From Acidobacteriota bacterium (lineage in GTDB: Bacteria > Acidobacteriota > Vicinamibacteria > Vicinamibacterales > CAVVIG01), in contig QHWJ01000364.1 in NCBI GenBank assembly GCA_003222535.1, forward strand, positions 1 through 55,209: a DNA stretch of 55,209 nucleotides, given 5' to 3'. The notes beneath the pieces were generated by a model that made no database searches, was not told where the DNA came from, and was given only the letters and a program-made list of their open reading frames with translations. Shown here one piece after another: positions 1 through 55,209 of the stretch. A program made the position numbers and the translations under genes. Position 1 is the stretch's first letter; each line of letters opens with the position of its first letter.

Positions 1-270
1 GAATTCATCAGCGCGTTCGAGCGTCTGGCGAACCTCGGCACACGCGCCGGCGTCGAGGGCGGCCGGTATCGCGTGCGCACGCCGCTCATCGCGCTCGGCA
101 AGGCGGACATCATCCGCCGCGGGCTCGAGCTTGGACTGGATTACGGGCTCACCCACAGCTGCTACGATCCGTCCGCGGACGGCCGGCCATGCGCCGCGTG
201 CGACAGCTGCATGCTGCGCGCGAAGGGATTCCGTGAAGCCGGCGTCCCCGACCCGCTGCTCCTGCGCTAG
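1..270 (+). CDS. queC: 7-cyano-7-deazaguanine synthase QueC, C-terminal part
   Basis: The reading frame is open from the first base, so the 5' part of the gene lies outside the window. QueC converts 7-carboxy-7-deazaguanine to preQ0 with ATP and ammonia in queuosine synthesis. The visible end carries the family's zinc-binding cysteine cluster: a Cys after the THS motif, then CAACDSC about eleven residues later, followed by the usual RAKGFREAG tail. The N-terminal PP-loop is not visible. It is followed after 15 bp by a histidine kinase gene on the same strand. Confidence 0.85.
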
Positions 271-285
271 AATCGCGAAGACTCC

Positions 286-2196
286 TTGCGGATTCTCGAG
301 ACCCAGCCCATCCGGCGCCAGATCGTCGCGATCACGTGCGCCCTGCTCGTGCCGTTCGCGATCGCGGCGGCGTGGGCGTCGGGCCGCACGCGCAGTGAGC
401 GCGCGTCCGAAGTGCGCGAGCAGGCCGGTTCGGTCGCCGTGACCACCGGGGCCCATTTCAATCAGTACCTGACCGGCCTCGATTCGATGGCGTCTGCACT
501 CGTACGCCATCCCGCCGTGATGGGGCTCGATGGAGTCCAGACCGATCGGCTGTTCGCCGAAGTGCTTCGCGGGCAACCGCTAATCCTCAACATCGTGCTG
601 ACCGACACCAACGCCGCGCTCAAGGGCACGGCAATGCCTGAGCGCCGCGACATGAGCGCCACGGTGACGGCGCCCTACGTCGGCGAGGTGGCCGCATCGG
701 GGAAGCCGCTGGTCAGCGAGCTGTTGACGGGAGCTGTCACCGGAAAGCCGACCGTGGTGCTCGCGTATCCCGTGCGCAACGCGCAGGACGCGGTGGTCGG
801 CGTCCTCGCGCTGGGTCTCAACCTGGCGCGCCTGCAAACGCTCTTCAGTGGCATCCCGCTGCCGGATGGCTCCGTTGTGACGTTGACCGATGCAAAGGGA
901 CGCGTGCTCGCGCGCAGCCGGGACGCGGAGCGGTATATCGGCAGGCTGACGGATCCGCGGGCCACCATGGCCCCCGGCGATGTGCCGCGCACACGGGTGC
1001 TGACCGGAGTCGATGGCATCGAGCGCTTCTGGGGCACTGCCGTTGTCGAACGCGGCCCATGGCTGCTGAGCGTCGGCATCCCGACCAGCGTGGCTGCCGC
1101 GCGCGCTGCGCCGCTGTACCGGAGAAACGTCGCGATTGCCTTGACGGCGATCGGGGCCGTCCTGCTGCTCGCGCTGGCGTTGTCGGCGCTGATGACCCGA
1201 AGCGTGAATGGCGTTCGTGAGGCTGTCCGGCGAATCGCCGACGGCGATTTGTCGCCTCCCGTCAGAAGCCCCGTGTCGAATCGCGAGCTCGCGGGGCTGC
1301 AGGACGCGTTCATCAAGATGGCCGCGAATCTCCGCGAGACGCACCAGGCGCTGGATCGCCAGGTCGAGCAGGAGCGGAAGATGCGCGAGGTGCTGCAGTC
1401 GCTGCAGCGCCAGGTCGTCCGTCAGGAGCGCCTGGCCGCGGTCGGCGTGCTCGTCTCGGGCGTCGCGCACGAGCTGAACAATCCGCTCCAGGCCATTCTC
1501 GGGACGGCGGAGTTGCTCGAGCGACACCGCGCGCTCTCGCCGGAAGCGATCGAAGAGGTCGGGTTCATCAAAACGCAGGGCGGCCGCGCCCGCGAGATCA
1601 TCCGCAACCTCTCACGCTTCAGCAGTCAGCAGTCGGGGCCGGCCGCGGTCGTCGACTTGCGCGACGTCATCGCGGAGGTCGTGCAGCTCCGCCGCCGCGA
1701 TCTCGACGCCTCGTCAGTCGTCCTGGACGTCGAGCTGTCCACCACGCGGAAGGTGTACGCCAACTTCACCGAGGTCGAGCAGGTCACGCTCAACTTCGTG
1801 ATCAACGCGCAGCAGTCCATCGAGGCCGCGGCGCGACCGAAAGGCCGCATCCTCATTCGCGTCTACGACGCGGGGAAGAAGGTCCGCCTCGAGGTCCAGG
1901 ACGACGGCGCCGGCGTCGCGCCGGAGGACGAGCCGAAGCTGTTCCAGCCCTTCTTCACGACGAAGCCGGTCGGGCAGGGGACCGGTCTCGGGTTGTCCGT
2001 GAGCTACGGGATCATCGAATCGTACGGCGGCGCGATCGGTTACAGCGGCAACGAATGGGGCGGCGCCACGTTCTTCTTCGAGCTGCCGGTCACCGAACCC
2101 GGAGCGCGGCCGCCCTCCTCGTCTTCCCTGAAGGCATCCCCCAAGTCTGATGACGGACCGCCTCTACTACAACGATCCGTATCTTCAGGAGTTTGA
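286..2196 (+). CDS. membrane sensor histidine kinase (Cache-like, HAMP, HisKA, HATPase)
   Basis: A 636-residue sensor kinase starting at a TTG codon. Residues about 13-31 and 281-303 are membrane segments enclosing an extracytoplasmic sensor region that looks Cache-like. A HAMP linker follows to about residue 356, then a short coiled coil. The H-box VAHELNNPLQAI places the phosphorylated histidine at about residue 395. The N-box (NFVINAQQS, near 503), the DDGAGVAP box (near 540) and the GTGLGLS box (near 565) complete an NtrB/ZraS-like catalytic core. No response regulator is adjacent; the partner is unknown. The 3' end overlaps the next gene by 47 bp. Ligand cannot be inferred. Confidence 0.93.
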   Translation: MRILETQPIRRQIVAITCALLVPFAIAAAWASGRTRSERASEVREQAGSVAVTTGAHFNQYLTGLDSMASALVRHPAVMGLDGVQTDRLFAEVLRGQPLILNIVLTDTNAALKGTAMPERRDMSATVTAPYVGEVAASGKPLVSELLTGAVTGKPTVVLAYPVRNAQDAVVGVLALGLNLARLQTLFSGIPLPDGSVVTLTDAKGRVLARSRDAERYIGRLTDPRATMAPGDVPRTRVLTGVDGIERFWGTAVVERGPWLLSVGIPTSVAAARAAPLYRRNVAIALTAIGAVLLLALALSALMTRSVNGVREAVRRIADGDLSPPVRSPVSNRELAGLQDAFIKMAANLRETHQALDRQVEQERKMREVLQSLQRQVVRQERLAAVGVLVSGVAHELNNPLQAILGTAELLERHRALSPEAIEEVGFIKTQGGRAREIIRNLSRFSSQQSGPAAVVDLRDVIAEVVQLRRRDLDASSVVLDVELSTTRKVYANFTEVEQVTLNFVINAQQSIEAAARPKGRILIRVYDAGKKVRLEVQDDGAGVAPEDEPKLFQPFFTTKPVGQGTGLGLSVSYGIIESYGGAIGYSGNEWGGATFFFELPVTEPGARPPSSSSLKASPKSDDGPPLLQRSVSSGV

Positions 2197-3418
2197 CGCG
2201 ACGATCGAGCGCGTCGAACGTCGCGGCGAGCGACTCGTCGTGACGCTCGATCGCACGGCGTTCTACCCCTCGTCGGGTGGGCAGCCGTTCGACACGGGCA
2301 TCCTTGGATCACTCCGCGTCGTCGAGGTCGCCGACGAAGACGACGGCTCGGTCGCGCACGTGGTCGACCCCGGAACGACGAACGTTGAACTCCGAACCCC
2401 GAACCTTGAACCGCGAACGAACCTTGAACCTGGAACCCTGAACCTGGAACCCGGTCAGAGCGTCCGCGGGGTCATCGACTGGGAACGCCGCTTCGATCAC
2501 ATGCAGCAGCACTCCGGCCAGCACGTGTTGTCGGCCGCTTTCGATCGGCTGTTCGGCATCCGAACCATGAGCTTTCATCTCGGCGCGGCGGTCTCGACGA
2601 TCGATCTCGCGCACGATGTGTCGCCCGCCGACATCGCGGCCGCGGAGGCCGAGGCCAACCGCATCGTCTGGGAGGACCGCCCCGTGGCGATCCGCTTCGC
2701 GACCGCGGAGGAGGCGGCGAGGCTGCCGCTGAGGAAGGAGCCCGTGCGCGGAGGAACCCTGCGCCTGATTGACGTGGAGGGCTTCGATCTCTCCGCATGC
2801 GGCGGCACGCACGTGGCGCGCACCGGGGGCATCGGGATCATCGCGATCGCCTCGTGGGAGCGGTTCAAAGGCGGACAGCGGATCGAATTCCTGTGCGGCG
2901 GTCGCGCGCTGAGCGCGTTTCGATCGCTGCGCGATGCCGTGAGCAGCAGCGTCCGGCTGCTGTCGGTGCTGCCCGCGGAGCTGCCGGCGTCGATCGAGAG
3001 GCTGCAGGCGGAGGCGAAAGATCAGAAGCGTTCCCTCGCGGCACTGCAGGTCGAGCTCGCACGGTACCGCGCGGAGGAGCTCGCCGGGGGTGCGGAACAG
3101 GTCTGGCTGAAGCCGGACGCTACCGGGGTGTGCCGCCTTGTTGCTCGCGCAATCGATGCGGATGCGAACGGTCTGAAAGCGCTGGCAACCGCCATCACCT
3201 CCAAACCGGGCCATCTCGTCGTCTTCGTCTCCTCATCCACCCCGGCGCTGGCGGTCGTCGCGCGTTCCGCGGATGTCAGCGTGCAGGCGCAGCAGGTGCT
3301 GGCCGCGCTCATCAAACAGTTCGGCGGACGCGGCGGCGGCAAGCCGGAATTCGCTCAAGGTGGCGGGCTCTCAGCCTCGCCGGACGCGATCCTGAAGGCC
3401 GCGCGCGCCGCGATCTGA
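2150..3418 (+). CDS. AlaX-type alanyl-tRNA editing protein with DHHA1 domain
   Basis: A 422-residue free-standing editing protein that should hydrolyse mischarged Ser- or Gly-tRNA(Ala). The N-terminal region contains the TAFYPSSGGQPFDTG motif of the AlaRS second additional domain. The zinc site is seen as HMQQH (His117, His121) and CGGTH (Cys217, His221). The C-terminal part ends in a DHHA1-like GGRGGGKPEFAQGGG segment near residue 392, making this the long AlaX-L form. Residues about 75-102 are low complexity and encoded by a degenerate heptanucleotide array, and residues about 321-326 (LKPDAT) match a dispersed palindrome. Both are inserted in frame. The ATG lies inside the end of the kinase gene, which suggests co-expression. 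Confidence 0.9.
   Translation: MTDRLYYNDPYLQEFDATIERVERRGERLVVTLDRTAFYPSSGGQPFDTGILGSLRVVEVADEDDGSVAHVVDPGTTNVELRTPNLEPRTNLEPGTLNLEPGQSVRGVIDWERRFDHMQQHSGQHVLSAAFDRLFGIRTMSFHLGAAVSTIDLAHDVSPADIAAAEAEANRIVWEDRPVAIRFATAEEAARLPLRKEPVRGGTLRLIDVEGFDLSACGGTHVARTGGIGIIAIASWERFKGGQRIEFLCGGRALSAFRSLRDAVSSSVRLLSVLPAELPASIERLQAEAKDQKRSLAALQVELARYRAEELAGGAEQVWLKPDATGVCRLVARAIDADANGLKALATAITSKPGHLVVFVSSSTPALAVVARSADVSVQAQQVLAALIKQFGGRGGGKPEFAQGGGLSASPDAILKAARAAI
2371..2454 (+). repeat. in-frame heptanucleotide array (GAACCTG family) inside alaX
   Basis: About twelve degenerate copies of a 7-nt unit (GAACCTT, GAACCTG, GAACCCT). It is translated in frame as a Leu-Glu-Pro/Asn-rich stretch between the first beta-rich region and the HMQQH zinc motif. 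No stop occurs in the frame used. Confidence 0.8.
3098..3128 (+). repeat. REP-like LKPDAT element inside alaX
   Basis: Contains GGCTGAAGCCGGACGCTACC, translated as LKPDAT. The same core recurs twice inside dacB, after the DUF4340 gene at 5797-5814 and, degenerate, at 29939 and 45980. The complete form is the palindrome GTCCGGCTGAAGCCGGAC. Confidence 0.6.
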
Positions 3419-3517
3419 GACAAACAGAGGGCGAGGCTGCCCGCCTCTGCTCGCTGTGGAATCCATCGAGCTTCGGGGACTCGCCGAAGCCGAGGTCACG
3501 GAGGTTGCGGAGCGCAC

Positions 3518-3804
3518 GGTTTCAACACGGAGGAACGGAGCCACGGAGACGAACGGAGAAGACCGCGGCAAACCGAAGCGAGCTGCGGGCGGCGTGATCG
3601 CGGTTCGACGGGCGTCGCGAAGCGACGCGCGTGACCGGATCGAACGGATACGCGAACCTGGTTGTGTCCCGATCGGGTTCGTGTATCCGTTCGAGTCCGG
3701 CCACGCCAGCCGCCCTGCTACGCAAGCCGGCCCTGCTACGCAAGCCGGCCGTCGAACCGCTCTCCTCCGCGCGTCTCCGTTACTCCGTTTCTCCGTGTGA
3801 ACCC
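3518..3804. repeat. large imperfect palindrome filling the alaX-dacB gap
   Basis: The gap between two convergent genes (3419-3828) has no credible gene. It holds nested inverted repeats. The innermost arms, 3635-3658 and 3676-3700, match over 24 bases with one mismatch and one indel around a 17-base loop. GCGGTTCGACGG at 3599-3610 pairs with 3749-3760. The outer arms are degenerate ACGGAG-type repeats (3518-3565 and 3761-3804). One arm also contains an 18-bp direct repeat, CTGCTACGCAAGCCGGCC. It could act as a bidirectional terminator or be a mobile palindromic element. Confidence 0.7.
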
Positions 3805-3828
3805 GTTACGTCCGAGTCCTCCGTTTGC

Positions 3829-5409
3829 TCAGCGCCTGAATTCGGCGAGCCGGACCACGATGGCGTCAACGGTTCTGGTGATCGTCTCCGGGGCCGTCTC
3901 GAAGTTGTTCGCGAGGATGGAAAACACGACCGGCTCGCCCCCGGCCGTCGTCACGTAGCCCGACAGCCCGCGCACGTTGGACATCGAGCCGGTCTTCGCG
4001 CGCGCGTTGCCTTCCGCCGGCGTCCCTTTCATGCGATTCGACAGCGTGCCGTCGCGGCCGGCGATCGGCAGCGATGCCTCGAACGGTCCGCGCAGCCGAT
4101 CGTCGCGATCGACGTGCGTGAGAATCGTGACGAGCGCTTCGGGCGTGATGAGGTTGTAGCGCGAGAGCCCGGAGCCGTCGGCTATGATCAGGTCCGACGC
4201 CGCCACGCCCCAGCCCTCGACGAGCGAGCGCGCGTCAGCCAGGCCGGCGGCGAAGGTCGGCGTGCCTCGGGTCAGCCCGAGCGTCTTCACCATCGTTTCC
4301 GCGTCGAAGTTCAGGCTGATCTTCATCAATGTCGTCGCGATGTTCGAGAGCGGCGGCGATCGATACGCGATGACCGGAACAGCGGTTTCCCGCGACGGCT
4401 CGGGAGTCACCTCGTCGATATCCACCGCCGGTCCGCGGACGTCGATGCCGTGCGCGATGAGCGCGGCGCGCAGCGCGTTGACGAAGAAGAGCGTCGGGTT
4501 GTCGACCGACACGGTATGCACTGCCGGCGCGCTGCCGAGCGGAATCGAGCCGCGGAGCTCCAGGCGGCTGCTGCCGGGAAACCGATGCGCGACCACGAGA
4601 GCCGGAGTGTTGGCGGCGGCCGTTTTCAGCGAGCTCCTGATGACGAGACCGCTGCCATCGGGCGCGACGGCGATGCTGGCGGGATCGCCGGGGGCCGCGC
4701 CGGGCCCAATCGTCAGGCGCACCTGGCTCTCGTTGAACTGCAGCGCGCTGACTCCCGCGGCGTAACCGTCAGGCAGGTCGTCCCACGACCAGCCGAACCC
4801 CAGGCCGTCGTCATCGAACGCATTGTCGTCGCCGATGATGCGGCCGTCGATCGTCCGTACGCCTTTCGATTTCAGCCGCTCGGCCCACTCGGCGAAGACA
4901 CGCTCGGCCATGCCGTCGGCGACGACGAGGCTCGGGTCGCCACTGCCGACGACCACCAGATCGCCGTGCAGGACGCCGGACTCGATCGGACCTGCGGCGA
5001 ACACCTTCGTTTCGTACGTGTAGTCCCACCCCAGACGCTCGGCGGTGGCCGCGAGCGTCACGATTTTCATGTTCGACGCGGGCATCATCAGCTTGCGGGC
5101 GTTCACCGCATAGAGTGTCTCGCCGGTCTTGAGCGACCTGACCAGCACGCCCCAGTACCCATGCGCCAGCTGCGGCTCCGCGAGGATCGCGTCGATATCG
5201 CGCCGGAGCCTGTCCGTCGCGGCGTCCGGCTTCACCCGGACGTCAGCGGTCGTGACTTCAGCGGTCGTGGCGTCCGGCTTGAGCCGGACTTCGGCGGCGG
5301 GAGAACCTGGAGGGGCTGGAAGCGCGGGAGGCTTCGTCGTCGCGCACGCGGCGACGGTCAGCGCGACGACGACCGTGGCGCAGGCCTTCAGGCCTGTCCG
5401 CCGCGTCAC
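3829..5409 (-). CDS. dacB: D-alanyl-D-alanine carboxypeptidase/endopeptidase, PBP4 (DacB) type lipoprotein
   Basis: A peptidase S13 family enzyme of about 526 residues that trims or cleaves peptidoglycan cross-links in the periplasm. The nucleophile motif SNMK is at about residues 112-115, the DGSGLSRYN region near 411-419 and the KTG triad at about 472-474. I chose the GTG at 5407-5409: it begins a signal peptide ending in a VAAC lipobox, so the mature protein is probably a lipoprotein. The open frame continues upstream but there overprints a decayed kinase gene whose TGA overlaps this GTG. The signal peptide and the following linker include dispersed-repeat peptides (GLKACAT; two LKPDA-type copies). 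Confidence 0.92.
   Translation of the reverse strand: MTRRTGLKACATVVVALTVAACATTKPPALPAPPGSPAAEVRLKPDATTAEVTTADVRVKPDAATDRLRRDIDAILAEPQLAHGYWGVLVRSLKTGETLYAVNARKLMMPASNMKIVTLAATAERLGWDYTYETKVFAAGPIESGVLHGDLVVVGSGDPSLVVADGMAERVFAEWAERLKSKGVRTIDGRIIGDDNAFDDDGLGFGWSWDDLPDGYAAGVSALQFNESQVRLTIGPGAAPGDPASIAVAPDGSGLVIRSSLKTAAANTPALVVAHRFPGSSRLELRGSIPLGSAPAVHTVSVDNPTLFFVNALRAALIAHGIDVRGPAVDIDEVTPEPSRETAVPVIAYRSPPLSNIATTLMKISLNFDAETMVKTLGLTRGTPTFAAGLADARSLVEGWGVAASDLIIADGSGLSRYNLITPEALVTILTHVDRDDRLRGPFEASLPIAGRDGTLSNRMKGTPAEGNARAKTGSMSNVRGLSGYVTTAGGEPVVFSILANNFETAPETITRTVDAIVVRLAEFRR
5214..5297 (-). repeat. two tandem LKPDAT elements inside dacB linker
   Basis: Two direct copies on the minus strand, each reading (G)TCCGGcTcAAGCCGGACGCC or close to it, translated as VRLKPDAT and VRVKPDAA. 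They form the linker between the lipobox cysteine and the peptidase domain, a position that should tolerate insertions. Confidence 0.65.
5381..5396. repeat. REP-like palindrome CAGGCCTTCAGGCCTG in the dacB signal peptide
   Basis: A perfect 7-bp inverted repeat around a 2-base loop. On the minus strand it is read as GLKAC within the DacB signal peptide, only about five codons after the start codon, where a hairpin could affect translation. Confidence 0.5.
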
Positions 5410-5779
5410 TTCCTCAGCTCCGCCGTCCAGTTGACGACGACGTTGATCGGCGACTCCGTCGTGTCCAGCAGCATGTTGCCGGGAAACCACCGGCCATCGC
5501 GCGCAGGCGCAGAGCTCCTGCGCGTGTTGGTGACGTTCGCGCGCCGGTCGAGTAGGAAGTGCGGCGTGCCGTACTCCAAAGCGCGTCCCGCCGTGCATGT
5601 CGACCGCGTACAGCTTTCGATCCTCGGTCACGTAGAACAGTTCCAGGCCATCGGCACGCCACGTCACCTGCCGCCCGCTGGTGTTCGAGATTTGCTACTT
5701 GCCACCGGTCCATGCGGCCGGCGCCGACGAGCGTCAGCCCGTAAGGGCCGAGCCGCGTTCCGGGATTGAGCGTGGGAAT
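5408..5779 (-). pseudogene. remnant of a serine/threonine kinase-beta-propeller gene
   Basis: The upstream end encodes NPGTRLGPYGLTLVGAGRMD, which resembles the first residues of bacterial Ser/Thr kinases (typically PGTRLGPYEI..GAGGMGEV). It then runs directly into GRQVTWRADGLELFYVTEDR and, after a frameshift, SSAPARDGRWFPGNMLLDTT and a final VVNWTAELRK with stop. That is the C-terminus of the TolB/WD40 propeller found fused to such kinases. The whole catalytic domain and most of the propeller are missing, an in-frame TAG is present near 5700, and at least one frameshift separates the parts. The final TGA overlaps the dacB GTG. Confidence 0.7.
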
Positions 5780-5796
5780 GCGCGATTATCGTCACG

Positions 5797-5814
5797 GTCC
5801 GGCTGAAGCCGGAC
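5797..5814. repeat. REP-like palindrome GTCCGGCTGAAGCCGGAC
   Basis: An 8-bp perfect inverted repeat with a 2-base loop. It lies immediately downstream of the DUF4340 stop codon (5816-5818). It is the clean form of the element read in frame as LKPDAT elsewhere and could act as a terminator for the ABC operon. Confidence 0.65.
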
Positions 5815-5815
5815 A

Positions 5816-7168
5816 CTACTTCGATAATTCATCGAGCGATTTGATCGCTTCGTTGAAGTCGGTCGCGTCGGTCTTTGCCGCGCCTGGTTCTCCGGGGCGG
5901 GAGGCGAACACGTCGTTCCCCACCTGGCCGAACGTTACCTTCTCTTCCTTCTTCCCTTCTTCGAACTTCACGGTGATCGTCATCGCGGGTTTGTCGAGGC
6001 CGGTCTTGGCGGACGAGTCGACGAACGAGCTGGCGCGCGTGTTCGACAGCTTCGAGAGCAGGCTGTCGATCTTGTCCTTGTCGACGTCGGCCGCGGTCGG
6101 GCTGACCCGCCGCCACTTGTCCTGCGCGTTGTCGCCCTGGCCCTTGACCTTTTCGAAGACCACCGTCTGCCCGTTGCGCGCGACTTCGACGCGGTTGGCA
6201 TTGAACGCCCGGAACTCGAAGAGGTCCTTCCGCCGGTAATCGTCGGCGCCTTTCTTCAGCTCGTCGAGCAGCGCGCTTTCGACCGTGACGACCGCCGGCT
6301 TCGACGCGTCGCGTGCATACACGGTGTTGTCGGGCGCCTTGCCGCCGAGCAGCAGCGTCGCGCGGGCGCTGCCCACATTGAGGTTGACCGTCGCGTCCGG
6401 CTTGTCGAGCCCGTACTGTTTCAGGTCGGCCGGCTTGGCGTCGTCGGTCACGATCGATTTCATCTGCAGGCTCTGCAGGCGCCCGACGAGCCCCTCGACC
6501 GTGCCGAAGTCGGCGCGCGTCTGCACCGGCTTCGTGATCTTCCATTCGCCTCCGTCCTTCGCCACCGCGAGCGTCTTGCCGCCGGCGCTGACGTCGAGGC
6601 TGTCCACCTTCTCGCGGTCGAACTTGAGCAGCACCTTCTCGCGCAGGTCGAACGTGCGGCGATTCAAGGTCGTTTCCTGAAACGCGGGAATCAGGAAGAC
6701 CTTCTTCTCGTCGTTGCGCTTCGCGAACAGATCCCCGCCCGTCGGGGTCTTCTCGCCCACGAGCAGCTTCCGGTAGTCCTTGTCGCCGCTCGCCTTGAAG
6801 TCGATCTCGATGCGCGGGTTCGAGAGGCCGTAATCGTTCAGGCTCGCCGGGTTCTCGTCGATGACCCGGACGACCTCGATCGACGTGAGCGCCGACGTGA
6901 TGCCCGTCACCTCCGACTCGTCGGCTTTGGCCGCGATCGGCTGCGTCAACTGCCACGCGCCGCCTTCCTTCTTCAGCGTCGTCACGTCGCCCGCGGCGGT
7001 CGAGACCTTGAGCTCGTCGATCTTGTCGGCCTGCAGCGCGGCGAAGACCTTCTCCTGCTTCTTCGTCCCGCTGTCGTTCTCCGGCGTCTTCCACGTGACG
7101 AAATAGATGTACGCGCCGAGCCCGGCGAGCACGACAACGAGACCGGCCGTTGACCACAGACCGCGCAT
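5816..7168 (-). CDS. DUF4340 domain protein, accessory of Gld-like ABC system
   Basis: A 450-residue protein with one N-terminal membrane anchor (about residues 7-25) and repeated beta-rich modules of the form LTQPI..ADESEV and YGLSNPRIEIDF, which are typical of DUF4340. It is the last gene of a four-gene minus-strand operon; its ATG directly follows the TAA of the GldG-like gene (TAAATG). In such operons the family accompanies a GldG-like periplasmic subunit of an ABC-2 exporter or anchoring complex. Substrate is not known. Confidence 0.88.
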   Translation of the reverse strand: MRGLWSTAGLVVVLAGLGAYIYFVTWKTPENDSGTKKQEKVFAALQADKIDELKVSTAAGDVTTLKKEGGAWQLTQPIAAKADESEVTGITSALTSIEVVRVIDENPASLNDYGLSNPRIEIDFKASGDKDYRKLLVGEKTPTGGDLFAKRNDEKKVFLIPAFQETTLNRRTFDLREKVLLKFDREKVDSLDVSAGGKTLAVAKDGGEWKITKPVQTRADFGTVEGLVGRLQSLQMKSIVTDDAKPADLKQYGLDKPDATVNLNVGSARATLLLGGKAPDNTVYARDASKPAVVTVESALLDELKKGADDYRRKDLFEFRAFNANRVEVARNGQTVVFEKVKGQGDNAQDKWRRVSPTAADVDKDKIDSLLSKLSNTRASSFVDSSAKTGLDKPAMTITVKFEEGKKEEKVTFGQVGNDVFASRPGEPGAAKTDATDFNEAIKSLDELSK

Positions 7169-8749
7169 TTACCGTCTCCGCCACCAGGTAAAGACTCCCG
7201 TCGCGAAGACGAAGCCGGGGATGAGGAGCAGCGACAGCCACGTGATGTTCGACTGCTGCGTCGCCGTCAGCGTGATGCGGCGATCATCGGCTTCCTTCGG
7301 ACGGATGGAAATCAGGTTTTCCTGCAGCGTCAACCACCCCACCGTGTTCATGAACAGGTCGCGGTTCCCCTGAATGCCGAGGCCGCCGTTCGCCGCGAAG
7401 TCCGAGTCGCCCATGACCACGACGCGCGTCTCCGGCTTCGGCGCGTCGGCTTCCCCGGGCTTGGGCGGGGCCGCCGGCGTGGCCGCCGCCGACACCGCCG
7501 ATGCGATGGCGACCGGCCCTTTCTTGTCGCCTTTCGACTCGTCGAGCGCGACCTCTCCCCTCAACAACAGACTCTTGATGTCGGTCTCGGCCCAGCTCCT
7601 CGGGCTCGTCTCCACGAACGTCTGCGCGATGTGGCCGTTGACGCCGCCGGAAATGGGCGAGGCCTCGCGCGCCAGCGGAAACGCCGTCAGAAATGTGAAT
7701 CGCTGCGTGATCGGATGCGACGGGTAGTTGGCGGCGACCGGCACCGACGCGTCGGTGCCAATCAGCCGGCCCATGCCGCTCACGTCGACGACGACGTTGT
7801 TGCCGACCTGAACGCCCCAGTCGTGCGCGAGGGCGATCAGATTGGTCAGCGGCGGACTGTCCGCCTTGTCCGGCGGGTCGAGCTCGAGCAGCAGCTTGCC
7901 CGACTTCTCGAGGTACTTCTTCAGCGCCTCGATCTCCGGCGCGAAGAAATCGGTCCTCGGGCCTGCGACGATGACGACCGACGCCTCGTCCGGTACGGCG
8001 CCTTGTTGAGCGATGACCACTTTCTCGACCGTGTAGTTCTCGCGGCCGAGCGCCGCGGCGATGGTGTTGTAGCCGTCGCGGTCGGCCGAGACGGTGTCCT
8101 TTTCGCCGTGGCCCTGCGTGAAATAGATCTTCCGCTGCTGCCCGGAGACCACCTTGATGACGCCGTTGGTGAGCTCCTGCTCGTTATCCGACGTCACGCG
8201 CTCGGTGCGGCCTTTGTAGTTGAAGACGATGGTCCCGTACTGCTGAATCTGATTCTGCTTCGCCAGCGTCGGCTTCTTGTCAGGATCGATGTACTCCGTC
8301 GTCACCTTCTTCGACATGTACTCGTATTCCTTGAGCTTGTCCCGGTAGCGCGGAAACTCCGGTTCCTGCGCGAACACGAGCACCTGCAGCGGCGAATCGA
8401 GCTTCGTGAGCACGTTGCGGCTTTGATCCGACAGGCTGAACTGCTTGCTGACCGTCAGGTCCCAGCGCTTGTTCTGCCGCGCCCCGATGTAGTTGATCGC
8501 GACGAGGATCCCGAGGACGACGAGCACGCTCGTCGCCGCCAGCGTGCCGTACCGCGCCTGGCGCCGTGAGAAGACCTTCGCGATCTCACGCCATTGCCCG
8601 AGCGTGTACGCCAGCACGCAGACGAGGCCCGCCCACGCGAGGTAGGAGGCCCATTGCTCTTTCGCCGGGTATCCGAAGCGGATCGCGACGGCGACGAACA
8701 CGAGCGCCGTGCCGAGCCAGCCGACCAGACTCAATAGTCGATTAACCAT
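7169..8749 (-). CDS. GldG-like ABC-system subunit (uncharacterised transport family)
   Basis: About 526 residues with three predicted membrane segments near the N-terminus and one at the C-terminus (ITWLSLLLIPGFVFATGVF). The large soluble middle part contains VYFTQGHGEKD-type and VIVAGPRTDFF-type motifs of the GldG/IFT52-like domain. I chose the ATG of MVNRLL at 8749; the frame extends seven codons further, but that extension is encoded by the flanking heptanucleotide array and is unlikely to be real. It probably forms a complex with the permease and ATPase encoded upstream. Confidence 0.88.
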   Translation of the reverse strand: MVNRLLSLVGWLGTALVFVAVAIRFGYPAKEQWASYLAWAGLVCVLAYTLGQWREIAKVFSRRQARYGTLAATSVLVVLGILVAINYIGARQNKRWDLTVSKQFSLSDQSRNVLTKLDSPLQVLVFAQEPEFPRYRDKLKEYEYMSKKVTTEYIDPDKKPTLAKQNQIQQYGTIVFNYKGRTERVTSDNEQELTNGVIKVVSGQQRKIYFTQGHGEKDTVSADRDGYNTIAAALGRENYTVEKVVIAQQGAVPDEASVVIVAGPRTDFFAPEIEALKKYLEKSGKLLLELDPPDKADSPPLTNLIALAHDWGVQVGNNVVVDVSGMGRLIGTDASVPVAANYPSHPITQRFTFLTAFPLAREASPISGGVNGHIAQTFVETSPRSWAETDIKSLLLRGEVALDESKGDKKGPVAIASAVSAAATPAAPPKPGEADAPKPETRVVVMGDSDFAANGGLGIQGNRDLFMNTVGWLTLQENLISIRPKEADDRRITLTATQQSNITWLSLLLIPGFVFATGVFTWWRRR

Positions 8750-8752
8750 ATG

Positions 8753-8819
<67 letters not shown>

Positions 8820-8833
8820 AGCGTTGTTCTTGG

Positions 8834-9607
8834 TCAACCCCGCCACCGTTCGCTGTCGACCGACTTGGCGGTCAGGAACAACCCGAACGTGATGAAGCTC
8901 ACGTAGTAGACGAGATGCGTCGTGTCGAGCACACCCTTTCCAAAGTCGTCGTAGTGGTCGACGATCGAGAGATACTGCGTGAGCTTGTCGACGGTTGGTC
9001 CCGAGAAGCTGCCGATCCACGTGATGATCCACAGCATGAGGAACACGGCGAATGTCACCATGCCGGCGACGATCTGATTCCTGGTGAGGCTCGAGATGAA
9101 CAGGCCTGTCGCGATGAAGCATCCGCCCATCAGCAGCAGCCCGATGTAGGCCGTCACGATCGGCTTCCAATCCGGGCGTCCATACACGAACAGCAGGCCG
9201 AGGTGAATCAGCGTGACGGCGAGCATGACGCCGTACAGCGCCATCGCGCCGAGGAACTTGCCGACGATGATCTGGAAGTCGGTCAGCGGAGACGTCAGCA
9301 GCAGCTCGATCGTCCCCGATCGCTTCTCCTCGGCGTACGCCCGCATCGTCACCATGGGCATGAGGAAGAGGATCAGGATCAGCACGTTCTGCAGCAGCGG
9401 GCGAATCAGCTGCTGGTTGACGTTCATCGCCTGCGGACCCTGCATGCCGAACTGGCCCATCTGCATGCTCTGGCGCACGAAGAAGCTCAGGATGGCCACG
9501 AAGAAGTAGCCATACATGAGCGCCCACAGTCCGATCACGATGTAGGCGATCGGCGACGAGAAGTACGCCTTCAGCTCCTTGTGCGCGATCGCGAGGATGT
9601 TACTCAT
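8834..9607 (-). CDS. ABC-2 type permease, GldF-like
   Basis: A 257-residue membrane protein starting MSNILAIAHKELKAYF, the usual beginning of ABC-2 permeases in which an amphipathic helix precedes the first membrane span. About six hydrophobic segments are visible, and MRAYAEEKRSGTIELLLTSP is the typical conserved loop. The gene overlaps the ATPase gene by 8 bp, so the two are translationally coupled. Its operon neighbours (ATPase, GldG-like, DUF4340) fit a gliding-type or envelope-associated ABC assembly. Confidence 0.92.
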   Translation of the reverse strand: MSNILAIAHKELKAYFSSPIAYIVIGLWALMYGYFFVAILSFFVRQSMQMGQFGMQGPQAMNVNQQLIRPLLQNVLILILFLMPMVTMRAYAEEKRSGTIELLLTSPLTDFQIIVGKFLGAMALYGVMLAVTLIHLGLLFVYGRPDWKPIVTAYIGLLLMGGCFIATGLFISSLTRNQIVAGMVTFAVFLMLWIITWIGSFSGPTVDKLTQYLSIVDHYDDFGKGVLDTTHLVYYVSFITFGLFLTAKSVDSERWRG

Positions 9608-10589
9608 GGACCACTTCTCCTTCGAGCGCGGCGGCTGCTTCGGGCGCCGGCGTCGGGACCTCTTCGGTGGTGAGCGAGAGGAACACGTCCTCGAGGCTCA
9701 TGCGCATCGGGCGCAGCTCCAGCAGCCCCCATCCGCTCGTGACGACGAGACGCGCGAGATCGCGGCGCACGTCGCGCCCGCGCTCGCTGTCGATTTCGTA
9801 GCCGGTCATGCCGTCGCGCCGGTCCGACTCCACGACGCGGGTCACGCCGGGCACGCGTCCGAGCGAGGCGCCCGCGTCGGCGCCGCTCGCGTCCACCTGC
9901 AGATACATCGTCTCCGATCCGCGGAGGCGCGCCGTGAGGTTGTCCGGCGTGTCGATCGCCACCACGCGGCCCTTGTTGATGATCACGACGCGCTGGCACG
10001 TCTGCGAGACCTCGGGCAGAATGTGCGTGCTGAGGATGATGGTGTGGTCGCCGGCGAGCTTCTTGATGAGCTCCCGCGTTTCGATGATCTGTTTCGGATC
10101 CAGCCCCGCGGTCGGCTCGTCGAGGATGAGCACGTCGGGGTTGTGGATGAGGGCCTGGGCGAGGCCGACACGCTGCTTGTAGCCCTTGGACAGCTTGCCG
10201 CAGAGCCGGTGGCCCACGTCGTCGATGCGCGTCCGTTCCATGATTTGCTGCAGGCGCTGGCGGCGTTCGCCGCTCGGGACGCCCTTGATCTTGGCGACGA
10301 ACTGGAGATACTCGACGACGCTCATGTCCGGGTAGAGCGGCGGCGTTTCCGGAAGGTAGCCGGTCCGGCGCTTGGCGTCAATCGGCTGGTCGAAGACGTC
10401 GAACCCGGCGACAATGGCTTTGCCGTCGGTGGCCGGCATGTAGCCGGTCAGAATCCGCATCGTCGTCGTCTTGCCGGCGCCGTTGGGTCCGAGGAACCCG
10501 AGGATTTCGCCGCGCTCGACTCGGAAGCTGACGTCGTCGACGGCAGTCACGCGGCCGTAGCGTTTGGTGAGGTGCTGAACCTCGATCAC
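9600..10589 (-). CDS. ABC transporter ATP-binding protein, GldA-like
   Basis: A 329-residue ATPase. Walker A is GPNGAGKTT at about residues 34-42, the signature is LSKGYKQRVGLAQAL, and Walker B is VLILDEPTAGLD followed by the switch STHILPEV. A C-terminal extension of about 100 residues is typical of ABC-2 drug/gliding-type ATPases. I chose the GTG at 10587-10589 because a good ribosome binding site (AGGAG) stands 7 bases upstream and the ATPase fold begins IEVQHLTKRYG there. The longer open frame upstream overprints the peroxiredoxin gene. First gene of the operon. Confidence 0.92.
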   Translation of the reverse strand: MIEVQHLTKRYGRVTAVDDVSFRVERGEILGFLGPNGAGKTTTMRILTGYMPATDGKAIVAGFDVFDQPIDAKRRTGYLPETPPLYPDMSVVEYLQFVAKIKGVPSGERRQRLQQIMERTRIDDVGHRLCGKLSKGYKQRVGLAQALIHNPDVLILDEPTAGLDPKQIIETRELIKKLAGDHTIILSTHILPEVSQTCQRVVIINKGRVVAIDTPDNLTARLRGSETMYLQVDASGADAGASLGRVPGVTRVVESDRRDGMTGYEIDSERGRDVRRDLARLVVTSGWGLLELRPMRMSLEDVFLSLTTEEVPTPAPEAAAALEGEVVHE

Positions 10590-10727
10590 GGAGAAGCTCC
10601 TATCAACGTGTGTGCGAAGGGCTGAGAGTGGGGGCTTCGAGCCTCCACCGAACAAAAATGCTAACCCGAACCGCCTGGTTTTGTGTAGCGGGCGGCCAAA
10701 CCTTATCACCAATTTAATGGAGGCTTC

Positions 10728-11195
10728 ATGTCTGTCGACGTCGGATCGAAGGCCCCGGATTTCACGCTGACCGCTCAGGACCGCCAGCCCGTCACGCTGA
10801 GCCAGCGGCGCGGCAAGCCCGTGGTACTGGCCTTTTTCCCGGCCGCCTTCAGCTCGGTCTGTGCCAGGGAGATGTGCACGTTTCGCGATTCCCTGCCGCG
10901 GCTCGGTCAGGCGACCGCCGAGGTGTACGGCATCAGTGTCGATACGTTCTTCACGCTGAAGGCGTTTCACGACCATGAGAAGTTGACGTTTGCCCTCCTG
11001 AGCGATTTCAACAAGCAGGTCATTCGCGACTACGGCGTCTTCAATGAGGACATGATCGGCCTCAAAGGCATCGCGAGGCGGGCCGTCTTCGTCATCGACA
11101 AGGACGGCGTCGTGCGCCACCGCGAAATCCTCGACGACGCACGGAACGAGCCGGATTACAACAAAATCTTTACGGAGCTCGCTGCGCTCGCCTGA
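10728..11195 (+). CDS. peroxiredoxin, AhpE/Bcp-like
   Basis: A 155-residue thiol peroxidase that reduces H2O2 or organic peroxides in the cytoplasm. The thioredoxin fold begins VGSKAPDFTL, the peroxidatic cysteine is Cys45 in the FSSVCAREMC segment, and Cys50 could be a resolving cysteine. Its size and the FFPAAFSSVC motif fit the AhpE group. A strong ribosome binding site (GGAGG) precedes the ATG. The gene is divergent from the ABC operon and is followed by a 100-bp repeat array. Confidence 0.92.
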   Translation: MSVDVGSKAPDFTLTAQDRQPVTLSQRRGKPVVLAFFPAAFSSVCAREMCTFRDSLPRLGQATAEVYGISVDTFFTLKAFHDHEKLTFALLSDFNKQVIRDYGVFNEDMIGLKGIARRAVFVIDKDGVVRHREILDDARNEPDYNKIFTELAALA

Positions 11196-11196
11196 C

Positions 11197-11300
11197 GGGG
11201 ACTGGGGACCGGGACTGGGACTTGGGACTTGGGACCGACGGACTCTCCGGCCCCCAGTCCCCACGTCCCCACGTCCCCACGTCCCCAGTCCCCAGGTCCC
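11197..11300. repeat. GGGACTG array with complementary halves
   Basis: Begins directly after the peroxiredoxin stop. Left half (11197-11239) has GGGACTG/GGGACTT units, right half (11251-11300) has CCCAGTC/CCCACGT units, so the RNA can fold into a long stem. It could terminate the peroxiredoxin transcript. It also replaces the usual -35 region of the arsR promoter. Confidence 0.85.
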
Positions 11301-11333
11301 TGCTATACTGCTCATATGAGCACACGCTCATAT
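11301..11333 (+). promoter_or_regulatory. arsR promoter and ArsR/SmtB-type operator over the start codon
   Basis: TATACT at 11304-11309 is a good -10 box whose expected start site is at or next to the ATG at 11316, suggesting a leaderless mRNA. The perfect inverted repeat ATATGAGC-ACAC-GCTCATAT (11314-11333) overlaps the start codon and resembles the ATATGAnCA..TGnTCATAT operators of SmtB/CzrA regulators. Confidence 0.7.
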
Positions 11334-11642
11334 ATCACGATTCAGGACCGGCTCCTCGATGATCGGTCGGCGGCGGCGCTCGCCGAGACCTTCAAGGTCC
11401 TGGGCGATCCGACACGCGTGCGGATCCTCGACGCCCTCGCGCGCGCGGAAGTAGCGGTCTGCGACCTGGCGGACGTGCTCGGCCTCACGCAGTCGGCCGT
11501 GTCGCATCAGCTCCGGCTGCTGCGGAGCATGCGGCTGGTGCGGTCGCGCCGCGAGGGCCGCCACATTTTCTACGCGGTGGACGACGACCACATCGCCAGG
11601 CTGTTCAAGCAGGGGCTCGAGCACGTGCAGGAGCGCCGATGA
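11316..11642 (+). CDS. ArsR/SmtB-family metal-responsive repressor
   Basis: A 108-residue winged-helix repressor. The DNA-binding helix spans about residues 50-72 (LADVLGLTQSAVSHQLRLLR) and the wing is about 75-90. The C-terminal helix DDDHIARLFKQGLEHVQE holds the Asp/His/His/Glu pattern of the alpha-5 zinc site; only one cysteine (Cys49) is in the alpha-3 position, so a zinc or cobalt sensor is more likely than a cadmium/lead one. Its stop overlaps the start of the metal ATPase gene (ATGA), so repressor and pump form one autoregulated operon. I started at the ATG at 11316 because earlier codons lie in the repeat array. Confidence 0.93.
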   Translation: MSTRSYITIQDRLLDDRSAAALAETFKVLGDPTRVRILDALARAEVAVCDLADVLGLTQSAVSHQLRLLRSMRLVRSRREGRHIFYAVDDDHIARLFKQGLEHVQERR

Positions 11643-13771
11643 CCACCACCTGCACCGTCTGCGAGCTGCACGCCGAATCGACCTTCAAGATCGAGGGCAT
11701 GGACTGTCGTGAGGAAGTCGCCATGCTCGAGCGCCGGTTCAGGAACCTGGCGGGGCTGGAGGGTTTTTCGGCCGACCTGATGGGGCAGCGGCTCCACGTG
11801 AAATACGACGCCGCCAGGCTGACGACGGCGACGATCGCCGATGCGGTCGCCGACACCGGTATGCGTGCGTGGCTCGAGCACGAAGAACCGGTCCTCGGCA
11901 GCGAGCGCCAGGCACGCATGCGCCAGGCGCTCGTGTGGACGGCGGGTCTCGCCCTTGGCCTCGGGCTCGCTTTGCCGCTCGCGCGCGCACCGTCGTTCTG
12001 GGTGTCCTGGTGCTTCGGCCTGTCGCTCGCCGCCGGCATCGCCGCGACGATCCGCAAGGCGTTGAACGCGCTGCGGGCCAGGTCGCTCGATATCAACGTC
12101 CTGATGATCGTCGCGGCCGGGGGGGCGGCGGCGCTGGGCGAATGGTCGGAGGCGGCGACCGTCGTGTTCCTGTTCGGCGTCGCGCAGGCACTCGAAGCGC
12201 GCACGCTGGAACGAGCGCGCAACGCGATCCGCGCGCTGATGGACCTGACGCCGTCCACGGCGCTGCTGCGCGACGCGGCCGGCGAACGCCACGTCGATGT
12301 CGACGACCTCGCGCCTGGCGCGGTGATCGTCATTCGGCCGGGCGACAAAATCCCGCTCGACGGCGAGGTGATCTCGGGCCAGAGCCCGGTGAACCAGGCT
12401 CCGGTCACGGGCGAATCGCTCCCGGTCGACAAGGCGCGAGGCGACGAGGTCTTCGCGGGGACGATCAACGGGCGCGGCGCTCTCGAGGTCCGCGTGACGC
12501 GGCTCCGGCGCGACACGACGCTGGCGCGCATCATCCATCTGGTCGAGCGCGCGCAGGCCCAGCGGGCGCCGGCGCAGGCGCTCGTCGAGCGCTTCGCGCG
12601 GATCTACACGCCGGCCGTCATGCTGCTGGCGGCGGCCGTGGCGATCGTGCCGCCGCTGGCTCTTCAGCTGAGGTGGCACGACTGGATCTATCGCGCACTC
12701 GTCCTGCTCGTGGTGTCCTGCCCGTGCGCGCTCGTCATCTCGACGCCCGTCTCGATCGTCGCGGCGCTGGCGGGAGCGGCACGCAAGGGCGTGCTCATCA
12801 AGGGCGGCATGCATCTCGAGCGCACCAGCAGCGTCCACTGCGTCGCGTTCGACAAGACCGGCACGCTGACTCGCGGTGTGCCGGAAGTGGTGGACGTGGT
12901 GGCGGTGAATGGCGTTGGCGTGTCGTCGATCGTGGGCCTGGCGGCGGCCGTCGAGCGTCGCTCGGCGCATCCCATCGCCCAGGCGATCCTCCGGCACGCC
13001 GCGTCGATGGACATCGCGGCCGAGCCGGCCGAGGACGTCGCGGCGCTGCCGGGGCGCGGCGCCGAAGGCCGGGTGAACGGGCACCGCGTGGTGCTCGGCA
13101 ACCATCGGCTGTTCGAGGAGCGGCAGCTCTGCTCGCAGTCGATTCACGACCGTCTCGGCGAGATGAGCGCATCCGGCCGCACGCCGGTGCTCGTGGTGCG
13201 CGACGATCGGCCCATCGGGATCATCTCGGTCGCCGACCGGCCGCGGGAAACCGCGAAGGACGCGCTCGATCTGCTGCGGCGTCAGGGCGTGAGGCGCATC
13301 GTCCTGCTCACCGGCGACAGCCAGGGGACGGCGAAGGCGATTGCCGCCGAGCTCGGCGTCGACGAGTTTCGCGCCGAGCTGCTGCCGGAAGACAAGGTCG
13401 CCGCGGTCGAGGAGTTGCGGCGGACGTACGGCTCGGTCGCGATGGTCGGCGACGGCGTCAACGACGCACCGGCGCTCGCCACGGCCGACGTGGGCATCGC
13501 GATGGGTGTGGCGGGGAGCGACGCCGCGCTCGAAACCGCCGACGTCGCGCTGATGGCTGACGAGCTGCTGAGGATTCCGTATGCCTTCCGCCTGAGCCGC
13601 GCGACGGTGCGCAACATCAAGGCGAACCTCGCCATCTCGATCGTGATGAAGGCGGCGTTTCTGACCGCCGCCGTGGCCGGCGTCGCGACGCTGTGGATGG
13701 CGGTCGTCGCGGACACGGGCGCGTCCGTGATCGTGATCGCGAACGCGCTGCGGTTGCTGCGCGCGGATTGA
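11639..13771 (+). CDS. P1B-type heavy-metal ATPase (zinc/cadmium/cobalt exporter)
   Basis: A 710-residue ZntA/CadA-like pump. An N-terminal metal-binding domain contains GMDC (Cys23), preceded by CTVC at residues 5-8; the second cysteine of the usual GMDCxxC is replaced by Glu (GMDCREE), a variant known in zinc/cadmium pumps. The membrane metal site CPC is at residues 361-363, the phosphorylated aspartate is Asp405 in DKTGTLT, SAHPIAQAI is the HP motif, and GDGVNDAPAL is near 604. Coupled to the upstream ArsR regulator by a 4-bp overlap. Confidence 0.95.
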   Translation: MTTTCTVCELHAESTFKIEGMDCREEVAMLERRFRNLAGLEGFSADLMGQRLHVKYDAARLTTATIADAVADTGMRAWLEHEEPVLGSERQARMRQALVWTAGLALGLGLALPLARAPSFWVSWCFGLSLAAGIAATIRKALNALRARSLDINVLMIVAAGGAAALGEWSEAATVVFLFGVAQALEARTLERARNAIRALMDLTPSTALLRDAAGERHVDVDDLAPGAVIVIRPGDKIPLDGEVISGQSPVNQAPVTGESLPVDKARGDEVFAGTINGRGALEVRVTRLRRDTTLARIIHLVERAQAQRAPAQALVERFARIYTPAVMLLAAAVAIVPPLALQLRWHDWIYRALVLLVVSCPCALVISTPVSIVAALAGAARKGVLIKGGMHLERTSSVHCVAFDKTGTLTRGVPEVVDVVAVNGVGVSSIVGLAAAVERRSAHPIAQAILRHAASMDIAAEPAEDVAALPGRGAEGRVNGHRVVLGNHRLFEERQLCSQSIHDRLGEMSASGRTPVLVVRDDRPIGIISVADRPRETAKDALDLLRRQGVRRIVLLTGDSQGTAKAIAAELGVDEFRAELLPEDKVAAVEELRRTYGSVAMVGDGVNDAPALATADVGIAMGVAGSDAALETADVALMADELLRIPYAFRLSRATVRNIKANLAISIVMKAAFLTAAVAGVATLWMAVVADTGASVIVIANALRLLRAD

Positions 13772-13811
13772 GACAAGGACCTCGCTGATAGGGTTGAAGA
13801 AACGCCGATAG

Positions 13812-14660
13812 TCACGTTCCCTCTACTGGCAACAACCCGAGCAGCTCGTACGCCCGGCGTTGGATGGGTGTCGGCGCCGGGATCTGTTTGAACGTCAGTT
13901 TCGATTCGTCGGATTTCAACCGATAGGTGTTCCGCGCGCGACTCGCCAACTCCGCGATGAGACTCTCAAAGCTGTGCACCGGGAGACCATCGGGTGTCGT
14001 ATGCGTGGCCTTCTTCGCCTTCGCCGATGCGGTGGGTTGCGGGGCGAAGGCGCGACGCATGTGCCACTCGACATAGCAGGCGAGCACGCAGAGGAAGATG
14101 TGCGCGGGCACGCGGGCCTCGGTGCGGTGGCGAATCGGCCGCACCAAGACATCGATCCCTTTCAGGCACCGGAACGCCCGTTCCACTTGCGACAGGCTCT
14201 TATACGTGCGCACGGCGTCGGCGGCTGAGAACCGCGCGGCCGGCTCGCTCGTCCGAATCACATAGATGCCATCCAACTTTGCTTCCGCCGCGATCGCCTC
14301 TTCGCGACGGATCCACTGAAAGGTACCCTCGCCGATCGTCAGCTGATAGTGCTTGCCGACTTTGTGGCGCTCCAGAATTTTGCCTGCCTTCAGGCCGATC
14401 GCGGATGCGGCGAATGGTTTCTTCGTGCGGCGCGCGACGTCCCGCGCGAGTTTCGTCAAACCCTGCTCGGTGGCGTCGAGCAACGCTGGTCGTGTGCCAC
14501 AGGCGCGTGGTGGCTAATCTCGAACAGGGATGCAGTAACCGCTCGGCGATCATCGCGACGACCAGATCGCGCTGACGACACCGTTTGGCGGCGATCACGG
14601 TGTCCAATCCTTGCCGATCATCGAATCGCCGAAGTTGTGGCGGGGCAATACGTTCAAGTA
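13812..14660 (-). pseudogene. IS1634-like transposase remnant with internal deletion
   Basis: Two pieces of one transposase in different frames. The 5' piece (about 14660-14500) encodes MIAERLLHPCSRLATTRLWH, matching the N-terminal part of IS1634-group DDE transposases. The 3' piece (14483-13812) encodes the C-terminal part with LDGIYVIRTSEPAARFSAAD, YKSLSQVERAFRCLKGIDVL and HIFLCVLACYVEWHMRRA. The central region with most catalytic acidic residues is gone and the join is out of frame. No terminal inverted repeats were recognised. It sits between a metal-resistance operon and a convergent operon. Confidence 0.8.
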
Positions 14661-14693
14661 GAAATCAGCTGATTCTTGGCAGGGAACTTCGGC

Positions 14694-16052
14694 CTAATCG
14701 GGATTCTCCTTCGTGTCCTTTGTATCCTTTGTGTCCTTGGCGTATGTCGGCTTCGACAGCCACACCTTCGCCACCCGCAGTCCGTCAATCGCCTCGACCC
14801 GCATCTTGCGGCCTTCGACCTCGATCGTGTCGCCGACGCGCGCGCGACGGCCGAGGCGGCCGAGCACGTAGCCGCCGATGGTCGTGTAGGTCGCTTCGTC
14901 GATGTGCGTGCCGAACTGCACGTTGACGTCGCCGACCAGCGCGAGGCCGTCGATGTCAGCCGACCCGTCGCCGCGCACGACGGTGCGCGCCTGCGCGCCA
15001 ATCTCGCCGGGGATTTCGCCGACGATGCGCTCCATGAGCGACTCGAAGGTCACGAGGCCGGCGGTGCCGCCGTACTCGTCGATGACGAGCGCTTCGCGGG
15101 CGCGCCGGCGCCGCATTTCGCCCAGCAGGTCGTCGGCCTCCAGCGTTTCCGGCACGGTGAGGACCTCGCGGGCCAGCGCGCCGGCGTTCACCTTCATGTC
15201 GCCGGCCGCCAGCGCCTTCAGCAGATCCGTCACGTGCAGCATGCCGACGACATCGTCCATGTCCGCGCGATAGACCGGCAGCCGCGTGTGGCGCCCCTGG
15301 CCGATCTGCGCGATCAGGTCGCCCAGCGACGTCTCCGCCGAGACGGTCACCAGCTCGGTCCGCGGGATCATCACCTGGCCGGCCGTCAGGTCGGCGAACC
15401 CGAAGACGCGGTGGAGCATCTGCTCTTCCTGCTCTTCGAGCACGCCCGCTTCCTGGCTGGCGGTCACCAGCATCTTCAGCTCCTCTTCCGAGTGGACCAT
15501 GGCGCGATGGTCGGCGCCCTTCATGCCGAGCGCGTTGATCACGGCCTGCGCGGTGCCGTGCACCAGGCGGATGAACGGCCAGAACGCGCGCATGAAGAGC
15601 TCGAGCGGCGTGACCAGCCACATCGCGGTCGCTTCGGGCTGCTCGAGCGCAATCCACTTCGGCGTCAGCTCGCCGAACACGATCTCGGCGGCTGTGATGA
15701 TCGCGAACGCGATCGCGACGGCGATGCTGTGCGCCGTCGCCAGCGCCAGGTGCGCCGGCAGGAACGCAAGCGAGGGCTCGATCGTCGACGCCAGCGCAGG
15801 CTCGGCCATCCAGCCCAGCCCGAGGCTCGCCATCGTGATGCCGAGCTGGGTGGCGGCGATGTACCGATCGGGCGCCGACACCGCGCGGCGGACGGCCTTC
15901 GCGCTGCGGTGCCCCTCGGCGATCAGCTGATCGATGCGCGTCTTGCGCACCGTAACGATCGAGAACTCCGCGGCGACGAAGAAGCCGTTGGCGCACACGA
16001 GCACCAGCAGCCCCGCGAGCTGCCACAGAGTGGCCGCGAGCGAGTGCTCCAT
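14694..16052 (-). CDS. CNNM/CorC (HlyC/CorC) family membrane protein
   Basis: A 452-residue protein with an N-terminal DUF21 membrane domain (CANGFFVAAEFSIV at the start; NALGMKGADH near its end), two CBS domains with IPRTELVTV, and a C-terminal CorC_HlyC domain. Homologues are linked to magnesium, cobalt or sodium transport. The last 15 residues (AKDTKDTKDTKENPD) are not part of the family fold; they are encoded by a 9-nt repeat array overlapping the 3' end. It follows the REC-PilZ gene after 9 bp on the minus strand. Confidence 0.92.
   Translation of the reverse strand: MEHSLAATLWQLAGLLVLVCANGFFVAAEFSIVTVRKTRIDQLIAEGHRSAKAVRRAVSAPDRYIAATQLGITMASLGLGWMAEPALASTIEPSLAFLPAHLALATAHSIAVAIAFAIITAAEIVFGELTPKWIALEQPEATAMWLVTPLELFMRAFWPFIRLVHGTAQAVINALGMKGADHRAMVHSEEELKMLVTASQEAGVLEEQEEQMLHRVFGFADLTAGQVMIPRTELVTVSAETSLGDLIAQIGQGRHTRLPVYRADMDDVVGMLHVTDLLKALAAGDMKVNAGALAREVLTVPETLEADDLLGEMRRRRAREALVIDEYGGTAGLVTFESLMERIVGEIPGEIGAQARTVVRGDGSADIDGLALVGDVNVQFGTHIDEATYTTIGGYVLGRLGRRARVGDTIEVEGRKMRVEAIDGLRVAKVWLSKPTYAKDTKDTKDTKENPD
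14706..14744 (-). repeat. AAAGGACAC array forming the CorC-like C-terminus
   Basis: Four degenerate units of 9 nt on the minus strand (AAGGACACA, AAGGATACA and similar), translated KDTKDTKDTKE. The same unit family occurs inside the S9 peptidase gene at 46976. Confidence 0.75.
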
Positions 16053-16061
16053 GCGGAAATG

Positions 16062-16781
16062 TTACGCTTTTCTGTTGCTGAAGAAGTGCGCGTCGACGAA
16101 GTTGTCGATGATCCCCTGGTTGGCCGCGTCGACCTTCTCGAACTGGATGCCCATGCCGACGCGCCGGTCGCTCCACGCGATGCGGCCCTCGCCGTCGATG
16201 TCTTTCTTGGACCCGGGCATGCGGAACCGGACCTTGATCTTCGCACCGCTGTCGAGCGGGCTCGTCGTCCGGATGGCGATCCCCCCGTGACTGAGGTTGA
16301 GGGTCAGCGCCGCGGCGATCGTGTTGCCGAACCGGTACTGGATCGGGATACCCAGCACCACACGGGGGCCGCCGCGGCGGTTGAAATTGTCGGGGAACAG
16401 GTGCGGCGCGAGCGACGGCAGGATGTGCTGCACGGCGCTGTACTCGTTGATGTAGCCGGCCACGCCGAGCGCGGCCAGCTCGCGCACTTCATCCGCGCTC
16501 GCGATCGTGCCGCTGAAGACGAGCACCGGCAGCCGCCCCTCGTCCAGCTTGCGGATCGACCGCACGAGATCCACGCCCGGCGCGTGCGGCAGCCGCAGAT
16601 CGACGACGATCAGGTCGATCTGGTCGAGATCCGCGCGCACCCGCGCCAGCAGCTCCGCGGCGCTCGTGACGACGATCGCCTTATGGCCGGCGTGTTCCAC
16701 CGCGGTGCGGAATCGGTCCCGCACGAACGCCGTATCGTCCGCAATCACGACGGTTTTCGTGCCGACCGAGGCGCTGGGCAT
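16062..16781 (-). CDS. response regulator receiver-PilZ protein
   Basis: A 239-residue two-domain protein. The receiver domain (about 1-125) has the acidic pair at residues 15-16, the phosphoacceptor Asp61 in VVDLRLP and the FSGT motif near 88-91. The conserved lysine that normally follows (as in TKP) is replaced by glutamate in GYINEYS. The PilZ domain (about 135-235) has NLSHGGIAIRT, but the N-terminal RxxxR of classical c-di-GMP binders is weak or altered. It could act in motility or surface signalling. Confidence 0.87.
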   Translation of the reverse strand: MPSASVGTKTVVIADDTAFVRDRFRTAVEHAGHKAIVVTSAAELLARVRADLDQIDLIVVDLRLPHAPGVDLVRSIRKLDEGRLPVLVFSGTIASADEVRELAALGVAGYINEYSAVQHILPSLAPHLFPDNFNRRGGPRVVLGIPIQYRFGNTIAAALTLNLSHGGIAIRTTSPLDSGAKIKVRFRMPGSKKDIDGEGRIAWSDRRVGMGIQFEKVDAANQGIIDNFVDAHFFSNRKA

Positions 16782-16878
16782 CGTTACTGAGTATCGGAAC
16801 GCGTCCCCACAGGCGTTAGGTCGTGGGTCAATGTGAAATCGCCTCCGGCTTGGCCCACATTTCAGGTGTCAGGGCGCG

Positions 16879-16908
16879 TTGCAGATCTTCGCACGTTGTC
16901 GATATAAT
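16879..16908 (+). promoter_or_regulatory. predicted sigma-70-like promoter of the lysW-like/larE operon
   Basis: TTGCAG at 16879-16884 and TATAAT at 16903-16908 with an 18-bp spacer, about 125 bp upstream of the first gene. The leader between has no clear structure that I can identify. Confidence 0.5.
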
Positions 16909-17035
16909 CCGAATCTTATTCCGATTGCGCCTGCCGAGCGGGATTCTGGCACGTCGGGTCCCCAATTGCCAAACCGAACGACAGGCGCGCGCGCTCTGCG
17001 GGGGGCAAGGACCCCGGCGTAAGCGAGGAGCCGAT

Positions 17036-17272
17036 ATGGCCACCTGCCCGGAATGCGACGCCGAAATGGAAGTCGACGAGTTCGATGTCGACAAGGGCGA
17101 TCAGCTCAGTTGCCCTGAGTGCGGCTCGAATCTCGAGGTCGTTGGTCTGTCTCCCGTCGAGCTCGATCTCGCGCCGGACGAAGACGACGATGACGACGAC
17201 GACGATGTGGAGGACGGCGAGGAGGAAGACGCCGCCGACGACGACGAAGTGGAGAAGGACGAGGACGAATGA
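17036..17272 (+). CDS. LysW-like zinc-ribbon carrier protein with long acidic tail
   Basis: A 78-residue protein. Cysteines 4, 7, 26 and 29 form two CPEC pairs of a zinc ribbon, and the following SPVELDLAPDE matches the LysW amino-group carrier family. LysW normally has about 54-60 residues and ends EDWGE, its terminal glutamate carrying the substrate. Here an Asp/Glu run from about 47 to 78 ends KDEDE, keeping a terminal Glu but losing the Trp-Gly. A ribosome binding site (GAGGAG) precedes the ATG. It overlaps larE by 4 bp, and no lysine or arginine biosynthetic gene is nearby, so a role linked to LarE seems more likely. Function is inferred. Confidence 0.8.
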   Translation: MATCPECDAEMEVDEFDVDKGDQLSCPECGSNLEVVGLSPVELDLAPDEDDDDDDDDVEDGEEEDAADDDEVEKDEDE

Positions 17273-18078
17273 TCGAGAAGGAACGGGCTCTGTGCGACAC
17301 GCTCGCCTCGCTCGACTCGGTCGTCGTGGCCTACAGCGGCGGCGTCGACAGCGCGTATCTCGCCTACATCGCCGGCCGCACGCTCGGTGACCGCGCGGTG
17401 GCGGTCACCGCAGACAGCCCGAGCTACCCGGAACGGCACCGCGAGCTCGCGATTCGGATCGCGCGCGATTTCGGCCTGCGACACGAGATCATTCACACGC
17501 GCGAGCTCGAGCGCCCCGAGTACCGCGCGAACCCGGCCAACCGCTGCTACTACTGCAAGCACGAGCTGTACACGCACCTTTCGCGGCTCGCCACGGCGCG
17601 ACATGCGATCGTCGTCGACGGGAACAACGCCGACGATCGCGGCGACTATCGGCCGGGCCGGCAGGCGGCGCGCGAGTTCGGCGTCCGGAGCCCCCTCGAT
17701 GAGGTGGATCTCACGAAGGACGAAATCCGCGGGCTCTCGCGGCGCGCTGGGCTGCCGACCTGGGACGAACCGGCGTCCGCGTGCCTGTCGTCGCGCATTC
17801 CGTATCACACCGAAGTCACCGACGAGAAGCTCCGGACGATCGAGCGTGCCGAGCAGGCGCTGCGCGCGCTCGGCTTCCGCGTGTTCCGCGTGCGCCATCA
17901 CGACGATCTGGCGCGGATCGAGATCGCTCGCATCGAGATGCCGCGCGCGCTCGAGCCGGAGATCGCCGCCGCCATCACGCGCGAGCTGAAAGCCGCGGGC
18001 TATCGCTACGTGTGCCTCGATGTGCAGGGCTACCGCACAGGCAGCCTGAACGAAGGGCTGTTCTTGCGGCCCGCGTGA
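17269..18078 (+). CDS. larE: LarE-type ATP-dependent sacrificial sulfur transferase
   Basis: A 269-residue PP-loop enzyme. SGGVDS at residues 23-28 binds pyrophosphate, and PASACLSSR places the candidate sacrificial cysteine at 172, matching the cysteine that LarE of Lactiplantibacillus gives up as sulfur donor. CYYCK near residue 91 is a conserved pair of the family. In known systems LarE inserts sulfur into the nickel-pincer cofactor of lactate racemase; larB, larC and larA are not in the window. It is coupled to the LysW-like gene upstream (ATGA) and to a membrane glycosyltransferase gene downstream (GTGA). Confidence 0.88.
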   Translation: MIEKERALCDTLASLDSVVVAYSGGVDSAYLAYIAGRTLGDRAVAVTADSPSYPERHRELAIRIARDFGLRHEIIHTRELERPEYRANPANRCYYCKHELYTHLSRLATARHAIVVDGNNADDRGDYRPGRQAAREFGVRSPLDEVDLTKDEIRGLSRRAGLPTWDEPASACLSSRIPYHTEVTDEKLRTIERAEQALRALGFRVFRVRHHDDLARIEIARIEMPRALEPEIAAAITRELKAAGYRYVCLDVQGYRTGSLNEGLFLRPA

Positions 18079-20435
18079 GCCCGGAAGACCCGGAAGACAT
18101 CGAACGCAAAGACCGCAAAGCGCACATGGTTCGACAAGCTCACCATGAGCGCCCGCTCGTCGTGAGCCTGTCGAAGGACGCGGGCTCTGCGTTCCCCGTC
18201 GGACTCGCCGTCGTCTTTCTCATCCTCCATCTTCCTTATCTTCCCGCGTCACTCGAAGATCTCGACTCGATCAACTTCGCGCTCGGCATCCGTCATTTCG
18301 ACGTCGCCCATCATCAGCCGCACCCGCCGGGCTATCCGGTCTTCATGCTGATCGCGAAAGCGATGCAGAAGGCGGTTTCGTCCGAAGCGACCGCCCTGGG
18401 TCTGGTGAGCATCGTGGCGGGAACGCTCGGTGTCCTCGCGATGGCGGCGCTGTACCGCCGGCTGAATGGACCCGGACCGAACGCCTCTTCGCTTGCGGCT
18501 GTCGGCGTGGCGATGACCTCGCCGCTGTACTGGTTCACCGCGGTCCGGCCGCTCAGCGACGTCAGCGGTCTGGCGGCCGCGCTCGCCGTGCAGGCGATGA
18601 CGCTCGGCGCCACGAGCACGCGCGCGCTGGCGGTGGCGAGCTTCTCGGCGGGCGTCGCCGCCGGGCTGCGATCGCAGGTCGTGTGGCTGACGATGCCTCT
18701 GCTGATTGCGAGGGGACTGGGGACTAGGGGACTGGGGACCAGGGGCCAGCCCTCAGCCCTCAGTCCCCAGCCCTCAGCCCTCAGTCCCCAGTCCCCAGCC
18801 TCCAGTCCCCAGTCTCTGGTCCTCGTCCTGGCCGCGTTCGTGGCCGGCGTCCTCCTCTGGTTCGTGCCCCTGCTCGTCGTCAGCGGCGGGCCGCTTGCGT
18901 ACTGGCGCGCACTCTTCAACCAGGGCGCGGAGGATCTCGGCAACATCCAGATGCTCTGGACGGCGCACGGCGCGCGCGACCTCGCCGACGCGCTGTACTT
19001 CGCGTTCGTCGCGCCATGGGCCGCGTGGCCGGTGGCGTCGGTGGTTCTGGTCTCGGCGGCGGTCGGCGCTCGGTGGTCGTATCGCCATGCACGCCACGCG
19101 CTATTCGCGATCGCCGCGGGATTTGGTCCGTACCTTGTCTTCGATCTGCTGTTTCAGGAGGCATTCACCAGCCGCTACGCGCTGCCGCTCGTGATCCCGG
19201 TGGCGTATCTGGCCGTTGCCGGGACGCGCGTTCTGCCGCGCCAATCGGGGCTGGTGCTCGGAGTGGGGTTGGCAATGTTCGACGCCCACGTCGGCGGGAC
19301 GTCGATCGCCGCTTACGCACGCCTGAAGGCGCCGGCCTTCCGTTTGCTCGACGACATGCGGAGCGCCGCTCGAGCCACGCGTGAGCCTCCCGTGCTGGCG
19401 ATGGACCGGCGCGAGGACTTCGATTTTCGCCGGCCGATCGCGTGGGTCGGCGACGCGCGGCCGCCGGTCGAACGAAAACTGCCCGCCCCGCCGCAGCACG
19501 AGTGGCTGGAGCCGGTGAAGTACTGGGCCGGCGGCGGTCGCGCGCCCGTCTGGTTCGTCGTCGATCCGATGAGGACGACCATCGATCTTGTCCAGCATGA
19601 AGAGCCGGTCCGCTATCGATGGCCGCTGCCGTACCCGGTCCTCGTCGGCGGCGCCCGCCCGAACGAGATGGACTGGTACCGGGTGGATCGGCCGGAGTGG
19701 TTTGTCGGTGAAGGGTGGTCGTTGACGCCCGAGGCGGCGGGCGTCGCGGAGGGCGATCGTCGCGATCTGTCGCACGGACCTGTTGACGCCTGGATCCACC
19801 GCGATGTGCTCGGCACCGGACACGGAAGCGGCGTGCTGATGATTGGTGGTCGCAGCTTCGATCCGGCGCTCCAGCCACGGTTGTCGGTGGACATCGCGGG
19901 CCGGGCGGTTCTGGACGAGACACTCAGGCCGGGATCGTTCCTGCGCTTTGCGCGTCTGCCGCTCGACGTCGCCACTGTGGATTATCCCAGAGTGACCGTC
20001 AGAACCACGCCGGGTGCACGCGTGGCGATCGAACAGTTCGACGCATCGGCCACGCGCACCGTCTTCGGATTCGGGGAGGGGTGGCACGAACAGGAATTCA
20101 ACCCGCGTACCGGGCTTCGCTGGCGCTGGCTGAGCGAGCGCGGTGACCTGCAGCTTCGCGCGAGCGCTCCGCGTGTGTCGCTGCACGTCGAAGGTGAATC
20201 ACCGCGCAAGTACTTCTCCCGGGGATCACGCTTCGTCATCCGATCGAGCGGCCGGATTGTCTTCGATCGGGTGCTGACCGACGACTTTTCGCTCGACGTC
20301 CCGATCCGAGACCCCGGCGAGACGATCGTGCTCGAGACCGATCAAGTATACGTGCCGGCGGAGCGCAGCCGACGGACCGAGGATCGCCGGCATCTCGGGC
20401 TGCGGATCTTCAAGTGCGAGATCCGGCGACCCTGA
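18075..20435 (+). CDS. GT-C type membrane glycosyltransferase-like protein
   Basis: About 786 residues from the GTG overlapping the larE stop; an ATG at 18126 is an alternative. The N-terminal half has many membrane spans with the loop motif FDVAHHQPHPPGYPVFM, typical of DUF2723/PMT-like glycosyltransferases. The C-terminal half is soluble and beta-rich, and its function is not recognised. Two dispersed repeats are inserted in frame. A palindrome (18129-18177) is translated MVRQAHHERPLVVSLSKD before the first membrane span. A GGGACTG/CCCAGTC array encodes about residues 212-246 in a loop between two membrane helices. The stop codon lies inside a third palindrome. Confidence 0.75.
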   Translation: MSPEDPEDIERKDRKAHMVRQAHHERPLVVSLSKDAGSAFPVGLAVVFLILHLPYLPASLEDLDSINFALGIRHFDVAHHQPHPPGYPVFMLIAKAMQKAVSSEATALGLVSIVAGTLGVLAMAALYRRLNGPGPNASSLAAVGVAMTSPLYWFTAVRPLSDVSGLAAALAVQAMTLGATSTRALAVASFSAGVAAGLRSQVVWLTMPLLIARGLGTRGLGTRGQPSALSPQPSALSPQSPASSPQSLVLVLAAFVAGVLLWFVPLLVVSGGPLAYWRALFNQGAEDLGNIQMLWTAHGARDLADALYFAFVAPWAAWPVASVVLVSAAVGARWSYRHARHALFAIAAGFGPYLVFDLLFQEAFTSRYALPLVIPVAYLAVAGTRVLPRQSGLVLGVGLAMFDAHVGGTSIAAYARLKAPAFRLLDDMRSAARATREPPVLAMDRREDFDFRRPIAWVGDARPPVERKLPAPPQHEWLEPVKYWAGGGRAPVWFVVDPMRTTIDLVQHEEPVRYRWPLPYPVLVGGARPNEMDWYRVDRPEWFVGEGWSLTPEAAGVAEGDRRDLSHGPVDAWIHRDVLGTGHGSGVLMIGGRSFDPALQPRLSVDIAGRAVLDETLRPGSFLRFARLPLDVATVDYPRVTVRTTPGARVAIEQFDASATRTVFGFGEGWHEQEFNPRTGLRWRWLSERGDLQLRASAPRVSLHVEGESPRKYFSRGSRFVIRSSGRIVFDRVLTDDFSLDVPIRDPGETIVLETDQVYVPAERSRRTEDRRHLGLRIFKCEIRRP
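18129..18177. repeat. SLSKD-type palindromic element inside the GT-C gene
   Basis: GTTCGACAAGCTCAC (18129-18143) is complementary to GTGAGCCTGTCGAAGG (18162-18177) with one mismatch, and the intervening bases also pair partly. Read in frame as VRQAHHERPLVVSLSK. A related half-element, CCTGAGCCTCTCGACAGG on the minus strand, occurs in the penicillin acylase near 40128-40150. Confidence 0.7.
18710..18812. repeat. in-frame GGGACTG/CCCAGTC array inside the GT-C gene
   Basis: Left half 18710-18747 (GGGGACTGGGGACTAGG units) and right half 18748-18812 (CCTCAGTCCCCAG units) are complementary. The translation is GLGTRGLGTRG followed by PSALSPQ repeats, placed between two hydrophobic helices. Same unit family as 11197 and 24214. 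Confidence 0.85.
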
Positions 20436-20503
20436 AAGGGTCGCCCTACAGCTACCGTGTCCGGCCGCACCTCCATGTAAGGGTGACCCTTTCAGGGTCG
20501 CCG
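20425..20503. repeat. pair of inverted GGCGACCCT-type palindromes between convergent genes
   Basis: GGCGACCCTGAAAGGGTCGCC (20425-20445) and an inverted copy around 20484-20503. Each can fold on itself, and the two can also pair with each other. The TGA of the GT-C gene is the TGA at the centre of the first copy. Further copies are at 33829. A bidirectional terminator role is plausible. Confidence 0.75.
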
Positions 20504-20507
20504 CACC

Positions 20508-21251
20508 TCATGGCTTCTTGGCCAGGCAGAGCAGCGAGCTTCCAAAGGGCGCGTTGAACGCTCGAAGCCAGAGGCTCTCGGCCCACATCACGACCGACAT
20601 CGCAGCGTTGATCGGCGCCGGCGGGACGGCGATCTCGCGTTCGGCGCCCGCCTCGCGGCCGAGGCCCCGGCGGCGCTGCAGCGTCCGCGCGGCCACGAGC
20701 GGCAGAAACAGCGTCGCGTTCGTGTATGTCAGGCGCACGACGGAGAAGCCGGCGGCCTCCAGCCGCCTTCGAAGATCGTCACGGTTGTACCGCCGAACCT
20801 CGTGGCTCAACACCGAATGATCGCCGCGCAGTGCCGTCATCGCCGCGACGTTGACGATCGCGAACCCGCCGGGTTTCAGCAGACGGTACATTTCCGCTAT
20901 CGCCTCGCGCTCGTCACGGGCGTCGAGCGCATACAGCACGTCGAACGACGAGACGAGGTCGAAGGAGCCGGTCGGAAAGGGGACCGCCGTCACGCTCGCG
21001 CGCGCGAGACGCCTGCGGCCCGCTTCGCGGCCGAGGCGCAGCCCGAGCTCGGCCAGGTCGAAACCGTACGCGCGGCCGAAGGTCCCGAGCAGCTCCACGT
21101 TTGCACCGGTTCCACATCCGCAATCGAGCAGGAGCGGATCCGGCCGGCCCGCGGTCGCATCTCTGAGGAGGGGCGTGACGAATGCTCGGAAGCCGCGGAA
21201 CCAGAAGTGCCGCGATTCCGCTTTCGCGGTGGCGCGCAGCAGACGTTCCAC
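20508..21251 (-). CDS. class I SAM-dependent methyltransferase
   Basis: A 247-residue methyltransferase with motif I LLDCGCGTGANVELLG at about residues 41-56, an acidic residue in GFDLAELGL, SFDLVSSFDVLYALD as motif IV and YRLLKPGGFAIVNV as the post-motif strand. The start is a GTG at 21249-21251. Substrate cannot be inferred; the closest general look is of UbiE/COQ5-like small-molecule methyltransferases. Divergent from the Pal-like gene. Confidence 0.88.
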   Translation of the reverse strand: MERLLRATAKAESRHFWFRGFRAFVTPLLRDATAGRPDPLLLDCGCGTGANVELLGTFGRAYGFDLAELGLRLGREAGRRRLARASVTAVPFPTGSFDLVSSFDVLYALDARDEREAIAEMYRLLKPGGFAIVNVAAMTALRGDHSVLSHEVRRYNRDDLRRRLEAAGFSVVRLTYTNATLFLPLVAARTLQRRRGLGREAGAEREIAVPPAPINAAMSVVMWAESLWLRAFNAPFGSSLLCLAKKP

Positions 21252-21258
21252 GCGGCGT

Positions 21259-21264
21259 ATTGTA
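21259..21264 (-). promoter_or_regulatory. possible -10 box of a near-leaderless methyltransferase mRNA
   Basis: On the minus strand TACAAT stands about 8 bases before the GTG start, with only a weak -35 match. If used, the transcript would begin at or next to the start codon, as proposed for the arsR gene. Confidence 0.35.
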
Positions 21265-21287
21265 GCGTTTCCCGAATTGCCGCTTCA

Positions 21288-21316
21288 TTGACAGCGCGAA
21301 TTCAACTTTGTAAGCT
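21288..21316 (+). promoter_or_regulatory. predicted promoter of the Pal/OmpA gene
   Basis: A consensus -35 TTGACA (21288-21293), 17-bp spacer and a weak -10 TAAGCT (21311-21316), ending 20 bp before the ATG. The ribosome binding site GAGGAG lies between. Confidence 0.5.
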
Positions 21317-21336
21317 CCGAGCCCGAGGAGTACACG

Positions 21337-21921
21337 ATGATGCGCCTCCGCCGACAGGTTTCCACAATTGCGCTCGGTCTGGCCCTCGCCGTCGCCGCGG
21401 CCGGCTGTCACAAGAAGGTTCCGCCGGTGGCGCCGACTCCGCCGCCCCCCCCGCCGCCTTCGGCTGCGCCCGTGACGCCTCCGCCGCCGCCTCCGCCGCC
21501 GCCTCCAGTGGTCACGCCCGCGCCGCGGCCCCTGACCGAGGACGAAATCTTCGCGCGAAAGTCGCTCGCCGATCTCAATGCCGAGCGTCCGCTGGCCGAC
21601 GTGTTCTTCGATCTCGACAAATCCGAGATTCGCGACGACGCGCGGACGTCGCTGCAGAAGGACGCCGACTGGATGAAGCGCTGGGCCAGCACGCAGATCA
21701 CCCTGGAAGGGCACTGCGACTCGCGGGGCAGCGCCGAGTACAACCTCGGGCTCGGCTCACGTCGCGCGGCGGCCGTAAAGGACTACCTGGTGAATCTGGG
21801 CGTGTCGACGGGGCGCGTCACTGTTGTCAGCAAAGGCAAGGAGCAGCCGTTCTGCAGCGAAGAGAACGAGTCCTGCTGGCAGCAGAACCGCCGCGGACAC
21901 TTTGTGATTACTGGGAAGTAG
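21337..21921 (+). CDS. pal: Pal-like OmpA-family lipoprotein
   Basis: A 194-residue outer-membrane lipoprotein. The signal peptide ends in AAAGC with the lipidated cysteine at about residue 24. A proline-rich linker follows (about 29-64), then an OmpA peptidoglycan-binding domain from about residue 85 with the VFFDLDKSEI start, LEGHCDSRGSAEYN and LGSRRAAAVKDYL motifs. It should link the outer membrane to peptidoglycan. No tolB or tolQR gene is adjacent, so assignment as Pal rests on the domain only. It is followed by a repeat array. Confidence 0.9.
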   Translation: MMRLRRQVSTIALGLALAVAAAGCHKKVPPVAPTPPPPPPPSAAPVTPPPPPPPPPPVVTPAPRPLTEDEIFARKSLADLNAERPLADVFFDLDKSEIRDDARTSLQKDADWMKRWASTQITLEGHCDSRGSAEYNLGLGSRRAAAVKDYLVNLGVSTGRVTVVSKGKEQPFCSEENESCWQQNRRGHFVITGK

Positions 21922-21929
21922 CCCCGTCA

Positions 21930-22017
21930 AGTAGGTCCAGTGGGTCTGGTAAGGGGGCAGGTTAGGTAGAAAAGGTTTACCTTACCCACCCAACCTACCT
22001 GACCCACGCGACCCATT
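21930..22017. repeat. TCGGGTAGG-family array with complementary halves
   Basis: Left half 21930-21968 (GTAGGTCCAGTGGGTCTGG) and right half 21977-22017 (CCTACCTGACCCACGC) are complementary. It lies between convergent genes and encodes the last ten residues (GSRGSGRLGG) and the stop codon of the PyrD fusion. Confidence 0.8.
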
Positions 22018-23217
22018 AGGCCTATCGCGTAGAATCCGCGTCAGCTCCTCTTCCCCTACGCGATATTTCGCCGCCTTCCTTCCATCCACGAAGAGCACCG
22101 GAATCTCCGCGCCGTAGCGAACCTCGAGGTCGCGGTCCGTCGAGATGTCGATCTCCTCGATCGCGAGCGGGCCTGGCGCCGACCGCGCCACGCGCTCCAC
22201 GATCGCCTTCATCTCATCGCACAGATGGCAGCCGGGCCGGGAGTAAATCGTGAGCACGATCATGAGCTCACACGCAAATCTGAAGTAGGAAGTCTGAAGT
22301 GGGAAGTCTGAAGTCTGGGGCGATCTGACTTCGGACTTCGGTTCAGACTTCTTGTGCCGCCGCATGTAATCGCGGATGCCATCGGTGAGCTTCGACCAGA
22401 TGAACGGGTCGACGAAGCTCGCCGTGCCGACCTGCACCGCGTCCGCGCCGGCGATCATGAACTCGAGCGCGTCGCGGGCATCGGCGATTCCGCCCATTCC
22501 CAGGATCGGAATCTTCACCGTTTGCCGGCATTCATGGACCATGCGGACGGCGATGGGTCTGATCGCGGGACCACTCAAGCCGCCGAACACGTTGGAGATC
22601 TTCGGCCGGCGCGTCTCGACATCAATCGCCATCGCGAGGAACGTGTTGACCAGCGACACAGCGTCGGCGCCGGCGTCTTCGGCCGCCCGCGCGAACGACG
22701 CGACATCGGTGACGTTCGGCGTCAGCTTCGGGAACACCGGCAGCGCGGTCACCTTCCGCACGGCGCAGACGAGGTCGAACGTCCCGTTCAGGCTGCAGCC
22801 GAACTGGATCCCGCCTTCCTTGATGTTCGGGCAGGAGATGTTCAGCTCGATCGCCGCCACGCCCTCCGCCCCGGACAGGATGCGTGAGACCTCGACGTAC
22901 TCGTCGAGGGTCGTCCCGCAGACGTTGACGATGACGACGGCACCGCGGGCACGCAGCTCGGGCAGCTTTTCGTCGACGAACCGCCGCACGCCGATCCCCT
23001 GCAGCCCGATCGCGTTCAGCAGGCCCGCCGGGGTTTCGACGATACGAGGCGCCGCGTGGCCTTCGCGCGCCTCGAGGAACAGCCCCTTCGAGACGACAGC
23101 CCCGAGCGTGGACAGGTCGACGATGTCGGCGTACTCGACGCCGTAGCCAAAACACCCGCTCGCGGCGATCAGCGGGTTTTTGAGCGTGAGCGATCCGATG
23201 CGGACCGACAGATCCAT
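21982..23217 (-). CDS. pyrD: dihydroorotate dehydrogenase (type 1B) fused to glutaredoxin-like domain
   Basis: About 411 residues from the ATG at 23217. Residues 1-290 are a complete PyrD with NISCPNIKEGG (catalytic Cys129), GCFGYG and the FMN-binding GMGGIADARDALEFM and ADAVQVGTA. This oxidises dihydroorotate to orotate with the PyrK subunit encoded just upstream. Residues about 292-313 are encoded by a GTCTGAA array, and residues 319-411 form a DUF836/glutaredoxin-like domain with CHLC (329-332) that begins with its own possible start MIVLTIYSRPG. The usual PyrD stop is missing, so this may be an accidental fusion or two genes whose boundary was overrun. Confidence 0.87.
   Translation of the reverse strand: MDLSVRIGSLTLKNPLIAASGCFGYGVEYADIVDLSTLGAVVSKGLFLEAREGHAAPRIVETPAGLLNAIGLQGIGVRRFVDEKLPELRARGAVVIVNVCGTTLDEYVEVSRILSGAEGVAAIELNISCPNIKEGGIQFGCSLNGTFDLVCAVRKVTALPVFPKLTPNVTDVASFARAAEDAGADAVSLVNTFLAMAIDVETRRPKISNVFGGLSGPAIRPIAVRMVHECRQTVKIPILGMGGIADARDALEFMIAGADAVQVGTASFVDPFIWSKLTDGIRDYMRRHKKSEPKSEVRSPQTSDFPLQTSYFRFACELMIVLTIYSRPGCHLCDEMKAIVERVARSAPGPLAIEEIDISTDRDLEVRYGAEIPVLFVDGRKAAKYRVGEEELTRILRDRPNGSRGSGRLGG
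22277..22351. repeat. GTCTGAA array joining pyrD to the glutaredoxin-like domain
   Basis: Left part 22277-22318 (GAAGTCTGAAGTGGGAAGTC) and right part 22324-22351 (GACTTCGGACTTCGGTTCAG) are complementary. It is translated on the minus strand as a Ser-rich linker without a stop. Confidence 0.85.
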
Positions 23218-23222
23218 TTGAT

Positions 23223-23373
23223 CAAGTCTCAAGTCTCAAGTCTCAACTGTCAACTCGGCTCAAGGCTCAACTCTCAGGGTCAACGCTCAGGAACCTTCTT
23301 ACCCTGAGAAGAAGTGACAGCTGACTGCTGACAATTGAGAGTTGAAACTTGAGAGTTGAAAGTTGAGAGTTGT
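23223..23373. repeat. CTCAACT heptad array between pyrK and pyrD
   Basis: Fills the whole 156-bp gap. CTCAAGT/CTCAACT units (23223-23288) face TTGAGAGTTGAAA units (23334-23373), with a unique stretch between that also contains an ACCCTGAGAAG segment complementary to part of the left half. It may form a large hairpin in the pyrK-pyrD transcript. Confidence 0.85.
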
Positions 23374-24189
23374 CTATCTGTCCCAGAGTATCTGATCCCC
23401 CGCCAGCACGGGCCCCGCGATACAGGACCGGACGTGATGAAACCCGCCGTCCTCGTGGCGCATCGGGACGACGCAGCTGTAGCAGCCGCCGAGGCCGCAC
23501 CCCATGATGCGCTCCACCGACACCTGACACGGCCGGCCGTATTTCATCGCCGTGCGCGCCGCGGCCGCCAGCATTCCGTCCGGGCCGCAGGCGTACAGCA
23601 TCACCGGCGACGATGCCGGGCGCGAGGCGAGCCGCCGATCCAGCGGCGCGACGATGCGTCCGCGCTCTCCCTTGCTGCCGTCCTCCGTGGTCAGCACGAG
23701 CTCGATGTCGAGCGTGGCGAAGAAATCGAGATAAAAGAGCTCAGCCGCGCGACGCGCGCCGTAGAAGAGCGTGGACTTCACACCGCGCGCGTGGAGCGCT
23801 TGCGCCAGCGACGCAAAGGGGGCCAGGCCGACGCCGCCGGCGACCATCCACGCTTCGGCCGGCGGATTGACGAGGGTGAACGGACGGCCGAGCGGACCCA
23901 GGCAGTCGATGCGCTGTCCCTCGCGTGCGTCGTAGAGGAGCGAGGTCGACATGCCGATCCGCTTGCTGAGGAGCGTGAGTCCCGTGGCCGTGCCCCTGGT
24001 GTCGCGCAGAATCTCGAACACCGAAAATGGCCGGCGCAACAGCGGATCGAAGCCGGTGCGCGCCTTGACCATGACGAACTGTCCCGGTGCGGCCTCGGCC
24101 GCGATCGCCGGCGCCGCCAGCGCAAGCACGTTGTAGTCGCTCGACAACGATCGGTTCGCGATCACACTCGCGGCGACATCGATCGGCAC
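23374..24189 (-). CDS. pyrK: dihydroorotate dehydrogenase electron-transfer subunit PyrK
   Basis: A 271-residue iron-sulfur flavoprotein that passes electrons from PyrD to NAD+. RPFSVFEI is the FAD-binding motif, GGVGLAPF the nucleotide-binding loop, and cysteines 231, 236, 239 and 256 bind the [2Fe-2S] cluster (CGLGGCYSC then Cys). The start is a GTG at 24187-24189. It lies upstream of pyrD on the same strand, as expected for the heteromeric 1B enzyme. Confidence 0.93.
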   Translation of the reverse strand: MPIDVAASVIANRSLSSDYNVLALAAPAIAAEAAPGQFVMVKARTGFDPLLRRPFSVFEILRDTRGTATGLTLLSKRIGMSTSLLYDAREGQRIDCLGPLGRPFTLVNPPAEAWMVAGGVGLAPFASLAQALHARGVKSTLFYGARRAAELFYLDFFATLDIELVLTTEDGSKGERGRIVAPLDRRLASRPASSPVMLYACGPDGMLAAAARTAMKYGRPCQVSVERIMGCGLGGCYSCVVPMRHEDGGFHHVRSCIAGPVLAGDQILWDR

Positions 24190-24213
24190 CGCGGCAGTAT
24201 ACTGCAGCGAATT

Positions 24214-24550
24214 CAGTCCTTAGTCCTTGGTGCTTGGTTCCTGGTCCGTCCCTGGTCCTTGGTCCGTCCTTAGTCCTTAGTCCTTGGTCCACGTCCTTGG
24301 TCCCCGGCCCGTCCAGGGCCCGGACTAGGGACAGAGGACCGAGGACCAGGGACCGAGGACCAGGGACCGAGGACTAGGGACCAGGGACCGAGGACTAGGG
24401 ACTAGGGACCAGGGACCGGGGACCGAGGACTAGGGACTAGGGACTAGGGACCAGGGACTAGGGACCGAGGACTAGGGACCAGGGACCAGGGACCAGGGAC
24501 CAGGGACAAGGGACGGACTAAGGCCCAAGAACCAAGCACCAAGGACCAAA
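24214..24550. repeat. giant GGACTAG/GGACCAG array (about 340 bp)
   Basis: The 361-bp space between divergent genes is almost entirely array. The left third (24214-24318) is made of CCTTAGT/CCTTGGT/CCTGGTC units, and the rest (24322-24550) of about thirty 7-nt GGACCAG/GGACTAG/GGACCGA units complementary to them. It abuts the GTG of the next gene, so any promoter for either gene must be inside the array or the coding regions. Confidence 0.9.
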
Positions 24551-26314
24551 GTGCGCTACCTCCGCATGCTCTGCAATTCGATGGCGGCCGCAGCGCTCGC
24601 GACGGCGTATGTGATTGCGCTCGTCCTGCACCTCAACCCCACTTTATCGCTGCATCCGGCGCGGCTGGCGCCGCTCATCGCGACCGTCGGCCTGTTCTAC
24701 GTCATCCACCTGACGGTCATCTGCTACGTCCTGTTGGTGCTCAGGCAGTTGCTCGCGCGCGAGGTCTTCTCGCCCGCGTGGCTCAGCGTTGGCGTGCTGC
24801 TGTGGCTGAGCGCGATGGCGGCCGCGGCGGGCGCCACGCTGATGTGGAGAAACCTCGGGACGTTCGCGCTGGTGCTCGACCTCGCCACGGCCACCGCGCT
24901 CGAACGCAGCGCGTACGTCCTCGCGGCCACGTCGATCCTCTGTCTCGTGCTGGCGCTCCTGCGCCGGCGGGCGCCGCGCGCGCGCGGGCTCTGGGCGTCT
25001 CTGCTCGCCATCCTCGTCGTGTCCTCGGTGGCTGCGCTGCTCGCGCTCAGAGGCCGCGGCACGCCGCCGCTCCTCGAGGCCAGGCCGATCGACGCCGCGT
25101 TCGACATGGCGCGGAACGAACGGTCGCCGCGCGTCACCGTGCTCGCGATCGACGCGGGTTCGCTCGATCTGATTACCGGCGCCACGGCGGAAGGACGGCT
25201 GCCGAACTTCGGGAGAATTCTCGACGCCGGCGCGGTGCGGCACCTGGCCACGCTGCACCCGACGTCGGCCGAGGCGGTGTGGGCGGCGGTGGCGACCGGC
25301 AAGCTGCCACAGAAGAACGGCGTGCGGTCGGCGGCCATCTACCGGCTCGCCGGCGGCGGCGGATCGGTGCAGCTACTGCCCGACTATTGCTTCGCGCACG
25401 GGCTCGAGCGCTTCGGGTTTCTCGTCGAGGAAGCGCACACGTCGGCGACGTTCCGTACGCGGACGTTGTGGAGCATCCTGAGCACGAACGGCTTCTCCGT
25501 CGGCGTCGTCGGCTGGCCGCTCACGCAGCCGGCGCCCGCGGTGCGGGGGTATCTGGTGAGCGACACCTATCATCGGGTGGCGCTGACCGCGTCTGGCATC
25601 GACGCGCCGTCGGCCATCTACCCGCCGGAGCTGCAGCTCGAGGCGCTGGCGGCGATGGAGAGCGCCACGACCGGCGCCCCGCAGGTGGTGATGGCGTCGC
25701 TCGGCGGTGCCGGCGGCTCTGGCGCCGACCCGCGCCAGGAGACGCCCGCGCGAACCGACCGCGTCTACGATCGCATCGCGCAGGCGATGGCGCGCGGGCG
25801 GCCGGCGCAGGTGACGCTCACGCGGTATCAGGGCCTCGATCCGATCGGCCATTACTTTCTGCGCTACGCGGTCCCGTCGGAGTTCGGTGACGTCACCGAC
25901 GAGGAGCGGCGGCGGCTCGGACCGGTGCTGGAGCGGCACTACGGCGTGATCGACGAGGCGATCGGCCGCGCGATGGCCTCGCTCGGCCCGGACGATTTGC
26001 TCGTCGTCGTGTCCGGTTACGGGATGGAGCCGCTCGGAATCGGCAAGCGGTTGATCGAGCGCGTGATCGGCGACCCGGACATCAGCGGCACGCACGAAGC
26101 CGCGCCGGACGGCTTCCTGTTGGCGTACGGCGCATCGGTGGCGCGCGGGCGCCAGCAGGCGCGCGCGTCGGTCGTCGACGTCGCGCCGACGATCCTGTAT
26201 TTCCTCGGCTTGCCGATTGGGCGGGACATGGACGGGTACGCGCGAACGGATCTCTTCCGGCGATCGTTCACCGAGGAGCGGCCGATCACGTTCATCCCGA
26301 CGTACGACCGGTAA
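24551..26314 (+). CDS. alkaline-phosphatase-superfamily membrane protein
   Basis: A 587-residue protein with four or so N-terminal membrane segments (residues about 10-155) and a C-terminal phosphatase/phosphodiesterase-superfamily domain from about residue 190. It shows LAIDAGSLDLI (metal Asp), HPTSAEAVWAAVATGKLP (nucleophile region), LDPIGHYF (metal Asp and His) and GTHEAAPDGFLLAYG. The second metal pair, normally SDHGF, reads SGYGM, so Asp and His are both replaced. It starts at a GTG right at the end of the repeat array with no clear ribosome binding site. Substrate unknown; may be non-catalytic or use one metal. Confidence 0.8.
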   Translation: MRYLRMLCNSMAAAALATAYVIALVLHLNPTLSLHPARLAPLIATVGLFYVIHLTVICYVLLVLRQLLAREVFSPAWLSVGVLLWLSAMAAAAGATLMWRNLGTFALVLDLATATALERSAYVLAATSILCLVLALLRRRAPRARGLWASLLAILVVSSVAALLALRGRGTPPLLEARPIDAAFDMARNERSPRVTVLAIDAGSLDLITGATAEGRLPNFGRILDAGAVRHLATLHPTSAEAVWAAVATGKLPQKNGVRSAAIYRLAGGGGSVQLLPDYCFAHGLERFGFLVEEAHTSATFRTRTLWSILSTNGFSVGVVGWPLTQPAPAVRGYLVSDTYHRVALTASGIDAPSAIYPPELQLEALAAMESATTGAPQVVMASLGGAGGSGADPRQETPARTDRVYDRIAQAMARGRPAQVTLTRYQGLDPIGHYFLRYAVPSEFGDVTDEERRRLGPVLERHYGVIDEAIGRAMASLGPDDLLVVVSGYGMEPLGIGKRLIERVIGDPDISGTHEAAPDGFLLAYGASVARGRQQARASVVDVAPTILYFLGLPIGRDMDGYARTDLFRRSFTEERPITFIPTYDR

Positions 26315-26365
26315 CGAAGCTTCGCCTCAAACCGCGAGTGACGGCGAGCGGTCGGTCCAGCGAAT

Positions 26366-26391
26366 CGTCTGACGTCTGAAGTCTGAAGTCT
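26366..26391 (+). repeat. short GTCTGAA array upstream of the secreted protein gene
   Basis: Three to four 7-nt units (GTCTGAC, GTCTGAA, GTCTGAA) ending one base before the GTG start. It replaces the region where a ribosome binding site would be expected. Confidence 0.75.
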
Positions 26392-26392
26392 C

Positions 26393-27991
26393 GTGCGCTC
26401 TCTGACGCTCCTTGCGCTTTTCGGGGCCGCCTGTGTGGCGATCGCCGGCGCTTCCGTCGAGCAGACATCTCAAGGTTCACGACCCGCGCTCGCGGTCCTC
26501 GAAAGCTTCGACGGCCTCGGTGCCGGCATGGCTGCCGGTCCGGGCGCGAACGACCCGCCCGCGCCGCGGAATCCATCGGATAACTCGCTCGCCGTCGGCC
26601 CGAACCACATCTTCCAGGTCGTCAACTCGCAGCTCGCGATCTTCACGAAAAAGGGTGCGCGGTACGATACGACCGGCCGGACATTGTACGGACCCGTGAG
26701 CACCAACACGATTTTTGCCGGCTTCGGCGGCGTGTGCGAGGCCCGCCCGAATGGCGACGCCGTCGTCCGATACGACCAGCTCGCCGGGCGCTGGCTCGTC
26801 GTGATGCCGATCTTCCGGCCGACGGTGTTCGATCGGGATCGATCGGGGCCAGGCCAGCCCGCGAAGCCGGGAGAGGCCGGGCGGCCGGGGCGGGCGGGTC
26901 GTCCAGGTCCGCCACCGCCGCTTCCGGCTGCGCAGCCTGGACAGGCAGCGCCGCCGCAACCTGCCGATGGCACGTACGCGATGTGCTATGCGGTCAGCGC
27001 CGGTGAGGATCCGCTCGGGCCGTACTACCGTTACGCGTTCGAGCGGCCGCTCTTTCCCGACTACCCGCGGCCTGCGATCTGGCCCGACGGTTACTACGTG
27101 GCGACCAGCACTGGCGACGAGGTGATCCAGAAGCACGCCTGCGTCGTGGAGCGCGCGAAAATGCTCGGCGGCCAACCCGCGCGCGAGCAGTGCATCGTCA
27201 TCGACGGTGTGAATTTCCTGAACAACGCCGACATCGATGGCCGCGGCCTTCCGCCGGCGGGCGCGCCCAACGTCATGATGGCGGCGGGCGGCGCGCAACT
27301 GCGGAAGATCCTCGGGGACGATGGGATTGCCGTGTGGAAATTCCACGTCGACTGGAAGGATCCCGCGCGCACGAAGGTGACCGGTCCGGAGAAGATCGCC
27401 GTGGCGCCGTATCGATATCTATGCGGCGGGCAGCTTACCAATTGCGTCACCCAGCCTGGAACCGACCGGCGCCTCGATGCGCAGGGCGACAAGATCATGC
27501 AGCGGCTCGTCTACCGGAACACGGGTGGTCACGAATCGATCGTCGCCGTCCATTCGGTCGACACGGGGGCCGGCGGCGGCGGTGTGCGCTGGTACGAGCT
27601 CCGGATCGATCAGCACCGCGGCGTGCACCTCCATCAGCAGGGCACCTACGCGCCCGATCGGTTCTACCGGTGGATGGCGAGTCCGGCGATGGACCGCCGG
27701 GGCAACATCGCCATCGGCTATTCGTTCGGCGGCGCGCCGAACTATCCGGGCCAGCGCCTCGCGGCGCGATTGGCGACCGATCCGCCGGGCATGCTGACGT
27801 TCCGTGAGACCGTGCTCGTCGAAGGCCAGGCGTCGCAGTCCGTCACGCGCTGGGAGGACTACACGCAGACGGCGATGGATCCAGTCGACGATTGCACCAT
27901 CTGGTACGTCGGCGACTACATCAAGGCTGATGCAGGGCAAGCCAGGTACTCGACACGCATCGGATCATTCCGTCTCCCAGGCTGCCGCTGA
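26393..27991 (+). CDS. secreted protein of unknown function
   Basis: A 532-residue protein with a signal peptide (RSLTLLALFGAACVAIAG). I do not recognise a named family. It carries DNSLAVGPNHIFQVVNSQLA near residue 63, a motif common in predicted secreted propeller-like proteins. A Gly/Pro-rich collagen-like stretch spans about residues 145-185, and the C-terminal region has RWMASPAMDRRGNIAIGYSF and WEDYTQTAMDP, suggesting a beta-propeller fold. Start is a GTG. Its signal-peptide coding region is strikingly similar at DNA level to that of the next gene. Confidence 0.75.
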   Translation: MRSLTLLALFGAACVAIAGASVEQTSQGSRPALAVLESFDGLGAGMAAGPGANDPPAPRNPSDNSLAVGPNHIFQVVNSQLAIFTKKGARYDTTGRTLYGPVSTNTIFAGFGGVCEARPNGDAVVRYDQLAGRWLVVMPIFRPTVFDRDRSGPGQPAKPGEAGRPGRAGRPGPPPPLPAAQPGQAAPPQPADGTYAMCYAVSAGEDPLGPYYRYAFERPLFPDYPRPAIWPDGYYVATSTGDEVIQKHACVVERAKMLGGQPAREQCIVIDGVNFLNNADIDGRGLPPAGAPNVMMAAGGAQLRKILGDDGIAVWKFHVDWKDPARTKVTGPEKIAVAPYRYLCGGQLTNCVTQPGTDRRLDAQGDKIMQRLVYRNTGGHESIVAVHSVDTGAGGGGVRWYELRIDQHRGVHLHQQGTYAPDRFYRWMASPAMDRRGNIAIGYSFGGAPNYPGQRLAARLATDPPGMLTFRETVLVEGQASQSVTRWEDYTQTAMDPVDDCTIWYVGDYIKADAGQARYSTRIGSFRLPGCR

Positions 27992-27999
27992 CGATGAGA

Positions 28000-28090
28000 T
28001 TGCAGAATTCAGATTGCAGATTTCAGATTGATTGCGGGATTTCAATCTGTCATCTGCAACAATCCGCAGTCTGCATTCTGAGACCAGCAT
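28000..28090. repeat. TTGCAGATTTCAG-type array
   Basis: AGATTGCAGA-type units (28000-28030) face ATCTGTCATCTGCAA/CCGCAGTCTGCATTCTG units (28043-28080) in opposite sense. It fills the gap between the two secreted-protein genes. Confidence 0.75.
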
Positions 28091-28094
28091 TCTC

Positions 28095-29900
28095 ATGCGT
28101 TCTCTGATTCTCCTGGCGCTCGTCGCGGCCGCCTGCGTGGCGATCGTGCTCATGGTGCGGCGCGAGCCTCTGCGGGACGCCGCGCGGCTGGTCTGGGTGG
28201 CCGACGCGCACCAGCTCGGGCCGGTCGGCTATCGCGATCCCGCTGGTGCGCTCTCGCCCGACGGCCGCTGGATCGCGTATTCCGAGGGACGATTCCTGCG
28301 CGTGCGTCCGGCCGGCGGCGGACCGATTGTCGAGCTGCCGCCTGGTGAAGCGCAGATTCGAAACGTCGCGTGGAGCCCCGACAGCCGGATGATTGTCGCC
28401 GACGGCTTCGAGAGCCAGACGGGATGGGCGCTGTACGACCGTGTCGCCGGCAGCCGGCGCGCCCTCTGGTCCGATCACGATCCCCTCACTGCGACGCTCG
28501 GTGACAAGGGTGCGCAGACGACGACCGCAAAGGTCGCGGACCTGCGGCAGCCGGCCTGGTCGCCGGCCGGCCGTTTCATCGCCGCCATCGTCAGCGGCCG
28601 CGAAGCTCAGGAGCTGTGGACCGTTTCCGTCGATGGTCAATCGGCGCGCGCTCAGCGGTTCGCGCACCGCATCGCGTTTCCCGCATGGACGCCTCGCGGC
28701 GAGATCGCGTGCGTCGCGACGATCGACGGCCGATCGCGCGTGACGGTGCCTTGCGGAGGAACAGCCATCCGGACGGATCCGGATCTCGACGTGTACGGTC
28801 CCATCGCCTTCTCGCCGGATGGCGCGACCGTGTACGTCGCGCTCGCCAATGCGACCGGCACCGTGGACCTGTGGGCCGCGCCGGCCGGCGGCGGGCCGGC
28901 GCACCGGCTCACCTCATTCTCGCGCGATACTTACGCGCCAACCGTCTCCGCGGACGGCAGTCTGCTGTTCAAGGTCCAGAGCTACCGCACCATCGTTGCG
29001 CTCGCGCCCGCGGAGAGTGGACCGAGCCAGCCGCTCGCGACCTTTCAGAGCGAGACGCCGTCGTGGGATCCGACCGGGCGCTTCCTCGGCATCACGTACG
29101 GCACGTGGCGCCGCGTCGTGGACGATGCGAAGTATCCGGACATCGCGCAGGACGCCGGCATCATCGCCGTGGATCCGGCGCAACCGGCGGCACAGCCGTC
29201 GAGCGCCGTGCAGGCGTCCGGCTCGGAAGATCAGTCGCTGTGCTGGTCGCCCAACGGCCGATGGCTGGCGTTTCACTCGCACAAGGATCAGTCCGACGAC
29301 ATCTGGCTGCGGGAGTCAGGCGCCTCCGGCGACGCGGCTGCGCGCCGCATCAGCTTTCTCGGCCGCGGCGCGGAAGCGGGGTGGCCGCGCTGGTCGCCGG
29401 ACGGCCGCTGGCTGCTGTTCGACGGCGCAAGCCGCGTGACGAACCGGCCGGTGATGTTCGTCGCCGGCGTCGATCAGGACACCGGCGCCGTGACGCGCGC
29501 GCCCGGGGAGATTGCGGTCCGCGCGATCGCCGCGGAGGTGAGCCACGCGGAGTGGCTGCCGGACAGCGCGCACGTGGCGGTCCTCGGCAAGGAAGGACCG
29601 GGGCGGCACGTGATCTTCACGGTCGCCCGAGAGGGTGGCGACGCGCACGTCGTGCAGCGGTTCGCGTCCGAACATGACGCGCCCGGCCTCGCCGTTTCCC
29701 CTGACGGCCGGAGCGTGGCGTTCATCGCACCGGCGCCAGACGGTTTCTTTCAGGTGTTCCGGCTGCCGATCGCCGGCGGGGCGCCCGCGCAGGTGACGAC
29801 CGATCCGTCGCACAAGACCCAGCCGGCATGGTCGCCGGACGGAAAGCGGATCGCGTTCACCGTCTGGAGCTACGATGCCCAGTTCTGGAGAACCCGATGA
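28095..29900 (+). CDS. exported PD40/TolB-like beta-propeller protein
   Basis: A 601-residue protein with an N-terminal membrane anchor or signal (residues about 3-23) and repeated propeller blades containing SPDGRWIAYSEG, SPDSRMIVADG, SPNGRWLAFHSH, SPDGRWLLFDG and SPDGKRIAFT. These are WD40-like PD40 repeats as in TolB and S9-peptidase propellers, but no peptidase domain follows. I started at the ATG at 28095, since codons before it lie in the array. Function unknown. Confidence 0.83.
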   Translation: MRSLILLALVAAACVAIVLMVRREPLRDAARLVWVADAHQLGPVGYRDPAGALSPDGRWIAYSEGRFLRVRPAGGGPIVELPPGEAQIRNVAWSPDSRMIVADGFESQTGWALYDRVAGSRRALWSDHDPLTATLGDKGAQTTTAKVADLRQPAWSPAGRFIAAIVSGREAQELWTVSVDGQSARAQRFAHRIAFPAWTPRGEIACVATIDGRSRVTVPCGGTAIRTDPDLDVYGPIAFSPDGATVYVALANATGTVDLWAAPAGGGPAHRLTSFSRDTYAPTVSADGSLLFKVQSYRTIVALAPAESGPSQPLATFQSETPSWDPTGRFLGITYGTWRRVVDDAKYPDIAQDAGIIAVDPAQPAAQPSSAVQASGSEDQSLCWSPNGRWLAFHSHKDQSDDIWLRESGASGDAAARRISFLGRGAEAGWPRWSPDGRWLLFDGASRVTNRPVMFVAGVDQDTGAVTRAPGEIAVRAIAAEVSHAEWLPDSAHVAVLGKEGPGRHVIFTVAREGGDAHVVQRFASEHDAPGLAVSPDGRSVAFIAPAPDGFFQVFRLPIAGGAPAQVTTDPSHKTQPAWSPDGKRIAFTVWSYDAQFWRTR

Positions 29901-29936
29901 GCCCACGCGCGTTCGGCCTCGCCAGAAGTTGCCGGT

Positions 29937-30005
29937 AGTGTCCGGCTTCAGAGCCTCTGAAGAAATACGACGTTGAACGCAGAACTCGCAGAACACGCAG
30001 AAAAA
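29937..30005. repeat. degenerate LKPDAT-type palindrome and CGCAGAAC array
   Basis: TAGTGTCCGGCTTCAGAGCC at 29937-29956 is a degenerate copy of the palindrome at 5797. It is followed by a short array of about 9-nt units (CGCAGAACT, CGCAGAACA, CGCAGAAAA) at 29977-30004. Nothing else is seen between the propeller gene and the AraC remnant. Confidence 0.6.
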
Positions 30006-30041
30006 CCTCAGATATGAACTGAGGCAGTCGTCGAATGCGCT

Positions 30042-30480
30042 TCAGTGCCTGCGAGAGACGAAAACGCGCCCGATGACCGTTGTGCAGTCCGGAACCGGGA
30101 AAGCCAAGTCGGGATCCTGGCGGCAGGGCACACGCTGGAGAAGCGAGGCCTTGACGGATTCGACGATCTGCCTGGCGCGTGGGACGGGAAGCTGTCGGAA
30201 TTCAGTCGGCGTCAGCCCGATCAACTTGTGGAACGCGCTGTAAAAGCCGTTCTTGCTCCTGAATCCGGCCTCCATCGCGAGCCGCGGACCGACGCGCTGA
30301 TTCTCACGATCAAATCGGGCCGCCGACATTCGCAACCCGCGCACGTCAAACGCGGGCAGGCGTCGGCCAACTGCTGGCACCTCGAGATCAGGCTCGACGA
30401 CCCGAAGCAGGTCGATCGCGAGCTGAAATCGTGGCTGAAGGACGCGATAAAGCTCAGTTCTCCTTCGCCGTCAGACGTTC
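30042..30480 (-). pseudogene. remnant of an AraC-family regulator
   Basis: The recognisable part is AMEAGFRSKNGFYSAFHKLI followed by GLTPTEFRQ, the second helix-turn-helix and tail of AraC proteins. Upstream on the same strand, in the same frame after a stop near 30463, TELYRVLQPRFQLAIDLLR resembles the start of such a DNA-binding domain. The first helix-turn-helix is largely missing and the intervening sequence does not fit. About 30 extra residues follow the tail before the stop. The rest of the gap up to pyrR is regulatory leader and an array. Confidence 0.6.
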
Positions 30481-30509
30481 GCGTCCTCCGGACGGCCAGC
30501 CGGTACTGA

Positions 30510-30515
30510 TATAAT
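30510..30515 (+). promoter_or_regulatory. predicted -10 box of the pyr operon promoter
   Basis: A consensus TATAAT about 17 bases upstream of the PyrR-loop stem. No good -35 is visible. Transcription would start near 30522, giving a leader of about 200 nt. Confidence 0.5.
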
Positions 30516-30531
30516 CCGCGGCCAGCCTGAG

Positions 30532-30564
30532 CTCTTTAACGTGTCCCGGAGAGGACGCGAAGAG
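30532..30564 (+). promoter_or_regulatory. PyrR-binding RNA loop in the pyr leader
   Basis: CTCTT (30532-30536) pairs with AAGAG (30560-30564). After an internal bulge with TAAC, GTGTCC (30541-30546) pairs with GGACGC (30553-30558), leaving the loop CGGAGA(G). This lower stem, purine-rich bulge, upper stem and GAGAG-type loop match the conserved anti-antiterminator bound by PyrR with UMP in Bacillus-type pyr operons. The gene just downstream is pyrR. I see no clear following terminator: the rest of the leader is a repeat array. Confidence 0.75.
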
Positions 30565-30604
30565 GTGCCGATGCGGACTCACCGCTGCACGTTCGGTCCG
30601 TTCG

Positions 30605-30716
30605 TCAATTCTGATCCGTTTTCCAATTCCCCAATCAATCGCCCGATTTCCCCATTCGATCGCCCGATTCGCCAATTCAATTCCCCGATTACCCGATTAC
30701 CCGATTACCCGATTCA
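30605..30716 (+). repeat. CCCGATTA-type array in the pyr leader
   Basis: Degenerate units ending in three near-perfect 8-nt copies of CCCGATTA (30685-30710), preceded by CCCGATTTCCCCATTCGAT-type variants. It lies between the PyrR loop and the pyrR start, where an attenuator terminator would be expected. Confidence 0.85.
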
Positions 30717-30725
30717 GGTGTCCCC

Positions 30726-31304
30726 GTGTCCGTCGTGATGGACGCCGACCGCATCGGGCGCACCCTGGCGCGCATCGCCCACGAAATCCTTGAGCGCAAT
30801 CGCGGCGTCGAGGATCTCGCCCTCGTCGGCATCCGCACGCGCGGCGTGCCACTCGCCAGGCGCCTCGCGCGCGCGATCCGCGAGATTCAACGCCGCGACC
30901 CCTCGACGAAGCTCGGCGTCGACCCGGGCTCGTCCGCGGTCGACATCCCGACCGGCGCGCTCGACATCACGCTCTACCGCGACGATCTGATGCGCACGGC
31001 CGTCGGCGCGCAGCCGGTGATCCGGCGGACCGAGATCCCGTTCTCGATCGACGACAAGCGGATCCTGCTGGTCGACGACGTGCTGTACACGGGGCGGACG
31101 ATCCGCGCCGCGCTCGACGCGCTGATCGAGTTCGGCCGGCCGAAAGCGATTCAGCTGATCGTCCTGGTCGACCGCGGGCACCGCGAGCTGCCGATCAAGG
31201 CCGACTACGTCGGCAAGAACCTGCCGACGTCGGTGTCCCAGAGCGTCCAGGTCCATCTGATGGAAGTCGACGGGCGCGACGAAGTGGAGATCCTCGAATC
31301 ATGA
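30726..31304 (+). CDS. pyrR: PyrR bifunctional pyr operon regulator/uracil phosphoribosyltransferase
   Basis: About 192 residues with the PRPP-binding motif [20 protein letters not shown] near residue 115 and [16 protein letters not shown] near the N-terminus. PyrR binds the leader RNA when UMP is abundant and lowers expression of the operon. The start may be the GTG at 30726 or the ATG at 30738. The stop overlaps pyrB by 4 bp (ATGA). The upstream leader contains a matching PyrR loop, so the gene is probably autoregulated. Confidence 0.95.
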
Positions 31305-32221
31305 AGAAGGATCTCCTCGGCATCGACGACCTCACGCGCGACGAGATCTATCTCGTTCTCGACACCGCGGAAGCGATGCGCGAGATCGGGCAGCGGCCGA
31401 TCAAGAAGGTTCCGACGCTGCGCGGGAAGACGATCGTCAACCTGTTCTACGAGCCGAGCACGCGGACGCGGACGTCGTTCGAAATCGCGGAGAAGCGGCT
31501 CAGCGCCGACACGCTCAACATCGCCGTCGCGACCTCGAGCGTCCTGAAAGGCGAGACGCTGGCCGACACGGCGATGAACATCGAGGCGATGGCGCCCGAC
31601 ATGATCGTCCTGCGCCACGCTTCGTCGGGCGCGGGCCACCTGCTGTCGCGCATCTGCCGGTCGCGGATCATCAACGCGGGCGACGGCATGCACGAGCACC
31701 CGACGCAGGCGCTGCTCGACGCCTTCACGATCCGCGAGCACAAGAAGCGCATCGACGGCCTGAAGGTCACCATCGTCGGCGACCTGATGCACAGCCGCGT
31801 GCTGCGATCGAACGTGCTGCTGCTGACCAAGCTCGGCGCCGACGTGTGGGTGAGCGGGCCGCCGACCCTCGTGCCCACGGGCATCGAGCGGCTCGGCGTG
31901 CGCGTGTCGCCCGCCATCGACGAAGCGGTGACCGGCGCCGACGTGATCATGATGCTGCGGATCCAGCAGGAGCGGATGCACGGCGCCTTCATCCCGTCGC
32001 TGCGCGAGTACTTCAATATCTTCGGGATGACGAAGGCGCGCGTCGCGCGCGCGAAGCCGGAGGTGATCATCATGCACCCCGGACCGATGAACCGGGGCGT
32101 CGAGATCGCGTCCGACGTCGCCGACGGCCCATACTCGGTGATTCTCGAGCAGGTCGCCAACGGCGTGGCGGTCCGCATGGCCGTCCTCTATCTGCTCGCC
32201 GGCGGAGCCGATGCTGATTAG
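31301..32221 (+). CDS. pyrB: aspartate carbamoyltransferase catalytic subunit
   Basis: A 306-residue PyrB that condenses carbamoyl phosphate and aspartate, the first committed step of pyrimidine synthesis. The carbamoyl-phosphate site STRTRTSFE starts at about residue 52, [13 protein letters not shown] and [11 protein letters not shown] are further active-site motifs. No pyrI is seen. The gene overlaps pyrR by 4 bp and is followed by a 280-bp palindromic repeat region before pyrC. Confidence 0.96.
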
Positions 32222-32244
32222 TGACGTGTCAAGAACCACCGGCA

Positions 32245-32493
32245 CCGGCACCGCTAAAGCGGTGCCCTACGTACGAAGCGGTGCCCCACGTATGAAGCGG
32301 TGCCCCCACGTACTTGGTTTCGGCGTCTCCTGTTTCCACACGTACGTAGGGCGCTTTAGCGGTGCCACGGTTGCCACGTAGGTAGGGCGCCGCTTCAGCG
32401 GTGCCACGGTTGCCACGAAACGTAGGGCGCCGCTTTAGCGGTGCCACGGTTGTCACGTAGGTAGGGCGCCGCTTCAGCGGTGCCACGGTTGCC
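32245..32493. repeat. tandem palindromic repeats between pyrB and pyrC
   Basis: Copies of the palindrome GGCACCGCTAAAGCGGTGCC and variants. The right part (32341-32493) holds four tandem units of about 40-50 bp, each reading GTAGGGCGCCGCTT(T/C)AGCGG and then TGCCACGGTTGCCACG. The left part has opposite-sense AAGCGGTGCCCC(A)CGTA units. The 287-bp gap holds no gene; the pyrC ribosome binding site follows at about 32500. Confidence 0.85.
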
Positions 32494-32508
32494 GCATCAG
32501 GAGAGTAG

Positions 32509-33822
32509 ATGTCGAAATGGATACTCCGAGGCGGGCGCGTGGTCGATCCGGCAAACGGCCGCGACGGGACGTTCGACGTGCTGATCGACGGCGGCCGCAT
32601 CGCGTGCGTGGGGCGCGATCTGCCTATCGACGGAGACATCAAGGTCGTCGACGTCCCGAGCGGCCTCGTCGTCTGTCCCGGGCTGATCGACATGCACGTG
32701 CATCTGCGCGAGCCGGGGCACGAGCACAAGGAAACCGTCGCCACCGGGTGCGCCGCCGCCGTCGCCGGCGGCTTCACGGCGGTGGCGTGCATGCCCAACA
32801 CGAACCCGGTCAACGACAACGCCGGTGTGACCGGCTACATTCTGACCAGAGCCGCCGAAGCCAACCTGGCGCGCGTCTATCCGATTGGCGCGGTGTCTCG
32901 CGGCCAGCAGGGCGAACAGCTCGCGGACATCGGCGAGCTCAAGGCCGCCGGCTGCGTCGCCATCACCGACGATGGACATCCGGTGGCGACGGCGATGCTG
33001 ATGCGGCGCGCGCTCGAGTACTCGACCCTGTTCAACATGCCGGTGATCGAGCACTGCGAGGAGCAGACGCTCAAGGCCGACGGCGTGGCGCACGAAGGGT
33101 TCCACGCGTCCGCCCTCGGGCTGCGCGGGATTCCGGGCGAGGCCGAGTCGATCATGGCGCTGCGCGACATCGCGCTCGCGGAGCTGACCCGCGGCGTCCT
33201 GCACATCGCGCACATGAGCGCCCGGCAGACGCTCGACGCCGTCCGCTACGGCAAGTCGCGCGGCGCGCGGGTCACGTGCGAGGTGACGCCGCATCACTTC
33301 ATCCTCACCGACGAAATGCTGGGCGCGCCGGTGGCGTATGACACGAACGTGAAGATGAACCCGCCGCTGCGCGAGGCGGCCGATCGCGACGCGATGCTGG
33401 CCGGCATCGCCGACGGCAGCGTCGACGCCGTCGCGACCGACCATGCGCCGCATCATGCCGACGAGAAACATGTCGAGTTCGATCGCGCGCCGTTCGGCAT
33501 CACCGGCCTCGAAACGGCGGTGTCGTTGTGCTTGGACCGGCTCGTGCACGCGGGCGTCGTGCCGCTGTCGCGTCTGGTCGAGCTGCTCTCCGTGAACCCG
33601 GCGCGGATCCTGAACGTGCCCGGGGGCTCGCTCGCGGAGGGCGCGCCGGCGGACCTCACGATCCTCGCGCCCGAGATGCGCGTCACGATCTCGGCGGCGG
33701 CCATGCGGTCGCGATCGAGGAACACGCCGTTCGATGGATGGAAGCTCCGCGGCGGCGTCGCGGCGACGATCGTCGGCGGCTGTGCCGTGTATGTGAACGA
33801 ACAGGTGTCTCTGCAGTTGTAG
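32509..33822 (+). CDS. pyrC: dihydroorotase
   Basis: A 437-residue class I dihydroorotase that cyclises carbamoyl aspartate. The zinc-binding DMHVHLREPG has His63 and His65, and the catalytic TDHAPH is near residue 310. A ribosome binding site (AGGAG) is 7 bases before the ATG. All expected motifs are intact, so it is probably active. It is separated from pyrB by palindromic repeats and from pyrE by a short repeat. Confidence 0.96.
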   Translation: MSKWILRGGRVVDPANGRDGTFDVLIDGGRIACVGRDLPIDGDIKVVDVPSGLVVCPGLIDMHVHLREPGHEHKETVATGCAAAVAGGFTAVACMPNTNPVNDNAGVTGYILTRAAEANLARVYPIGAVSRGQQGEQLADIGELKAAGCVAITDDGHPVATAMLMRRALEYSTLFNMPVIEHCEEQTLKADGVAHEGFHASALGLRGIPGEAESIMALRDIALAELTRGVLHIAHMSARQTLDAVRYGKSRGARVTCEVTPHHFILTDEMLGAPVAYDTNVKMNPPLREAADRDAMLAGIADGSVDAVATDHAPHHADEKHVEFDRAPFGITGLETAVSLCLDRLVHAGVVPLSRLVELLSVNPARILNVPGGSLAEGAPADLTILAPEMRVTISAAAMRSRSRNTPFDGWKLRGGVAATIVGGCAVYVNEQVSLQL

Positions 33823-33828
33823 GGCCGG

Positions 33829-33875
33829 CCTGGCGACCCTGAAAGGACCTGGCGACCCTGAAAGCGTCGCCCTGC
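33829..33875 (+). repeat. GGCGACCCTGAAA palindromic repeat, tandem copies
   Basis: Two direct partial copies, CCTGGCGACCCTGAAAGGA and CCTGGCGACCCTGAAAGCG, followed by CGTCGCCCTGCAA that can pair back with GGCGAC. Same family as 20425. Confidence 0.7.
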
Positions 33876-33897
33876 AAGAGCTGAAGAGAGTCGCCCG

Positions 33898-34530
33898 ATG
33901 GGAGCTGGTGTGGACAAGCGCGCGGAGCGCCGGGAGAAAGCGCTCAAGGACCTGCAGCAGTCCGAGGTCCTGATGATCGACGGGCACTTCGATTACGGCA
34001 ACGGGTACCACGGGCGGGTCTACCTGAACCCGCATCAGTTGTTCTGTCATCCCTCGACGATCTGGCGCTTCGCGCAGGATTTGATCGATTTGATGCCGAG
34101 CGGGCTGGTGCAGAACACCGACGTGGTCGCGGGCCCGGTCACGGGCGGCGCGCTGCTCGCGCACACGATCGCCGGCCTGCTGGACAGCCGCCGAAGCCTC
34201 ACGCACCCGCCGTGCCTCTTCGCGCCGTTCCACTACGATCCGGCGGGCGGCTTTACGCTCCGCACGTTCTACCGCCGAGAGCTCATGGGCAAGCGCGTGC
34301 TGCTGGCCGACGATGTGCGGAATACCGGGGAGACGTTCGCGCGGTGCGCGGCGCTGGTCAGGGAGGCGGGTGGAGCCGTCGTGGCGACTGTCGAGATCTA
34401 CGATCGGTGCGAGGCGATCGCCGAGCTCGGCGTCCCGAACATCGCGCTCGCCGAATACCGCGACCCGGAGAATTACCAGGCGGGCGACTGTCCATTGTGC
34501 AGGGCGGGGACACCAATCGCACGCTTCTGA
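33898..34530 (+). CDS. pyrE: orotate phosphoribosyltransferase-like protein
   Basis: A 210-residue phosphoribosyltransferase. The PRPP motif is VLLADDVRNTGET near residue 137, with GPVTGGALLAHTIA as the substrate/phosphate loop. The operon context (pyrR-pyrB-pyrC) makes PyrE, which joins orotate to PRPP, the best assignment. The C-terminal CPLCRAGTPI carries two cysteines of unknown role. Another type I phosphoribosyltransferase remains possible. Confidence 0.87.
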   Translation: MGAGVDKRAERREKALKDLQQSEVLMIDGHFDYGNGYHGRVYLNPHQLFCHPSTIWRFAQDLIDLMPSGLVQNTDVVAGPVTGGALLAHTIAGLLDSRRSLTHPPCLFAPFHYDPAGGFTLRTFYRRELMGKRVLLADDVRNTGETFARCAALVREAGGAVVATVEIYDRCEAIAELGVPNIALAEYRDPENYQAGDCPLCRAGTPIARF

Positions 34531-34538
34531 GCAACTTG

Positions 34539-34613
34539 CAACTCTCAACTCTCGACGCTCAACTCTCAGGTCTCCGCTTTGAGCGTTGAGCGTTGAGAGT
34601 TGTCAGTTGAGCG
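34539..34613. repeat. CTCAACT heptad array with complementary halves
   Basis: CAACTCT-type units at 34539-34569 face TTGAGCGTTGAGAG units at 34579-34613. It lies between pyrE and the TonB-receptor gene and could end the pyr transcript. Confidence 0.85.
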
Positions 34614-34661
34614 TTTTACACTCTCGCGGCTCCACTCTTTCGTGCCAAGGAGGATCAAAAC

Positions 34662-37600
34662 ATGCGGCCTCTGCACTCCCTCACCGTGATGATCATCTTG
34701 CTCACAGCGGCCGCGGGCCTGGCGGCCCAATCGCAGATCACGACCGGAGTCGTCGACGCCATCGTCCTCGACACCAGCGGCGCGGTCCTGCCGGGTGTCG
34801 ACGTCGAGATCCGCAACGTCGACACCAACCTCACGCGGACCTTGACCACGGACCGGGACGGGCGGTTCGTGGCCCTGCAGCTGCCGCCCGGCCGTTACAC
34901 CGTCACGTTCAAACTGTCCGGATTCGCCACCATCGTGCAGGAAAGCGTGCTGGTGACCGTCGGCGAGGCGATACGCCTCAGCCCGGTCATGAAGGTGTCG
35001 GGAATCGCCGAAACGGTCACGGTGACGACGGTGTCGCCCGCCGTCGAGACGACGCGCACGGCATCGGCAAGCACGCTCGACGAGACGACGATTGAATCCA
35101 CGCCGATCCTGGGTCGCAAGTTCGAGGATCTCCTGACGCTCACGCCGGGAGTCAGCATCGTGCAGGGGCCCGACGGCGACGAGATCACCTTCTCCGGACA
35201 GCGCGGCGTGTTCAACAACATCAGCCTCGATGGCGGCGACTACACGAACGGATTCTTCGGCGAGCAGGTCGGCGGCCAGCGCGCGGCGATCGACATCACG
35301 CTCGAGGCGGTCAAGGAGTTCCAGGTGATCGCGACCGGCGCGAGCGCCGAGTTCGGCCACACGGCCGGCGGCGTCGTCAACGTCATCACCAAGTCGGGAA
35401 CCAACCAGGTCAAGGGCAGTTTGTTTCATTACCAGCGCGTCGAAGGGCTCACCTCGAAGACGTCGGACGGCAGACCGCTCACCGACTTCCACCGGGAGCA
35501 GTCCGGCGGCACGGTCGGCGGACCGCTCGCCAGGGACAAGGCGTTCTATTTCGTCGCGCTCGAAGGGGTCCGCGAGCATCTCCAGCGGCCGAACCTGTCG
35601 GAAGCGATCGGCCCGCCCTGCCCGCTGAGCGCGCCGACAATGCCTGGCAACCAGGGGTTGATCGACAGCAGTGCCGATTGCCAGCGGCTCGCGCTCCTGG
35701 GGTTTTTTTCACGGACGCGCGGACAGGACGAAGGCCGGCCCGTGACGCATTCCATCAACAACAACGCGATGCTCGCGAAAGTCGACGGGAACCTCTCGCC
35801 CGCGAGCAATCTGTCCGCGTCCTACAACTTCGACTATTCGAAGAACACGAACCAGACGTTCGATGTCGCGACGTACGGGAATTCAGCCAACGGCACCGAG
35901 GGCCCGTCGAAAATCAACGTGTTGAACGTCAACCTGTTCAGCACGATCACCGCGAACAGGCTGAACGAGTTCCACCTCACGTACTCACGTGAAAGCCGCC
36001 CCCGGTCCGCCGTGCCATCGTCGGTCCCTGCGGACACCGCCATGGGCTTCGCGACGACGTTCCGCTTCGGCAACCCGTTTTTCCTCGCGCCAAACGTCGA
36101 CGAGCTGGTCAAGCGCTTCCAGGTGAAGGACAACTTCTCGATCGTCACGGGCAAACACACGATCAAGACCGGCGGCGAATGGGTGCACACCAACAACGCC
36201 CAGGTCTTTCGCGGCTTCTTCGAAGGGCGCTACATCTTCGACAGCGTGACCGGCTTCCTGCGCTACGCGTCACCGGCGGCGCCGGGCGGATTCGGGCCGT
36301 TCACCGTGGGCTGCTCGAACGGCGCGTACGTCACGGCGCCGGCAAGCTGCCCCGCCGGCTCGACGGCGACCGGCGGTCCGCTGCTGTTTTACCTCCAGAG
36401 CAGCAGCCCGGACGGCATCGCGCGCGACGAGGCGGGAGCGTCTGACATCAACAACGAGGAGTTCGCGCTGTTCGTTCAGGACAAATGGCAGGTGGGTCAC
36501 GGGCTGACCGTCGACTACGGATTCCGCTGGGACGCGCAGCTGATGCCGGCAACCGTCGACCCGAAGACCACGGCGTACGCGGTCTTCCTGAACGATCCGC
36601 GATTCCCCTCCGACGGCACGATTCACCATCAGTGGAAGCAGGTTCAGCCGCGAGCCGGGTTTGCGTGGGATGTCACGCAGGACGGCAAGTCGGTCGTCCG
36701 CGGCAGCGCCGGCATCTACTACGCCAGGCAGAACATGCTCACCCAGGTGGGATCGGTTACGACGAACGGCATTCAGCAGAAGAGCGACTTTCGCAACACG
36801 GGGTTCACGGCGTTTGCCGACATGCCCGTGTGGCCGAATCTGCTGGCGCCCAGCGCGGCGCCGGCGGGTACCTTTCCGCTGTTCACCGGCGTCCGCGTGT
36901 TCGACCGCGACTACCGCAATCCGCGCATCTACAGCGTCAGCGTCGGGTTCGATCGCGAGCTGGCGACGAGCCTGGCGGCGTACGTCGACTTCACGGTCGC
37001 AAAGAGCGTGCACCTCACACGCTTCCTGAATTACAACGTGCACGGCACCGCGGCTGCGGCCGTTCAACCAGCGACGCGGGACACGACGGTGTATGCCGGC
37101 AACAATCCGTTCGAGCCGCAGCTGAGCGACGTGTTCGTCACGAGCAGCCGTGCGCACGGACTCTATCGCGGCGGCACGTTCGGCGTGCGGAAGCGCTTCT
37201 CACAGAAGTACCAGCTCGAAGCGAACTACGTGTTGTCGAAGGACGAGGACGACGACTCGAACGAGCGCGATCCGTTCACGGACCGGTCGTTCAATTTCTA
37301 CGATCTGGGCAGCGATTACGGGCCGTCGGACCGCGACATCCGCCACAAGTTCAATTTCTTCACCTATGTGGAGCTTCCACGGCAGTTCCTCGTCAACGTC
37401 CGCACGCAGGGGCGAACGGCACAGCCGATCACCTCGTCGCCGCGCGTCCTGAACGGCGTCGATCGGGGCCGCAACTGGGATCGGAAGGACAACAAATACT
37501 TCTCGCTCGACTGGCGGCTGCAGCGCGCCTTCCGCGCCGGGACGCGAGCCCAGGTCATTCCCAGCGTCGAGATGTTCAATACGTTCAACAATGCGAACAA

Positions 37601-37706
37601 CGTGAATCCGTTGACAACGCCCGCGCTGTTCAACTTCGACGGCTTCCTGAGGCAGGGTGTCGGCGATCCGCGCCAGCTTCAAGTCGCCGTGAAGGTCACG
37701 TTCTAG
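34662..37706 (+). CDS. Oar-type TonB-dependent receptor with carboxypeptidase-regulatory domain
   Basis: A 1014-residue outer-membrane protein. A signal peptide (about 1-22) is followed by an Ig-like CarboxypepD_reg domain (about 25-105; DTSGAVLPGVDVEIRN, YTVTFKLSGF), a plug domain (about 125-230, TVGGPLARDKAF near its end) and a beta-barrel ending in VAVKVTF. A terminal aromatic residue is normal for BamA-assembled barrels. A strong ribosome binding site (AAGGAGG) precedes the ATG. This receptor type is abundant in Acidobacteriota; substrate unknown. Its 3' end overlaps the HAD gene by 11 bp, tail to tail. Confidence 0.93.
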   Translation: MRPLHSLTVMIILLTAAAGLAAQSQITTGVVDAIVLDTSGAVLPGVDVEIRNVDTNLTRTLTTDRDGRFVALQLPPGRYTVTFKLSGFATIVQESVLVTVGEAIRLSPVMKVSGIAETVTVTTVSPAVETTRTASASTLDETTIESTPILGRKFEDLLTLTPGVSIVQGPDGDEITFSGQRGVFNNISLDGGDYTNGFFGEQVGGQRAAIDITLEAVKEFQVIATGASAEFGHTAGGVVNVITKSGTNQVKGSLFHYQRVEGLTSKTSDGRPLTDFHREQSGGTVGGPLARDKAFYFVALEGVREHLQRPNLSEAIGPPCPLSAPTMPGNQGLIDSSADCQRLALLGFFSRTRGQDEGRPVTHSINNNAMLAKVDGNLSPASNLSASYNFDYSKNTNQTFDVATYGNSANGTEGPSKINVLNVNLFSTITANRLNEFHLTYSRESRPRSAVPSSVPADTAMGFATTFRFGNPFFLAPNVDELVKRFQVKDNFSIVTGKHTIKTGGEWVHTNNAQVFRGFFEGRYIFDSVTGFLRYASPAAPGGFGPFTVGCSNGAYVTAPASCPAGSTATGGPLLFYLQSSSPDGIARDEAGASDINNEEFALFVQDKWQVGHGLTVDYGFRWDAQLMPATVDPKTTAYAVFLNDPRFPSDGTIHHQWKQVQPRAGFAWDVTQDGKSVVRGSAGIYYARQNMLTQVGSVTTNGIQQKSDFRNTGFTAFADMPVWPNLLAPSAAPAGTFPLFTGVRVFDRDYRNPRIYSVSVGFDRELATSLAAYVDFTVAKSVHLTRFLNYNVHGTAAAAVQPATRDTTVYAGNNPFEPQLSDVFVTSSRAHGLYRGGTFGVRKRFSQKYQLEANYVLSKDEDDDSNERDPFTDRSFNFYDLGSDYGPSDRDIRHKFNFFTYVELPRQFLVNVRTQGRTAQPITSSPRVLNGVDRGRNWDRKDNKYFSLDWRLQRAFRAGTRAQVIPSVEMFNTFNNANNVNPLTTPALFNFDGFLRQGVGDPRQLQVAVKVTF

Positions 37707-38409
37707 CGAGCGCCTCGATCACATCCGGCAGCCGGTCGAGCGCCGCCACCTCGAAATACCGGCCGTGCGCGTGGGGTGGCACATCGGCGTGCTCGTGCGA
37801 CCAGGTCAGGGCGGCCGGGATGTGGACCGCCCAGCCGCCGGCGTCGACCACCGGCAGGACGTCGGATCGCAGCGCGTTGCCGATCATCAGGAAACGATTC
37901 GGATCGATGCCGTGGCGCGACAGGATGGCGGAATACACCTCGGGCGTCTTGTGGCTGACGACCTCGACGAAGCGGAAACAGTCGCGCAGGCCGGATCGGT
38001 CGAGCTTCGACGTCTGGTGGAGCAGGTCGCCCTTGGTGATGAGCATCAGCGGGTACGAGGCGGTGAGCGTGGTCAGGACTTCGCGGACAGCCGGGAACAG
38101 TTCGATCTCCTCGGTCAGCATCTGTTTCGCGAGCTCGACGATGCTGCGGAGATCGGAGCCGGTCACCCGGCCATCGGTCAGGCTGATGGCGGTCTCGATG
38201 AGCGACAGCACGAAGCTCGAGACCCCGTAACCGTACACCTGGATGTTGGCGAGCTCGGTCTGGTTGACGCGGGCCTCGATCTCCTCCGCGCTGAGGACGA
38301 CGCCGACGCCCGCGAGCAGACGGCGAAATCGCTCACGTCCCTCGCGGTAGCTTCGTTCGTTGTGCCACAGCGTGTCGTCGCCATCGAAGGCAATCAGGTC
38401 GAGGGTCAT
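37696..38409 (-). CDS. HAD-superfamily hydrolase
   Basis: A 237-residue phosphatase-like protein. Motif I is AFDGDDTLW (nucleophile Asp9, acid Asp11), motif II MLITKGD, motif III lysine in SHKTPEVY, and motif IV MIGNALRSDVLPV. The helical cap between motifs I and II is the C1 type. The substrate cannot be predicted. It converges on the TonB receptor and lies 12 bp downstream of the acylase gene on the same strand. Confidence 0.9.
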   Translation of the reverse strand: MTLDLIAFDGDDTLWHNERSYREGRERFRRLLAGVGVVLSAEEIEARVNQTELANIQVYGYGVSSFVLSLIETAISLTDGRVTGSDLRSIVELAKQMLTEEIELFPAVREVLTTLTASYPLMLITKGDLLHQTSKLDRSGLRDCFRFVEVVSHKTPEVYSAILSRHGIDPNRFLMIGNALRSDVLPVVDAGGWAVHIPAALTWSHEHADVPPHAHGRYFEVAALDRLPDVIEALART

Positions 38410-38421
38410 ACGAGAGAGTTG

Positions 38422-40285
38422 TTACGGAGTCAACCGCAGATGTCCGAGAGCGCCCCGCTCGATGTCTTTGCGCTCCATCCTCATCGCGCGACACTGCACC
38501 GCGCGCCAATCCTTCAGAAAATCATCGTAGTGCTTCGAGAGAAAGTGCCCCGACTCGCCGACGGCGTCGAGGAAACGGCTGTTGTTGGCCGGCGAAAGGT
38601 CGATGATCTCGCGGTAGCCGGGGACAGAATGCTGCTCGTACGGACGTTCGGCGGCAACCGCCGCGACGTTCACCGTGCTCCAGTCGCCGCCGTTCGGCAC
38701 CGAGCGGCTCAGCAGGGGACGCAGCGCGGCGACGGCATCAAGTCCCTGATGTGGAAAAATGGCGCGGTGCACCGCGTCCCAGCGCCAGCGCGTCATGTCG
38801 CCGCCCAGCCTCCCGGTGAGATCCGCCACGCCCTTGTGGAGCGCGCCGGTCACCGCGTCGTCGCAGGTCTCGCGCTTCGCCGTCCTCACATCGTCACACC
38901 AGGCGCTGTCGTTGCTGGCGAGCGTGCGAACGGCGAAGCGCGTGACGAATGAGAAGCGCTCCTGATAACGCTCGGCGACGAGCGGTCCCAGGTCGTCGCC
39001 GACGAGCGTGGGGGCCAGGTGCTGGAACCACGCGCCGAAGATCGCGGCGCCGGCGCTGCCGGCGGTGGCGTCGGCATTCCACTGGCGCAATATGTCGATC
39101 GCCTGGCGATCGGGCGCGCTCTCGGCGTGCGCATGCGCCAGCAGGAGAGGCAGCAGCGTCTTCGCGTGAAGCGACAGGGTGTCCGCCTGGATACGCGCGA
39201 AATCGTCCGGCGTGAGCCCGGTCCTCCCGCGGAGCAGATCGATGATGCGCTGCGCGCGATACGGCTCGGGCCACTCCAGCCCCAGCAGGTGGGGGTATCC
39301 CGGCGGTGCCGGCCGGTGGTTGGCGGTGACGATGACATGCTCAGGGGGATCGTAGAGGTGCGGCAACTCGTCGAAGGGAATCCATCCGGTCCATTCCGAC
39401 GCGCCGCTCCACCCTTCCGCTGGAAGCGAACCGTCGCCCGACGCGCGGATCGGAATCCTGCCTGGTGCGTAGTACCCGATGTGTCCGTCGACGTCGGCGT
39501 ACACGAAATTCTGCGACGGCGTGACGAAGTCACGCAGCGCCATCGTGAACTCGCTCCAGTTGCGGGCCTCGTTCATCTTCAGGAACGACGACATCGTCCC
39601 ATCGACCGCATCGAGCGCCGTCCAGCGGAACGCCAGCGGGTCGAGCGGCGCCGGTTTGGGCCCCGTCTTCAGCTCGGCGCTATTTGCATTGATGGCGTCC
39701 GAAATCAGCGGGCCGTGACGCGTCACACGCACGTCGACACGCACCGGTTCGGCGCCTTTGACGATGATCGTTTCGGGAATCACCGTGACGGGCTCCTGAG
39801 CGCCGCGGAACTCCACATGCGTCCCTGCCGCGTCGAGATGCTCGCGATAGAGATCCTCGACGTCCGCGGCGACGTTGGTCGCGCCCCATGCGATGAAGCG
39901 ATTGCGGCCGAGCGCCACCGCGGGCGCGCCGGGCAGCGTCGCGCCGATGATGTCGAGATCGCCGCCCGAGACGTGCACCAGGTACCAGGTGGACGGTAGC
40001 CGGGCGCCGAGATGTGGGTCGTTCGCGAGCATCGGCTTGCCGCTCGCCGTCAGCGTGCCGTCAACGACCCAGTTGTTCGAGCCGAGGCCTTCGACCGTCC
40101 CGCCGCGGAGGAAGTCGCGAACAGAAGGCTCGCCTGTCGAGAGGCTCAGGGCAAGCGCGTTGGACCAGGACTGGGAATAGGTCGAGTAGGTCGGGTGGGT
40201 CGGATGGGTCGCATAGGTTGGGTAGGTCAGGTGGGTCGGGTAGGTCGGGTGGGTCGGGTGGGTCGGGTAGGTCAGGTGGGTTTCG
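38422..40285 (-). pseudogene. penicillin acylase family (S45), beta-subunit half, frameshifted
   Basis: Encodes the complete beta part of a penicillin/acyl-homoserine-lactone acylase-like enzyme. The N-terminal nucleophile serine is in GSNNWVVDG (codon at 40078-40080), where the precursor is normally cleaved autocatalytically. LANDPHLGARLPSTWYLVH, ATNVAADVEDLY, WRWDAVH and SANNSRF-like PANNSRFLD motifs follow to a normal stop. It has no start codon of its own that makes sense; the frame opens through the repeat array as Thr-His-Pro/Thr-Tyr-Pro repeats. The alpha half is in another frame immediately upstream, so the gene is either broken or the array contains a sequence error. Confidence 0.82.
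40180..40283 (-). repeat. 11 units of the 9-nt TCGGGTAGG array at the acylase junction
   Basis: On the plus strand GTCGGGTGG, GTCGGGTAG and close variants repeat in exact 9-nt register eleven times. On the minus strand it is read as Asp-Leu-Pro/Asp-Pro-Pro by the upstream frame and Thr-His-Pro/Thr-Tyr-Pro by the downstream frame. Same family as 44082, 51085 and 55159. Confidence 0.9.
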
Positions 40286-40957
40286 CGCTCCGGTGTCCGC
40301 GACGATCGAGAGTCCATGCGTCGCGTAGGGAGGCATGAGCTGCGCCATGCGCTCGGGGCCCACGGCACGCACCAGGTCGTGGCGCAGCAGCTCGAACGAA
40401 TAGTTCGCGCTCAGGTCCCAGGCCATCATCTTCACCCAGACGAGGACGTCCACGCCGGTCCAGGGATCGGGCTCGAAGCGGAGAAGCGAGAACTCCGGCG
40501 GCAGCGCGCTGCCGTGATGCGTGGCGATGAACGCGTTGACCCCGGCGATATATGCGTTGATTTGCTGCGTGGCCCACGCGGGGGTCGACGCCCATGCCGT
40601 TTTCGCGGCGCGGCCGAATCCAACCGTGCGAAGGAAGCGATCCTGCGGCAGCGCGGCCGGACCGAGGACCTCGGACAGCCGCCCGTGCCCGATGCGGCGC
40701 TGGAGCTCCATCTGCCACAGCCGATCCTGCGCGTGCACATAGCCGAGGCCGAACAAGGCGTCGGCCTTGTTGGCTGCGAAGACGTGCGGGATGGCGTCGG
40801 CGTCGCGGATGATGTCGATCGGCGCCGAGATGCCGGCGGCGGTCTCCGTGCCGGCGATCTCGGGCAGCGAGCGCCGCAGGTAGAGGCAGGATGCGGCCGC
40901 CGCGAGGGCGACCGGCACGAGAACCGCCGCGAGTGTTTTCAGCAGGACTCGACGCAT
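40180..40957 (-). pseudogene. penicillin acylase family (S45), alpha-subunit half
   Basis: The N-terminal half of the acylase: a signal anchor (LLKTLAAVLVPVALAAAA), then PIDIIRDADAIPHVFA, GLGYVHAQDRLWQMELQRR and the helix-rich part to ATHGLSIVADTGARN. These are the classical alpha-subunit motifs. It then enters the 9-nt array and leaves the correct frame. I started at the ATG at 40957; the eight codons before it are array-derived. In intact enzymes a spacer peptide is removed here, and the array sits in that spacer. Confidence 0.82.
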
Positions 40958-40971
40958 CCCCGAATCATAAT

Positions 40972-41040
40972 CAACTCTCAACGCTCAAGGCTCAACTCTC
41001 AACGCTTGACTCCCTGACCTTGAGACCTGACAGTTGAGAC
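40972..41040. repeat. CTCAACT heptad array between divergent genes
   Basis: CTCAACG/CTCAAGG units (40972-41003) face CTTGAGACCTGACAGTTGAG (41013-41038). It fills the whole space between the acylase and the TIGR02757 gene, leaving no room for conventional promoters outside it. Confidence 0.8.
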
Positions 41041-41042
41041 TT

Positions 41043-41936
41043 GTGAATGAGCTGAAAACGGTCCTCGACTGTTTGTACTCCGGGTTCAACTATCCCGATT
41101 CGGCGACCGATCCGATTCAGATCGTCCGGCGGTACGGGCGCGATGACGATCGCGAGATCGTCGGATTCGTGTCGGCGGCGCTCGCCTTCGGGCGCGTGTT
41201 GAGCGTGCTGCAGTCGATCGAGCGCGTGCTGGCGATCCTGGGTCCGGAACCGGCCGCCCGGGTCCGGCGCTTCGATCCGCGGCGCGACGGTGCGAAGTTC
41301 GTCGAGGTCGTGCATCGATGGACGCGCGGGCCGGACATCGTGGCCCTCCTGTGGCTGTTGCGGCAGATGGTCGATCGCTCGGGCTCGGTTGAGGGGTTTT
41401 TCCTCGAGGGCTACGACGCCTCCGCGGACGACATCGAGGGCGCGCTCACCAGCTTTTCGACGCGCGCGCTGGCGCTCGACCTGAAGGCGGCCTACGGGCG
41501 CGTGCCGAAGCGGCCTGGCGTCCGCTATTTCTTTCCGCGGCCGTCGGCAGGGTCAGGGTGCAAGCGGCTGAATCTGTTTCTCCGGTGGATGGTTCGCCGC
41601 GATGCGCTCGACCTTGGCATGTGGCGCCGCGTGTCGCCTGCAAAGCTGATTGTCCCGCTCGACACCCACGTAATCCGCGTCGGGTGCTGCCTGCGCCTGA
41701 CGAACTACACGAGCCCGGGCTGGCGCATGGCTCGCGACATCACGGCGTCGCTGCGCCGGCTCGATCCGGACGACCCCGTCAAGTACGACTACGCGCTGTG
41801 CCACCTCGGGATGATGAACGCCTGCGGGTTCAACCGGGCGCAGGCGGATTCCCAGTGCCCTTTGCGAGGAGCGTGCAGGCCGGTTCAAGTCTCAACGCTC
41901 AAGTCTCAACGCTCAAGTCGCAAGTCTCAGCGTTGA
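41043..41936 (+). CDS. TIGR02757 (DUF2400) family protein
   Basis: About 297 residues with YFFPRPSAGSGCKRLNLFLR and MVRRDALDLGMW followed by LDTHVIRVG, the hallmark segments of TIGR02757, a family with a helix-hairpin-helix DNA-glycosylase-like fold. Four C-terminal cysteines (in CHLGMMNAC, SQC and GAC) may bind an iron-sulfur cluster as in endonuclease III. The family's function is not established. The start is probably the GTG at 41043, and both it and the preceding TTG are at the array edge. The last 16 or so residues (VQVSTLKSQRSSRKSQR) are array-encoded. Confidence 0.85.
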   Translation: MNELKTVLDCLYSGFNYPDSATDPIQIVRRYGRDDDREIVGFVSAALAFGRVLSVLQSIERVLAILGPEPAARVRRFDPRRDGAKFVEVVHRWTRGPDIVALLWLLRQMVDRSGSVEGFFLEGYDASADDIEGALTSFSTRALALDLKAAYGRVPKRPGVRYFFPRPSAGSGCKRLNLFLRWMVRRDALDLGMWRRVSPAKLIVPLDTHVIRVGCCLRLTNYTSPGWRMARDITASLRRLDPDDPVKYDYALCHLGMMNACGFNRAQADSQCPLRGACRPVQVSTLKSQRSSRKSQR

Positions 41937-42018
41937 GAGTTGAGCCTTGAGAGTTGAGCGCTGAGCGTTGAGATTTGAGTTCAGCTCTGAGCCTTGAGCG
42001 TTGAGACTTGAGCGTTGA
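41885..42018. repeat. CTCAACG heptad array overprinting two convergent gene ends
   Basis: CAAGTCTCAACGCTCAAG units (41885-41929) face TTGAGAGTTGAGCC units (41930-42018). The stops of the TIGR02757 gene (plus) and the GT4 gene (minus) are both inside, so each protein ends with an array-encoded tail containing VSTLK. Confidence 0.88.
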
Positions 42019-43102
42019 CGCGTCTGTATACGTCCACTGTCTTTTCGACCATCCGTTCGACGGTGAACCGCTCGCTCACGCGCGCGAACCCCGCCTCACC
42101 CATCCACCGCCGCAGATCGTCGTCTTTGAGCGCGCGCACGATCGCCGCGGCCAGCGCGGCGTGATCGCGCGGCGGGACGAGCAGGCCGTTGACCCCGTCC
42201 TCGACGATTTCCGGAATCCCGCCGGCCCGGGTCGCGACGATCGGCCGCGAGCAGGCCATCGCGTCGAGCAGCGACGTGCCCAGCCCCTCGGTGGCCGAGC
42301 TCATGACGAAGAGGTCGAATCCCTTGATGCAGCCGAGCACGTCGGTGCGGAAGCCGGGCAGGAGGACGTGCTTTTCCAGACGATGGTCGTGGATCTGTTT
42401 CTCGAGAGGCTCGCGGAGCTCGCCCTCGCCGAGGATCACGAAGCGCGCGTCGGGAATCTGCCGAACCACCAGATGCGCGGCATCGATCAGATAGCGCTGG
42501 CCTTTGTGCGGTACGAGCGCCGCCACGTTGCCCACCACCGGCGCTCCATGCGGCAGCCAGAACGCGTCGTGCAGCTTGACGGGCGGCGCGGCGAGCACGT
42601 GATCGACGTCGATCCCCTCGTGGACCGTCACCGCGCGATCGGCCTCCACGCCGTCCGCGACGAGCATCTGCCGGATCGCTTCGGATGCGGCTATGAAGCA
42701 ATCGACCTGGCGATGCTTCCAGCGTGAAAACGAATTCCCCCTGAGATGAAAGTCCACGCGCCGTGACGCCACCAGGGCGGGCAGGCTCCTGGCGGACGCC
42801 GCGCCGAGAGACAGCGCCAGCGACGCCATGGCGACGCCGTGCGGGTCGTGTGCGTGGATGACGTCGGGCGCGAGCTCCTTCACGACGCGCGAGAAGCGCC
42901 ACGCCGCGGACAGGTCCATTTCCGTTCGGGGTGCGAGGGGAATCAGATCGAGCCCTTCAGCCGCGCGCCGCCGGAGCTCGCCGTCCGGATGAGCGACCAG
43001 CGCCGCCCGATGCCCCATTGCCCGCAGACCGTTCACGGTCAGGAGTACCTGGTTCTGTCCGCCTCGCCAGGTCCGCGCGGTGTCAACATGCAGGGAGAAC
43101 AT
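41981..43102 (-). CDS. glycosyltransferase family 4
   Basis: A 373-residue retaining GT-B glycosyltransferase. The N-terminal domain has WRGGQNQVLLTVNGLRAMGH and DVIHAHDPHG; the C-terminal domain has GNVAALVPHKGQRYLIDA, RFVILGEGELREPLE and the nucleotide-sugar motif SSATEGLGTSLLDAMACSRP with GGIPEIVEDG. It probably builds envelope polysaccharide or lipid-linked glycans with the GT2 gene upstream on the same strand. The last dozen residues are array-encoded. Confidence 0.92.
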   Translation of the reverse strand: MFSLHVDTARTWRGGQNQVLLTVNGLRAMGHRAALVAHPDGELRRRAAEGLDLIPLAPRTEMDLSAAWRFSRVVKELAPDVIHAHDPHGVAMASLALSLGAASARSLPALVASRRVDFHLRGNSFSRWKHRQVDCFIAASEAIRQMLVADGVEADRAVTVHEGIDVDHVLAAPPVKLHDAFWLPHGAPVVGNVAALVPHKGQRYLIDAAHLVVRQIPDARFVILGEGELREPLEKQIHDHRLEKHVLLPGFRTDVLGCIKGFDLFVMSSATEGLGTSLLDAMACSRPIVATRAGGIPEIVEDGVNGLLVPPRDHAALAAAIVRALKDDDLRRWMGEAGFARVSERFTVERMVEKTVDVYRRVNAQVSTLKAQS

Positions 43103-43128
43103 CGAGATCCAATCTGATTAACACGACA

Positions 43129-43217
43129 CCACGAAGAGCACGAAATCCACGAAAAGCACGAAAAAGATCATGTGTTTCATTTGTTTCGTGTCTTTCGCGT
43201 TTTCGTGTCTTTCGTGG
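43129..43217. repeat. CACGAAA-type hairpin array
   Basis: CCACGAAGAGCACGAAATCC (43129-43148) and the following units are complementary to TTTTCGTGTCTTTCGTGG (43200-43217) and the bases before it. It gives an imperfect stem of about 30 bp with an AT-rich loop. It lies between the two glycosyltransferase genes. Confidence 0.85.
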
Positions 43218-43248
43218 CTGCTTCAGGACGTCACCGCTGCACGCACGT

Positions 43249-43317
43249 CAACTCTCAACTCTCAAGTTTCAAGTCTCACGGCCGCTGTGAGCGTTGAGCC
43301 TTGAGCCTTGAGAGTTG
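43249..43317. repeat. CTCAACT heptad array with complementary halves
   Basis: CAACTCTCAACTCTCAAG units (43249-43279) face GAGCGTTGAGCCTTGAG units (43287-43317). The GT2 stop and its last codons (encoding INSQGSRLNAHSGRET) are inside. Confidence 0.88.
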
Positions 43318-44063
43318 ATCGTTCGTTCGATCTCCCAGAGCTTGGCGAACTTCAGAAACACGTAGTACGCGTTCATCGCCGAGATGACGAAGCCGGGCAC
43401 GCCGTCGCGGATGCCGCCATGCGCGAGGTAGTTGCGCAGGAACGCGAGCGGCGCGTGACCGGCCATCTGCAGCGGTCCGGCGTGGCGGCCGTCCTCGTGC
43501 ATCTGCCGCGCGGCATACGTCGTATAGCGGTCAATCGTCTCGAGATGATCCGCGAGGTCGCGATACGCGTAGTGCTGCAGCTCGCCGCGGAGCTGTCCGG
43601 TGGCGCCACGCACCGTCACCGCCTCGTGAACGTAGCGGCCGGTCCACTGGGCGGATCGGCGATCGTAGAGCCTCAGTTGATAGTCGGGATACCAGTCGGT
43701 CGTCCGAATCCACCGGCCGAGGTGCCACGTGATGCGCGGGATGCGGAACGCCGCTTCGCGCGGCGCTCCGGCGAGCAGCGTCTTGATCTCCTCGGCGAGC
43801 GCGGGCGTCACCCGCTCGTCCGCGTCGAGCGACAGAATCCAGTCGTGGCTCGCGATCGAGGCGGCGTAATTCTTCTGACCGATGTATCCGGGCCACTCGC
43901 GGACGACGACGCGCTCGGTGTGCCGGCGCGCGATCGCGACCGTCTCGTCGGTGCTCTGCGAGTCGACGACGACGATCTCGTCCGACCAGGCGACCGATGC
44001 GAGCGCCGCGCCGATATCCGCCGCTTCGTTTCTGGTGATGACCGTGACCGAGAGCTTCGGCAA
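43269..44063 (-). CDS. glycosyltransferase family 2, WaaE/KdtX-like
   Basis: A 264-residue GT-A enzyme. VTVITRNEAADIGAALASV starts the nucleotide-binding domain, IVVVDSQSTDET and ILSLDADERV give the DxD region, and WIRTTDWYPDYQLRLYDRR with HEAVTV is typical of the WaaE/lipopolysaccharide core group. It likely adds a sugar to an envelope glycan. The C-terminal 16 residues are array-encoded. Confidence 0.9.
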   Translation of the reverse strand: MPKLSVTVITRNEAADIGAALASVAWSDEIVVVDSQSTDETVAIARRHTERVVVREWPGYIGQKNYAASIASHDWILSLDADERVTPALAEEIKTLLAGAPREAAFRIPRITWHLGRWIRTTDWYPDYQLRLYDRRSAQWTGRYVHEAVTVRGATGQLRGELQHYAYRDLADHLETIDRYTTYAARQMHEDGRHAGPLQMAGHAPLAFLRNYLAHGGIRDGVPGFVISAMNAYYVFLKFAKLWEIERTINSQGSRLNAHSGRET

Positions 44064-44081
44064 CGGGCGGAGTGTAACCCG

Positions 44082-44221
44082 CAGGCGGGTAGGGCGGGTA
44101 GGTCACGTAGGTCGGGTGGGTCGGGTAGGTCCTGTAGGTCACGTAGGTCGCGTAGGTCGGGTAGGGCGGGTAGGTCGCGTAGGTCGGGTAGGTCACGAAG
44201 GGCGGGTGGGTCCTGACCCAC
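44082..44221 (-). repeat. TCGGGTAGG 9-nt array (about 15 units)
   Basis: Fifteen consecutive 9-nt units such as TCGGGTAGG, TCACGTAGG, TCGCGTAGG and GCGGGTAGG in exact register, between the TolC gene and the GT2 gene. Same family as 40180 and 51085. Confidence 0.9.
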
Positions 44222-44233
44222 TCGCCCTTCGTC

Positions 44234-45892
44234 TCACCGCGAAGCGAGCCCTGCGGTGGTCACCTGACCTGCGCTGCCGGTGACCGGGGCGATTTGCACG
44301 GCATCCAGGTCGACAAGCGACTTGTTGTAGTCGGAGACGGCCTGGATCTCGATCGTGCGCGCCAGCGAGAGATCGCGCTGCGCCTGAAACACGAAAAAGC
44401 TGGACGACATGCCAGCGGCGAGCTTCTTTTCCTCGGCTTCGAGCTTCTTCTCCTGTAGCTCGCGGGAGGCGCGCGCCGACTGTACCCGCTTCTGGTTCGT
44501 CTGCACGTTGCGGGCGGAGTCGCGGACCTGCGTGGCGATCTGCAGTTCCATGTTTTTCAGCTGCGTCTGCGCCTGCTGGTATTCCAGCTTCGCCCGTGCG
44601 AGGTTCGCCTGAGATGTGCTGGCGCCGAGCGGGTACGCGATTTGGACGCCGAAGGTCCACTGAGGATATGCGCTGCGGAAGACGTCGCTCAATGTCGTCG
44701 CGTAGCTCCGCTCGATGGGAGTCGTGATGGCGCCGGTGAACTCCCCGGTGAACGGATTTCTCCCGGGCAACTGCACGCCGCCTACGCCGATGGCGCCGTA
44801 GTTCACCTGGGCGTTCACGTCGGGCAGAATCTGGTTCCGCAGATAGCGGATGTCCATGTCGCTGCGCTCGAGGCTGTTCTTCGCCGCCCGCAGGTCCGAG
44901 CGCTTGTCCAGGGCGTTGCGAACGGCCGCATCCATGTCGATCGCCTGTTCGCTGAACGGCGCCACGTCGCTCGGCTCGAACGCCGTCGTCCAGAAATCCG
45001 ACGTGCCGGGGTCGAGGATGAGCGCGCGCAGGTTGTCCTGTGCGCGCTTGATGGCCGCCTCGGCGACGATGACCCGCTCCTCGTTGCTCGCGACCTCGGC
45101 TTGCGCCTGGACGATGTCGATCGGCGCCCTGACGCCAATCTCGACCCGCTTCTGCTCGTCCTTGAGCGACTGCTGAGAGAGCGCCAGCGATTCCTGCTGC
45201 GCCTTCAGGTTGTTGATGGCGGTCGAGAGATCCCAGTATGCGTTCCTGACGCCGCGCATGGTCTGCACGATCACCGAATCGAGCTGGATGTCGGAGAGGT
45301 CCCGGAACTTCTTGCCCGCGGCCACCTGCTGCCGAATCTGATCGATGGACCGATTGCGGAGCAGCGGCTGTGTGAAGTTCAGCGAGAGGTTCGACTGCAG
45401 ACGCGGATTGAACGTGTTCGTGGGATCCGTCGTCGTGAACCGCGAGTTGTTCCAGTTTGCCGTGTAATTCGCACCCCACGGCAATTGCTCGGCGAGCGTG
45501 AGGCCGCTGAAAAACTGCCCGGTCGTTACGCTCGGCTGCGTGCCGGAGAAGATGTTGATCACCGGCTGTTGATTGGAGTTCTTCGTGATGGTCGTGCTGA
45601 ACTGCGGGGCCCAGAACGATCGGGCCTGGGCGATCGCCGTGTCCTGAATCTGCGGGTCGATGCGCTGAATCTGGATGCCGAGGTTCTGCTCGAGCGCCAG
45701 CTTGACGGCCTCGTCTATCGAAAGCCTGCGCACCGACTCGCCCGGCTGCTGCGCGGCCGCGTGCGCGGCGGCTTGAAGGGCGCCGGTGAGGCGCGACTGT
45801 TCGCTCTGACCGAAAGCGGACATGGACATGGTCGCGATTGCGGCCGCGATCGTGGCAATCCGCGCGCGACGAATCGGTTGGTGCAGACGCAT
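44234..45892 (-). CDS. TolC-family outer-membrane efflux protein
   Basis: A 552-residue protein with a signal peptide (ARIATIAAAIATMSMSAFG), SIDEAVKLALEQNLGIQ at the start of the first repeat, and long alpha-helical hairpins rich in Gln and Ala typical of the periplasmic tunnel. Two TolC repeats are visible (around 60-290 and 330-520). It would form a trimeric channel for type I secretion or efflux; no inner-membrane partner is adjacent apart from the distant ABC operon. Divergent from the S9 peptidase gene. Confidence 0.92.
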   Translation of the reverse strand: MRLHQPIRRARIATIAAAIATMSMSAFGQSEQSRLTGALQAAAHAAAQQPGESVRRLSIDEAVKLALEQNLGIQIQRIDPQIQDTAIAQARSFWAPQFSTTITKNSNQQPVINIFSGTQPSVTTGQFFSGLTLAEQLPWGANYTANWNNSRFTTTDPTNTFNPRLQSNLSLNFTQPLLRNRSIDQIRQQVAAGKKFRDLSDIQLDSVIVQTMRGVRNAYWDLSTAINNLKAQQESLALSQQSLKDEQKRVEIGVRAPIDIVQAQAEVASNEERVIVAEAAIKRAQDNLRALILDPGTSDFWTTAFEPSDVAPFSEQAIDMDAAVRNALDKRSDLRAAKNSLERSDMDIRYLRNQILPDVNAQVNYGAIGVGGVQLPGRNPFTGEFTGAITTPIERSYATTLSDVFRSAYPQWTFGVQIAYPLGASTSQANLARAKLEYQQAQTQLKNMELQIATQVRDSARNVQTNQKRVQSARASRELQEKKLEAEEKKLAAGMSSSFFVFQAQRDLSLARTIEIQAVSDYNKSLVDLDAVQIAPVTGSAGQVTTAGLASR

Positions 45893-45975
45893 TGCTGACG
45901 CTCCATGAAAAAAGCGATGCCGCGTGCAGGTCTGAACAGTAGACGTTCGAGGCCGAGGTTCGGTTCGTGGAATTG

Positions 45976-45996
45976 TATAATGTCCGGCTGAAGCCG
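45976..45996 (+). promoter_or_regulatory. predicted -10 box with LKPDAT-type element at the start site, S9 peptidase gene
   Basis: TATAAT at 45976-45981 would start transcription near 45988, inside GTCCGGCTGAAGCCGAG, a copy of the palindrome seen at 5797 with its last bases altered. No convincing -35 box is visible. Confidence 0.45.
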
Positions 45997-46039
45997 AGCT
46001 CCACCGATCCCGGACAACCCACCCGTGTCAGAGGTTTTC

Positions 46040-48430
46040 ATGCGAATTTTTTCGCGCGCTGCTGCTGGTTTGAGCGCCGTCGCGCTCACCGCCGTGACAG
46101 CTCATCTGGCCGGCGCGCCGTTGCGAAAAGAGGTCGGCGGCCCCTTTTCGCTGACCGTCGACAGCATCATGCGCGGTCCGAAGCTGGTGGGCTATCCGCC
46201 GACCGCTCTGCGCTGGTCCGGCGACTCGTCGCGGCTCTACTTCGAGTGGCGCCGTCCGGAAGACGAAGAGGCATCGACGTGGGTGGTGGGGCGCGATGGC
46301 GGCCCGCCGCGCAAGCTGCCAGACGAGGAGCGGCGGAGCGCACCGCCGGTCAACGGCGTATGGGACAAGGCGCACCGGCGCGGCCTCTTCGTCGACCACG
46401 GTGACATCGTGCTGATCGACTCGGTGGCCGGCACGAGACGCCAGATCACGCGCACCACCGGCGACGAGGCCAATCCCCGCTGGGCGCGTCACGAAACGGC
46501 AGTCACCTTCACGCGCGACAACAACCTGTTCATCGTGCCGCTCGACGGCGGAGAGCTGGCCCAGCTCACCGACATCCAGCCGCGCAAACGTGATCCGCGC
46601 GACACCGACAGCCAGAAATTCATCAAGGCCGAAGAGCAACAGCTGATCGAGCACACGCGGGTCGAGGCCGAGAAGAAAAAGAAGGCCGAGGAAAAGGACA
46701 AAGCGCGGGCGCTGCCGAAATTCGAGCTGGCGGATCGGCAGTCGGCGACGGATCTGCAGCTCGCCCCTGACGGCAGGCACGTCTTCATCCTGGTGCTGGA
46801 GCGATCGGACGCCGCCAAGCGGCCGAACGTCCCCAACTACGTCACTGAGTCGAGCTACACGGAGGACATTCCGGCGCGCACGTTCGTCGGCGACGCGCAG
46901 GACAGGCGCACGCTCTCGGTGATGAATCTCGACACCGGGAAAACGGTCTCCGCCGCTCTCTCGGCGGACCTCGATCGCACAAAGGACACAAAGGAAACAA
47001 AGGACACAAAGGAAACGGAGCGAGGTCTGCGCTGGGGCATGCCGCAGATCTCCGAGGACGGCTTGCTCGCCGTGGCGCACGTCCGCGCCGACGACAACAA
47101 GGATCGCTGGCTGGCGGCCGTGGATCCCGAGTCGGGCAAGACGCGCGTCCTCGACACGCTGCACGACGAGGCATGGGTGCGGGAAATCGGCGGGCCGGGA
47201 CCGAACGACCCGTCATTCGGCTGGCTGCCGGATCAGAAGCACCTGTGGTTTCTCTCGGAGCGGGACGGCTGGATGCATCTCTACAGCCTCGACGCGAGCG
47301 CCGACCAGCCATCCGCGCGGCAGTTGACCCGGGGCAAGTGGGAGATCGAAGCGCTCGCCCTGTCGGCTGACGGGAAAAAGTTCTTCATCACGAGCACCGA
47401 GGTGCATCCCGGCGAGCGGCACATCTACTCGATGCCGATTGACGGCGGAGAGCGCACCCGGCTGACGTCGATGACCGGCGGGAGCGCCGGCGAAGCGTCG
47501 CCCGACGATTCCACGTTCGGGATCATCTACTCGTCCAGCACTCGGCCGCACGAGGTGTACCTCATGCCGAACAGTCCGGGTGCCGCGGCCACACGGGTGA
47601 CGACGACGCCGACCGAGGAATGGCGGTCGTTCAAGTGGGTCGAGCCGCAGCTCATCACGTACAGGACGCGCGACGGCGTCGACGTCTACGCGCGGCTGTT
47701 CACGCCGGAGATGATGGGCGCCCGTCGCGATCCCGCGGCGCCCGCCGTGGTGTTCGTCCACGGCGCCGGCTACGCGCAGAACGCGCACAAGTACTGGCCC
47801 AGCTACTACCGCGAGTACATGTTCCACAACCTCCTCGCGTCGCGCGGCTACGTCGTCCTCGATCCCGATTATCGCGCCAGCTCCGGCTACGGCCGTGACT
47901 GGCGCACGGCGATTTACCGCCACATGGGCGGAAAGGATCTGGAAGATGTCGTGGACGGCGCGAAGTATCTGGCTGAGAAGCAGAAGGTGAACCCGAAGCG
48001 CATCGGCGTGTACGGGGGCAGCTACGGCGGTTTCATCACGCTGATGGCAATGTTTACCACGCCGGATACATTCGCGGCCGGTGCCGCGCTCCGGCCGGTC
48101 ACCGACTGGTCGCACTACAACCACGGCTACACGTCGAACATCCTCAACCAGCCGCCCGCGGATGCCGAAGCGTACCGGAAGAGCTCGCCGATCTATTTCG
48201 CGGCGGGGCTCAAAGGCGCGCTGTTGATCTGCCACGGCATGGTCGATACGAACGTGCTGTTTCAGGACACCGTCCGGCTGGTCCAGCGCCTCATCGAGCT
48301 GCGCAAGGAAAACTGGTCGGTGGCGATGTTCCCGGTCGAGAACCACGGGTTCGAAGAGGCCACGAGCTGGGCCGACGAGTATAAGCGCATCCTGAAGCTG
48401 TTCGAAGACAATCTGAGGGTCGCACGGTGA
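46040..48430 (+). CDS. S9-family prolyl oligopeptidase/dipeptidyl aminopeptidase
   Basis: About 796 residues from the ATG at 46040 (a GTG at 46025 is possible). A signal peptide precedes a beta-propeller (about 40-520) and an alpha/beta-hydrolase domain. The catalytic triad is Ser661 in GGSYGGF, Asp736 in GMVDTNV and His769 in ENHGF. It should cleave peptides in the periplasm. Residues about 313-327 (TKDTKETKDTKETER) are encoded by a 9-nt array inserted in a propeller loop. Confidence 0.93.
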   Translation: MRIFSRAAAGLSAVALTAVTAHLAGAPLRKEVGGPFSLTVDSIMRGPKLVGYPPTALRWSGDSSRLYFEWRRPEDEEASTWVVGRDGGPPRKLPDEERRSAPPVNGVWDKAHRRGLFVDHGDIVLIDSVAGTRRQITRTTGDEANPRWARHETAVTFTRDNNLFIVPLDGGELAQLTDIQPRKRDPRDTDSQKFIKAEEQQLIEHTRVEAEKKKKAEEKDKARALPKFELADRQSATDLQLAPDGRHVFILVLERSDAAKRPNVPNYVTESSYTEDIPARTFVGDAQDRRTLSVMNLDTGKTVSAALSADLDRTKDTKETKDTKETERGLRWGMPQISEDGLLAVAHVRADDNKDRWLAAVDPESGKTRVLDTLHDEAWVREIGGPGPNDPSFGWLPDQKHLWFLSERDGWMHLYSLDASADQPSARQLTRGKWEIEALALSADGKKFFITSTEVHPGERHIYSMPIDGGERTRLTSMTGGSAGEASPDDSTFGIIYSSSTRPHEVYLMPNSPGAAATRVTTTPTEEWRSFKWVEPQLITYRTRDGVDVYARLFTPEMMGARRDPAAPAVVFVHGAGYAQNAHKYWPSYYREYMFHNLLASRGYVVLDPDYRASSGYGRDWRTAIYRHMGGKDLEDVVDGAKYLAEKQKVNPKRIGVYGGSYGGFITLMAMFTTPDTFAAGAALRPVTDWSHYNHGYTSNILNQPPADAEAYRKSSPIYFAAGLKGALLICHGMVDTNVLFQDTVRLVQRLIELRKENWSVAMFPVENHGFEEATSWADEYKRILKLFEDNLRVAR
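46976..47020 (+). repeat. in-frame AAAGGACAC array in the S9 peptidase gene
   Basis: Four 9-nt units (AAAGGACAC, AAAGGAAAC, twice each) translated KDTKETKDTKET. Same unit family as the array ending the CorC-like gene at 14706. Confidence 0.85.
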
Positions 48431-49281
48431 TGCCGAGCTTCAAGATCACCCTCGCCTACGACGGCACCGACTACGTCGGATGGCAGCTTCAAGCCAATGG
48501 CGTGTCGATCCAGGGGCTTCTGGAGGATGCGCTGCGCGCGCTCGACGAGCGCGACGTGAGAGTGACGGGAGCCGGACGCACGGACGCCGGCGTCCACGCG
48601 CTCGGCCAGGTCGCCTCGTTCACGATCCAGCGCGCCATGACGGCCGGCGCGATGGTCCGCGCGGTCAATGCGCGCCTCCCTGGCGCGGTGCGCGTCCTCT
48701 CGGCTGAAGAGGCGGCCGAGACCTTCCATGCGCGGTCCGAAGCGACCACGAAGACGTATCGATACCGCATCTGGAACGGCGAGGTCGTCAGCCCGTTCGA
48801 GCGCCGGTACGCGTGGCACGTCGCCGGCGCGCTGGATGTCGAGGCGATGCGCGAGGCGGCGAGGCTCGTCGAAGGCCGTCATGACTTCGCGGCCTTTCAG
48901 GCGGCGGGCAGCCAGCTGAAGACGACGGTCCGGGAGATTCTCGTATCGCGGATTGCGGATTGCGGATTGCGGATTCCCGATTGCGGATTTGGACTCCCGT
49001 CGTCAATTCTCAATCCGTCCGCAATCCGCAATCCGTCCGCAATCCGCAATCCGCAATCCGCAATACTCGTTTACGAAGTGACCGGCACCGGCTTCCTGCG
49101 CCACATGGTCCGCACGCTCGCCGGCACGCTGGTGGAGGTCGGACGCGGACGCCAGCCGGCCGAGTGGATCACCACAGTGCTGGCCTCGCGCGATCGCACG
49201 ACGGCGGGCCCGACGGCACCGCCCGAAGGACTGTTTCTCGTGCGCGTGGAGTACGGCGATTCGCTTGCGGCAGAGTCCTAA
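48430..49281 (+). CDS. truA: tRNA pseudouridine synthase A with array-encoded insertion
   Basis: About 283 residues. TruA makes pseudouridine at positions 38-40 of tRNA anticodon arms. Asp52 in GRTDAGVHA is the catalytic aspartate; YDGTDYVGWQLQ, FHARSEATTKTYRYRI and GFLRHMVRTLAGTLVEVGRG are family motifs. Residues about 173-212 are encoded by a GCGGATT/AATCCGC array inserted between VREILVSR and LVYEVTGTG, at a hairpin between two strands near the active site. All conserved residues on both sides are intact. It overlaps the peptidase stop by one base; a GTG at 48427 is an alternative start. Confidence 0.93.
   Translation: MPSFKITLAYDGTDYVGWQLQANGVSIQGLLEDALRALDERDVRVTGAGRTDAGVHALGQVASFTIQRAMTAGAMVRAVNARLPGAVRVLSAEEAAETFHARSEATTKTYRYRIWNGEVVSPFERRYAWHVAGALDVEAMREAARLVEGRHDFAAFQAAGSQLKTTVREILVSRIADCGLRIPDCGFGLPSSILNPSAIRNPSAIRNPQSAILVYEVTGTGFLRHMVRTLAGTLVEVGRGRQPAEWITTVLASRDRTTAGPTAPPEGLFLVRVEYGDSLAAES
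48949..49065. repeat. in-frame GCGGATT/AATCCGC array inside truA
   Basis: GCGGATT units (48949-48990) are complementary to AATCCGC units (49012-49065), with a short unique loop. Heptanucleotide period, open in the truA frame, translated as IADCGLR and RNPSAIRNP-type repeats. Confidence 0.9.
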
Positions 49282-49319
49282 AAGCTTGTACACTCAAGGT
49301 TTACTACGAAGGACAAGGA

Positions 49320-50111
49320 ATGTCGCTTGAGCAGCTCCTGGCGTGGATTCCGCCGGGATCGCCTGACGAGACGCTGGCGCGGCAGGTCAACTTCGAGCAG
49401 TTGCCCGCCCACGTCGCCATCATCATGGACGGCAACGGGCGATGGGCGGCGCAGCGGCATCTCCCGCGCGTCGAGGGCCATCGCGCCGGCATCGATTCGG
49501 TCCGCGACGTGGTGGAGACGTCGGCGCGGATCGGCATCGACGTCCTGACGCTCTATGCATTCTCGATCGAGAACTGGAAGCGGCCCCGCGCCGAAGTCAG
49601 CACGCTGATGATGCTGCTCAAGCGGTACATCCGCCTGGAGCTCGATACGCTGCTCAAGAACAACATCAAGTTCCGCGTCATCGGCCGCCCTGAAGATCTC
49701 GCACCCGACGTGCAGCACGAGCTCGAGATCGGCATCCGCGCGACCGCCGCCAACAGCGGGATGCTGTTCAACATCGCGCTCAACTACGGCGGGCGGGCGG
49801 AGATCGTAGACGCGGCGCGGCGCGCGATTGCCGAGGGCGTACCGGCCGACGACCTCGACGAGCGCCGCTTCAGCGAGCTCCTCTACACCGCCGGCCAGCC
49901 GGATCCGGATCTGCTGATCCGCACGAGCGGCGAGATGCGCATCAGCAACTTCCTCCTCTGGCAGATCGCCTACGCCGAGATTTGGGTCACCGAGACGCTG
50001 TGGCCCGATTTCCGCCGGCGCGACCTGCTCGACGCGGTTGTCGCCTACCAGAAGCGCGACCGCCGCTACGGCGGGATCAAGCCGTCGCCGGTGGCGCTCG
50101 GCGCAAAGTGA
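49320..50111 (+). CDS. uppS: isoprenyl (undecaprenyl) diphosphate synthase
   Basis: A 263-residue cis-prenyltransferase that makes the undecaprenyl carrier for cell-wall synthesis. IIMDGNGRWA includes catalytic Asp37, and FSIENWKRP and IRTSGEMRISNFLLWQ are the remaining signature motifs. The ATG at 49320 has a ribosome binding site (AAGGA) a few bases upstream. First of a conserved block with cdsA, dxr and rseP. Confidence 0.95.
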   Translation: MSLEQLLAWIPPGSPDETLARQVNFEQLPAHVAIIMDGNGRWAAQRHLPRVEGHRAGIDSVRDVVETSARIGIDVLTLYAFSIENWKRPRAEVSTLMMLLKRYIRLELDTLLKNNIKFRVIGRPEDLAPDVQHELEIGIRATAANSGMLFNIALNYGGRAEIVDAARRAIAEGVPADDLDERRFSELLYTAGQPDPDLLIRTSGEMRISNFLLWQIAYAEIWVTETLWPDFRRRDLLDAVVAYQKRDRRYGGIKPSPVALGAK

Positions 50112-50157
50112 AAGAGTCGCCGCCCGCAGCCGCCACATCGCGATCGTTGCACGACGA

Positions 50158-50199
50158 AGGGCGCAGAACACAGAGGCGCGTGGGAACGCAGAGACGAAA
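50158..50199 (+). repeat. degenerate CGCAGAAC-type array between uppS and cdsA
   Basis: GGGCGCAGAACACAGAGGCG and GGGAACGCAGAGACGAAAG form a short array of the same kind as 29977. The 124-bp gap holds no gene. Confidence 0.6.
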
Positions 50200-50235
50200 G
50201 TCAACCGTCGCGAAGGCGAACGGTGAGGCGGGGCG

Positions 50236-51048
50236 ATGACGCGCGTCCTCAGCGGCGCCGTGCTCATCGCGATTGCGATCGCCGTCGTCTGGTTCGCCCC
50301 CTCGCTGCTGTTCTTCGCCGTGGCGGAAGGGCTGCTCGTGCTCGCGTTCGTCGAGTACGCCCGCCTGGCAGCCGCCTGCGGGTTGCCGATCCCGGCCGTC
50401 GCGTCCGGAGCCGCCACGGTGCTGGTGTCGCTCGGCGTGACGTCGTTTCGCTGGATGGACGACCGGCTGACCGGCACCGCGGTCGCGCTCGATGCCATCC
50501 TGATGTCGGCTTTCGTCGTGCTCGCGGCCATGACCCTCACATCGTGGCGCGGCGATCGCGACGCGCTCGGGCGCGCCTCGGCGGCGGTGTTTCCGTTGCT
50601 GTATCTCGGCCTGCCGATCGGCGCGATGGCCGCGCTCCGCGCGCTGCGAGGGCGCGAGGCGCTTTTTCTGCTGCTGCTCACCGTGATGGTGAGCGACACG
50701 GCCCAGTACTACTCCGGCCGCGCGTTCGGGACGCGCCTGCTGGCGCCGGCGATCAGTCCGAAGAAGACGGTCGAAGGCGCGATCGGCGGGGTCGTGTGCG
50801 GCGCGCTTCTGATCGTCGTGGCCGGCGCGTGGTGGCTGCCGGCAATGCCGATCGCGCTCAGGGGGCTGCTGGGCGTGGCGCTGGTCGCACTCGGGATCGC
50901 GGGCGACCTGTTCGAATCGATGCTGAAACGCAGCGCCGGCGTGAAGGACAGCTCCACCCTGATTCCCGGCCACGGCGGCATCCTGGATCGCATCGACGCG
51001 CTGCTCTTCGCCGCACCGGTGTATTGCATTGTCCTCAAGTACGTTTAA
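50236..51048 (+). CDS. cdsA: phosphatidate cytidylyltransferase
   Basis: A 270-residue membrane enzyme that makes CDP-diacylglycerol. The C-terminal signature runs SPKKTVEGAIGGV and GDLFESMLKRSAGVKDSS, then LIPGHGGILDRIDALLFAAP. About seven to eight membrane segments are visible. It lies between uppS and dxr, the standard gene order in many bacteria. Confidence 0.94.
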   Translation: MTRVLSGAVLIAIAIAVVWFAPSLLFFAVAEGLLVLAFVEYARLAAACGLPIPAVASGAATVLVSLGVTSFRWMDDRLTGTAVALDAILMSAFVVLAAMTLTSWRGDRDALGRASAAVFPLLYLGLPIGAMAALRALRGREALFLLLLTVMVSDTAQYYSGRAFGTRLLAPAISPKKTVEGAIGGVVCGALLIVVAGAWWLPAMPIALRGLLGVALVALGIAGDLFESMLKRSAGVKDSSTLIPGHGGILDRIDALLFAAPVYCIVLKYV

Positions 51049-51084
51049 CCTCCGAGCCCGCGGAGATCGCAGAGAAAATCTTTC

Positions 51085-51154
51085 TAGGTCGGGTGGGTCA
51101 GATAGGTCGGGTAGGTCGGGTGGGTCAAGCAAGTCGGGTGGGTCAGGTGGGTTT
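51085..51154 (+). repeat. TCGGGTAGG 9-nt array between cdsA and dxr
   Basis: Seven units in 9-nt register (GTCGGGTGG, GTCAGATAG, GTCGGGTAG and similar). It fills most of the intergenic gap and ends 25 bp before the dxr start. Confidence 0.88.
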
Positions 51155-51178
51155 CAGCCGAGCGTTTGGTTCCTGTCC

Positions 51179-52363
51179 GTGAAGCGCATCGCCATCCTCG
51201 GCTCCACCGGCTCCATCGGCCGGAGCGCGCTCGCGGTCGTCGACGCGCATGCCGATCACCTTCAGGTCGTCGGCCTCGCGGCGGGCGAGAACGCCGATCT
51301 GCTGGCGGCCCAAATCGCGCGGTATCGGCCCCGCGTGGCCGCGATGGCCACGGGCGAGGCGATCGACCGCCTGCGGCAGACCGGCACGTCGGGCGGACGC
51401 GCGGACGTCCTCATCGGAGGCACGGGCCGCGACGGCCTCGCCGCCGTCGCCTCGCACCCGGACGCGGATCTCGTGCTGTGCGCCTCGAGCGGCACCGAGG
51501 CGCTCGAGGCAGTGCTGGCGGCCATCGAGCTCGGCAAGACCATCGCGCTGGCGAACAAGGAAGTGCTCGTGATGGCCGGCGGCGTGGTGACCGAAGCGGC
51601 GGCGCGCAAGGGCGTGGCGATCCTGCCCGTGGACAGCGAGCACAACGCCATCCATCAGTGCCTGCACGGGCGTGGGCGCAGCGAAGTGCGGCGCCTGGTG
51701 CTGACCGCATCCGGCGGCCCGTTTCGCGGCCGCTCGGCGTCGGATCTGCAGGTCGTGTCCGCAGACGAAGCGCTGAAGCATCCCACGTGGCGGATGGGAC
51801 GCAAGATCACGATCGATTCCGCGACGCTGATGAACAAGGGCCTCGAAGTGATCGAGGCCCACTGGCTCTTCGGCGTCGGCGGCGATCGGATCGAAGTCGT
51901 CATTCACCCGCAGTCGGTCGTGCACTCGATGGTCGAACTGACCGACGGGTCGATCATCGCGCAGCTCGGGGTCACCGACATGCGGCTGCCGATTCAGTAC
52001 GCATTCTCGTATCCGGAGCGCTGGCCGGCCCTGCTGCCGCCGCTCGATCTGGCGCGGGCGGGACGGCTCGATTTCGAAGTGCCCGACACCCGGGCGTTTC
52101 CCTGCCTGCGTCTCGCCTATCGCGCGCTCGACGCCGCGCGCAGCCTCCCGGTGGTCCTCAATGCCGCGAACGAGATCGCCGTCGCGCTCTTCCTCGAGGG
52201 CCGCCTGGCGTTCACGGCGATTCCCCACGTGATCGAGCGCACGATGGCGGCGCATCGACCGGCAGAGGTGGCGACGCTGGGGGCTGTCCGCGGCGTGGAC
52301 CGCCTGGCCCGTGAGCAAGCTCAGGAGATCGCCCGCGGGTTAGAATTGAAGTCTGAAGTGTGA
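51179..52363 (+). CDS. dxr: 1-deoxy-D-xylulose 5-phosphate reductoisomerase
   Basis: A 394-residue MEP-pathway enzyme using NADPH. ILGSTGSIG at residues 6-14 binds the cofactor, ALANKEVLVMAG and PVDSEHNAIHQCL hold metal and substrate residues, and TASGGPFRG and SATLMNKGLEVIEAHWLF complete the active site. The start is a GTG at 51179; the longer frame upstream is array-derived. The last residues (LKSEV) and stop are encoded by a GTCTGAA array. Confidence 0.95.
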   Translation: MKRIAILGSTGSIGRSALAVVDAHADHLQVVGLAAGENADLLAAQIARYRPRVAAMATGEAIDRLRQTGTSGGRADVLIGGTGRDGLAAVASHPDADLVLCASSGTEALEAVLAAIELGKTIALANKEVLVMAGGVVTEAAARKGVAILPVDSEHNAIHQCLHGRGRSEVRRLVLTASGGPFRGRSASDLQVVSADEALKHPTWRMGRKITIDSATLMNKGLEVIEAHWLFGVGGDRIEVVIHPQSVVHSMVELTDGSIIAQLGVTDMRLPIQYAFSYPERWPALLPPLDLARAGRLDFEVPDTRAFPCLRLAYRALDAARSLPVVLNAANEIAVALFLEGRLAFTAIPHVIERTMAAHRPAEVATLGAVRGVDRLAREQAQEIARGLELKSEV

Positions 52364-52386
52364 AGTCTGAAGTCTGAAGTCTGAGG
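52345..52386 (+). repeat. GTCTGAA array at the dxr end
   Basis: About five 7-nt units (GAAGTCT/GAAGTGT in register) covering the dxr stop codon and reaching to within 10 bp of the rseP start. Confidence 0.85.
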
Positions 52387-52394
52387 TTACTGGT

Positions 52395-53816
52395 TTGACG
52401 ACACTACTCGCGTTTGCCTTCGTGCTGGGCGTCCTCGTGTTCGTGCACGAGCTCGGGCACTTTCTCGCCGCCAAACGCGTCGGCATCCGCGTGCTCAAGT
52501 TCCAGCTTGGCTTCAATCCCACCGTGCTCAGCGTCCACAGGGGCGGCACCGAGTACAGCATCGGCGCGCTCCCGCTCGGCGGCTACGTGAAGATGGCCGG
52601 CGAGAATCCGGACGACGAGCGCTCGGGCAAGTCGGACGAATTCCTGGCGAAGACCAAATGGCAGCGGTTCCAGGTCCTGATCATGGGACCGGTGATGAAC
52701 ATCGCGCTGGCGCTCGTGTTGACGACGGTCGTCCTCTACCAGGGCGTCGAAAAGGGCGCGTACGAAGATCAGCCGCCCATCGTCGGCGTGGTGGTGGAGG
52801 GCTCGCCGGCTTCCCGCTCGGACATCCAGCCGGGCGACCGCATCGTGTCGGTGGCGGGCCGCGGCATCAATACGTGGGAGCAGTTCCTCCTGGCGGTCGG
52901 CACGAAGGCGAACCGCGAGGTGTCGATCGGCCTGCTGCGCAACGGCATCGCGCTGGAGCGCAAGGTGACGCCCACTGTCATCGGGCAGAGCCGGTTCGAG
53001 GTCGGCGACGTCGGCGTCCTGCCGAACGTGCATCCGCACGTGCGGTCGGTGTTGCCGGGCGGCGCCGCCGAGAAGGCCGCCATCAAGGCCGAAGACGTCG
53101 TCCTCGCCGTGGATGGCCGGCCGATCACGTTCTCCTACCAGTTGAAGGAGGCGATCGCCAAGCATCCCGATCAGCTGATCACGCTGACGATTCTCAGAAA
53201 CGGCGAGCAGCAGACGATTCAGGCGACGCCGGCGAAGCAAGGGAACGAAGGGCTGCTGGGAATCGGGATCGGCGACGAAACGGTGAAGATCAAACCCGGA
53301 GTCGGCCAGGCGATCGGCATCAGCGTCGAGAAAAACATCGAGTATGCGCGCGTGATCTTTCAGACGCTGTGGGGCCTCGTCACGCGAGAGACGTCGCCCA
53401 AGCAGCTGATGGGGCCGCTGGCCATCGCGCAGCTATCCGGGGAATCGGCACAGCTGGGCTGGATTGCGCTCTTCAGCCTCATGGCCTCGATCAGCTTGAA
53501 TCTGGGGCTGCTGAACCTCATGCCCATTCCGGTGCTCGACGGCGGGCACATCTTCATCATGATGCTCGAAGGCCTCGCGCGCCGCGACTTCAGCGTGCGC
53601 GTGAAAGAGAAGATGCTGCTGGCCGGTTTCGTCGTCATCCTGATGCTGATGGTGACGGTCATCTACAACGACCTGACACGAATCAGCTGGATCGAGCGCC
53701 TCATGCCCTGGCGCGACGCTCCCGCGACGGGCGTGCAAAGCCCGAAGGGCGACACGGGCGCCGGGAGCCCGAAGGGCGACACCGACCCGACAGGTGCGCA
53801 GGCCCCGAAGCGCTGA
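52395..53816 (+). CDS. rseP: RIP metalloprotease RseP (site-2 protease)
   Basis: A 473-residue intramembrane zinc protease. VHELGHF places the zinc ligands at His18 and His22 with catalytic Glu19; the third ligand region is MPIPVLDGGH near residue 381. Two PDZ domains lie between (about 125-200 and 205-290). In proteobacteria it cleaves anti-sigma factor RseA after a first cut. Start is a TTG at 52395 with no good alternative. The last 30 residues are array-derived, with SPKGDTGAGSPKGDT. Confidence 0.94.
   Translation: MTTLLAFAFVLGVLVFVHELGHFLAAKRVGIRVLKFQLGFNPTVLSVHRGGTEYSIGALPLGGYVKMAGENPDDERSGKSDEFLAKTKWQRFQVLIMGPVMNIALALVLTTVVLYQGVEKGAYEDQPPIVGVVVEGSPASRSDIQPGDRIVSVAGRGINTWEQFLLAVGTKANREVSIGLLRNGIALERKVTPTVIGQSRFEVGDVGVLPNVHPHVRSVLPGGAAEKAAIKAEDVVLAVDGRPITFSYQLKEAIAKHPDQLITLTILRNGEQQTIQATPAKQGNEGLLGIGIGDETVKIKPGVGQAIGISVEKNIEYARVIFQTLWGLVTRETSPKQLMGPLAIAQLSGESAQLGWIALFSLMASISLNLGLLNLMPIPVLDGGHIFIMMLEGLARRDFSVRVKEKMLLAGFVVILMLMVTVIYNDLTRISWIERLMPWRDAPATGVQSPKGDTGAGSPKGDTDPTGAQAPKR
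53739..53782 (+). repeat. two copies of AGCCCGAAGGGCGACAC in the rseP 3' end
   Basis: Identical 17-bp copies at 53739-53755 and 53766-53782, each with the GCCC-GAA-GGGC palindrome, translated SPKGDT twice at the RseP C-terminus. Confidence 0.75.
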
Positions 53817-53889
53817 CGCTGTGGCCGCACCGCAGGCCGAGCCTATGACGACACATGCGGCCACCGAGGCATAAAGACACAGAGAAGAA

Positions 53890-53944
53890 GCTAGCAACTA
53901 GCGACGAGCAACTACTAGCAACCAGCAACTAGCAACTAGGAGCT
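53890..53944 (+). repeat. GCAACTA heptad array after rseP
   Basis: Units GCAACTA, GCGACGA, GCAACTA and CTAGCAACCA with AGCT at both ends. The 364-bp gap 53817-54180 otherwise has a GGCCGCA palindrome pair (53822 and 53856), a short CACAGAGAAG run and a GACCGCCGG direct repeat (54050-54067). No gene is seen. Confidence 0.7.
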
Positions 53945-54180
53945 TAGCCGTCGCGACTCGCCTGAAACGCTCGCACTGTTGTGGCTCCCAGACCAGTTTT
54001 TGTAGCGCCGGCATTTCAAAGCGTCTGAAGAAACGCGTGCCAACCGACGAGACCGCCGGGACCGCCGGGAAAACCTTCGATATTCCCTGATCTCTTCGTG
54101 TTCCGAAGTAGAACGTGGCATTTCTTCACCGGCTCTCTTTCAGGCTCGCGATTTGCACTCGGCCTCAACGGAGGTTCCCC

Positions 54181-55149
54181 GTGCAATTGATGAAATTCAG
54201 CGGACCCACCGTTCTCATGCTTGCGCTTGCCGCAGGTTCCGCGACGCCGCTCGCCGCCCGGATGCGCGAAGCAGGCGTGACGAGCGCGGACATTCAACGA
54301 CTTCAGGACAGCATCTACAGCGTCTCGCGTGACCTGTCGGACGTCCGGTCCCGCGACGAAGCGGCGGTGTCTCAGCTGCAGGCCGAGCTGGACGACGCGC
54401 GCGACGAAGCCATCTACCTCAAGGTGAAGCTGCGGAAGAACCAGCCGATCCCCCGCCGCGAATTCACCGAGGTCCGGGACCGGATCGAAAGCATCCGCAC
54501 CCGCGCGCGCGGCGATTCGTGGGACGCCCGCAGGGACAATGGCTCGTACATTCCTCCGATTGCGCCGGCTGGTTCGAGAACCGAATCCGCCTTCAACGAT
54601 CCGTGGCGGACTTCTCCGACCGGCACCTCCGGCCGCTCGCAGGACGCGAACGAGATTCCGATCGACACGGAGCTCGACGCCAGGCTGCAGACCCCGCTGA
54701 GCTCGAAGACCGCGCAGGTCGAAGATCGCTTCGAAGCGACGACGATGTTCGACCTGCGGGACGAGCGGGGTCGCGTGCTGATTCCCGCCGGCTCGGTGAT
54801 GCGCGGTATGGTGAGCTCGGTCAACAAGGCGGGCCGCGTCGACCGTAAAGGCTCACTCACCGTCACATTCGATCGCGTGACGATGAGCGGCCGCTCGTAT
54901 CCGATTCGGGGGACCGTCTCGCAGGCGATCGAGAGCGACGGGATCATGGCGGAGAAAGAGAAGATTGGAATCGGGGCCGGAGCCGGCGCGATCCTCGGCG
55001 CGATTCTCGGCGGCGTCAAGGGTGCGGTCGCCGGCGTGCTCATCGGCGGCGGCGGAGTGATTGCCGCGACCGAAGGCACTGACGCCGAGCTGCCCGCGGG
55101 GACGGTCCTTCGCGTGAGGCTCGACTCGCCCGTGACGATCGCTCGTTGA
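54181..55149 (+). CDS. exported protein with TrbI/VirB10-like barrel region and glycine zipper
   Basis: A 322-residue protein. I chose the GTG at 54181 because GGAGG lies six bases upstream; the in-frame ATG at 54190 is 15 bases away from it. A signal peptide ends near LAARM. A coiled coil follows (QDSIYSVSRDLSDV, QAELDDARDEA), then a beta-rich region with PAGSVMRGMVSSVNKAGRVD that resembles the TrbI/VirB10-like barrel. Gly-rich GIGAGAGAILGAILGGVKGA and GVLIGGGGVIA is a glycine zipper able to pass a membrane. No secretion-system genes are adjacent. Function unknown. Confidence 0.75.
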   Translation: MQLMKFSGPTVLMLALAAGSATPLAARMREAGVTSADIQRLQDSIYSVSRDLSDVRSRDEAAVSQLQAELDDARDEAIYLKVKLRKNQPIPRREFTEVRDRIESIRTRARGDSWDARRDNGSYIPPIAPAGSRTESAFNDPWRTSPTGTSGRSQDANEIPIDTELDARLQTPLSSKTAQVEDRFEATTMFDLRDERGRVLIPAGSVMRGMVSSVNKAGRVDRKGSLTVTFDRVTMSGRSYPIRGTVSQAIESDGIMAEKEKIGIGAGAGAILGAILGGVKGAVAGVLIGGGGVIAATEGTDAELPAGTVLRVRLDSPVTIAR

Positions 55150-55158
55150 TTCCCGGCT

Positions 55159-55209
55159 CGCTGGGTCGGGTGGAGGCAGGCAGCTAAGATCTCCCACCTG
55201 ACCTACTCG
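55159..55209 (+). repeat. TCGGGTAGG-family array at the window end
   Basis: GCTGGGTCGGGTGGAGGC and, after a short spacer, CCCACCTGACCTACTCG in the opposite sense. It appears to be an array cut by the window edge. Confidence 0.6.

Follow-up and report, generated by a model that had tools for sequence, protein, structure and literature searches.

An in-frame heptamer array in a loop of an AlaX-L-like protein from an acidobacterium

An AlaX-type alanyl-tRNA editing gene of an Acidobacteriota bacterium from soil contains, at positions 2371 to 2454 of the forward strand, a degenerate array of heptamers (GAACCYN) that is read in frame into about 28 residues. We consider it likely that this array is an in-frame member of the heptamers dispersed over the genome, sitting in a tolerant loop of an AlaX-L enzyme that is predicted and probably functional. 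All positions refer to the window, i.e., the whole stretch of 55,209 nucleotides that was analysed, which is contig 95 of a genome of 8.06 Mb (G000; 450 contigs, 95.5% complete).

The AlaX gene and its heptamer array

The ORF at positions 2150 to 3418 (forward strand) encodes 422 amino acids without an internal stop. Its product scores above the Pfam cut-offs for tRNA_SAD (PF07973; 35.4 bits versus 24) and for the C-terminal domain DHHA1 (PF02272; residues 330–421, positions 3137 to 3412, forward strand) and matches, both by sequence and by fold, PDB 3kew, 3wqy (AlaRS), and 9iuw (AlaX-M); the AlaX/AlaRS editing domains of these three entries and of 2e1b are its relatives in fold and sequence. 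The motifs HMQQH (residues 117–121, positions 2498 to 2512, forward strand) and CGGTH (residues 217–221, positions 2798 to 2812, forward strand) are intact, as had been read in the initial annotation, and H117, H121, C217, and H221, which we take to be the zinc ligands, are unchanged in all rows of an alignment of 46 sequences. As in AlaX-type enzymes, an HxxxH and a CxxxH motif lie in a tRNA_SAD-type editing domain, and the protein has no synthetase (aminoacylation) domain of its own: the profile tRNA-synt_2c gives 28.2 bits, below its cut-off of 30.3, and this with its end only (profile positions 480–532). AlaRS is encoded by a separate gene on contig 9 of the genome, with the motifs HTATH and CGGTH. 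Since the NCBIfam model for AlaXM (NF040865, spanning residues 2–247 only) gives 157.8 bits and does not reach its cut-off of 300, we describe the protein as AlaX-L-like and do not file it as AlaXM. It is probably a functional AlaX-L trans-editing enzyme, as predicted from its sequence.

The array is recognised by its period-7 identity and by TRF. Within its 84 nt there are 12 GAAC cores, and the base seven positions further on is identical at 52 of 77 positions (43 of 70 at lag 14), a value that none of 20,000 shuffles reached (lag-7 identity of the shuffled control: mean 20.8, maximum 37). The initial annotation had spoken of a GAACCTG array in frame; frame and period hold, but strong degeneracy and one broken unit of 4 nt set the array apart from a perfect (GAACCTG)n. 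It codes for residues of about 75 to 100, and the roughly 28 low-complexity residues that had been noted between two conserved regions are indeed read from it, in a frame that is, as claimed, free of stops; so is the rest of the ORF. The array contains no inverted repeats (0) and lacks the palindromic body with a GTAG or GTGG end by which REPs are recognised; it is not a REP. A role as RNA hairpin was considered and rejected (fold z = −0.31).

In simulated arrays of 12 units with the linker bases of this genome a given frame is open in 2.2% of the cases, and in the other arrays with at least four units 18 of 63 frames are open. The base before GAAC in the AlaX array of the window is T at none of the four places where T would make TGA versus four of the eight other places; in the other arrays of the genome T precedes GAAC in 101 of 167 cases. 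The AlaX arrays of two related genomes (G020 and G009) have no T at any of the 13 positions before GAAC, and the avoidance there is therefore not phase-specific. Phase-specific avoidance of T at stop positions is found in the window genome only.

The AlphaFold2 model of the window protein, built from 46 sequences, has a mean pLDDT of 92.9; the blocks of residues 71–100 have means of 48–67 and every other block at least 76. The loop with the array is placed between the strands 68–74 and 104–109, so that in the model the array-encoded residues form a low-confidence loop of an otherwise confidently predicted protein. In the alignment to 3wqy, which covers residues 2–405, 22 residues of this loop have no counterpart. 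The insert had been assigned to the AlaX editing domain; it is an in-frame AlaX insert, but it lies in a loop between two strands ahead of the zinc motifs, outside the catalytic core. The insert in the AlaX of G012, 37 extra residues long, is likewise predicted poorly (blocks 71–110, means 43–70) in a model that is otherwise confident.

The loop in relatives and its different repeats

Searching 149 relatives yielded 90 AlaX rows (window included), which were compared with database rows from several phyla (best 80 of 558); 15 of these 80 share the first 200 residues from GGQ with relatives. In the resulting 170-row alignment at least six extra residues are present at the loop in 11 of the 90 rows (window included; 8 to 37 extra residues) and in none of the best 80 of 558 database rows. 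A conserved extra domain at this place in homologues from distant phyla, which the initial annotation had regarded as incompatible with an insertion, is thus unsupported.

Loop length, counted from GGQ to the residues before IDW, was measured in 78 genomes including that of the window (90 rows less 11 without anchor and one, L022, that was mis-anchored). It is 42–45 residues in 63 genomes, 46–47 in three, and at least 48 in 12. Ten of the 12 enlarged loops belong to the family of the window, of which 17 members were measured, and the remaining two are both members of a second family; the loop of G005 (48 residues, five of them extra) is counted among the 12 by length and not among the 11 by alignment. 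All 12 are read through without a stop, an open frame having been required by the measurement itself. The expectation that all relatives except close ones would show a clean gap is not borne out, the loop being enlarged in 10 of 17 measured family members and holding unrelated repeats in several of them.

In a tree built without the loop (83 rows; six of the 90 were left out beforehand and G003 was dropped) the enlarged loops fall in one family plus one further pair. With labels of our own, the kind of insert (multi-state) changes nine times on this tree and the state enlarged versus not enlarged three times. The arrays of the window and of G020, which belongs to another genus, align with one gap of exactly 21 nt, i.e., three heptamers, and have the broken unit in common. 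One palindrome insert is common to G016 and G024, and GCACC heptamers are common to G016 and G026; some inserts are therefore probably older than the species.

It should be noted that some copies of the gene in the family may not be intact, since two look locally frameshifted. In the AlaX of G007 (L023) the usual N-terminal sequence is lost from the editing-domain frame, possibly through a frameshift upstream of the loop, and that of G017 (L191) is longer by 28 residues around residue 192, which may be a local frameshift or a further insert.

The repeats in the AlaX loops differ by direct reading. GAACC heptamers are found in the window genome, G020, and G009, GAACT-like heptamers in G005, GCACC heptamers in G026 and G016, and the nonamer GAGGACAGG in G037. 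Palindromes are present as a GGGTCC pair in G016 and G024, as GTGTCAGACAC in G017, and as three further kinds in G002, G012, and G047. Four of these five loop palindromes (G016/G024, G002, G012, and G047) have GTAG at one end, as REPs do, and that of G017 is without it.

When the repeats were counted in 31 whole genomes (backward controls 0 to 3), the palindrome GCGGGTCC (GCGGGTCCNNNNGGACCCGC) gave 224 copies in G016 and 157 in G024, both of which have a copy in AlaX, and in the other 29 genomes 11 in G026 and 0–10 elsewhere. The GTGTCAGACAC pair is present in G017 alone among the 31. For GCAGGWCTNNAGWCCTGC there are eight matches in G012, two of them in AlaX, versus 154 in G010, and for GGGCCGACCNNGGTCGGCCC three in G002, one of them in AlaX, versus 19 in G016. 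The GMACC heptamer pattern occurs 71 times in the window genome, 85 times in G020 (64 forward, 21 reverse), and 65–73 times in G016, G024, and G026; G009 has two and G005 five matches (control there 3). From these low counts it follows that G002, G012, G009, and G005 each contain few copies of the repeat that makes up their insert. The clearest cases are G016, G024, G017, and the window, in which the insert is a member of a repeat family resident elsewhere in the genome.

For the window genome, a pattern of three GAACCYN units has 59 matches versus none in the backward control. With a slightly wider pattern 34 heptamer clusters, in loci covering all 59 matches, were classed by a home-made codon score, which called four of five known AlaX sites coding and missed that of G017 (L191). 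One cluster, that in AlaX, lies in an open coding frame that is the same before and after it; 33 of the 34 are not inside one coding frame. Judged by this score the 7-nt unit stands at many, mainly non-coding places, which is STRR-like. Three other heptamer arrays of the window, at positions 8753–8828, 18709–18814, and 34537–34617, are inverted pairs and fold into strong hairpins (z = −7.55, −5.08, and −7.58, respectively). Further heptamer and nonamer arrays of the window are reported by TRF, and contig 240 of G020 carries a GCACCYC heptamer array of more than 100 bp (14055–14171).

REP palindromes, Y1 genes, and in-frame repeats in other genes

The sole other place of AlaX at which more than one relative is enlarged lies after residue ~315, where 8 of the 90 rows have at least six extra residues. 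In the window this second in-frame insert (positions 3101 to 3118, forward strand; read VWLKPD(A)) is a REP palindrome that differs at one position from the abundant GTCCGGCTNNAGCCGGAC. This sequence occurs in the window genome in 129 exact copies and, with at most one mismatch allowed, in 187 versus two in the control. GTAG or GTGG is carried by 13 of the 16 copies counted (15 sampled loci, two of which overlap); the insert, as is characteristic of REPs, thus belongs to a high-copy palindrome family with a GTAG/GTGG end. At the second site the palindrome is found in the window genome, G005, G024, and G026 (there twice), and in degenerate form in G016; G020 and G014 have extra residues without such a palindrome, and so has G134, with a different GTAGGGCGGG stretch.

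The sole match of the window genome to PF01797 (Y1 transposase) is on contig 216 and contains MPDHVHLL. This gene is flanked by two copies of GTCCGGCTNNAGCCGGAC, one exact and the other with two changes, so that the genome with the insert at 3101–3118 also has a RAYT-like gene between two inverted copies of the palindrome. The Y1 genes of G016 and G024 are flanked on both sides by GGGTCC palindromes. Because of these flanked Y1 genes, the GTCCGGCTNNAGCCGGAC and GGGTCC families look like REPs with RAYT genes as they are described in PMC2817692 and PMC3733652. PF01797 is present in 21 of the 31 genomes and in 5 of 14 control genomes. From 31 matches listed, 18 Y1 genes were examined, and six of them (in the window genome, G016, G024, G013, and G021, and one of three in G023) have counted palindromes, or a close variant of these, on either side. 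The remainder of the 18 have other palindromes or none, and next to none of the 18 do the palindromes of G012 or G002 stand. A strict correlation of RAYT genes with repeats is unsupported: G010 has 154 GCAGGWCT palindromes and no PF01797 match.

In-frame repeats are not confined to AlaX. For example, the palindrome of G016 is in frame outside AlaX at four of 17 classifiable sites of a sample, one of them in biotin carboxylase, where the loop with the palindrome has 28 residues versus none in PDB 3u9s; the biotin carboxylase of G024 has the same palindrome in the same loop. This loop comprises 24–32 residues in 18 of 21 measured family members, 53 in G016, 45 in G024, and 46 in the window genome, whose gene (L250, contig 293) has its enlarged loop at the place of the G016/G024 palindrome. 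The REP of the window genome is in frame at two of 15 sampled sites, namely in a peptidase S9 gene and, as a candidate, at L290. In the peptidase S9 gene (L282, contig 34) it stands shortly before the catalytic domain. In the window itself an exact copy of the REP at positions 5272 to 5289 (reverse strand) is read VRLKPD(A) in an S13 D-Ala-D-Ala carboxypeptidase ORF (3829–5394 and upstream). This copy sits between what reads as a lipoprotein-like signal and the S13 domain (from residue 64 of the translated stretch), and it is read in the same frame sense as the second AlaX insert.

Origin of the inserts and comparison with known systems

The loop, which connects two strands in the N-terminal part of the protein, would tolerate insertions, and repeats active in the lineage would enter it: slippage-prone heptamer arrays on the one hand, and REP palindromes, presumably moved by RAYT transposases, on the other. 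The link to RAYT applies to the palindromes only and not to the heptamers. Inserts that are free of stops and whose length is divisible by three would be kept, and frameshifting insertions would be purged; because the loop would tolerate insertions, active repeats that are in frame and stop-free would be retained there. The inserted peptide probably has little or no function, neutral tolerance being, from the sequences compared, the most likely reading.

Instead of having been brought in, the array may have grown in situ by slippage from native codons of the loop, which we regard as possible but rather doubtful. The short-loop sequence L015 of G038 reads GNLEPGQSVRG, so that NLEPGQ, which stands at the 3′ edge of the array, is already encoded there and the last one or two units of the array may be native codons. 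These heptamer-like codons for NLEPG in the short loop can be aligned with the final units of the array and keep growth in situ alive for heptamers, not for palindromes; LEPG is also present in the short loops L025, L156, L182, and L183. Against growth in situ stand the same heptamers at 33 other clusters of the window genome, and the unrelated palindromes at the same place in relatives cannot arise by slippage of LEPG codons.

It is unlikely that the inserted peptides are a functional appendage under selection, altering, for example, the binding of tRNA or of a partner. That this loop has been enlarged repeatedly while most other AlaX loops have not, and that the array is retained in two genera, would fit such a function, but sequence and length of the insert vary between relatives (8 to 37 extra residues in 11 rows), and the inserts are of low confidence in both models (window and G012). 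Moreover, in two of these genomes the palindrome is also present in a loop of biotin carboxylase, and PMC3733652 discusses in-frame repeats of loops or linkers as possibly neutral.

More far-reaching is the idea that the AlaX loop is a repeat trap in which, in lineages with a heptamer array, length steps of 21 nt would tune, or off steps of 7 or 14 nt would switch, the editing of mischarged tRNAAla. We think this very unlikely; if true, translation fidelity would become evolvable through captured resident repeats. Still less credit is given to a phase-variable switch, in which one or two heptamers put AlaX out of frame and three keep the frame: a 7-nt unit is not a multiple of three and the window and G020 differ by 21 nt, but the units are degenerate (52 of 77 at lag 7), which should slow slippage, and the 12 enlarged loops are all stop-free, a count that required an open frame and possibly missed off-variants. 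A misassembly or a dead gene is highly improbable in spite of the fragmentation of the genome into 450 contigs and the locally frameshifted look of the G007 and G017 copies, since the array with its frame kept is found also in G020, a separate genome, and the window protein has a confident model and all 41 invariant columns of the 46-sequence alignment, of which it is itself the first row.

If in-frame capture of resident repeats by a tolerant loop is correct, these genes are a natural experiment that bears on where proteins tolerate insertion, how "extragenic" repeats turn coding, and whether the loops concerned remain neutral. The findings also suggest that where a protein of these bacteria has a short low-complexity insert, this may be a translated repeat and not a domain. 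According to the title of a paper by Vioque from 1997, STRRs are said to occur inside the RNase P RNA gene.

Dispersed heptamers have been described in Nostoc (the cyanobacterial STRR) and in Xanthomonas, where they are found mainly between genes and are under-represented within them (PMC4692102). The heptamers of the window genome are like these in being dispersed, mainly intergenic 7-nt tandem units; they differ in that they belong to another phylum and consist of other units. Rickettsia palindromic elements of ~150 bp, the classic example, are found in frame in unrelated genes, the protein apparently being kept (PMC10969869), whereas the repeats described here are heptamers or palindromes with bodies of ~18–24 bp.

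Closest are the intragenic REPs with GTAG/CGTC that are read in frame inside conserved genes, those for tRNA synthetases included; dimers or groups of these REPs encode 20–30 residues, the authors mention flexible linkers or loops, and RAYT genes are flanked by REPs (PMC3733652). The repeats described here are likewise dispersed and in frame within conserved genes. However, the array of the window is a tandem heptamer without inverted repeats, and several unrelated repeat families are found in one loop of one gene in different genera. In the literature searched (open-licence papers) we found no translated heptamer array that is in frame and kept between genera, no repeats in the AlaX loop, and no single loop with several unrelated repeats. 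In-frame repeats, mostly palindromes and REPs among them, are already known from bacterial genes; the new parts are a heptamer array that is predicted to be translated and one loop that several unrelated repeats appear to have entered.
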